Part shown: in pieces, positions 1 through 37,775 of the stretch | Numbering within the stretch: position 1 is the stretch's first letter | How the letters are laid out: the number at the start of each line of letters is the position of its first letter | Assembly (NCBI GenBank): GCA_029249225.1 | Contig: JAQWHT010000029.1 | Span: forward strand, 1 to 37,775 | Origin: Flavobacteriaceae bacterium | Lineage (GTDB): Bacteria; Bacteroidota; Bacteroidia; Flavobacteriales; Flavobacteriaceae | DNA: 37,775 nucleotides | Reading direction: 5' to 3' | Made by a program: the position numbers and the translations under genes | Notes under the pieces: generated by a model | Seen by the model: only the letters and a program-made list of their open reading frames with translations | The model's database searches: none | What the model was told of the DNA's origin: nothing

Positions 1-1494
1 GGTGTCATACTGATAATTGTAATCCCATTTAAATTTATCGCGACTATCTGGTACTCCATCACCATCTAAGTCAATGGATGATTCCTCAGGTTTATCAGGA
101 ATCTCCATCCCAACTTCAAACAATTCTCCGTTACTTGTAATAGCAACAATTCCTTCTGCCACTGCAATGTCTTCCCACTTGTACCCGGTACCCACTTGGA
201 GAGGTTCATAAAGTAAAATACCATCTACTATACCCCATATAAAAAGTTCTCCATCTTCTGTAATTCCAGCTACTGAAGTATCCCAAATATTATCCAACCC
301 ATTTATGTTTGGATATTTTGGAGATAAATAATTATCAGAAACCGCTATTTTTTCCCATCTCCTTGTATTGTCGATTAGTACTGGATGTTCGTAATATATA
401 TTTTCACCAGAGTTTTTTTCCAAAAACATCACAGGGATACGCCCTCCCTGTTTATCTCCGTTTAAATCTTCTATCTCGGATGAAATGTAACCTCCGCCGT
501 TTGCAGTTCCCCAAAAGTATAAATTTCTGGAAATTCGTTCTATTCCTAAGGCTGCTGATCTTGAAAAATCAAAATCATAAAAAAAAAGATCCTGTAGGGT
601 AACCATCTGGGAATAAGCTTCATCTAGTTTTTCCCAATCTTTAAAAGTTATATAATCATCATTCTTATCTAGACCAAGTGAATCTTCAAACATATCAGAA
701 AACCCATCTCGGTCTGTATCGAGAGGAACGCTATTTATATCTTGTGGATCTGTTCCAGCAGTTTGCTCATCAATATTCCAGTATCCATCGTTATCTTTAT
801 CTACAAGCTCCTGAAAATCTTCACCATCAGAAAAATTTTGAATTTTTGAGGGTTCATAAATCACTTCACTCTGATTTCCAGGGGAAGGAACTAATTTAGT
901 TGAATTTCTTCCCCAGGCCCATAGCTCTCCATTTTCCTTTAAAGCCATGGTCGTCTTAAAGTATGTCTTAACTTTTAACCAGGTTCCTGCTAAATCATCA
1001 TATTTTAATCTACCTATGGTATCTCCTTCTTTTAAATCCCGACCTGGCTGGTTGGCAAATTCAGGTAATTCAAAAACTTGTCCTGGAAGAACTCCAAAAC
1101 CGTTTAAAGTGGTAAAACTCAATAAATCCGTAGAAAGTGAACCGATTTCATTGGATTCCAATCTCCATCTATAATAGTAGGTTTGCCCTGCATCTAGATT
1201 ATCTCTTTTGAAATAATAGTTTTTTTCGTTGAAATTTTCAGTAGGTAAAATAACACCAACTGATTCTGCTGTTAAATTGTCTGGGTTTTCTCCAAAATCT
1301 ATAAACACATTTCCACTGAAACTTAGATCCTCAGCTTTGTTTACCAAGACTGACAACCCAGCTCTTTTAGTCCTAATTTCAGACTGTGTATAATCAGGGG
1401 TTATTATGATTTGATCTTGAGCTAAAACATTGGCACTCAAGCATAACAAAAAAACAAAAAATATATTAAGTAAATTATTTTTGTAAAACATCAT
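1..1494 (-). CDS. Secreted RCC1-like / thrombospondin type 3 repeat protein, N-terminal 498 residues (runs off left edge)
   Basis: The reverse strand is open from a double ATG at 1494/1491 to position 1 with no stop, giving 498 codons. Residues 1-25 form a signal peptide (hydrophobic core, then NVLA|Q). Residues about 40-130 look like a fibronectin type III or receptor-type domain ending in LLSFTTL. RCC1-like phrases follow: MALKENGELWAWG from residue 183, ITEDGELFIWG near 409 and AITSNGELFEVG near 450. Between and after them lie Asp-rich calcium-loop repeats of the TSP3 type (DKDNDGYWNID near 232, DTDRDGFSDMFED near 259, DLDGDGVPDS near 474). Such proteins are exported adhesins or surface proteins in Bacteroidota, often with a type IX secretion C-terminal domain. 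That end is outside the window, so secretion route and function are inference. No partner gene is visible. Short ORFs on the opposite strand here are shadows. Confidence 0.82.
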   Translation of the reverse strand, partial: MMFYKNNLLNIFFVFLLCLSANVLAQDQIIITPDYTQSEIRTKRAGLSVLVNKAEDLSFSGNVFIDFGENPDNLTAESVGVILPTENFNEKNYYFKRDNLDAGQTYYYRWRLESNEIGSLSTDLLSFTTLNGFGVLPGQVFELPEFANQPGRDLKEGDTIGRLKYDDLAGTWLKVKTYFKTTMALKENGELWAWGRNSTKLVPSPGNQSEVIYEPSKIQNFSDGEDFQELVDKDNDGYWNIDEQTAGTDPQDINSVPLDTDRDGFSDMFEDSLGLDKNDDYITFKDWEKLDEAYSQMVTLQDLFFYDFDFSRSAALGIERISRNLYFWGTANGGGYISSEIEDLNGDKQGGRIPVMFLEKNSGENIYYEHPVLIDNTRRWEKIAVSDNYLSPKYPNINGLDNIWDTSVAGITEDGELFIWGIVDGILLYEPLQVGTGYKWEDIAVAEGIVAITSNGELFEVGMEIPDKPEESSIDLDGDGVPDSRDKFKWDYNYQYDT

Positions 1495-1623
1495 CTAAGT
1501 TTCAATTCGGTTAGTGTTCTAGAAACATTTCAATTTATGGTCTAATGTACTAAATTAGTAATTTTAAATGAATTTAAAAAAAAAGCCCTCCGTTTGACTG
1601 GAAAGCTTCTCACTGGTTGTATT

Positions 1624-1643
1624 AAACAAAAAAATTTGTTTTT
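1624..1643 (-). terminator. Possible weak terminator after tRNA-Asp
   Basis: AAACAAA (1624-1630) and TTTGTTT (1635-1641) form a 7-bp A/T-rich hairpin with a 4-nt loop, some 25 nt beyond the tRNA 3' end. The stem has one G-C pair only, so it is a weak candidate. Confidence 0.25.
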
Positions 1644-1666
1644 ACAACACACAACTTCTTAAAAAG

Positions 1667-1740
1667 CGGTCTGGACGGGACTCGAACCCGCGACCCCATG
1701 CGTGACAGGCATGTATTCTAACCAACTGAACTACCAGACC
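1667..1740 (-). tRNA. tRNA-Asp (anticodon GTC)
   Basis: The reverse complement folds as a cloverleaf. The acceptor stem GGTCTGG pairs with CCAGACC, the D-loop contains AGTTGGTTAGA, the anticodon loop is CTGTCAC with anticodon GTC, and the T-arm contains GGTTCGAGTCC. The discriminator base is G at 1667 and no CCA is encoded. A matching Bacteroidota promoter lies just upstream at 1755-1785. It is a single gene, not part of a tRNA cluster in this window. Confidence 0.97.
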
Positions 1741-1754
1741 TTAATTAGCGTGTG

Positions 1755-1785
1755 CAAATATACGCCCCATTTTGTATTTGCCAAA
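1755..1785 (-). promoter_or_regulatory. Promoter of tRNA-Asp
   Basis: On the minus strand TTTG (1785-1782) is followed after 19 nt by TATATTTG (1762-1755). This is an exact match to the Bacteroidota sigma-ABfr consensus TTTG-N19-TAnnTTTG. The predicted start of transcription lies near 1750, about 10 nt before the mature tRNA. Confidence 0.8.
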
Positions 1786-1823
1786 CAAAACCAACAAAAA
1801 GAAAATGGATATTGAATACTTAA

Positions 1824-2141
1824 TTAAACAACAGCATCTAACGCCTCTGCATAGGCAGCTTTAGGTGAAACACCTACATGTCTACCTACTAATTCGCCTT
1901 TATCAAAAACTAGGACAGTTGGGATATTGCGCACTCCATATTTAGCAGCAAATTCTTGATTCGCATCAACGTCAACTTTCCCTACAACGGCTTTACCATC
2001 GAAGTCTTGACTTATTTCATCTATGATTGGTCCAACCATTCTGCACGGACCACACCAAGCCGCCCAAAAATCAACCATTACAGGTTTGTCTGATTTTAAA
2101 ACGACCTCTTCAAATGTTGCATCTGTAATTTCTAATGCCAT
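1824..2141 (-). CDS. trxA: Thioredoxin
   Basis: This is a 105-residue cytosolic dithiol oxidoreductase of the usual thioredoxin length. It carries the active-site motif WCGPC with redox cysteines C30 and C33, the preceding FWAAW, and the conserved cis-proline region NIPTVLVF. It reduces protein disulfides, including those of ribonucleotide reductase and peroxiredoxins, and is recycled by thioredoxin reductase. The start is the ATG at 2141, the only start that gives the canonical N-terminus. It has no signal peptide. It lies 97 bp downstream of dnaE on the same strand but has its own promoter-like sequence at 2160-2189, so it is probably transcribed independently. No Shine-Dalgarno sequence is visible, as is normal for this phylum. 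Confidence 0.96.
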   Translation of the reverse strand: MALEITDATFEEVVLKSDKPVMVDFWAAWCGPCRMVGPIIDEISQDFDGKAVVGKVDVDANQEFAAKYGVRNIPTVLVFDKGELVGRHVGVSPKAAYAEALDAVV

Positions 2142-2159
2142 GATTTAAATTTTAATTGA

Positions 2160-2189
2160 CAAAGTTAACCAATAATTAAAATCCCCAAA
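2160..2189 (-). promoter_or_regulatory. Promoter of trxA
   Basis: On the minus strand TTTG (2189-2186) is followed after 18 nt by TAACTTTG (2167-2160). This fits TTTG-N-TAnnTTTG. The distance to the ATG at 2141 leaves a leader of roughly 10-15 nt. Confidence 0.65.
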
Positions 2190-2238
2190 CGTTTTGAAAT
2201 CAAATTTACTTATCTAATAATACCTTTTGTCAATTTAA

Positions 2239-5200
2239 CTAATTAAGCTTGTAATGACACTGCTCTTGATCAAGAAAATGAAGTAACTCAGAGGTGATTT
2301 TAACTTTCTGTTTGTTACTGTTCAGCACTAACTTTACCTTCTTTCTGGGGTCATATACGCTAAAATACAAAGATTGAGTTCCTTTAAAAGACCTCAAATT
2401 ATCTTTCAAAGCAACCAATTGATTCTCGTTTAATTGATGTATATCAAATTGAAGGGTTAGCTTTTTTGCATTAGATTCTATAGTATTTTGTAACATTTCG
2501 AAGTGCAAAAACTGCATTCGGGGAGCACCAACTTTACCAGTTTCTCTATTCATCCATCCCTCTCTCACAGAAAGCCGAATTCTAATAAACTGATTGACAA
2601 CCAAAAAATGTCTGTATTTTAGGTAATCTTCACCAAAAATTCTAAATTCATATTGGTCTGTAAAATCTTCTAATGCAAATCGTGCCCAACCCTTTCCATT
2701 CCTACTCTCTAAATGCTGTACATCATTGACAATTCCTCCCAAGTTAAGCTCTCTATTAACTAAAGGATTTAAATCACCCAAGTGATTCAAAGAAATATTC
2801 ATAAAATATTTCATTTCATGTGTAAAATCATCTAGTGGATGCGAGGAAATATAAATTCCGACCACGTCTTTCTCTTTCTTCAAACGAATTAAATTAGACC
2901 AAGCTTCACAGGAGGGAATAGTCAAATCTTGATAAGTTTCATTAGTTGCATCACTGAACAAACTGGTTTGAGAAGAATTAAAGTTTTCTTGATACTTTGC
3001 GCCAAAACGGAGTGCTTTTTCTAAAAAAGTAATTCCATCGCCATCTGGGTTAAAATACTGAGCGCGGTGGACTGTTCCAAAGGAATCAAATCCTCCCGCC
3101 AAAGCTAGATTTTCAAACGCCTTTTTATTCGCTGCTCTAAGATCAATTCTCTTGACCAGATCAAAAATCGACTCGTAGCGTTTCTCCTTTCTGTGCTCAA
3201 TTATTGTTTCAACAGCTCCCTGACCTACACCTTTTATAGCCCCCATACCAAATCGTATAGCCTCTTGGTCGTTTACAGTAAACTTATAAAAGGATTCATT
3301 GACGTCTGGACCCAGAACATTAAGTCCCATTCTCCGACATTCTTCCATAAAAAAAGTGACCTGTTTTATGTCATTCATATTATTGGAAAGAACTGCAGCC
3401 ATATATTCTGCTGGATAATGTGCTTTTAAATAGGCTGTTTGGTATCCAATCCATGCGTAACAAGTAGAGTGGGATTTATTGAAGGCATAAGCTGCAAATG
3501 CTTCCCAATCTTTCCAAATTTTCTCCAATACCTCCTCCGGATGACCATTAGATTTTCCCCCGTCTATAAATTGCGGTTTTAACTTTTGTAGTAAAGCGAA
3601 AATCTTTTTCCCCTTTGCTTTCCTCAAAACATCCGCATCACCTTTGGAAAAACCTGCTAGTTTTTGAGAGAGCAACATCACTTGCTCTTGGTAAACTGTT
3701 ATTCCATAGGTTTCTTCCAAATATTCTGCCATTTCTGGAAGATCATAACTAATCTCTTCCTGACCATTTTTTCGATCAACAAAACTAGGAATGTACTCTA
3801 AAGGCCCTGGACGATACAAAGCATTCATTGCGATTAAATCAGCAAAAACATTTGGCTTTAAATCTTTCAGATACTTCTGCATCCCTGCAGATTCATATTG
3901 AAAAATCCCAACAGTGTCTCCTCGCTGAAACAGTTCATATGTTTTTTGATCGTCTAATGGAAAATGATCTGGGTCAAGTTCAATATTGTGTTTGAATTTA
4001 ACAAGCTTTACGGTGTCTTTGATAAGTGTTAGCGTCTTTAAACCCAAAAAATCCATCTTTAATAAACCCGCATCTTCAACAACTGAGTTATCAAATTGAG
4101 TAACGAACAAATCCGAATCTTTTGCCGTAGCTACTGGAACAAATTGAGTGATATCATCAGGAGTAATAATTACTCCACAAGCATGTGTCCCCGTATTTCT
4201 TAGAGAGCCCTCTAATACTTTTGCTTGCTGGATGGTCTCTCCGGATAAGCTTTCTTCCTCGGCTAAATTTTTAATCTCATTGACACGCAAAACTTCATCG
4301 GCCCTTAACTTTTCTTTTAATTCCTTTTCAGATGAATTGAAGATCTTAGAAAGTTTAATATTTGGAAGCAACTTAGCTATACGATCTGCCTCACCAAGTG
4401 GCAAGTCCAACACTCTAGCGGTATCGCGAATAGAAGATTTGGCAGCCATAGTACCATACGTGATGATTTGGGCCACCTGATTAGAACCGTATTTCTCAAT
4501 GACATAGTCCATAACGCGTCCTCGGCCCTCGTCATCAAAATCGATATCAATATCGGGCATACTTACCCTGTCAGGGTTAAGAAACCGCTCGAAAAGCAAA
4601 TCATACGCTATGGGATCGATATTGGTTATTTTTAAACAATAGGCTACTACTGAGCCTGCTGCTGACCCCCTTCCAGGACCCACAGAAACATCCATCTTAC
4701 GGGCAGCTGCAATAAAATCTTGAACAATTAAAAAATAACCCGGGTATCCAGTATTGGCAATCACATCCAGTTCAAAATCAATTCGCTCTTTTATTTCACT
4801 TGTCAATTCTGGATATCGTTCCTTTGCTCCTTGAAAAGTAAGAAAACGCAAATAGTTGTTTTCTCCTTCTTTCTCTTCCTCACTGTTGTCTTTTAGAAAT
4901 TCGTCAGGGATTTCAAATTTAGGCAACAAGACATCTCGAGCTAATTCAAAAGGTTCAATTTTGGCGATCAAAGCTTCAATATTCAAGATCGCTTCTGGCA
5001 GATCTTGAAAGAGAATTTTCATTTCCTCTTGAGACTTAAAATAATATTCTTGATTTGGAAAACCATGACGAAACCCTCTCCCTCTGCCAATAGGAGTGGC
5101 CTGTTTTTCCCCCTCTTTTACACACAACAAAATATCATGAGCATTCGCCTCCTCTTTATAGGTGTAATACGTATTGTTAGTCGCTAATAAGGGGATCTTG

Positions 5201-6552
5201 TGTTTTTTAGAAAATTCAATTAATACTTCATTCGCACGATCCTCACCTTCTTCACCGTGGCGCATCAGTTCAATGTACAGATCATCTCCAAATTGAGTAT
5301 GCCACCAGCCTAACGCTTCCTCAGCCTGACGATCCCCTATATTAAGAATTTTGGAGGGTACTTCTCCGTAGGTATTCCCGGTAAGTACAATCAGTTCATC
5401 TTTATATTGCTCAATCAATTTCCTGTCAATTCGAGGAACATAATAAAATCCTGAAACATAAGCTGCTGAGGTCAGTTTGGCTAAATTGTGATACCCTTTT
5501 TTATTTTTTGCTAAAAAAACAATTTGATAACCGTCATCTCGTCTTGTTTTATCTAAATGATCTTCACAAACGTAAAACTCACAACCAACTATGGGTTTAA
5601 TTTTTTGTTCAGCTTCTTTATTATGCGCTTTGATGGATTTAATAAAGTGGAAGGCTCCCATCAAATTCGCATGATCTGTAAGCGCTACTGCAGGCATACG
5701 ATGCTTTGCAGTAGCCTCTACCAATTGACTGACCCTGGAGGTGGCTTGAAGTACAGAAAACTGACTGTGATTATGTAAATGGACATAAGGAGTATCGACA
5801 AGGACTCCTTCAACACCCATAGAATTCTTAACTGGTCCTGAAAGACTAAATTCTTTTTTTAATTTTTTTGAGGCTTTTTTTAAATTCTGATGTTTAAGGC
5901 CAACAAGGCCGAAAGGTTCATCTTGATTTTTTAACTCAACAATCTCATCGGTTAAAATAATTTCTTTTGGATGTAACTTATCCTGGCGGATTAGTTCAAG
6001 AAAAGCACGAGTGGTTGCTTCCACGTCTGCTGTCGCATTGTGAGCCTCTTTAAAGCTTTCATTAAATAAGAAGTGATAGAGTTCACCAAGCGTAGGAAGT
6101 TTAAACTTACCTCCTCTGCCCCCTGGCAACTGACACAGTTGTGCTGTTTCTTCGGTACAGGTGTCTATAACAGCTTTCCCTTCTAAGGGATCAGACAAAT
6201 CAGCCCTTAAAAATTCAGCTCCCATAATATTTCGATCAAAAGAAACATTATGCCCAACTATATAACGTACCTCTTTTAAAGCAGTTTGAAATTCCGAAAG
6301 CACCTCTTCTAATGAAACCCCTTTTGCTGAAGCTAAAGCTGTGGAAATTCCATGTACCTGTTCAGAATCAAAAGGAATGGTAAAGTCATCCGGTTGAATT
6401 AGAAAATTTTTATGAGAGACTAAAGCTCCTTTTTTATCGTGAATTTGCCAAGCAATCTGAATACAACGTGGCCAGTTTTCACTGTCTGTCAGAGGTGCGC
6501 CCCATCGTTTGGGCAATCCAGTTGTTTCGGTATCAAAAATTAAAAACATCAA
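2239..6552 (-). CDS. dnaE: DNA polymerase III alpha subunit with fused N-terminal 3'-5' exonuclease
   Basis: This is the replicative DNA polymerase, 1437 residues against about 1160 for E. coli DnaE; the extra length is an N-terminal DEDDh exonuclease. The exonuclease ligands are visible: D7 and E9 in FDTETTG, D106 in HNVSFD, and H171 and D176 in HNATAD. From about residue 257 comes the PHP domain (HLHNHS). The family C polymerase palm follows, with GPGRGSAAGS near 625-634 and PDIDIDFDDEGRGR at 666, where D667 and D669 bind catalytic metal. Near the C-terminus is an OB-like fold (GGIVNDVQHLESRNGKGWA). The fusion puts proofreading on the same chain, where other bacteria use a separate DnaQ; it is common in Flavobacteriia. 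The start is one of two adjacent ATGs at 6552/6549. The domain order (exo before PHP) differs from PolC, where the exonuclease is inserted inside the PHP domain. Confidence 0.96.
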   Translation of the reverse strand: MMFLIFDTETTGLPKRWGAPLTDSENWPRCIQIAWQIHDKKGALVSHKNFLIQPDDFTIPFDSEQVHGISTALASAKGVSLEEVLSEFQTALKEVRYIVGHNVSFDRNIMGAEFLRADLSDPLEGKAVIDTCTEETAQLCQLPGGRGGKFKLPTLGELYHFLFNESFKEAHNATADVEATTRAFLELIRQDKLHPKEIILTDEIVELKNQDEPFGLVGLKHQNLKKASKKLKKEFSLSGPVKNSMGVEGVLVDTPYVHLHNHSQFSVLQATSRVSQLVEATAKHRMPAVALTDHANLMGAFHFIKSIKAHNKEAEQKIKPIVGCEFYVCEDHLDKTRRDDGYQIVFLAKNKKGYHNLAKLTSAAYVSGFYYVPRIDRKLIEQYKDELIVLTGNTYGEVPSKILNIGDRQAEEALGWWHTQFGDDLYIELMRHGEEGEDRANEVLIEFSKKHKIPLLATNNTYYTYKEEANAHDILLCVKEGEKQATPIGRGRGFRHGFPNQEYYFKSQEEMKILFQDLPEAILNIEALIAKIEPFELARDVLLPKFEIPDEFLKDNSEEEKEGENNYLRFLTFQGAKERYPELTSEIKERIDFELDVIANTGYPGYFLIVQDFIAAARKMDVSVGPGRGSAAGSVVAYCLKITNIDPIAYDLLFERFLNPDRVSMPDIDIDFDDEGRGRVMDYVIEKYGSNQVAQIITYGTMAAKSSIRDTARVLDLPLGEADRIAKLLPNIKLSKIFNSSEKELKEKLRADEVLRVNEIKNLAEEESLSGETIQQAKVLEGSLRNTGTHACGVIITPDDITQFVPVATAKDSDLFVTQFDNSVVEDAGLLKMDFLGLKTLTLIKDTVKLVKFKHNIELDPDHFPLDDQKTYELFQRGDTVGIFQYESAGMQKYLKDLKPNVFADLIAMNALYRPGPLEYIPSFVDRKNGQEEISYDLPEMAEYLEETYGITVYQEQVMLLSQKLAGFSKGDADVLRKAKGKKIFALLQKLKPQFIDGGKSNGHPEEVLEKIWKDWEAFAAYAFNKSHSTCYAWIGYQTAYLKAHYPAEYMAAVLSNNMNDIKQVTFFMEECRRMGLNVLGPDVNESFYKFTVNDQEAIRFGMGAIKGVGQGAVETIIEHRKEKRYESIFDLVKRIDLRAANKKAFENLALAGGFDSFGTVHRAQYFNPDGDGITFLEKALRFGAKYQENFNSSQTSLFSDATNETYQDLTIPSCEAWSNLIRLKKEKDVVGIYISSHPLDDFTHEMKYFMNISLNHLGDLNPLVNRELNLGGIVNDVQHLESRNGKGWARFALEDFTDQYEFRIFGEDYLKYRHFLVVNQFIRIRLSVREGWMNRETGKVGAPRMQFLHFEMLQNTIESNAKKLTLQFDIHQLNENQLVALKDNLRSFKGTQSLYFSVYDPRKKVKLVLNSNKQKVKITSELLHFLDQEQCHYKLN

Positions 6553-6726
6553 AACGAAAATAACAAAATAATAGAGGGGTTGGAAAAAGAGTTGTTCGGA
6601 CTTATCAACGGGTTGTGTTTTTTAGATCAACGAAATTCTTCCAATTGAAAAAGAAAGAATAATAGTGTCTGTTTATGGAAATAAATTAATGTATTTGTAC
6701 CTTCCCTTTGAAAAAGAAAAACACTT

Positions 6727-7728
6727 ATGCCGTTGCTGGAATTTACTTCCAAAGGAATTTACTGTAAACAAGCCGATGTCTACCTTGACCCTTGGCGAGG
6801 TGTAAATAAGGCTTTGATTTCTCACGGTCATTCCGATCATGCACGCTGGGGGAGTAAACACTACATCACACAGGAAATCAACGTTCCCATACTGCAACAT
6901 CGATTGGGTAACATTATTGTCAGCGGGAAAAAATATAAGGAAACCTTTATTATAAATGGGGTGCAATTTTCATTCCACCCTGCAGGTCATGTCCCAGGTT
7001 CTTCACAAATACGCGCAGAATACAAAGGGGAAGTTTGGGTTTTTACAGGAGATTATAAAACTCAAACTGATGGGATTTCTACAATGTTTGAGCCTGTGAA
7101 TTGTCACACATTTATTACTGAAAGTACGTTTGGATTACCCGTTTTTCAATGGGAAGATCCACAAAAAGTACACCAAAGTATCAATGAATGGTGGGCTCAA
7201 AATCATGATGAAAAAACAACTAGTTTACTAATGGGCTATTCCCTCGGTAAAGTTCAACGACTTCTCAAACATCTTGACCCGTCTATCAGTAAGATTTTTA
7301 CTCACGGGGCTACAGAACACATGACTCAAGTATTGCGACAATTTATAAAATTTCCTAAAACGGAGCTAATTACACGAGATACAACAAAAAAAGAAATTGA
7401 AGGAAATTTAGTCCTTGCTCCCCCTGCTGTCCTAGGAAGTACTTGGATAAAAAAATTAGGAGTATTAAGTACAGGCTACGCCTCAGGCTGGATGGCATTT
7501 AGAGGAGCAAGAAGAAGACGTGCCGTAGACCGTGCCTTTGTCTTATCGGATCATGCTGATTGGAAAGGGTTACTATCGGCCATCACAGCTACCGGCTGCG
7601 AAAATGTAATCACAACACACGGATACACAGAACTTTTTGCCCAATACCTCAACGAAAAGGGTTGGAACGCTAGGACTCAAAAAACACAGTACGAATCAGA
7701 AACAGAAGAAATACTTGTTTCAGAATGA
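6727..7728 (+). CDS. Ligase-associated DNA exonuclease (metallo-beta-lactamase fold)
   Basis: This 333-residue MBL/beta-CASP-type nuclease is the first gene of the ligase-associated repair operon. The metal-binding motif is SHGHSDH, with H33, H35, D37 and H38. Further conserved blocks are HPAGHVPGSSQI, TGDYKTQTDG, ESTFGLP and the late VLSDHADW. These match the family annotated as ligase-associated DNA damage response exonuclease, related to the SNM1/Artemis nucleases. The ATG at 6727 places the first beta strand at the expected distance. The stop overlaps the ligase start by 4 nt (ATGA), so the two are probably translationally coupled. The likely role is trimming DNA ends before sealing; this is inferred from family and context. 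Confidence 0.92.
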   Translation: MPLLEFTSKGIYCKQADVYLDPWRGVNKALISHGHSDHARWGSKHYITQEINVPILQHRLGNIIVSGKKYKETFIINGVQFSFHPAGHVPGSSQIRAEYKGEVWVFTGDYKTQTDGISTMFEPVNCHTFITESTFGLPVFQWEDPQKVHQSINEWWAQNHDEKTTSLLMGYSLGKVQRLLKHLDPSISKIFTHGATEHMTQVLRQFIKFPKTELITRDTTKKEIEGNLVLAPPAVLGSTWIKKLGVLSTGYASGWMAFRGARRRRAVDRAFVLSDHADWKGLLSAITATGCENVITTHGYTELFAQYLNEKGWNARTQKTQYESETEEILVSE

Positions 7729-9314
7729 GACGTTTTGCTACTTTAATTGAAACACTCGACGCCACTAATAAAACAAATAAAAAAGTTGATGCACTTGCCC
7801 AATATTTTAAAGAAGTGCCCAAAAAAGATGCTCTATGGGCCATAGCTCTTCTCTCCCATCGACGACCATCAAGACCGGTAACTACAACCCTAATGCGCGC
7901 TTGGGCAGCGGAATTAGCAGCACTTCCAGAATGGCTTTTTGAAGAATCGTACCATATTGTTGGTGATTTGGCTGAAACTATTGCGTTATTGGTTCAAAAA
8001 GAAAGAAAAGGGAATCCGCCTTCTCTCAATAAATGTATCTTAGAAATTATTGCATTAAAACCCAAGTCCGAAGAGGAAAAAAAAGAATATATCGTCAATC
8101 AATGGAAATCCTTGAGCCATTTCGAACGTTTTGTCTTTAACAAGATTCTGACAGGAGGTTTTAGAATTGGGGTAAGTCAGAAGTTGATGACAAGAGCATT
8201 ATCAAAAGCTATTGACGTTGATGAAACAATCATAGCTCATCGACTCATGGGGCAATGGAGTCCTCAGACTACTACTTTTGAGCAGCTTATACTACATCCC
8301 AATCCTGAAGATCAAATCTCCCAGCCCTATCCTTTTTTCCTCGCTCACCCTGTAGAAGAAAGTGTTTTTTTTGAAAAAGAGGAAGCCTCAGTGTGGCATA
8401 TTGAGCACAAATGGGACGGGATGAGGGCGCAACTAATTCTCAGAAAGGGAAAACATTTTTTATGGAGTCGAGGTGAAGAGTTAATTACAGATAAATTTCC
8501 AGAACTTGAAGTATTAAAAGAGCACCTTCCTGAGGGTACTGTGCTGGATGGTGAATTAATCCCATTTAAGAACGGAAGTATTGGAAATTTTCAAGATTTA
8601 CAAAAGCGAATTGGCCGCAAAACTGTTTCTAAAAAATTACAAGAAGATATCCCTATTGTACTGATGGCTTATGACTTACTAGAATTTGAAGGACAAGATC
8701 TCAGACAACAACCACTTAAAAAAAGACAAGAAAAACTAGCTGTACTATTAAACCATTACAAGTGCTCAGAAAGCCCCTTGCTTTTGTCTGAAGTGTATCG
8801 ATTTGAAAACTGGGAAGCTGTTCGTACTGAGAGAGGCCAAGCAACCCAAAAACGAAGCGAGGGTCTGATGCTCAAACATAGAGAATCCCCCTACGGAGTA
8901 GGGAGAAAAAAAGGACATTGGTGGAAGTGGAAATCTGATCCCAAAAGTATTGATGCTGTTCTTACCTATGCCATGCGTGGTCACGGAAGAAGATCAAATT
9001 TATATACAGATTATACTTTTGCACTTTGGAACAATGGAGAATTAGTCACTTTTGCCAAGGCCTATTCTGGTCTTACCGACGCTGAAATTAAAAAACTAGA
9101 TCAGTTTATAAAGAAAAATACCTTAGATCGTTTTGGACCCGTAAGACAAGTCAAGCCCGAAATGGTATTTGAAATTGCTTTTGAAGGAATCGCTCCTTCA
9201 TCACGTCATAAAAGTGGTATTGCAGTTCGTTTTCCAAGAATTTCAAGATGGAGACATGACAAAAAAATAGAAGCCGCGAATAGTTTAGATGATTTAAAAG
9301 AATTGCTCCCATGA
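7725..9314 (+). CDS. ATP-dependent DNA ligase (bacterial LigB/ligase-operon type)
   Basis: This 529-residue ligase joins DNA nicks by a lysine-AMP intermediate. The nucleotidyltransferase motif I is EHKWDGMRAQL, with adenylated K229. Motif III is in MAYDLLEFEGQDLRQQP, motif IV in SEGLMLKHRESPYG, and motif V in KKGHWWKWKSDP. An N-terminal helical DNA-binding domain (about residues 1-200) contains LTGGFRIGVSQKLM. A C-terminal OB fold ends with FEGIAPSSRHKSGIAVRFPR. It is distinct from the NAD-dependent replicative ligase LigA, which is not in the window. It overlaps its neighbours by 4 nt at both ends (7725-7728 and 9311-9314), a tight operon layout. The role is repair rather than replication, by analogy with the family. 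Confidence 0.95.
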   Translation: MRRFATLIETLDATNKTNKKVDALAQYFKEVPKKDALWAIALLSHRRPSRPVTTTLMRAWAAELAALPEWLFEESYHIVGDLAETIALLVQKERKGNPPSLNKCILEIIALKPKSEEEKKEYIVNQWKSLSHFERFVFNKILTGGFRIGVSQKLMTRALSKAIDVDETIIAHRLMGQWSPQTTTFEQLILHPNPEDQISQPYPFFLAHPVEESVFFEKEEASVWHIEHKWDGMRAQLILRKGKHFLWSRGEELITDKFPELEVLKEHLPEGTVLDGELIPFKNGSIGNFQDLQKRIGRKTVSKKLQEDIPIVLMAYDLLEFEGQDLRQQPLKKRQEKLAVLLNHYKCSESPLLLSEVYRFENWEAVRTERGQATQKRSEGLMLKHRESPYGVGRKKGHWWKWKSDPKSIDAVLTYAMRGHGRRSNLYTDYTFALWNNGELVTFAKAYSGLTDAEIKKLDQFIKKNTLDRFGPVRQVKPEMVFEIAFEGIAPSSRHKSGIAVRFPRISRWRHDKKIEAANSLDDLKELLP

Positions 9315-11728
9315 AAAATATAGAACAGTGGTTTAAGGAGCAAAACTGGAACGCTCAGACCTTTCAAAAACAATGCTGGAAAGCCTACACCAATGGTCAA
9401 AGTGGTATGCTCCATGCTCCGACAGGGAGTGGCAAGACCTATGCACTGTGGGGAGGTATTGTGGAAGAAATGTCCCGTTCCAAAATCCCCCCAAAAGGAT
9501 TACATGCTTTGTGGATTACCCCCTTAAGAGCATTGGGTGTAGAGATTCAAAAAGCTACCCAAAAAATGCTAAATGATTTTAGTCCATCCCTCCTTGTTGG
9601 TCTTAGAAGTGCAGACACCCCGCAAAGTCAACGAACTAAACTTCTAAAGTCTCCACCTTTTGGTTTGGTCAGCACCCCAGAAAGTGTACACGTGCTCCTA
9701 GGAAATAGTAACCATCAAAAATATTTTAAACACCTCAAAGTAGTAGTAGTTGACGAATGGCATGAACTTTTAGGAAGTAAGCGAGGTGTTCAAGTGGAGT
9801 TGGCTTTGGCGTATCTTCGATCCATCATTCCAGGTCTCAAAGTTTGGGGTATTTCAGCTACTCTTGGTAATAAAGAATTGGCCAGAGAAATTCTCTTAGG
9901 TCCTACAGCTAATTTTACAGTGGTTGAAGCAAAAATTAAGAAAAAAATACATGTCCAATCTTTGCTTCCAAAAACTATGGAACGTTTTCCTTGGCGTGGA
10001 CATTTAGGAATCCATCTACTCCCACAAGTACTCAAGATTGTTCAAAAAAACAAAAGCACCCTTATCTTTACAAATACCCGTGCCCAGTGTGAAATTTGGT
10101 TTCATGGCTTGCTAGATTCAGCTCCCGAATTGGCAGGTTCCATCGCTATGCATCACGGAAGTATTGACAAAAAAATACGCTTATGGGTAGAAGAATCCTT
10201 ACGCAATGAAGCAATGAAAGTGGTTGTTTGTACTTCGAGCTTGGACTTAGGCGTAGATTTTAGTCCCGTAGAAAGCTGCATCCAGGTTGGAAGCCCCAAA
10301 GGCGTAGGACGCTTTATTCAAAGGGCAGGAAGAAGTGGGCATCAGCCCAAAGCAGGAAGTTCAATCTACTTCTTGCCAACACACGCCATGGAACTCATCT
10401 AATCGGTTGCATTACAAAAAGGAATCAAAACCCAACAAATCGAAGACCGAATTCCCTACCTCAATAGCTACGACGTGTTAATCCAATTTTTAATGACCCT
10501 AGCCGTAGGTTCCGGTTTTGATCCTGTAAAAATTTATCCCGTAATAAACTCTACTTTTTGTTTTCAAACCCTAGATCAAGAACGCTGGCAGTGGGTCCTG
10601 AATTTTTTAACTAGAGGGAGTCAATCCCTGCAAAACTATGATGAATACAAAAAATTAATTCCAAATGAAGAAGGACTGCTAAAAGTTGCAAATAAAGGTA
10701 TTGCACTCCGACATCGTCTCTCTATGGGAACCATCGTAAGTGGGAATGATTTAAAAATTCGTTATCGAAAAGGTGGGTATTTAGGCAGTATTGAAGAATG
10801 GTTTATCTCTAAATTAAAACCTGGGGATACTTTTGCTTTTTCTGGTAAAATCCTTGAGCTTATCCGCATCCAAAAAATGGAAGTCGTCGTGAAAAAATCT
10901 AAAGTAAAACAGGCAAAAATACCTGCATGGATGGGTGGCCGTATGAGCTTTAGTGCCCATTTAAGTGATTTACTAAAAAAAGCGCTTTTTGATAAAGAAA
11001 ATAAAAACACACAAGAATTTCAATCTTTAAAATCCGTTTTTGAACAACAAAAAAAAGAATCCATCGTCCCTAAACCCAATGAGCTTCTCATCGAACGCTT
11101 TAAAACTAAAGAAGGTTTTCATACGGTGTTTTATCCCTTTGAAGGATATGCAATTCATGAGGCAATGGCAAGCTTAATGGCTTATCGTATCAGCTTACTT
11201 GCCCCAATTAGTTTTAGCATGTCGTTTAACGATTACGGTTTTGAGTTGTTGTCCGATCAAGCTTTTAGTGCAGAGGCTTTCTTAGACAACAATCTTTTAT
11301 CCCCTGAACACCTTTTTGAAGACCTAACAAAAAGTATTAATATTTCTGAAATGGCACGAAGAAAGTTTCGCGATATCGCAGTGATCTCAGGTTTGGTTTT
11401 CCAAGGCTATCCCAACAAACCTGTAAAATCAAAACACCTCCAATCAGGGTCCCAATTATTCTTTGAAGTTTTTAAGGATTATGAACCAGACAATTTACTC
11501 TATCAACAAGCAATCGAGGAAACTTTTGATCACGGAATGGAACGAGGGAGAATGCATTTTGTTTTTGAAAACTTAAATCAAAAGACAATCGTTTGGAAGA
11601 ATTGTTCTCAACCTACACCTTTTTCTTTCCCCTTGATCACAGACCGGCTCCGATCAAAACTTTCGTCAGAAAGTGTTGAGGACCGGATCAAGAAGATGTA
11701 TCTTCAACTAGAAAAAGCAACTAGGTGA
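9311..11728 (+). pseudogene. Ligase-associated DEXH-box helicase (Lhr-like), interrupted by one in-frame TAA
   Basis: The reading frame covers 805 codons, the usual length for this Lhr-core family, but codon TAA at 10400-10402 splits it. The first part (9311-10402, 363 aa) holds Walker A HAPTGSGKTYALW (GKT 41-43), the DEWH box in VVVDEWHELLG, motif III WGISATLG, motif IV IFTNTRAQ and motif VI RFIQRAGRSGHQ. The same frame resumes directly after the stop (SVALQKGI) through to 11728, with a GTG at 10475 as the first later start. The second part is the winged-helix and beta-barrel C-terminal region. Flanking codons remain intact, so this is a single-base nonsense change (GAA to TAA would fit) or a sequencing error. 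If real, the motor half lacks its C-terminal domain. It overlaps the ligase and pdeM by 4 nt each. The family unwinds RNA:DNA or DNA duplexes 3' to 5'. Confidence 0.88.
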
Positions 11729-12366
11729 TTACAATTGAAATTAGAAATAATCAATTTGTTTTGCATCCAAGCGGAGGTATCTACTGGAAAGAAAATCAGT
11801 CCTGGCTGTTAGCTGATATTCATTTGGGAAAGGTAGCCCATTTTAGAAAAAATGGATTTGCAGTCCCTCGAAATGCAGAGGGTTCTTTTTATCAAAAAAT
11901 GGGAGCATTGCTTCCTCTTTTCCCAGTAAAAAGGATTCTTTTTTTGGGAGATTTGTTTCACAGCTTTCAAAATAACGAATGGTATCTTTTTGAGGCTTGG
12001 GTCAAGGAGCAATCCTTTGAGATGATCTTAATTTCTGGAAATCATGATGTGATTCCCAATTCGAAATTTGAAGATCTAGGTTTAACCGTAAAAACAGAGT
12101 TACAAGAGGGACCCTTTTACTTCACTCACTTTCCTGATCAACAAACCGAACAGTTTGTCTTTTGTGGTCACATTCATCCGGGAGTAACTTTGGCTGGAGC
12201 AGGTAAACAACAAATGAAACTTCCCTGCTTTTATCTTAGCCAAAAACAGCTGGTACTGCCAGCTTTTGGTGCTTTTACAGGATTATATATCATAAAGCCA
12301 AAGGCTGAAGACTCAATATATGTAATTACAGGAAAAGAAGTAATTGAAGTAAAAAAAACCTCTTAA
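11725..12366 (+). CDS. pdeM: Ligase-associated metallophosphoesterase PdeM
   Basis: This 213-residue calcineurin-like phosphoesterase is the last gene of the ligase operon. All metal motifs are present: LADIHLGK (D31, H33), FLGDLFHS (D76, H79), ISGNHD (N104, H105) and FCGHIHPG. The start is GTG at 11725, which overlaps the TGA of the helicase by 4 nt (GTGA). The family is annotated as ligase-associated DNA damage response endonuclease PdeM; related proteins act on phosphodiesters and on single-stranded DNA. Cytosolic, with no signal peptide. The presence of an intact pdeM downstream of the interrupted helicase suggests the operon as a whole is kept, which weakly favours a recent or artefactual helicase stop. 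Confidence 0.92.
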   Translation: MITIEIRNNQFVLHPSGGIYWKENQSWLLADIHLGKVAHFRKNGFAVPRNAEGSFYQKMGALLPLFPVKRILFLGDLFHSFQNNEWYLFEAWVKEQSFEMILISGNHDVIPNSKFEDLGLTVKTELQEGPFYFTHFPDQQTEQFVFCGHIHPGVTLAGAGKQQMKLPCFYLSQKQLVLPAFGAFTGLYIIKPKAEDSIYVITGKEVIEVKKTS

Positions 12367-12568
12367 TTTCTTACATCAAAGTTATTCCAAAAAAGGTATA
12401 TTCAATATCACCTTATCCTATCTGAATTGCTTTTTTTAAATCTTATTTAGGGTGCATATTCGGTTTTAATATCAACAAAAAAAAGTTTGGTTGTAACATT
12501 AGAGTTAGAACTTAGGAAAACAATATAACAATAGGAATAAATCTATATTTTAAAAGGTTAAGTATTTA
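12367..12568. other. Non-coding interval between pdeM and mfd
   Basis: This A/T-rich stretch has no credible ORF and no strong terminator. A bulged short palindrome at about 12396-12417 (AAGGTATATT...AATATCACCTT) is the only local structure noticed. The mfd promoter follows at 12569-12603. Confidence 0.5.
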
Positions 12569-12603
12569 TTTGAGCTTACGCTAAAAGTATTCATTTATCT
12601 TTG
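12569..12603 (+). promoter_or_regulatory. Promoter of mfd
   Basis: TTTG (12569-12572) is followed after 23 nt by TATCTTTG (12596-12603), a perfect TAnnTTTG element. The predicted transcription start falls in or next to a run of nine A residues (12606-12614). Confidence 0.6.
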
Positions 12604-12709
12604 ACAAAAAAAAAGAATCAATACACTCTTAAATTCATTTGAAGGGCTTGCTTCACAAAAAACACTAGAAACAGCGTTTTTTGAGAAGACTTGTACCCAT
12701 TTAAGAGGT

Positions 12710-15700
12710 TTGATAGGTTCTGGTATGAGTTTTCGTTTGGCGGCAGCCTTCCAAAAAAACCAACAGTTCCTACTTGTCGTTTTGGACAATGCTGAACAAG
12801 CAGCCTATTATTTAAACGATTTTGAACAGCTATTGTCTTCAAATGAAGTGCTTTATTTTCCTGCCAGCTACCGTCAACCTTATGCTTTAGAAACTACAGA
12901 CAATGCCAATATTCTTTTGCGTGCAGAGGTATTAAAAAAATTAAGTACTTCTAAAAAACCAAGGGTAGTCGTCTCCTATCCTCAAGCGGTATTTGAAAAA
13001 TTAATATCCCACCGAACCTTAAAGCGGATTGGTTTAAACATAAAAAAAGACAGTATTATACCTCTATCTCAACTTAACGAGCGTCTTTTTAATATGGGCT
13101 TTGAACGTGTAGATTTTGTTACTGAACCGGGTGAATTTGCAGTGAGAGGAGGAATTATTGACGTTTTTTCGTTTGCTTATCAGCACCCCTATCGTATTGA
13201 ATTTTTTGATGATACGATCGAGCGTTTATCCAGTTTTCATGTGGAAGATCAACGTTCTGTAGCTGCATATGAAAGTATAGAAATTTTACCTGACACCTCC
13301 AATCTGGAAACAACAGATCATCGAAAAACAATATTGGAATTTTTTCCTTCAAACAGCAGTTTTCTCTTAGGTAATTTAGATATAATTACCCGCCAGCTTA
13401 AACTATTTTTCGATAAAGCAACAAAAGCCTACGCCACAGAGGGTGTCGAATCACAATACCCTCCAGAAATTCTTTTTGTTCATCCAGAAGAATGGATCGC
13501 AGATTGCAAAGAAAAATCCATATTGCTTTTAGAGCGGACAGATCAACTAGAAATTAGTACTCAAATCTCAATCAAACAAAGTCCACAACCTGCCTTTAAT
13601 AAAAAGTTTGATTTATTAATTGAATACCTCAATAAAAACAACGAAAAAGGATATAAAAACACTCTTTTTTGCAGTCATGGACAGCAGGCAAAACGATTCC
13701 ATGACATCTTTCAAGAACAAAAAAATACCGTTCACTACACAACACAGGTACACCCTCTATATCAAGGATTTGAGGATATAGAAGCACAATGGGCTTGTTT
13801 TTCTGACCATCAAATTTTTGAACGTTATCACAAGTTCAGATTAAAATCTGATGCAACAAAAAAACAAGCGCTGAGTCTTAAAGACCTGACACAGATGGAA
13901 GTTGGAGACTATGTTACCCACATAGATCACGGAATTGGAAAATTTGGTGGACTCCAAAAAATTGATGTAGAGGGCAACGCTCAGGAAGCAATAAAATTGA
14001 TTTATGGAGAACGAGATATTTTATATTTGAGTATACATTCTCTTCATAAAATAAGCAAATTTAATGGAAAAGATGGTGCCACTCCCAAGCTATATAAACT
14101 GGGGTCAAAAGCATGGAAGGCGCTTAAACAAAAAACTAAAAAAAGAGTAAAAGAGATTGCTTTCGACTTGATCAAACTCTACGCCAAACGAAGACAAAAA
14201 ATTGGATTTGCTTATGCACCTGACAGCTATCTGCAATGGGAACTTGAAGCTTCGTTTTTATTTGAAGATACACCGGATCAAGGAAAGGCAACAGTAGCTG
14301 TTAAAAAGGATATGGAATCGAGTCAGCCGATGGACAGGCTGATTTGTGGTGATGTAGGTTTTGGAAAGACTGAGGTCGCTATTCGAGCTGCATTCAAAGC
14401 TGTGGATAACAGCAAACAAGTTGTTGTATTGGTTCCAACCACTATACTTGCATTTCAGCATTTTAAAACCTTCTCTTCAAGACTTCAAGAACTTCCTGTT
14501 AAGGTAGATTACCTCAACAGATTCAGATCAACCAAAGACAAAAATCAAATTCTGAGTGACCTAAGCGAAGGAAAAATTGACATCCTTATCGGTACGCATC
14601 AGTTGGTCAGTAAAAATGTTCGATTTAAAGATTTGGGCTTACTCATCGTTGATGAGGAACAAAAATTTGGTGTTGCCGTAAAAGAAAAAATTCGTTCCCT
14701 CAAAGCCAATATTGACGTATTAACTCTGACCGCAACTCCTATCCCACGGACGCTTCAATTCAGCTTGATGGCAGCACGGGACTTATCTGTAATTGCCACT
14801 CCTCCTCCCAATCGCTATCCCATAGAAAGTGAAGTTGTCCGATTTAATGAAGTACAAATTCGCGACAGCATTCTCTATGAACTCCAAAGAGGAGGACAGG
14901 TGTATTTTATTCACAATCGAGTAGAAAATATCAAAGAAATTGCAGGGTTGATTCAGCGTTCAGTTCCCGATGCACGAGTAGGTATAGGACACGGACAAAT
15001 GGAAGGCAACAAACTTGAAAAAACACTGTTAGGTTTTATGGAGGGAGAGTTCGATATACTCATTGCGACCACAATTATTGAAAACGGACTGGATGTTCCA
15101 AATGCCAACACTATGTTTATTCATAATGCGCAAAACTTTGGTTTAAGTGATTTACACCAAATGAGAGGGCGAGTCGGACGGAGTAACAAAAAAGCCTTTT
15201 GTTATTTCTTGACACCTCCATTAAGCGCTATGAGTAGTGATGCTCAGAAAAGAATTCGAACAATCGAACAGTTTTCAGCTCTTGGTTCTGGAATTCAAAT
15301 TGCCATGAAAGACCTTGAAATTCGTGGAGCTGGAGATCTACTTGGAGGGGAGCAAAGTGGATTTATCAATGAAATTGGATTTGAAACCTATCAAAAAATA
15401 TTGCAAGAGGCCATAAATGAATTAAAGGAAAATGAATTTAAAAGTCTATACCGAGAGGAACAAAATGACCGTTTTAAAACCTATGTAAAAGAAGTCCAAA
15501 TTGATACTGATCTTGAAGTATTCCTTCCTGATGATTATATCAATATTGTTAAAGAACACATGGTACTTTATCAAAAACTGAGCAGTCTTAAAACTCAAAA
15601 GGAATTAAATGATTTTGAACGTCAACTTATAGATCGATTTGGTCCATTACCTATCGAAGCAAAGGAGCTCATTGAGAGTGTCCGTCTGAAATGGGTCGCT

Positions 15701-15970
15701 ACTCAACTTGGTATGGAACGACTTTTAATTAAAAAGAACTGTTGTATTTGCTATTTCGTTGCAGATCAAGAAAGTGAATTTTTTCAAACTGAAGGCTTCT
15801 CTCACATCCTCTCTCAAGTTCAGCTCAATCAAAAGCGAATGGTCCTAAAAGAAAAGAACACAGCTCAGGGACTTAAACTCCTTTTAAGAATTGATAATAT
15901 TGACCAGATGCAAACCGCAATAGAACTTCTGGAAAAACTTGTTTTGCCTAAAGCAATTTCAAATTCTTAA
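12710..15970 (+). CDS. mfd: Transcription-repair coupling factor Mfd
   Basis: Mfd removes RNA polymerase stalled at DNA lesions and recruits UvrA. The 1086 residues from TTG 12710 hold the UvrB-like region ([20 protein letters not shown] near 135-155), the RNA-polymerase-interacting CarD-like domain ([17 protein letters not shown] near 396-412), the RecG-like motor (Walker A GDVGFGKT at 547-554, box DEEQKFGV) and the C-terminal TRCF domain from about 930. TTG 12710 is only the first legal start codon in frame. The frame is open back to 12605, and the codons there (ending HLRGLIGSG) read like the genuine Mfd N-terminus. The protein therefore probably begins about 30 residues earlier, near ATC 12617, where no ATG, GTG or TTG exists. 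The 3' end overlaps the convergent ACT-domain gene by 23 bp. Confidence 0.95.
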
Positions 15971-16607
15971 TTACCGTAAAAGCTGTATTTACTTGATCTT
16001 CATGCATAAGAATAGTGAACTCATTCGAAGTAGAGATGACTTCATTGATATTAACCCCTTCCCAAGACAAAGGCTGGAAAATAAAATAATAAATACCGGG
16101 AATAGTAACGTTCTCCGAAGGGAGCTTCATTGTTATAGAGGATAAGTTCTCTGTCTTTGAGCAACAAATTTCTTCTTTAAATAAATCATCGACCAGAGTT
16201 GCTATGTTTTGACTTACAATAATATTACTTTCAGAAACACCTCTTGAGGAAGTATAAAAGACTTCTTTTTTTTGTTCGATTTCTTTTAAAAGATTCGACT
16301 GAGCTACAAGTAAGCTTTCAGAAATTAAAAAACTGTAATCAACCAAAGAAGAACGCACCGTAATGTCTCCTAAATTTTTTAAAACTTTGATGATCTGTTT
16401 GGTTTGAACAAAATCTGCTGTATCAGAAATTCGCTTCAATGCCATTACAATTGCACCTGGCTTTACTGGTTTTTTTGTTCGCTCTTCAATGTCCTCCTGA
16501 ATATTTCTAGCGAGAGAGGTTAAGTTAATAATTCCATCAGAAAGTGCTGAAGAAAGATAGGGTTTGGTTTTGATATAATCCACCACTGTAGCAGCAATTG
16601 TTTTCAT
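15948..16607 (-). CDS. ACT-domain protein resembling the regulatory part of aspartate kinase
   Basis: This 219-residue protein has no catalytic domain that I recognise. Residues 1-60 look helical and winged-helix-like (VVDYIKTKPYLSSAL, KPGAIVMALKRI). The rest resembles a pair of ACT folds: ITVRSSLVDYSFLISES, then RGVSESNIIVSQNIATLV, then the clear ACT signature IPGIYYFIFQPLSWEGVNIN followed by EVISTSNEFTILMHED. ACT domains bind amino acids. Similar stand-alone proteins in Bacteroidota are sometimes labelled aspartate kinase, but the kinase part is absent, so that name would mislead. The ATG at 16607 is chosen as the only good start. A -10-like TACTTTTG lies at 16637-16630. The 3' end overlaps mfd tail-to-tail by 23 bp. 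A ligand and target are unknown. Confidence 0.7.
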   Translation of the reverse strand: MKTIAATVVDYIKTKPYLSSALSDGIINLTSLARNIQEDIEERTKKPVKPGAIVMALKRISDTADFVQTKQIIKVLKNLGDITVRSSLVDYSFLISESLLVAQSNLLKEIEQKKEVFYTSSRGVSESNIIVSQNIATLVDDLFKEEICCSKTENLSSITMKLPSENVTIPGIYYFIFQPLSWEGVNINEVISTSNEFTILMHEDQVNTAFTVIKNLKLL

Positions 16608-16629
16608 TTATAATCTACTTAATTTATAA

Positions 16630-16637
16630 CAAAAGTA
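16630..16637 (-). promoter_or_regulatory. Possible -7 element for the ACT-domain gene
   Basis: TACTTTTG on the minus strand matches TAnnTTTG, 22 nt before the ATG at 16607. No TTTG is found at the proper distance upstream, so support is limited. Confidence 0.35.
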
Positions 16638-16669
16638 ATTATTAAACACAAAATGTTGTATTTAAAACA

Positions 16670-17032
16670 TCATTGCCAAGCATAAAAAGCATTTTTAATG
16701 TGTTTTATAATCCAGTTTTCCCCTTTTTTTATAATAGCTATTATATCAAATCGGACTTCCAGATCTAATTCACTGTTTTCTAAATAATGATCAACCACAT
16801 TAACTAAAAGTTTAATTTTTTTAGATGTAATAAAACTTTCAGGTGAACCGAAAAAATCAGTACTTCTAGCTTTGACTTCAACACAAATCAGGTATTGGTT
16901 CTTTTGCATCAGCAAATCAACTTCTGCATGGCCGTATCGATAATTTTTTTCGAGCAAGCAATAGCCTTTTCCCAAGAGGTATTTTAAGGCTTTTTCCTCT
17001 GCTATTACACCGAAAAGATTATGCTGAGCCAT
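16670..17032 (-). CDS. YraN family (UPF0102) endonuclease-like protein
   Basis: A 120-residue small cytosolic protein of the UPF0102/YraN family, which has a restriction-endonuclease-like fold related to archaeal Holliday junction resolvases. The family signature is visible: G-x-A-E-x-x-A-x-x-x-L at the N-terminus (GVIAEEKALKYLLGKGY), then NYRYGHAEVDLL, and the nuclease core YLICVEVKARS. The start is set at the ATG at 17032 (MAQHNLFG), which gives the family length; an upstream start at 17068 would add 12 atypical residues. It is divergent from metG, whose start is 90 bp away. The biological role of the family is not settled. Confidence 0.88.
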   Translation of the reverse strand: MAQHNLFGVIAEEKALKYLLGKGYCLLEKNYRYGHAEVDLLMQKNQYLICVEVKARSTDFFGSPESFITSKKIKLLVNVVDHYLENSELDLEVRFDIIAIIKKGENWIIKHIKNAFYAWQ

Positions 17033-17093
17033 GAGATTTAACTTGAGACAATTAAAGATACGATTCAAACAATTAAAAAGAGTCAGATTTACG

Positions 17094-17101
17094 TATTTTT
17101 G
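17094..17101 (+). promoter_or_regulatory. Probable -7 element of the metG promoter
   Basis: TATTTTTG matches TAnnTTTG and lies 20 nt before the ATG at 17122. An upstream TTTG is not obvious at the usual spacing. Confidence 0.45.
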
Positions 17102-17121
17102 GTGAAATTTGAATTACACCC

Positions 17122-19176
17122 ATGCCAAAACGCTATACTGTAACTGCAGCCCTTCCCTATACCAACGGTCCAATACATATTGGACACCTAGCTGGAGTCT
17201 ATATACCTGCGGATATCTACAGTCGATATTTGCGAAGACAAGGGAAAGATGTTGCATTTATCTGTGGTAGTGATGAGCATGGTGTGGCGATCGCTTTAAA
17301 AGCCAAAAAAGAAGGAAAGACCCCGCAACAAATTATTGACCAATACGATCAAGTCATAAGAGAATCTTTTGAATCTTTTGGTATTGCCTTTGATCACTAT
17401 TCTAGAACTTCTCGGAAAATTCATCATGAAACTGCTCAAGAGTTTTTTAAAATTCTTTACGATAAAGGAGTTTTTGAGGAAAAGATTTCTGAACAGCTAT
17501 TTGACCCTGAGGTAGAGCAGTTTTTAGCAGATCGATTCGTTACTGGGATATGTCCAGTTTGTCAATATTCAAGCGCTTATGGCGATCAGTGTGAAAGTTG
17601 TGGGAGTAGTTTAAGTGCCACAGAATTGATTCAGCCAAAATCTACTTTGAGTGGTGCAGAACCAATCCTAAAAAAAACAAAACACTGGTATCTTCCGCTG
17701 AATCAATTTGAAGGTTTTATCAAAGAGTGGATCCTAGAGGAGCACCAAAACGACTGGAAGCCTAACGTCTATGGGCAAGTAAAATCATGGGTAACCAATG
17801 GGCTTCAACCAAGAGCAGTAACTCGAGACTTAGACTGGGGAATCTCAGTACCTGTTGCTGGAGCAGAGGGGAAAGTACTTTATGTTTGGTTTGATGCCCC
17901 AATAGGATACATTTCTTCTACCAAGGAATGGGCCAAAAAAAAGGGACTTGATTGGAAGCCTTACTGGTGTGATCAAGACACTCAATTGGTCCACTTCATC
18001 GGAAAAGATAATATCGTTTTTCATTGTATTATTTTTCCTGTAATGCTCAAGGCTTCAGAACAGTATATTCTCCCTGAAAATGTTCCAGCAAATGAATTCT
18101 TAAATCTAGAAGGACAAAAAATTTCAACCTCTAAAAATTGGGCTGTTTGGTTACATCATTATCTCAAAGATTTTCCAGATCAGCAAGATGTATTGCGCTA
18201 TGTCCTCACAGCTAACGGCCCTGAGACTAAAGACAACGACTTTACTTGGGAAGAATTTCAAGCCAGAAACAACAATGAACTGGTCGCCATCTTTGGAAAC
18301 TTCATCAACAGGGTAATGGTATTAAGTCATAAATATTATGACGGTTTTGTCCCTAAATCAGGCGAATTACTCAAAGAAGACTTGGACGTTTTAGAAAGAA
18401 TGGCTGAACTTCCAAAAAAAATTGGATATTCTATTGAAAACTATCGTTTTAGAGAGGCGAGTCAAACACTCATTGGCCTAGCGCGTTTAGGGAATAAATA
18501 CTTGGCTGATGCAGAGCCTTGGAAATTGATTAAAAAAAATCCTGAACGAGTAAAAACTATCATGAACACAGCTCTTCAAATTTCATCTGGATTAAGTATT
18601 CTCAGCGAACCCATACTCCCCTTTACTGCTGAAAAACTTAAGCGCATGATGAATCTAGACCCCGAAACATTAAGCTGGGATACAATTGGAGCAAAAAAAG
18701 TTTTACTTGAACCCCAACATCTCTTGGGTAAAACATCACTTCTATTTCAGCAAATAGACGATTCACAAATGGATGCCCAACGTGAAAAATTAAAAAAGTC
18801 GGCACTGGATAATAATTTTGAAAAGAAAGATTTCAGTCCTTTAAAACCTAAAACTTCACATACTAATTTTGATGCTTTAGACTTAAGAGTGGCTGAAATT
18901 ATCAGTGCAAAAAAAGTAAAAAAAACAAAGAAATTAATGGAGCTCACTGTTCGGCTTGGTGAAGAAGAGCGCACGGTTGTTTCAGGAATTGCAAAAGACT
19001 TTGAGGCAGAAGAGCTTATCGGAAAAAAAGTTACTTTACTTGCCAATTTGAAACCTAGAACACTCAAAGGTATTGACAGCCAAGGAATGATTCTACTAGG
19101 AGAAAACAGTAATGGTAATTTTGTTTTTGTTGGACCAGAAGATAAAACTACAGTCTCGGGAACTTCTATTAAATAA
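17122..19176 (+). CDS. metG: Methionyl-tRNA synthetase
   Basis: This 684-residue class I synthetase charges tRNA-Met. The HIGH motif is HIGH at 19-22, and the KMSKS-equivalent is KISTS at 333-337. A zinc knuckle with C144, C147, C157 and C160 (CPVC...CESC) marks the E. coli-like subtype. The anticodon-binding helical domain includes NNELVAIFGNFINRV. A C-terminal tRNA-binding OB domain (EMAPII/Trbp111 type, FDALDLRVAEI from about residue 587) is fused and usually mediates dimerisation. The ATG at 17122 gives the expected N-terminus MPKRYTVTAALPYTNG. The gene runs straight into the HDAC-family gene, suggesting co-transcription. Confidence 0.97.
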   Translation: MPKRYTVTAALPYTNGPIHIGHLAGVYIPADIYSRYLRRQGKDVAFICGSDEHGVAIALKAKKEGKTPQQIIDQYDQVIRESFESFGIAFDHYSRTSRKIHHETAQEFFKILYDKGVFEEKISEQLFDPEVEQFLADRFVTGICPVCQYSSAYGDQCESCGSSLSATELIQPKSTLSGAEPILKKTKHWYLPLNQFEGFIKEWILEEHQNDWKPNVYGQVKSWVTNGLQPRAVTRDLDWGISVPVAGAEGKVLYVWFDAPIGYISSTKEWAKKKGLDWKPYWCDQDTQLVHFIGKDNIVFHCIIFPVMLKASEQYILPENVPANEFLNLEGQKISTSKNWAVWLHHYLKDFPDQQDVLRYVLTANGPETKDNDFTWEEFQARNNNELVAIFGNFINRVMVLSHKYYDGFVPKSGELLKEDLDVLERMAELPKKIGYSIENYRFREASQTLIGLARLGNKYLADAEPWKLIKKNPERVKTIMNTALQISSGLSILSEPILPFTAEKLKRMMNLDPETLSWDTIGAKKVLLEPQHLLGKTSLLFQQIDDSQMDAQREKLKKSALDNNFEKKDFSPLKPKTSHTNFDALDLRVAEIISAKKVKKTKKLMELTVRLGEEERTVVSGIAKDFEAEELIGKKVTLLANLKPRTLKGIDSQGMILLGENSNGNFVFVGPEDKTTVSGTSIK

Positions 19177-20092
19177 TATATTTATCAGTTCCATTCCAAT
19201 TGCATATCATCCAATCTATCGCCTTCCATTGCCGGAGAACCACCGTTTCCCAATGGAAAAATATGAGCTACTACCCCAACAACTTATATTAGAAGGTACG
19301 TGTAAAAAAGAGGATTTTTTTGAACCTAATTCCGCTCCAATTGAACAAGTGGAGCGTGTTCATGATCACAACTACGTAAGACGACTTTCGAACTTGGAAT
19401 TGACTAAAAGTGAAGTTCGAAAAATTGGATTTCCACTAAGTAAAGCTTTGGTTAAACGAGAGTTTGTCATAGCAGGTGGAACCTTAATGGGTGCTGAAAA
19501 AGCATTTCAATCAGGGATCGCTATGAATATTGCCGGGGGTACACACCACGCTTTTCGTGATCATGGGGAAGCATTTTGTCTTTTAAACGATCAAGCCATT
19601 GCAGCTCAATATCTTTTAGATAAAAACAGAGCAAGGCAAATTTTAATTTTAGACCTAGATGTTCATCAAGGAAATGGGACCGCTGAGATCTTTAAAAATA
19701 ATGATTCCATTTACACCTGCTCTGTTCATGGTGCAAAAAACTATCCGTTTAGGAAAGAGGAAAGCAATCTTGATCTCCCTATGATGGATCACACAAAAGA
19801 TGAAACCTACTTAAAAAAAATTGAAAAACTCCTTCCAAAATTATTTGATATGATACGGCCTGATTTTATTTTTTACCTCTGTGGAGTCGATATTTTAGCT
19901 ACTGATAAATTGGGGCGACTTGATCTAAGCCTAGAAGGGTGTCGCAAAAGAGATCAGCTGGTTTTTGAAAAATGTCACAAAGAAGGAATTCCTGTACAAT
20001 GCAGTATGGGAGGAGGATATTCCAAGGATATCAACATCATTGTAGAGGCTCACGCGAATACCTACAGAGAAGCGGCTAAATTATACTTCTAA
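19112..20092 (+). CDS. Histone deacetylase / acetoin utilisation family amidohydrolase
   Basis: A zinc-dependent deacetylase-fold protein of the HDAC/AcuC/acetylpolyamine amidohydrolase superfamily. Counting from ATG 19112, H145 and H146 lie in AGGTHHAFRDHGEAFC, D183 and H185 (zinc ligands) in LDLDVHQGNGTAEIF, the third ligand D260 in YLCGVDILATDKLG, and GGGYS follows. Substrate is unknown in these bacteria; protein lysine or small acetylated amides are both possible. ATG 19112 overlaps metG by 65 bp and gives an unusual hydrophobic extension. Family members start about four residues before AYHPIY, which corresponds to ATT 19193 (reading PIAYHPIYRLPLPENHRF afterwards). No standard start codon exists there, so the true start is uncertain. 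The gene ends tail-to-tail with the CBS gene, overlapping by 4 nt. Confidence 0.88.
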   Translation: MVILFLLDQKIKLQSRELLLNNIFISSIPIAYHPIYRLPLPENHRFPMEKYELLPQQLILEGTCKKEDFFEPNSAPIEQVERVHDHNYVRRLSNLELTKSEVRKIGFPLSKALVKREFVIAGGTLMGAEKAFQSGIAMNIAGGTHHAFRDHGEAFCLLNDQAIAAQYLLDKNRARQILILDLDVHQGNGTAEIFKNNDSIYTCSVHGAKNYPFRKEESNLDLPMMDHTKDETYLKKIEKLLPKLFDMIRPDFIFYLCGVDILATDKLGRLDLSLEGCRKRDQLVFEKCHKEGIPVQCSMGGGYSKDINIIVEAHANTYREAAKLYF

Positions 20093-20556
20093 GCACGCCA
20101 AGTCTGACTTTTCATTTCAAGTGCTGCAATAACAATGTCTTTCCGACTAACTTGCCCTACAAGTCGCTTATTGTCCATTACAGGATAACGTCTTCTACTG
20201 CTTTTAGAAAACAAAGCGGCTGCATCAAAAACACTAGTATTGGCATCGATCGTATCAACTTTGTCCGTCATAAAATGGGCTACTGACTTGTCTAAGATAG
20301 GGAGATTAAAATAGCGACTATCAGAAATTTCTTTCATACAGTCTGCCTCTGAAATTACCCCTACTAACTGCCCTGATTCGTCCACCACAGGACCTCCAGA
20401 GATCCTATGCTTGATGAATGCTCTCATAACTTCATGAATAGACTGCTCAGGCGAAAAAATGACGAGCTGGCTGGTCATAATATCGGATACTGTTAATTTG
20501 CTGGGAGTTACCCTGACTTTTTTGGCTCTTTCGCCTTGGAAACTTTTTATTGGCAT
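20089..20556 (-). CDS. CBS-domain pair protein
   Basis: This 155-residue protein consists of two CBS motifs forming one Bateman module. CBS1 spans about residues 22-80 (VSDIMTSQLVIFSPEQSI, RISGGPVVDESGQLVGVISEAD). CBS2 spans about 90-150 (VAHFMTDKVDTIDANTSVFDAA, RRYPVMDNKRLVGQVSRKDIV). CBS pairs bind adenine nucleotides such as AMP or ATP and usually regulate a partner. No catalytic domain is attached and no partner is evident. The start ATG at 20556 gives a short basic lead (MPIKSFQGERAKKVRV). It is divergent from the SDR gene and converges on the HDAC gene with a 4-nt overlap. Confidence 0.9.
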   Translation of the reverse strand: MPIKSFQGERAKKVRVTPSKLTVSDIMTSQLVIFSPEQSIHEVMRAFIKHRISGGPVVDESGQLVGVISEADCMKEISDSRYFNLPILDKSVAHFMTDKVDTIDANTSVFDAAALFSKSSRRRYPVMDNKRLVGQVSRKDIVIAALEMKSQTWRA

Positions 20557-20612
20557 AGCTCTAGGTTTTAAGTCTTTTAAATATACATTTTTTAATTTAA
20601 TTTTAAAAATAG

Positions 20613-20640
20613 TCCTTTAATGACTGCTGCTATTAAAGGA
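20613..20640. repeat. Perfect 9-bp inverted repeat between CBS and SDR genes
   Basis: TCCTTTAAT (20613-20621) and ATTAAAGGA (20632-20640) are perfect complements separated by 10 nt. It sits in the divergent intergenic region, ending 5-7 nt before the possible SDR starts ATG 20646 and GTG 20648. It could be an operator for a dimeric regulator or a 5' hairpin; the sequence does not decide. Confidence 0.6.
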
Positions 20641-20647
20641 AATATAT

Positions 20648-21466
20648 GTGTTATATTGTAAAAAAAACTTGTTGAAACGGTTGGGAATTTTAGGTTGCGG
20701 ATGGCTAGGCACAGAACTAGCTCAGAGAATAAACTCCAAGTCATGGAACGTGAAAGTTACTCGAACTTCTGAAAAAGGAATAATTGCGCTTACCGAAAAA
20801 GGATTCAATAGTTTCCAAATAGAGGTGACAGAAAATTCAATTAAAGGTGACTTAAAATTTTTTGAAAATCTCGACCAATTAATTATTTCTATTCCTCCGA
20901 AGAGGAATGAAGCTAAGGATTACAGTAGAAAAATAAATTACCTAATGAACTTTCTAGAATTAAAAAATAAGTGTAGGGTAATTTTTATTAGTAGTACTTC
21001 CGTCTATGGAAAAAAAGAAGGAGTCTTTGATGAAACTAGTGCTCTATCACCCGAAACGGAATCTTCACGAGAGTTAGTAGAAAGTGAAAAACTAATTTTA
21101 GAATCGGACAGGCCTAGTATAATCCTTCGACTTGGAGGTTTGGTAGGAAAGGATAGAAATCCAATTTTTCAATTACACAAAAAAATAATTCCCAATCCTG
21201 ATGGAATCATTAATTTTGTTGATCAAAAAGATGCAGTGGAAGGTATTTATAAGCTATTAACTACTCCAACAGTTGAAGGTGTTTTCAACTTAGTCAGTCC
21301 ACACCATCCCAAAAGGAGAGACTATTATCTCAAAATGGCAAAAAAGTATAAACTTTCAGTCCCAGTATTTTCTGAACAAAATCCAATCTTGATGCGTCAA
21401 ATTGAGGCTGTGAAAATTCAACAAAAAACAGGTTTCAAATACCAGGTTAATAATTTGTTGATATAA
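20648..21466 (+). CDS. NAD(P)-dependent SDR-family epimerase/dehydratase-like protein (YeeZ-type)
   Basis: This extended short-chain dehydrogenase-like protein has up to 272 residues. The dinucleotide-binding motif is LGILGCGWLGTELAQ, of the GxGxxG kind seen in YeeZ-like proteins. It also has IISIPPKR, IFISSTSVYG (SDR active-site strand, S/Y present as SSTSVYG), and the later LRLGGLVGKDRNP and VDQKDAVEGIYKLL. Substrate is unknown; YeeZ-like proteins lack a firmly known reaction. The start is ambiguous: GTG 20648 is used here, in-frame TTG 20669 or 20672 would place the Rossmann fold nearer the N-terminus as usual, and an out-of-frame ATG at 20646 leads to a stop within nine codons. A run of eight A follows, a spot prone to indel errors. 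It is divergent from the CBS gene. Confidence 0.82.
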   Translation: MLYCKKNLLKRLGILGCGWLGTELAQRINSKSWNVKVTRTSEKGIIALTEKGFNSFQIEVTENSIKGDLKFFENLDQLIISIPPKRNEAKDYSRKINYLMNFLELKNKCRVIFISSTSVYGKKEGVFDETSALSPETESSRELVESEKLILESDRPSIILRLGGLVGKDRNPIFQLHKKIIPNPDGIINFVDQKDAVEGIYKLLTTPTVEGVFNLVSPHHPKRRDYYLKMAKKYKLSVPVFSEQNPILMRQIEAVKIQQKTGFKYQVNNLLI

Positions 21467-21523
21467 ATTCTGTCTTATGCAACCAGCAGTTATGCATTTA
21501 GGTATATTGTTATTGAATAATTT

Positions 21524-22009
21524 ATGTCAAAGCAAAATCAATATATCGCAGTTTTAGAAAAAATTCTAACGCGTATGAAAAACTCAAAACTTGGGTATTT
21601 TAAGGCTTCAGACCATGCGATTAGTTCAGAAAAGAAACGCTTTTTAAATCAACAAGGGCTCCTGAGAAATCGTTTCTTCCAAGATATATTAGGTGAGCTT
21701 CAACGCTTGGGAATGACCTCAGATGACTTAGTGGTCAGCAGATTTAATTTTGATCAATTGTTAATATCTACAATTGACACCCTCAAAGCAACTGCTATTG
21801 AGAAGTGTTTACGTGCTGATCAGGACTTGTTAGAAATGTATCTAGAATTGGAACGATTTGAAGATAGAAATTTGAGTTTATCAAAACATACAGTTCATCT
21901 TGAAGACGCAATTGCTCAAAACCAAGAATGGGTGTCTAATCTGGTTGATAAAAAAGTAGATTCTTATTACTCTACTGTTTCAGGAATCTCTTCAGAGATA
22001 AATTCTTGA
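21524..22009 (+). CDS. DUF2383/PA2169-like four-helix-bundle protein (ferritin-like)
   Basis: This 161-residue all-helical cytosolic protein resembles the DUF2383/PA2169 family. It has an N-terminal helix with LEKILTRMKNSKLGYFKASD, a second helix with NRFFQDILGELQRLG, then ISTIDTLKATAIEKCLRAD and LEMYLELER. The pattern of paired helices ending in (A/G)EL-x-RLG is typical of that ferritin-like bundle, whose role is poorly known and often tied to stress. Some acidic metal-ligand positions are not obvious, so metal binding cannot be claimed. Start ATG 21524 is clean. Its 3' end overlaps the convergent lipoprotein gene by 43 bp (21967-22009). Confidence 0.65.
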   Translation: MSKQNQYIAVLEKILTRMKNSKLGYFKASDHAISSEKKRFLNQQGLLRNRFFQDILGELQRLGMTSDDLVVSRFNFDQLLISTIDTLKATAIEKCLRADQDLLEMYLELERFEDRNLSLSKHTVHLEDAIAQNQEWVSNLVDKKVDSYYSTVSGISSEINS

Positions 22010-22506
22010 TTTTCATTTTCAAGTGCGATCATTCTCAGCACAAAACTGTTGTAATGTTTGTACAACAAATCTAAAGCAGGAACAAGAGAGTCTGATTTGT
22101 AATGTCGAGTAAAGTAACGTGCCTTTGTCACCTGCATTTCTAATACTTTTAATCGGCTTTTGATTTGAGGAATTTCGAGTTTTCTTGGTAATGGATCTGA
22201 ACGTAAGTTCTTTATATAACTTGAGAGTGCAATCAAATCAACCTCTATCCCCTCAAAATTTAATTCTTTTAAGCGTTCCATAGATTGGTGTAGCTTTTTA
22301 AACCCTTCCCATTCTACTAACTCAAAGGCGGCTAAAAACTCCTCTGGATAGGCAATTAAATCAAGCTGAGGCGAATTCAGTGAATCTCGTACGATCAGAG
22401 TTGTATCAGACGAGGTAAAACCTTGCTTGTTTTGTTTACTTTCACAAGAGACAAGTAAAATGAATAGAATAAAAATTATAAAGTTTTGTTTGATCAGCTG
22501 CTCCAT
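21967..22506 (-). CDS. Lipoprotein of unknown function at the end of the carotenoid operon
   Basis: A 179-residue predicted lipoprotein. The signal peptide is hydrophobic (FIIFILFILL) with lipobox LVSC and lipidated C21. No Asp follows the Cys (CESK). The mature part is mostly helical and has a conserved-looking core IPQIKSRLKVLEMQVTKARY followed by FTRHY and YKHYNSFVLRMIALE. I recognise it only as a type of small lipoprotein common in Flavobacteriia, without known function. Its ATG at 22506 directly abuts the TAA of cruF (0 nt spacing), so it is co-transcribed with crtA, crtD and cruF. A membrane-linked or outer-membrane role in pigment placement is possible but is pure inference. It converges on the DUF2383-like gene with a 43-bp overlap. 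Confidence 0.8.
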   Translation of the reverse strand: MEQLIKQNFIIFILFILLVSCESKQNKQGFTSSDTTLIVRDSLNSPQLDLIAYPEEFLAAFELVEWEGFKKLHQSMERLKELNFEGIEVDLIALSSYIKNLRSDPLPRKLEIPQIKSRLKVLEMQVTKARYFTRHYKSDSLVPALDLLYKHYNSFVLRMIALENENQEFISEEIPETVE

Positions 22507-23160
22507 TTAGATCCCAATTGAATTGATTTTAATTAAAAGTATGGTAAAGAATAAAAATTGAAGAATGTAGAGATGAAAAGGATAAGCTCCTTCAACTTTA
22601 ATATTCCATTGATGAAATCCCATTTGAAGTGGAAGTGCTACTAAAGACCAACCAACATAGTTATGAAAAGATGCTACCCCTTCAGCAAATGTCCAGAAAT
22701 CTAAAACTGGTGCAATGGGCTCCATAACTAAATCCAAACTCAACATCAATCCCACACCAACTAGGGATTTGATCCAAAAAGAATCTGTGAAAAATTGAGC
22801 AATACTACCGGTGATAAAAACTAAGATGCACCAGTTAACCCCAATAAGCAAAGGAACCTCCATCAGCTGGACCCCTAAAACTGAGCCGTAGGTATACTCT
22901 CCAAATAGAAACCCATACCGAACCCCTACTATTTCAGCTACCATACCAACGATAAAACATCCCATAATCATGAGTAAGGTTTTCTTATCCAATTTTGTGT
23001 TGATCAAAAGCAAAAAGAAACTAAGCATTAAGTTAACAGGCGTAGCTCCAATAAACCAAGAGGCATCACTGTAGATAATGCCCATAATCCCGGATACATG
23101 AAACAACCAAATAAAAAAAATGGATAAATTTTGTTTTGTAAGAAGCGTATTATCATTCAT
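22507..23160 (-). CDS. cruF: Carotenoid hydratase, CruF-like integral membrane protein
   Basis: This 217-residue protein has about six or seven membrane segments and belongs to the carotenoid biosynthesis (DUF422/CruF) family. Family features seen are the motif GVRYGFLFGEYTYGSVLG with a VPLLIGVNWCILVF segment after it, then MSLDLVMEP-like LSLDLVMEPIAPVLDFW, and FHNYVGWSLVALPLQ. CruF adds water across the 1',2' double bond of linear or gamma-type carotenoids, giving 1'-hydroxy ends. The start codon overlaps the TAA of the crtD-like gene (TAATG, 1-nt overlap), so the two are coupled. The flanking CrtA-like and CrtD-like genes support a role in making a hydroxylated acyclic end group, as in myxol or saproxanthin. 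Confidence 0.87.
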   Translation of the reverse strand: MNDNTLLTKQNLSIFFIWLFHVSGIMGIIYSDASWFIGATPVNLMLSFFLLLINTKLDKKTLLMIMGCFIVGMVAEIVGVRYGFLFGEYTYGSVLGVQLMEVPLLIGVNWCILVFITGSIAQFFTDSFWIKSLVGVGLMLSLDLVMEPIAPVLDFWTFAEGVASFHNYVGWSLVALPLQMGFHQWNIKVEGAYPFHLYILQFLFFTILLIKINSIGI

Positions 23161-24629
23161 TAACTCGCTTTCGGAATCAGTTCGTCAACAATTTTAGCAG
23201 AGAGAAGACACAAAGGAATTCCTCCTCCTGGGTGTACGCTCCCACCACAAAAATAAAGGTTTTTTATACGATTGGAAAAATTTGGGTGGCGTAAAAAAGC
23301 TGCCATTGAACTGTTACTTGATGCACCATAAAGAGCCCCGAGATGTGATTGCGTTTTTTCTTGAATTAAAGGAGGAGTGAGTACCTCTTCACACGCAATT
23401 AGGGGTTCGATTGGTGTGCCTAGCTCTTTTGACAGTCTTGAAATTACAACTTCTCTTAGCTTGTTTACCATAATGTCCCAATCTTGTCCGTGGTCTGCAG
23501 GTGTATTTATCATAACAAACCAGTTTTCACAACCTTCAGGTGCGTCACTAGGCACATCTTTAGAGGTTATATTAATATAAATAGTAGGGTCATCACAAAC
23601 CGTTTGATGTTCAAAAATAGCTTTGAACTCCTTTTGATAATCGTCAGAAAAAAAAATGTTATGCAGATCCAATGCATCAAAAGAATTTTCAATTCCCCAA
23701 TAAAATATAATTGCAGAACTAGACCGTTCTTGGCTTAACGTCCTCTTTGGTGGTTTTAGCTGAGGCAATAATCTTTTGTATGTAGGGTAAATATCCATAT
23801 TTGAAACCACTACATTTGCTTTAAAGAATTCTGACTCAGCACATACCCCTTCGACTCCCTTTGATCCGACTTTAATCTCAGTAACTGGGAAATTAAAACG
23901 GAATTTAACACCTAGATTTAAAGCTAGATCATAAAGCGCCTGTGTAATAGATACCATCCCCTTTGTTGGGACAAAAGTTCCATAGTGACCTTCCAAATGC
24001 TGAATTAAAGTCATTATTCCAGATGTTTGAAATGGGTCAGAACCGTTGTAAGTAGCATAGCGATCAAAAAGTTGAATCAAATGTGGGGAGGAAAAGGTAT
24101 CCTGATTTACTTGATGTAAGCTTTTTGGTAGCTCAAGCACATTAAGATTGACAATCGCTTTTAGTGTCGCTGAAGAAAGATATGTTTTCAATTTATGCAG
24201 TGACTTTTCTAAAAAAAGAGTGTGAGTCAAATCGTATTTTTTTTGCGCCTTTTTTAAGTACTTCTCAACCGTCTCTTTTGGCTCATCAAAAACATTTTGT
24301 ATTTCTTGCATAAATAAATCACGATCAGCGTATGCCTTAAATTTTTTTTGGTCAGACCAAAAGTAATGACACGCAACCTTCTTTCTCTTGAAGTCAAAAT
24401 GCTCTTTGGGGTCCACCCCAGCCATTTCAAAAAGTTGGGTTACAAAATGAGGCATGGTAAACAAGGATGGGCCTGCATCAAATCGATACCCATCAACTTT
24501 GAAAGCAGACAACTTCCCCCCCGGATAACTGTTGGCTTCAAAGACTTCTACGCTATATCCTTTAACTACCAGTCGAATACTAGTGGCTAAACCTGCTATA
24601 CCTGCTCCTATTACTACAGCATGATTCAT
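23160..24629 (-). CDS. crtD: CrtD-like carotenoid 3',4'-desaturase (phytoene desaturase family)
   Basis: This 489-residue FAD-dependent desaturase shows the N-terminal dinucleotide fold AVVIGAGIAGLATSIRLV and EANSYPGGKLSAF. The middle of the family is present (RFDAGPSLFTMPHFV), as is the C-terminal signature LYFCGGSVHPGGGIPLC. It is a paralogue of the crtI product at 27197. The GPSLFTMP version and the operon with cruF and the crtA-like gene point to the CrtD branch, which introduces the 3',4' double bond into 1'-hydroxy carotenoids, rather than to phytoene desaturation. The start ATG at 24629 overlaps the crtA-like stop by 4 nt (ATGA). It acts at the inner membrane on lipid-soluble substrate. 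The exact regiochemistry cannot be read from sequence. Confidence 0.85.
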   Translation of the reverse strand: MNHAVVIGAGIAGLATSIRLVVKGYSVEVFEANSYPGGKLSAFKVDGYRFDAGPSLFTMPHFVTQLFEMAGVDPKEHFDFKRKKVACHYFWSDQKKFKAYADRDLFMQEIQNVFDEPKETVEKYLKKAQKKYDLTHTLFLEKSLHKLKTYLSSATLKAIVNLNVLELPKSLHQVNQDTFSSPHLIQLFDRYATYNGSDPFQTSGIMTLIQHLEGHYGTFVPTKGMVSITQALYDLALNLGVKFRFNFPVTEIKVGSKGVEGVCAESEFFKANVVVSNMDIYPTYKRLLPQLKPPKRTLSQERSSSAIIFYWGIENSFDALDLHNIFFSDDYQKEFKAIFEHQTVCDDPTIYINITSKDVPSDAPEGCENWFVMINTPADHGQDWDIMVNKLREVVISRLSKELGTPIEPLIACEEVLTPPLIQEKTQSHLGALYGASSNSSMAAFLRHPNFSNRIKNLYFCGGSVHPGGGIPLCLLSAKIVDELIPKAS

Positions 24630-25318
24630 GTAATTGATTTGTTGATAGTGTCAGAAACTAGATAAAATCTTGAAAAAAGATCCTCTTTATACCATTTTTT
24701 TTCACGTGTTTCTTTAACAATTTTAGCATGTTGCTTTCCTTTATAAGCGAAGGTATTTACCGCTTCAAAACTATCCCAAATACTCACTGTAGCCTGTTGA
24801 ATGAAAGGCCATTCTCCAATTCCTTTGTAATAAGAAACGCCTTGTGCATTATTAATTGCCTTGCTTGCTGCAGGTACTGCCCTCCAGAAAGAATATAGGC
24901 GATTCCATCGTAACGTAGCTCTTGTTATTACAACTGCTTTATAGTTTTTAGCTTCCTGAGCATCATGATCGACTTGCTGGGTTTTAAATGGGTTTGTACC
25001 ACTCCACTTACCATGACTTTTTACTGCTTTTAAAATTAATTCTCTTTGTGTATCTGACTTCTTTCTATATTCCAGAAAAATAGGATGTTCATCAAGGCAT
25101 TTTTGATAATTTAATTTGTCATCCCAAACACCTAAGAATGCATAGGTTGAAAAATCGGGTCTTAAACTGAATCCCTGACCTCCACCTGTTCCAAGGAACT
25201 TATAAAATTGAAGTCCAGTAACAGACTTCATTTGGAATCCTACAATACCCATTTGCTTGAATGCCCAAAATTTATGTTTTCGGAAAGAGAAAAGAGTTAA
25301 GGTTGTAACTGGAGACAT
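24626..25318 (-). CDS. crtA: CrtA-like carotenoid oxygenase (2-hydroxylase / spheroidene monooxygenase family)
   Basis: A 230-residue protein of the spheroidene monooxygenase family. Recognisable blocks are LTLFSFRKHKFWAFKQMG at the N-terminus, LGTGGGQGFSLRPDFSTYAF and VITRATLRWNRLYSFW, followed by FIQQATVSIWDSFEAVNTFA and KKWYKEDLFSRFYL. In Flavobacterium P99-3 a CrtA-related enzyme acts as a carotenoid 2-hydroxylase in myxol formation, and the present operon context is like that pathway. It is the first gene of a four-gene operon with crtD, cruF and the lipoprotein. Its leader contains a long inverted repeat (25392-25451). Cofactor (haem is reported for CrtA) is from family knowledge only. 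Gene symbol is given by similarity. Confidence 0.85.
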   Translation of the reverse strand: MSPVTTLTLFSFRKHKFWAFKQMGIVGFQMKSVTGLQFYKFLGTGGGQGFSLRPDFSTYAFLGVWDDKLNYQKCLDEHPIFLEYRKKSDTQRELILKAVKSHGKWSGTNPFKTQQVDHDAQEAKNYKAVVITRATLRWNRLYSFWRAVPAASKAINNAQGVSYYKGIGEWPFIQQATVSIWDSFEAVNTFAYKGKQHAKIVKETREKKWYKEDLFSRFYLVSDTINKSIT

Positions 25319-25667
25319 CTTAAAATATATGATAATCTTGAGACTCTAATATAGACGAAATTTTGAGGGAAAATCAGAATAAGAAAAAGAAAAACGTCTC
25401 TGCTTTGGATTTTAGAATTTAACTTATGGAAGTAATCTGGCAGAGACGTTTGAAACCAAATTGAATTTAAACTTGTTTAAAGATATATAAAATAAGTTAC
25501 ACAAAATGAGATTTTAAAGAGTTTTTTTTTTAATTAAACCTACTAAATCCCTCTTTATTCATTAAATTATAATTTATCTATTTGTAATTCAACTAGTTAT
25601 AAATATTGGATTAATTATTTATATAGTAAAAAAGTTTGTATTTTGAATTTTCTTAAAACAGCCAATA
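25319..25667. other. Non-coding divergent interval between crtA-like and K+ channel genes
   Basis: This 349-bp A/T-rich gap separates two divergent genes and has no credible ORF. Its only clear structure is the 12-bp inverted repeat at 25392-25451. No good TAnnTTTG promoter element was found for either gene. Confidence 0.6.
25392..25451. repeat. Perfect 12-bp inverted repeat with 36-nt spacer upstream of the carotenoid operon
   Basis: AAACGTCTCTGC (25392-25403) is the exact reverse complement of GCAGAGACGTTT (25440-25451). On the minus strand the right-hand arm runs into a T-rich stretch (TTTTTCTTTTTCTT), so the hairpin could act as an attenuator or terminator in the leader 74 nt before the crtA-like ATG. 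Alternatively it is a dispersed palindrome. Confidence 0.75.
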
Positions 25668-26360
25668 ATGAAAAAAATTAATCGGTTTGATATGTTTATC
25701 TATGTTTTAATCATAGGAAACATAATTGCAATGGTATTAGAGTCCCATGAATTTATTCAAATTGAATTTTCTAAAGCGTTCTATTATTTTGAACTCATTT
25801 CAATTTTAATTTTTTCATTCGAATACATTTACAGGATAGTGACGAGCTATAAAGAAAATCAATGGGTAGGTGTCAAAAACTATGTCTTTAGTTTTTTTGG
25901 ATTCATAGATTTGATTTCTATACTTCCCTTCTATTTAAAACAATTTGTACTCTTAGACGGTCGTTTTTTCAGAATTCTTCGTTTGTTCAGACTCACTAGA
26001 GTCTTTAAGTTAGGGAGAGATAGTGAGTCTTTAAAATTATTTATAAAAGCACTTTCAGCTGTTAGGAATGAACTTAAATTCACATTATTCCTCTCTGTTT
26101 TAACGATACTTTTTTCTGCCTCAGCCATCTACTTTTTAGAAAATAAAGCTCAACCAGAGGTTTTTTCAAGCATTACTTCTTCTATTTGGTGGGCAACTGT
26201 TTCACTCGCAACTGTAGGTTACGGAGACGTGGTTCCAGTAACTGTGTGGGGTAAAATTTTTGCCTCAATAATTTCATTAGTAGGTATAGGAATAGTTGCA
26301 ATTCCAACAGGGATTATCAGCGCTTCATTTGTTGAAGAAATCCACAATTCTAAAAAGTAA
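25668..26360 (+). CDS. Voltage-gated-type potassium channel
   Basis: A 230-residue six-helix ion channel. The selectivity filter TVGYGD is at 182-187 in ATVSLATVGYGDVVP, marking K+ selectivity. The S4 voltage-sensor-like segment RFFRILRLFRLTRVFKLGR (99-117) has arginines or lysines spaced about every third residue. Other helices are about residues 10-25, 38-58, 72-92, 138-156 and 198-220, the last being the pore-lining helix with GIGIVAIPTGII. It is an inner-membrane tetramer by family. No cytoplasmic TrkA-N/RCK or cyclic-nucleotide domain is attached. Start ATG 25668 is clean. It is divergent from the carotenoid operon and followed 52 bp later by the ThuA-domain gene. Confidence 0.93.
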   Translation: MKKINRFDMFIYVLIIGNIIAMVLESHEFIQIEFSKAFYYFELISILIFSFEYIYRIVTSYKENQWVGVKNYVFSFFGFIDLISILPFYLKQFVLLDGRFFRILRLFRLTRVFKLGRDSESLKLFIKALSAVRNELKFTLFLSVLTILFSASAIYFLENKAQPEVFSSITSSIWWATVSLATVGYGDVVPVTVWGKIFASIISLVGIGIVAIPTGIISASFVEEIHNSKK

Positions 26361-26412
26361 TCCACTTTACTTTTTTTAACTAAATTGCTTCTTGGTAGTA
26401 AAAAATTCATCC

Positions 26413-27135
26413 ATGAAAAAAATAACCCTAGTATCTGTATTACTTTTTTGTATTGTCACATTCTCAACCAAAGCTCAAAGCTCAGTTGAGGGGAAAAATA
26501 TTCTTATTGTTTACGGAGGTTGGCAAGGACATCAGCCTGAGGTGTTTGCAAAAAAAATAGCCTCATGGCTTGAAGAACAAAATGCCAATGTAACACTCTC
26601 ACAGAGCACATCGTCTTACACCGACACTGCCTTAATGGAATCAGTAGATCTAATCATCCAACACATTACGATGAGTAAAATGAAAGGAAGAGAATCTGCG
26701 GGATTAAGAAAGGCAATTGCCAGTGGTGTAGGATTAGCAGGATGTCATGGTGGATTGGGTGACTCCTTTAGAGATGATACTGAATATCAATATATGATTG
26801 GAGGTCAATTTGTAAAACATCCTGGCGGACAGGTTCAATATGGAGTAACTATTTCAGATACCGCGGATCCCATTACCTCAGGTATTGGTGATTTCAAACT
26901 CAAAACAGAACAATATTATATGCACATAGATCCGATGATTGAAATCCTTGCCACCACAAAATTTAGTGGAGAACACGACCCTTGGATAGAAGGAGTAGAA
27001 ATGCCTGTTGTATGGAAAAAAAAATACGGCAAAGGAAAGGTGTTTTACTCTGCGCTGGGGCATTCCGAAGATGTATTTGAAATTCCTGAAGCATGGGCGC
27101 TGATGACTCGAGGAATAGAATGGGCAACAAAATAA
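26413..27135 (+). CDS. Secreted ThuA-domain protein
   Basis: A 240-residue exported protein with a ThuA-like (glutamine-amidotransferase-like fold) domain. The signal peptide is MKKITLVSVLLFCIVTFSTKAQ, so the ATG at 26413 is preferred to an in-frame upstream start at 26392. The mature domain has KNILIVYGGWQGHQPEVFA, the hallmark GLAGCHGGLGDSF, GGQFVKHPGG, and GKGKVFYSALGHSEDVF near the end. ThuA domains occur in sugar (trehalose) utilisation and in many Bacteroidota periplasmic proteins linked to carbohydrate metabolism; the reaction is not firmly known. It lies between a K+ channel gene and crtI, and no sugar-degradation gene is nearby, so no pathway can be assigned from context. Confidence 0.88.
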   Translation: MKKITLVSVLLFCIVTFSTKAQSSVEGKNILIVYGGWQGHQPEVFAKKIASWLEEQNANVTLSQSTSSYTDTALMESVDLIIQHITMSKMKGRESAGLRKAIASGVGLAGCHGGLGDSFRDDTEYQYMIGGQFVKHPGGQVQYGVTISDTADPITSGIGDFKLKTEQYYMHIDPMIEILATTKFSGEHDPWIEGVEMPVVWKKKYGKGKVFYSALGHSEDVFEIPEAWALMTRGIEWATK

Positions 27136-27181
27136 AATCAATCCACTGCTAATAATTTCTTTTTAACCCTTTAATTTGGGT

Positions 27182-27189
27182 TATCTTTG
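27182..27189 (+). promoter_or_regulatory. -7 promoter element of crtI
   Basis: TATCTTTG is a perfect TAnnTTTG. It ends only 7 nt before the crtI ATG at 27197, so transcription should begin at or within a few bases of the start codon. A TTTC at 27156-27159 is the only weak -33 candidate. Confidence 0.55.
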
Positions 27190-27196
27190 TGTTGTT

Positions 27197-28654
27197 ATGA
27201 AAAAGAAAATTGCCATAATTGGCTCGGGCTTTTCTTCGCTCTCAGCCGCTTCTTATTTAGCAAAAGAAAACTTCGAGGTTCATGTTTTTGAAAAAAACAG
27301 CACCCTAGGAGGTAGGGCGAGACAGCTTAAAAAAAACGGCTTTACGTTTGATATGGGTCCCTCTTGGTACTGGATGCCAGATGTCTTTGAATCTTTTTAT
27401 AACGACTTTGGAAAAACTACGAGTGATTTATATGAACTAGAGAGATTAGATCCAGGATATCAAGTGGTCTTTGGTAAAAACGAATCCATCCCAATTGGAG
27501 ACTCATTAGAAAAAATATATGCTGTTTTTGAAAAAGAGGAAACAGGAAGCAGAAAAAAATTAGAGCGTTTTATGTCTTCTGCGAAAGAAAACTATGATAT
27601 CGCAATCAAAGATTTAGTTCATCGGCCAGGAATTTCTCCATTAGAACTTGTTACCCCTGTAACCATTCGTAAAATAAATTACTTTTTAAGTAACATTAAA
27701 AAGGATGTTCAAAAGGAATTTAAGAGTCCTAAGCTTAGACAAATTTTACAATTTCCAGTGCTCTTCCTCGGTGCGAAACCCTCAAACACTCCCTCTTTTT
27801 ACAATTTTATGAATTGGGCAGATTTTGGTTTGGGCACTTGGCATCCCAAAAATGGAATGTATAGTATTGTTGAAGGAATGGTTAGTATTGCAGAATCATT
27901 AGGAGTAAAATTCCATACAGATGCTATTGTTGAAAAAATTCAAGTAGATGATCAGGGTAAGGCTCAGGGAATTGAAGTAAACGGAGAATTCATCAGTGCC
28001 GATGTAGTACTTTCAGGAGCCGACTACCATCATACAGAAACCCTTTTGGATCAAAATTATCGTGCTTACAGTGAGGCCTATTGGGATAAAAAAGTTTTTG
28101 CACCTTCTTCGTTATTATTTTACGTTGGCTTAGACAAAAAAGTAGAACAAGTCTTTCATCACAACCTCTTTTTTGATGTTGATTTCGATCTTCACGCTCA
28201 AGCTATTTACGACACTCCTAAATGGCCAGAAGACCCTCTTTTTTATGCTAATTTCCCATCCGTTTCTGATCCCTCTATGGCTCCTGATGGAAAAGAAGCT
28301 TGTTTTTTATTAATCCCAATTGCACCCGGTATTGAAGACACCCCTGAATTAAGATCTCGTTATTTTGATTTAGTAATGGCTCGTCTAGAAAAACTTACAG
28401 GTCAAGAGTTAACAAAACATATAGAGTTCACAGAATCTTTCTGTGTTAATGACTTTGTAGAAGACTATAATTCTTATAAAGGAAATGCCTACGGTTTGGC
28501 AAACACCTTGCTTCAAACAGCCTTTATGAGGCCCAAGTTGATAAGCAAAAAAGTAACTGGATTATTTTTTACTGGACAACTTACGGTTCCAGGTCCAGGA
28601 GTACCTCCAGCTCTTATATCAGGAAAGTTGGTCGCAGAACTGATCGCTAAATAA
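27197..28654 (+). CDS. crtI: Phytoene desaturase
   Basis: This 485-residue FAD-dependent phytoene desaturase would make lycopene (or neurosporene) from phytoene. The N-terminal fold is KIAIIGSGFSSLSAASYLA, then EKNSTLGGRARQ, and the bacterial CrtI hallmark DMGPSWYWMPDVFE. The C-terminal motif is LFFTGQLTVPGPGVPPALI. ATG 27197 is chosen because it lies just after a promoter element and gives the family N-terminus; an earlier TTG at 27176 overlaps that promoter. In Flavobacteriia crtI is normally followed by crtB (phytoene synthase). Here the next gene is convergent and unrelated, so crtB is not in this window. The divergent crtD/cruF/crtA operon is 1.9 kb away, with two unrelated genes between. 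Confidence 0.93.
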   Translation: MKKKIAIIGSGFSSLSAASYLAKENFEVHVFEKNSTLGGRARQLKKNGFTFDMGPSWYWMPDVFESFYNDFGKTTSDLYELERLDPGYQVVFGKNESIPIGDSLEKIYAVFEKEETGSRKKLERFMSSAKENYDIAIKDLVHRPGISPLELVTPVTIRKINYFLSNIKKDVQKEFKSPKLRQILQFPVLFLGAKPSNTPSFYNFMNWADFGLGTWHPKNGMYSIVEGMVSIAESLGVKFHTDAIVEKIQVDDQGKAQGIEVNGEFISADVVLSGADYHHTETLLDQNYRAYSEAYWDKKVFAPSSLLFYVGLDKKVEQVFHHNLFFDVDFDLHAQAIYDTPKWPEDPLFYANFPSVSDPSMAPDGKEACFLLIPIAPGIEDTPELRSRYFDLVMARLEKLTGQELTKHIEFTESFCVNDFVEDYNSYKGNAYGLANTLLQTAFMRPKLISKKVTGLFFTGQLTVPGPGVPPALISGKLVAELIAK

Positions 28655-28660
28655 GGAGCT

Positions 28661-29584
28661 CTAGTCTTTGGGGTTAATTACCCACCAAATAAATTCATAT
28701 TCGCTCTCTCTAACTGCTATAACAGAATCTAGCATTTCTCCACTCTTAATTAAATCTGTTTTGTATGTATCTAGCTGAGAAAAAACTTGCCACTCCCACA
28801 GGTCTAATCTTTTATATAAAATGTATTTTACAAAATTATCTTTTTGAATATAATCTCTATTCTCTATCCAAAAATCAATGTCATCAATGTCGACCCATGG
28901 CAGATCCCTTACCCAATTATTTGCTATTCGGTCTGTAAATTGGTTTACAAAACGCTCTTCAATTTTTCCAGTATTCTCCATCAAATAACCTAATTCAACT
29001 CCATCATAAATATTGGTCATTTTTAATCCTACTTCTCTTGGCAAAAGTCGAAATGTACCGTCCAATTTAATCGCGTCAAAATTTACTCTTGGAGGATTAA
29101 AAGGATTTCTATTACCAAACATAGCCATGGGGGGAATATAATCTTCAACGTCTTCAATATATTGAACAAATACGCTATCCAGATCCTCATCCCATCTTAA
29201 GTATTGTTCATTAAAAATATCCCTAACCCATTTCAAGTTCTCTGTATACTCATCGGTATAAACTATTATTGAATCTACTTCTTGTCTTAAATTATTCAAA
29301 TTTTCAATCCCATCTTCTCGATTTTCAGACACTCCTCCTTGTTGCTCAATTCCAAAAGAAACTGTTACCCCAAATACTAGAATAATAAACTCTACTATAG
29401 ATTTTTTAACTCGGTCCCAAAAATCTTTAATATCAAATCGGTCACCTAAAGTAATCAGTCTTAAAAACCAATTTAACTTTTCTTTTTCAATACCGGCAGA
29501 CTTACTGGCCTCAGCATATTCTTCTCTAGAGATATACCCGTCCTTATTTTTGTCAATTTTATCAAAATCGTTTTTTTTACTCAT
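28661..29584 (-). CDS. EF-hand membrane protein, DUF6090-like
   Basis: A 307-residue protein. It opens with one canonical EF-hand calcium loop, DKNKDGYISREE at residues 11-22 with ligands D11, N13, D15, S19 and E22. A membrane helix of about residues 62-79 follows (SIVEFIILVFGVTVSFGI). The C-terminal 225 residues form a helical, acidic, aromatic-rich domain (NLNNLRQEVDSIIVYTDEY, ..WVDIDDIDFWIENRDYI). The helix followed by a long helical domain resembles the DUF6090 type found in many Bacteroidota, though the N-terminal EF-hand is unusual for it. A single EF-hand more often pairs with another, so dimerisation is possible. Function unknown. The gene is tail-to-tail with crtI, 6 bp between stops. 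Confidence 0.68.
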   Translation of the reverse strand: MSKKNDFDKIDKNKDGYISREEYAEASKSAGIEKEKLNWFLRLITLGDRFDIKDFWDRVKKSIVEFIILVFGVTVSFGIEQQGGVSENREDGIENLNNLRQEVDSIIVYTDEYTENLKWVRDIFNEQYLRWDEDLDSVFVQYIEDVEDYIPPMAMFGNRNPFNPPRVNFDAIKLDGTFRLLPREVGLKMTNIYDGVELGYLMENTGKIEERFVNQFTDRIANNWVRDLPWVDIDDIDFWIENRDYIQKDNFVKYILYKRLDLWEWQVFSQLDTYKTDLIKSGEMLDSVIAVRESEYEFIWWVINPKD

Positions 29585-29656
29585 AAAAAAATAGTCGAAG
29601 AAAACTTATAGCTAATTTAAATAAAAATGACTGAATTTATACACAATCAACCTCCT

Positions 29657-32386
29657 TTAACCTTTGATCGGAATTTGTTCAAACGGTTTTTGGACATTAA
29701 ATATTTCGATTAACAATTTGAAAAGTACATTTTCAAAACAATTTAAATCCATTGAGTCAATTAAAAGGGGTTGCTTATTTCTTTCCTTTTTTTGATGAAC
29801 TCCTAAAAAGGTATTATCAAAGTTTTTAAGTGGAATTACTCCTGCATTAATGGTAGTAGTAGTAAAATTATTTTTTAAAGCATACGCATAAAGCATTACC
29901 TGAAAGAGGGCTCCTTTATTAGGAACTGTTATCAGCTCTTCCCAGCTATCAAAACTCATATCCGATGAAGTTATATTTCCAGTTTTATAATCAACAATAC
30001 GAGTGACCCCATTTAAAGTGTCAATTCGATCTACTGTTCCTTTCAGGAAAATTTTTTGATTTAATTCAGGAACAAAAACAGCCTCATAAAATTGACTCTC
30101 TAGTGTCTTAATCACCAGTGTATTACCCTTTTTAATAAAATCTCTTTCTTTTTCTAAAAATTCCTTAATCACACGTGTTGTTACCTCAAAAATCAGGTAG
30201 TTTTTCCCTACATAAAGTGATTCTCTATGCTCTTGCTTTTTAAAACTTGAATCTACTATTTTGGGAAGTATTTTTAACATCCCCTCATAGTCCTTTTCTG
30301 TTAAAATTTGGTCTATGTAGGGTTGATATAAACGCTCTAAAACTTCATGAATCAGGGTTCCTTTTTCAGCTGCATTGATTTCCATTTCAAATGTGTCATC
30401 TGGTTCAATTTTTAAAAGTCGTTGCTCATAAAAAAGATAAGGATCACGAATATATTGTACGAGTGAAGAGGGGGAAAACCCTTGAATACCAACTTCTTTC
30501 AATTGACGAATAACTGCAGAGGTTTTAATCGCTTTTTTTAAATCTTTTTTTTGGGCTTCCAGTTGAGAGCTTAAATATTTGAACCTGAGTTTGTGATTTG
30601 GTCTTTTAAAATACTCTAGCTGAATCAAGAATCGACTCTTTTCAGCAGAAAAGAGTCCTTCAGCTGACTCATTATAGATCAAACTTATTCTTTTTGCACG
30701 TTGTAATAGCCTAAAAAAGTGATATGCATAAAGATGATCTTGTTCAATGAAGGTATTCAATCCATACTTTTTTCGCACGTCAAAAGGAATCCATGAGAAA
30801 GGTGTTTTGCCTAATGGTAAAATCCCCTCATTTAGATGAGTCACTATAACATGATCAAAATCTAAAACACGCGTTTCTAATACACCCATTATCTGAATAC
30901 CAGCAAAAGGATCACCAGAAAAATCTAAGGTCTCTTTATCTAACAGCTTTAAAAATACCAACTCAATATCTTGAAGTTTTCTTAATTCAGGATTGGAAAG
31001 TGATAATGTCAGTGCTTTATTCCACAGCTTACTTATTTTTGTTAAACAGTGGATTTCGAGAGTAGAAGAGTTTTTTAAAATTAAATGATCTTTTATCATT
31101 TCAGAAAGCCTTAGCATCCTTTCTAAAAAAAGAACGGGTGTTTCAAAAGGACTAAATATAAGGTCTCCTGCACTAGATTTTCCTAAGACTAGGTTATTAC
31201 TTAAACTTGAGCTTCGAAGAGCCTGCTGCCGCTTGACAATTTTTTTAATTGGAAGTCCTGAAGTTTCTATGAATGATAAAACGTCATTGTTTTCAAGTAA
31301 TGAGTTTACAGTTGAAAGAGAAAAACTTCCCTCTGTATCTGTTTTTAATAGCTCAAAGAGTTTTACAAAAAACGTAACTATCCCAAAATTTTTAAAAGGA
31401 TACCCCATTGACACATTCCAGGGAACCTCTGTTGAAGTGATGTAAGTCAACACAGGATGCAAGAGTCCCTCATCTCCTAATACAAGTACAATGGAATCGT
31501 TTGGGAACTCTCTATAGGTCTCAACGGCAAGTTGAGCAGCAGCCTTAGCCTGTAAGAGGTTTTTACTGACATTTATTATCTCAATTTTTTTGTTTTTCGA
31601 AAAGAAATTGGAAAATTGAGAAGTGAACTCTTGTTTTAAAAAAGCCCATTCTTTGATATAATTTTTAATAAAATAACTTGTGCTATGAGACGGTTCTTCA
31701 TAAAAGTATTGGTCTAAGTCCCATAAAACAGTAGCCTTTTCCTCAGCAATTAATTCTTGAATGATAACTTCCTCGGCTTTGGTTAGAGCGTTAAATCCTA
31801 TGAAATAATGGAAAGGAAGTGAAGGTTGTATATAGTGCCCAAGGTTTTGGGTTGCCTCTCGGTATTGAAGACCAGAATAGCCGAGTTGTTGACTCTGAAG
31901 TACTTTATATAATTTATTATAATAGATCGGAACCCTTTCTTGAAATTTAAAAAACTGCTTGCTTAAATCACCCATTTTTTTAGGTTCCCACTGCTCGATT
32001 TGTTCAACTGCACCCATAAAACTGAAAATAGAATTGGCATCAACTAACTGAACATCTATCTCATTGAACTCTTGAAGAAGAGCTGGTGCCCAATTTAAAA
32101 ATTGATTTAAGGGATTTTGCTCTTTCTCAGGGGTATGCTCCTGATAGACTTTATAAAATATAAAAAGAAGATCAAGATTTGAAACTTTATTAATTGCTGA
32201 AAGTTCATTAATAAATTGTTCGATACTAACTATTTTTGGAGCTAAAGTGGGTCCTGATATTTCATTCTCCAGTGCTTTTTTTAAAAATTTGATCGCTCTT
32301 ATGCTAGGAACAACAATCTTGACCTGACTCAGATCTTGATTTGAGTCAATTATTTTTTTCGCTATGTCAGTTAAAAAAGTTTGCAT
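29657..32386 (-). CDS. AddB-like PD-(D/E)XK nuclease subunit
   Basis: This 909-residue protein is the second subunit of an AddAB-type DNA end-processing enzyme. The N-terminus (IVVPSIRAIKFLKKAL) is the inactivated helicase-like part typical of the family. HDHVIVTHLNEGILPLG-like text (DFDHVIVTHLNEGILPLGKT) marks a later helicase-like motif. The C-terminal RecB-type nuclease has GTLIHEVLERLY near 680, then TRIVDYKTGN near 790 (D and K of the active site) and FQVMLYAYALK. In the stretch SLVQYIRDPYLFYEQ the position that is a cysteine in iron-sulphur AddB proteins is aspartate, so a cluster is not expected. It begins 52 bp after the addA-like gene and is surely co-transcribed with it. Symbol withheld because the family in this phylum is annotated only generically. 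Confidence 0.85.
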   Translation of the reverse strand: MQTFLTDIAKKIIDSNQDLSQVKIVVPSIRAIKFLKKALENEISGPTLAPKIVSIEQFINELSAINKVSNLDLLFIFYKVYQEHTPEKEQNPLNQFLNWAPALLQEFNEIDVQLVDANSIFSFMGAVEQIEQWEPKKMGDLSKQFFKFQERVPIYYNKLYKVLQSQQLGYSGLQYREATQNLGHYIQPSLPFHYFIGFNALTKAEEVIIQELIAEEKATVLWDLDQYFYEEPSHSTSYFIKNYIKEWAFLKQEFTSQFSNFFSKNKKIEIINVSKNLLQAKAAAQLAVETYREFPNDSIVLVLGDEGLLHPVLTYITSTEVPWNVSMGYPFKNFGIVTFFVKLFELLKTDTEGSFSLSTVNSLLENNDVLSFIETSGLPIKKIVKRQQALRSSSLSNNLVLGKSSAGDLIFSPFETPVLFLERMLRLSEMIKDHLILKNSSTLEIHCLTKISKLWNKALTLSLSNPELRKLQDIELVFLKLLDKETLDFSGDPFAGIQIMGVLETRVLDFDHVIVTHLNEGILPLGKTPFSWIPFDVRKKYGLNTFIEQDHLYAYHFFRLLQRAKRISLIYNESAEGLFSAEKSRFLIQLEYFKRPNHKLRFKYLSSQLEAQKKDLKKAIKTSAVIRQLKEVGIQGFSPSSLVQYIRDPYLFYEQRLLKIEPDDTFEMEINAAEKGTLIHEVLERLYQPYIDQILTEKDYEGMLKILPKIVDSSFKKQEHRESLYVGKNYLIFEVTTRVIKEFLEKERDFIKKGNTLVIKTLESQFYEAVFVPELNQKIFLKGTVDRIDTLNGVTRIVDYKTGNITSSDMSFDSWEELITVPNKGALFQVMLYAYALKNNFTTTTINAGVIPLKNFDNTFLGVHQKKERNKQPLLIDSMDLNCFENVLFKLLIEIFNVQKPFEQIPIKG

Positions 32387-32438
32387 TAGCTAAATTTCCA
32401 ATAATGGTTTGTTTTATTTTATTTGAGCAATCATAAAT

Positions 32439-35400
32439 CTAGGTGCTGTATCTATTTGAAATCACATCAATTTTTTTATTTATGTACACCAATTTAGATT
32501 CCACTTTTAGATACCCCAACTGAATCAAGGCATCTTCGTAGCTCTCAATTTGTTTTTGATCTTCAGTTTTGGGGGAGCCTGTTTTATAATCTAAAATAGT
32601 AGCACTTCCATCACTGGAAACATTAACCCTGTCCGGACGTAAAGTTGGCCTATTAGGAATAAGAATCTCTTGTTCACAAAACACCTTGTCATTCCCTTCA
32701 AAATATTCTTTTAACTGTGGGTGCGTAATAATCAGATCAAGTGTTTTTTTCAACTCTTGCCGGGTAGACACTGCTACTGACCTAGAGTTAAACTCTTCTT
32801 CCAAAACTTCTGTAAATATCTCCTTATCCGTAATTCTTGCTAAAATTTCGTGTAACATTAACCCTTTTTCTTGAGCATCTAAGACCTTATCAGAGAAACT
32901 TGAAGGAACTATCAAATGCTCTTTCCATCTATTGGAAATGCCGATGTCAATTTTAAGTTCGTTGTCATTTGTTCTATTTTGAATTGAGGGTTTAACAGGT
33001 TGAGGAATTCCCAATTCAAAAACTGAATTTTCATCTAACTTTTTTTGATGGGTATGAACAAATGATGCAAACAGATCTGAATAGGTTTTAATTTGCCCTT
33101 CCTTAACTGCTTGAGTTATGATGTAAAGTTGATTTTTAGGTCTTGTTAAAGCTACATAAAGAACGTTTAATGCATCCAGTTTTTTGGCCAGTAAATATTC
33201 CTGATAAAGCGCTTCTGCATCGTTGCCACAAAGACGTAATTCATTTGAGAAGTTAAACCAACCCCACTGGACAGCTGCGAGTGTTGAATTTTGAAATGAA
33301 TACCAAATCTTCTCTTTAACATTAGGACGAAGTGGAGTATCCATAAAAGGCAGAATCACTACAGGAAATTCTAACCCCTTTGCCTGATGAATAGTCATAA
33401 CACGAATTGCATTGATACTTTCTGGAGCTGTTATCCGTAAATTTTCAGATTGAGACTCCCAATGCAATAAATAATCTGAGAGTGACCCCCCTTTTTGCCT
33501 GGAAAACTCAAAGACATCTTCTAAAAAAGTGAATACAAAGCAATTGTTTGAGTCCAGAAAAGGAAAAGAAGTAATGACACGATCTACTGATTCAACCAAC
33601 TGCAGGCCAGTAAATTCTCTTAGTCTGCAACACGATCCAGCAAGTTGGTTCAGCTGCTTAAAGAATTCAAAAGAAGGAAGATGAATTAAATCACTAACCA
33701 AGAGGTGATACTCCCCCTTTTTACTCGATTGAGATTCCCAAAATTGATCAAAAATAATCTTATGCTGAGCACTGCTATTAGGCCTCATCAAAAGTTTTAA
33801 AACGGCCAATATGGTTTGAACCTGACTGTTGCGACTTACCACTAGTGAATCAGAAGAAAGAATATTATACCCTTGTGAATTCAACCCTTCAGCAATAGCT
33901 TCTGCTTGTTTTTTTACACGAACCAGTACTGCAATTTCTTTATCTTCAAAATTTTGGCGCTTTGCCTGCGAGACAACTTTGATGGTCTCAGCAACATAGA
34001 TAGGGATTTTGTCTTCCTTATTGCCTCCACGGGGAATCGCTTTGATCTGGACATATCCTCCTTTATTTGTGAACTGTTGTTGACTTTCATCACCGTAGAT
34101 TGACTTAATTTCTTCTGTCGCCAATATTGAAGTCAAGTGGGAAAAAAAATTATTGTTGAACGAAACAATTTCACTATCAGATCGATAATTTACTCCCAGG
34201 CGTTTTAACTGAGGTTCAACTTGAAAGGGTTTTGATTCTTTTTTTAACAGTTCAATAAATTGCATGATATCACCTCCTCTCCATCGATAAATCGCTTGCT
34301 TTGGATCACCAACTAATACTAGTGAACCTCTCTCACCAGATAAAGATTCAGATTCCAGTGCGTTCCCAATCAATGGAATTAAATTGGACCATTGGAGTGA
34401 GGAGGTATCTTGGAATTCATCTATATAATAATGTTTATAGCGTTCTCCTAGACGAGCATATATGTATGGTGCATCTTCAGCTTGAACCAAAGAACTAATT
34501 TTATGGTTGAACTCTCCTAGAAGTTGAATTTCTCTTTCTTTTTGCAGTGATTCTAAGCCTTGTTCAATTTGTTGTAAAATTAATCTTGGGGTCCAATATT
34601 TAAGTGTTTTATCGATAAGTAAATAAAAGCCAACCTCTTTTTTAATTCTCAAAAACAAAGAGAGGAATTGAGGGAGCAAATGATCAATCGTTTGTTTTTT
34701 TGAGGACTCAGTGTTTTTTTTATACAAGGGAGCTTCTCCTTTCAACATCATCTCTAGTTGATTTCCATAACATTTATTAAAAGCTCCTTGACCCAGAAGG
34801 TCAAGATGTTTATGTAGGATTTGACGAGTGAAATCCTCAGGCTCAAGATGCTTTGCTTCCAGTAGCAGAGAAAATTCAGACTTAAGATTGTTTATTTTTT
34901 GTAACGTGTCTTTTAATGTTCTTTTCAGTTGCGCTTGATCTCTGCTGTGGGCATCCCTATTTTTTTGCTTAAGATCTGCTAAAGGGATTCGATCATTTTC
35001 ATTGAGCAATAAAGCAGCAAAATCATCCAAATCTGCTTGTACATCCCAGCTCATTCCTTGCCTTACTTTTGACAAGCTTAATTCGAGAAGCAATTGAGTA
35101 ATAAACTCATTTTTGCCAATTTGATCAATGATTGATCGTACCACCTGTTCTAGAATACTTTTGGAATCAATTTCAACCTCAAATCCTTGAGGCAGTTCAA
35201 ATTCCTTGGCAAAAGTTCGAACAATTCTATGGGTAAATTTATCAAGTGTAATGACATCAAAACTTCCGTACTCAAGGACTATATTGCGTAATGCTTTTTC
35301 GGCCCTTTGGGTTAACTCTTTTCCATCAATTTGAAGTTCAAGAACTAGCTGTTGCTTTAATTCGATGCCTTTTGGGGTTATTTTAGACAGGTCATTTAAG

Positions 35401-35582
35401 GCTTCTAAAATTCTTCCTTTCATTTCATTTACAGCTTTATTAGTAAATGTAAGTGCGAGCATTTGCCTGTAAGGGCGTTGGTTTTTTGATCCAAGTAGTT
35501 CCTTTAAGTAGTATAAAACAAGGGTATAGGTTTTACCTGATCCTGCAGCTGCATTAATAATATGAAAGTTGGATTGACTCAT
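32439..35582 (-). CDS. AddA-like UvrD/Rep-family helicase-nuclease
   Basis: A 1047-residue ATP-dependent exonuclease subunit. From ATG 35582 the Walker A motif is AAAGSGKT at 11-18. Further UvrD-type motifs are TFTNKAVNEMKGRI, YYIDEFQDTSSLQW (DEFQDT), LVGDPKQAIYRWRGGD, LGVNYRSDSEIV, VMTIHQAKGLEFPVVILP and NVLYVALTRPKNQLYI. A RecB-type nuclease is fused at the C-terminus (ATILDYKTGSPKTEDQ). It processes double-strand breaks with the AddB-like subunit encoded just downstream. The start at 35582 is preferred to an in-frame TTG at 35618, which would put an atypical extension before the helicase core. It is divergent from the superoxide dismutase gene. AddAB and the RecBCD system are alternatives; no recB, recC or recD homologue is seen. 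Confidence 0.92.
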   Translation of the reverse strand: MSQSNFHIINAAAGSGKTYTLVLYYLKELLGSKNQRPYRQMLALTFTNKAVNEMKGRILEALNDLSKITPKGIELKQQLVLELQIDGKELTQRAEKALRNIVLEYGSFDVITLDKFTHRIVRTFAKEFELPQGFEVEIDSKSILEQVVRSIIDQIGKNEFITQLLLELSLSKVRQGMSWDVQADLDDFAALLLNENDRIPLADLKQKNRDAHSRDQAQLKRTLKDTLQKINNLKSEFSLLLEAKHLEPEDFTRQILHKHLDLLGQGAFNKCYGNQLEMMLKGEAPLYKKNTESSKKQTIDHLLPQFLSLFLRIKKEVGFYLLIDKTLKYWTPRLILQQIEQGLESLQKEREIQLLGEFNHKISSLVQAEDAPYIYARLGERYKHYYIDEFQDTSSLQWSNLIPLIGNALESESLSGERGSLVLVGDPKQAIYRWRGGDIMQFIELLKKESKPFQVEPQLKRLGVNYRSDSEIVSFNNNFFSHLTSILATEEIKSIYGDESQQQFTNKGGYVQIKAIPRGGNKEDKIPIYVAETIKVVSQAKRQNFEDKEIAVLVRVKKQAEAIAEGLNSQGYNILSSDSLVVSRNSQVQTILAVLKLLMRPNSSAQHKIIFDQFWESQSSKKGEYHLLVSDLIHLPSFEFFKQLNQLAGSCCRLREFTGLQLVESVDRVITSFPFLDSNNCFVFTFLEDVFEFSRQKGGSLSDYLLHWESQSENLRITAPESINAIRVMTIHQAKGLEFPVVILPFMDTPLRPNVKEKIWYSFQNSTLAAVQWGWFNFSNELRLCGNDAEALYQEYLLAKKLDALNVLYVALTRPKNQLYIITQAVKEGQIKTYSDLFASFVHTHQKKLDENSVFELGIPQPVKPSIQNRTNDNELKIDIGISNRWKEHLIVPSSFSDKVLDAQEKGLMLHEILARITDKEIFTEVLEEEFNSRSVAVSTRQELKKTLDLIITHPQLKEYFEGNDKVFCEQEILIPNRPTLRPDRVNVSSDGSATILDYKTGSPKTEDQKQIESYEDALIQLGYLKVESKLVYINKKIDVISNRYST

Positions 35583-35649
35583 GAAAATGGATCCCTTATT
35601 AAAAGTAATGCTTTTCAAAACTTAGTTCCCCTATTCAGAAAAGAAATTT

Positions 35650-35657
35650 TAATTTTG
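35650..35657 (+). promoter_or_regulatory. Probable -7 element of the SOD gene
   Basis: TAATTTTG matches TAnnTTTG and ends 23 nt before the ATG at 35681. The expected -33 TTTG is only partly matched (TTAG at 35622-35625). Confidence 0.5.
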
Positions 35658-35680
35658 CGTAAACATTTAAATAAAAAATT

Positions 35681-36289
35681 ATGGCTTTTGAATTACCCGC
35701 TCTATCATATGCACACGATGCCTTAGAGCCCCATATTGATGCACGTACAATGGAGATTCACCACAGTAAACATCACAATGGTTACACAACTAAACTGAAC
35801 AGTGCGATCGCAGGCACTCCCCTGGAAGGTGAATCTATTGAATTCATTCTAAACAATTTAGATCCTGAAAACAAAGCTGTTCGAAACAATGGTGGAGGAT
35901 TCTATAATCATTGTCTTTTTTGGGAGGTTATGTCACCCGATGGAGGTGGGCTTCCTTCAGGAAAATTAGCTACAGCAATTGACGCTGAATTTGGAAGTTT
36001 TGAAGATTTCAAAATAGCTTTTGCGAATGCAGCAGCGACTCAATTCGGATCAGGCTGGGCATGGCTTTGTGTTCATGCTGATGGAAGTGTGAACGTTTGT
36101 GCAACTGCAAATCAGGACAATCCTTTGATGCCAGGTATTGGATGTGGAGGCTTACCTATATTGGGTCTTGATGTATGGGAACATGCTTACTACTTGAATT
36201 ATCAAAACAGACGTCCAGATTATATCAACGCGTTCTTTAATGTTATTGACTGGAATAAAGTTGGATCTCTTTACGAGAAAGGTATTTAA
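35681..36289 (+). CDS. sodA: Superoxide dismutase, Mn-type
   Basis: A 202-residue cytosolic Fe/Mn superoxide dismutase of the usual length, converting superoxide to peroxide and oxygen. Metal ligands are H27 (MEIHHSKHH), H77 (FYNHCLFW), D164 and H168 ([10 protein letters not shown]). The second-sphere glutamine is in ANQDNPLM (Q145) and the FeSOD-type Gln before NHxxFW is replaced by Gly (GGGFYNHC). This is the MnSOD pattern, though cambialistic enzymes exist. No signal peptide. It has its own promoter-like element and is followed by two terminator copies, so it is probably monocistronic. It fits the oxidative and photo-stress theme of the carotenoid genes nearby. Confidence 0.95.
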
Positions 36290-36300
36290 TAAAGTAACTA

Positions 36301-36372
36301 AAAATAAAAAGGAGGAATAAATTCCTCCTTTTTGCCCCAAATCTTACCATGAACTTAACCTACTTATGTTCA
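36301..36372. repeat. Direct repeat copy 1 (72 bp)
   Basis: This 72-bp segment is identical to 36483-36554, with a period of 182 bp. Its first half is the bidirectional terminator and its second half is a 38-nt tail (positions 36335-36372). Confidence 0.95.
36307..36334. terminator. Bidirectional Rho-independent terminator, copy 1
   Basis: A5-GGAGGAAT, loop AA, ATTCCTCC-T5 is a perfect 13-bp palindrome. Both strands give a G/C-containing stem followed by five U. It begins 17 bp after the SOD stop and would stop both the SOD message and the purF message. Confidence 0.93.
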
Positions 36373-36415
36373 GGTGATGTAAATGTATTCTTCCTTGCAA
36401 AAGAAGAAGGATAAC
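36350..36415 (+). CDS. Possible 21-codon small ORF after terminator copy 1
   Basis: ATG at 36350 to TAA at 36413-36415 encodes MNLTYLCSGDVNVFFLAKEE followed by one Gly. The ATG lies within the duplicated tail, and the same first nine codons open a second, shorter ORF at 36532. No promoter or ribosome site is evident, and it lies behind a terminator. I list it only because of the duplication; it may be non-coding. Confidence 0.2.
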
Positions 36416-36482
36416 TTCGTTTAAAAGTCATTTTATTAGATAATGAGTTTTTGAAGGGAGTAATTAATTTAGAAATATAGTT

Positions 36483-36554
36483 AAAAATAAAAAGGAGGAA
36501 TAAATTCCTCCTTTTTGCCCCAAATCTTACCATGAACTTAACCTACTTATGTTC
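36483..36554. repeat. Direct repeat copy 2 (72 bp)
   Basis: Identical over all 72 bp to 36301-36372. The flanks differ, so the duplicated unit is at most a base or two larger. Confidence 0.95.
36489..36516. terminator. Bidirectional Rho-independent terminator, copy 2
   Basis: Same palindrome as copy 1 (A5-GGAGGAAT, AA, ATTCCTCC-T5). It lies 116 bp past the purF stop and serves that gene first. Confidence 0.92.
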
Positions 36555-36631
36555 TGGTATACCAAATATGGACTAAGTAAAGCTTAACAATGAATTAATT
36601 CGTTTAAGTTCGTTTTTTATAGTTTAAGTGC

Positions 36632-37723
36632 TTAGTACGCTCTTTTGTTGTTCTTTTCTACAAAATTTAAAAAAGCCTGATTTACGACTCTACATCCTCC
36701 GGGAGTAGGATAGTCTCCTGTGAAGTACCAGTCTCCAAGATTTTTTGGACATGCTTTATGAAGACCTTCTACTGTTTGGAAAATTACTTCAACTTCAGCC
36801 TTAATGCTGTCGTTTTTTAGTAACACGGAGATCTTTTTTGAGATTTGATCATTTGAATAGCGTTCATAGATCCTTTTAACATGATTGGGCGGTGTAGACT
36901 CTTTGTTTTCAACACTTTGCTTACAACTATCATATACTGACTGAACAACTTCTTCATAAACCCCATCTTGTTGAAGTAACGAAAGTGCTGCACGAAAAGC
37001 TATGAATTCTTCCAACTTTGCCATGTCTATACCGTAACAATCCGGATATCGGATTTGAGGTGCACTTGAAACCACAACAATTTTCTTTGGTCCAAGTCGA
37101 TCTAACATTCTGAGAATGCTTTTTTGAAGTGTTGTCCCTCTTACAATACTGTCGTCTATAATAACTAAGTTATCTGAGGGTTTTACAACTCCATAGGTAA
37201 TGTCATAAACGTGGGCAACCAAATCATCTCGGTCGCTATCTTCGGTTATAAAGGTTCGAAGCTTTGCATCTTTAATCGCAATTTTTTCAATTCTCGGTTT
37301 TAATGCTAAAAGTTTTGACAACGCTTCCACATCAGGTTTATCCGATTTAAAAAGTGCAGTTTGTAAAGTATCTCTAACATGATCTTGTACTGCTCCAATA
37401 AGACCATAAAAAGAAGTCTCAGCTGTATTAGGGATGAATGAAAATACTGTGTTTTCCAGATCACCATCGATTGCTTTGTGTACTAAAGGAAAAAGTGCTT
37501 TTCCTAAATCTTTACGTTCTTGATAAATTTCTGCGTCACTCCCTCTCGAAAAATAAATTCTTTCAAAAGAACAAGCTCTTTTTTCCTCAGGCTCTAAAAT
37601 CTTTTTGATAGAAGTACCTCCACTCTTTTTATTGATAAGGGCATGACCAGGTTCAAGTTCTTGAACTTGGTCGTAGTTTACATTAAATACAGTCTGAATT
37701 ACAGTACGCTCTGATGCTTCCAC
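36632..37723 (-). CDS. purF: Amidophosphoribosyltransferase PurF, C-terminal part (interrupted near right edge)
   Basis: PurF makes 5-phosphoribosylamine from PRPP and glutamine, the first step of purine synthesis. The 363 residues shown are the C-terminal phosphoribosyltransferase domain: CSFERIYFSRGSDAEIY, the region LENTVFSFIPNTAETSFYG, and the PRPP loop NLVIIDDSIVRGTT. The Bacteroidota enzyme is about 630 residues, so roughly 260 N-terminal residues, including the glutaminase with its catalytic cysteine, should lie beyond the window. The GTG at 37723 is only the first formal start. PurF-like codons continue upstream (YYQDDEIVVEAS) to an in-frame TAA at 37748-37750, before which IRPV can still be read. 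The stop and the poorly matching last 25 bases suggest a sequence-edge error or a disruption. Confidence 0.9.
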   Translation of the reverse strand: MEASERTVIQTVFNVNYDQVQELEPGHALINKKSGGTSIKKILEPEEKRACSFERIYFSRGSDAEIYQERKDLGKALFPLVHKAIDGDLENTVFSFIPNTAETSFYGLIGAVQDHVRDTLQTALFKSDKPDVEALSKLLALKPRIEKIAIKDAKLRTFITEDSDRDDLVAHVYDITYGVVKPSDNLVIIDDSIVRGTTLQKSILRMLDRLGPKKIVVVSSAPQIRYPDCYGIDMAKLEEFIAFRAALSLLQQDGVYEEVVQSVYDSCKQSVENKESTPPNHVKRIYERYSNDQISKKISVLLKNDSIKAEVEVIFQTVEGLHKACPKNLGDWYFTGDYPTPGGCRVVNQAFLNFVEKNNKRAY

Positions 37724-37775
37724 TACAATTTCATCATCTTGATAATATTACACTGGTCTTATCAATAAAAAGAGT

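Follow-up and report, generated by a model that had tools for sequence, protein, structure and literature searches.

A predicted lipoprotein gene closes a tightly packed operon of three carotenoid end-group genes in a flavobacterial genome, and we consider it quite probable that this arrangement places an ordinary myxol branch beside an older lipoprotein whose role is in the envelope generally and not in pigmentation. The lipoprotein would have held this neighbourhood first, with crtA, crtD, and cruF later coming to lie beside it. The operon lies in a stretch of 37,775 nucleotides (hereafter ‘the window’) from a genus that is probably MS024-2A, which belongs to the NS5 marine group (PMC9122927, in excerpt). 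An initial annotation had suggested that the lipoprotein moves or anchors polar carotenoids in the outer membrane. Wider sampling speaks against that role: of 39 genomes from other genera with a full-length family member, 33 lack cruF and six carry the two genes far apart.

The operon and its predicted pigment

All four genes are co-directional on the minus strand, in the order crtA-like, crtD, cruF, and lipoprotein (Table 1). The first two overlap by 4 nt, crtD and cruF overlap by 1 nt, and cruF and the lipoprotein gene meet at a 0-nt junction (−4, −1, and 0); the four-gene operon with these junctions had been described beforehand and is exact in its coordinates. Judging from the spacing, the lipoprotein gene is probably co-transcribed with cruF and translationally coupled to it. 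A convergent DUF2383-like gene overlaps its 3′ end by 43 nt. The lipoprotein had also been described as tied to three enzymes of carotenoid end-group modification, and the identity of this enzyme set is upheld by the scores against NF042421, PF04240, and (below cut-off) NF045923. The NCBIfam models for CruF, which come from other groups, score below their own cut-offs.

Table 1. Features of the operon and of the region upstream of it (window coordinates).
Feature	Position	Strand	Basis
Possible −7 box of crtA, TATATTAG	25346..25353	minus	TAHHTTNG pattern
Conserved 102-nt RNA-like element, two stem-loops and U-run, upstream of crtA	25384..25485	minus	Covariance model R1, pair counts, folding, promoter-like 5′ edge
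crtA-like	24626..25318	minus	NF045923, 192.9 bits (cut-off 300); probable hydroxylase role from PMC11855829 (in excerpt)
crtD, 1-hydroxycarotenoid 3,4-desaturase	23160..24629	minus	NF042421, 704.8 bits (cut-off 500)
cruF, carotenoid 1,2-hydratase	22507..23160	minus	PF04240, 77 bits (cut-off 25)
Lipoprotein, Flavobacteriaceae family, predicted helical bundle	21967..22506	minus	LVSC lipobox, family distribution, structural model

By analogy with characterised relatives, the three enzymes would make up the psi-end branch of the ordinary flavobacterial myxol pathway: CruF would add water at C1′,2′, CrtD would desaturate C3′,4′, and the CrtA-like enzyme would hydroxylate C2′. This end-group pathway is already known (PMC11855829, in excerpt), and the 1′-hydroxy, 2′-hydroxy, 3′,4′-didehydro end predicted in the initial annotation agrees with the myxol that the Nonlabens spongiae counterparts gave in E. 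coli (same excerpt). The crtA-like gene probably encodes a carotenoid 2′-hydroxylase of the CrtA-OH type, again by comparison with that system. Its best named model is spheroidene monooxygenase (NF045923), which would fit a ketolase producing a 2′-ketone in place of the end group of myxol; we consider this unlikely, since the protein falls short of the curated cut-off of that model (192.9 versus 300 bits) and the tested flavobacterial relative in N. spongiae hydroxylates (PMC11855829, in excerpt).

Candidates for the remainder of the pathway (crtE, crtB, crtI, crtY, and crtZ) were all located in the genome. Inside the window, crtI scores above the cut-off of NF058655, a model for bifunctional phytoene desaturase/3,4-desaturase. 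On contig C33, a lycopene cyclase gene adjoins a GGPP-synthase-like gene, and a phytoene-synthase-like gene on contig C18 lies beside a gene for a 147-aa FA_hydroxylase that we take as CrtZ. PF05834, PF04116, and PF00494 are all above cut-off in the genome (PF04116 with five matches, one of them beside crtB). The CrtB, CrtY, and CrtE candidates passed Pfam or family searches and missed the NCBIfam equivalog cut-offs; the NCBIfam search returned no match for the CrtZ candidate. With such a gene set, a myxol-type pigment is a reasonable prediction.

The inventory resembles that of N. spongiae, which has the CruF, CrtD, CrtA-OH, CrtI, CrtB, CrtY, and CrtZ types with crtE outside the cluster. The layout differs: N. 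spongiae has seven genes in a single cluster with crtA-OH reversed, whereas here crtA, crtD, and cruF are co-directional with a lipoprotein gene and the crtB/crtZ and crtE/crtY candidates are on other contigs (PMC11855829, in excerpt). The flexixanthin genes of Algoriphagus sp. oki45 likewise combine cruF and crtD with crtI, crtB, crtYcd, and crtZ, but with crtW and crtG replacing the crtA-like gene; a lipoprotein is not mentioned in the excerpt of that source (PMC10784355).

Conservation within the genus

Across 37 genomes of the genus, the lipoprotein and cruF were each found in 34 (the window's own genome and 33 of 36 others), and the same three genomes are without both. The two genes are adjacent in all 34 genomes that hold either (30 counted from loci; G004, G010, G018, and G028 from match coordinates). 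Of 31 locus rows, two of which (L001 and L002) represent the same place, 30 have a gap of −4 to +23 nt between the two genes; no ATG was found in L006, L014, and L020, and the gap there was measured to the first codon kept of the frame. The cruF of L013 carries an in-frame stop.

The three genomes that have neither gene (G011, G022, and G027) are 54–75% complete and have lost the sdr neighbour too. Absence there is uninformative because the whole block is missing, and we did not count this co-loss as evidence. The block itself runs metRS-hdac-cbs-sdr-DUF2383-lipoprotein-cruF-crtD-crtA-ion channel-thuA-crtI, as far as each locus reaches (L176 and L179 gave no match for the ion channel gene). 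Since the block is conserved in its entirety from metRS to crtI, linkage within the genus says little about function.

Rate covariation gave no specific signal. After subtraction of the trend common to five unrelated neighbours, and in the 23 of 33 species that have all 11 genes, rate covariation of the lipoprotein was 0.26 with cruF, 0.24 with crtD, 0.24 with DUF2383, 0.26 with metRS, and −0.15 with crtA; values for cruF and crtD are thus no higher than those for DUF2383 and metRS. The lipoprotein changes fastest among the 11 genes compared. A scan of genome contigs with the single lipoprotein sequence found no relative, and an alignment query found 32 loci, all in the same genus.

Against the reading of an older lipoprotein without a pigment role stands the tight same-strand junction itself, which all 34 genus genomes retain across large divergence and although the lipoprotein is the fastest-changing gene. 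Such survival could reflect a useful coupling.

The lipoprotein and its family outside the genus

The signal peptide ends in LVSC, which we take to be a lipobox, and Cys21 is shared by all 29 genus members in the alignment. The product is accordingly described here as a predicted bacterial lipoprotein, with lipidation and outer-membrane location likewise predicted. It had no match in Pfam at E ≤ 1, none near any NCBIfam cut-off, and nothing useful among PDB sequences (best E 0.02). An AlphaFold model (mean pLDDT 79.6 over the whole chain) shows a helical bundle at about residues 55–170. Foldseek gave no match to it at E ≤ 0.001 and VIA-align returned generic helical bundles (Z 10–11, about 95–108 residues), so we assign no function on the basis of the fold. 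Those bundles include cytochrome b562 and the designed four-helix bundle ABLE, which share the bundle arrangement over that length but differ in sequence (about 10% identity) and in that the lipoprotein family has no invariant His. We claim no relation to them because such Z scores are common among helical bundles, and a heme-binding reading suggested by the cytochrome was dropped for want of the invariant His. The genus form of the lipoprotein has a conserved segment of its own, which also counts against the reading of an older lipoprotein without a pigment role.

Relatives were sought with profile A1, built from 29 genus members, and with profile A2, which mixes genus and outside members. 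In a sample of 395 genomes of the order, A1 matched 20 at E ≤ 0.001, among them the window's own genome and, weakly, one genome from another family. A2 matched 110, many over the signal-peptide region only; 40 genomes, every one from the window's family, have full-length or nearly full-length A2 matches (E ≤ 7.4e-10). A sample of the phylum gave 21 of 395 genomes at E ≤ 1e-6, again all in that family. These presence counts are lower bounds, with at most eight candidates scored per genome, and one true member (G378) was found with A1 and missed in the A2 count.

The gene for CruF (PF04240) is distributed differently. It occurs in 105 of the 395 order genomes, 10 in the window's family and 95 outside it. 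The expectation that the lipoprotein stays with cruF across genomes was surveyed and did not hold: the full-length lipoprotein occurs without cruF in 33 of 39 genomes outside the genus, and 98 of the 105 cruF genomes have no detected full-length lipoprotein. Both genes are present in only seven genomes (G000, G075, G174, G237, G382, G390, and G418), and in the six besides the window's own they are on different contigs (five) or about 1.1 Mb apart (G174).

Gene neighbourhoods were compared at 34 outside lipoprotein loci (L052–L065 and L136–L155), drawn from 33 of the 39 outside A2 genomes and G378; G092, G252, G262, G370, G402, and G412 are not among the fully sampled loci. The family is found mostly away from carotenoid genes, the outcome that the initial annotation had named as telling against its proposal: crtA, crtD, cruF, and crtI were detected by tblastn (E ≤ 1e-8) at none of the 34 loci, each 10.5–13 kb long. 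Adjacency to crt genes outside the genus thus stands at 0 of 34 lipoprotein loci and 0 of 20 cruF loci; at the latter, chosen from 104, the lipoprotein profile has no match among the open reading frames. The next same-strand gene beside these outside cruF genes, read by eye from N-termini, is cyclase- or CrtZ-like in 14 of 20 and crtA-like in one.

At 31 of the 34 outside loci, the lipoprotein gene is instead divergent from an epimerase-family SDR gene (PF01370) at a distance of 47–305 nt, and the query that matches these 31 loci did not find this gene in the window's own genome. Members in this setting are like that of the window in family (by profile), in the lipobox Cys, and in the sdr and/or cbs neighbours of the window, present at 22 of the 34 loci; they differ in having no crt genes and, often, a SnoaL-like gene nearby. 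The gene orders suggest that a lineage-specific rearrangement probably put the carotenoid genes next to the older lipoprotein, and the family distribution and predicted fold make it most likely that the protein, a putatively lipid-anchored bundle of helices, still serves the envelope in some older, general way. A role tied to carotenoids is unsupported. Among the best literature matches listed, nothing was on point for a lipoprotein with carotenoids or cruF in the Bacteroidetes outer membrane, and nothing was found on MS024-2A with carotenoid.

The lipoprotein might alternatively have been recruited within the genus, with an outer-membrane-anchored bundle binding or shuttling myxol and its coupling to cruF setting the amount. 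The junction kept in all 34 genus genomes, the spacing of −4 to +23 nt seen in all but one of the 31 rows, and the predicted lipid anchor and bundle would all suit such a role. We nonetheless think recruitment improbable: the family outside the genus mostly occurs without cruF, none of its 34 loci is near crt genes, the whole surrounding block is conserved in the genus, and rate covariation shows nothing specific. Moreover, the seven-gene cluster of N. spongiae plus crtE was enough for myxol in E. coli, and the excerpted account of that gene set makes no mention of a lipoprotein (PMC11855829). It is more doubtful still, to the point of being very unlikely, that the genus lipoprotein is unrelated to the outside ones and arose or arrived with the carotenoid genes, with signal peptides and helices accounting for the outside matches: genus and outside members share only 13–22% identity and many weak mixed-profile matches span only the signal-peptide region, but full-length matches reach E 8e-54 (mixed profile) and E 3e-15 (genus-only profile), profile comparison of genus and outside members gives a probability of 99.1 and E 2e-18 over 141 columns (not an independent value, the outside members having been recruited with the genus profile), and sdr and/or cbs neighbours are common to 22 of 34 outside loci.

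A conserved element upstream of crtA

Upstream of crtA lies a conserved 102-nt element with a mean column identity of 89% over 21 aligned loci. Its second stem-loop, an 11-pair stem with a long loop, is followed by a U-run in the manner of a terminator. Covariance model R1, built from 21 of the sources it matches, recognises 27 of 33 genus sources, or 27 of the 31 that can be tested (L173 and L187 do not contain the region); the matches in L165, L180, and L189 are weak (E 0.081 in L189), and L174, L183, L185, and L192 gave none. Folding of four individual sequences gave z values of −3.2 to −4.3. Over 26 distinct rows, 96.6% of cells pair, and six pairs, all in the second stem, show double-sided changes in one cell each; this number was reached in 0 of 500 shuffles, and slid controls gave 0–4. 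With RNAalifold, the 23 closest loci yielded one double-change pair. Covariation support is thin, since the pair counts come from an alignment that was itself fitted to the structure, and double changes are absent from the first stem in the 26 rows. An earlier pair count, which contained four reverse-strand matches of the palindromic stem, was discarded.

The element is a new observation as far as Rfam and the literature matches listed go. Rfam 15 gave no match at E ≤ 1 over positions 19500–29700 of the window and none at the element in L190, L180, and L189 (one chance-level match lies elsewhere in L190), and nothing among the best literature matches listed was on point for a small RNA or riboswitch with carotenoids in Flavobacteriia. 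R1 matched none of 54 loci outside the genus at E ≤ 1, and a search of 1.04 Mb of the window's own genome (2.09 Mb) gave no second copy with E under 2.

The 5′ edge of the element, TTTG-N16-TATCTTTA, resembles the Bacteroidetes −33/−7 consensus (PMC6847099, in excerpt). In 22 of 24 sequences the spacing is 16, with variants of TTTG also counted as matches to the pattern; L166 has another distance and L181 is cut off. Between the element and crtA, a TAHHTTNG box stands 34–42 nt before the gene (−34 to −42) in 15 of 24 spacers, where mononucleotide shuffles predict 2.3. Such an arrangement would suit a separate small RNA better than a leader; the element might also be two DNA operator sites. Tentatively, and with a modest chance of being right, the element may be an undescribed structured RNA of this marine genus through which the myxol branch is controlled, be it as a terminating leader or as a small RNA whose gene adjoins its target, with the lipoprotein gene in the governed unit.

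Implications

Gene order in one genus had hinted at a carotenoid lipoprotein; wider sampling makes the gene a neighbour with a separate history, and a misleading link is thereby removed. The analysis also records the gene order of myxol genes for a marine clade known mostly through metagenome-assembled genomes and single cells. The 102-nt element merits separate study and could show how such small genomes control their end-group pigments.

Gene neighbours of the lipoprotein

Outside the genus of the window, the lipoprotein has other operon partners, because in three loci (L056, L057, and L061) a SnoaL-like gene lies directly downstream of it, on the same strand and with a short overlap. As a separate observation, a SnoaL-like gene often occurs near the lipoprotein in outside-genus loci (these three, L137, and others). 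An epimerase-family SDR gene (PF01370) flanks the lipoprotein in 31 of the 34 outside loci, and a search of the window's own genome (approximately 90% complete) did not find this gene. Within the window, the lipoprotein gene runs convergently into the DUF2383-like gene, and their 3' ends share 43 nt (21967-22009).

Carotenoid genes and their putative regulation

Features near the carotenoid genes
Feature	Location	Strand	Context or model match
Conserved RNA-like element, 102 nt	window 25384-25485	minus	between ion-channel gene and crtA
CrtI	window 27176-28654		NF058655 (bifunctional phytoene desaturase/3,4-desaturase model), 711.4 bits
Protein with N-terminal EF-hand-like motif	window 28661-29584	minus	downstream of crtI
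ORF with B12-binding domain (PF02607)	L203:4269-4952 (own-genome contig C18)	minus	upstream of phytoene-synthase-like gene

The score of CrtI exceeds the NF058655 cut-off (640 bits), and its predicted role may therefore overlap with that of CrtD. The EF-hand-like motif of the protein encoded downstream scores at or just under the Pfam cut-offs.

The RNA-like element begins with a promoter-like and ends with a terminator-like sequence; a search of window positions 19500-29700 against Rfam (E <= 1) returned no match for it.

Finally, a regulator of the B12/light type may act on the carotenoid genes, the candidate being the PF02607 ORF, as suggested by this domain, its position upstream of the phytoene-synthase-like gene, and a weak match to the CarH model (34 bits; cut-off 400).
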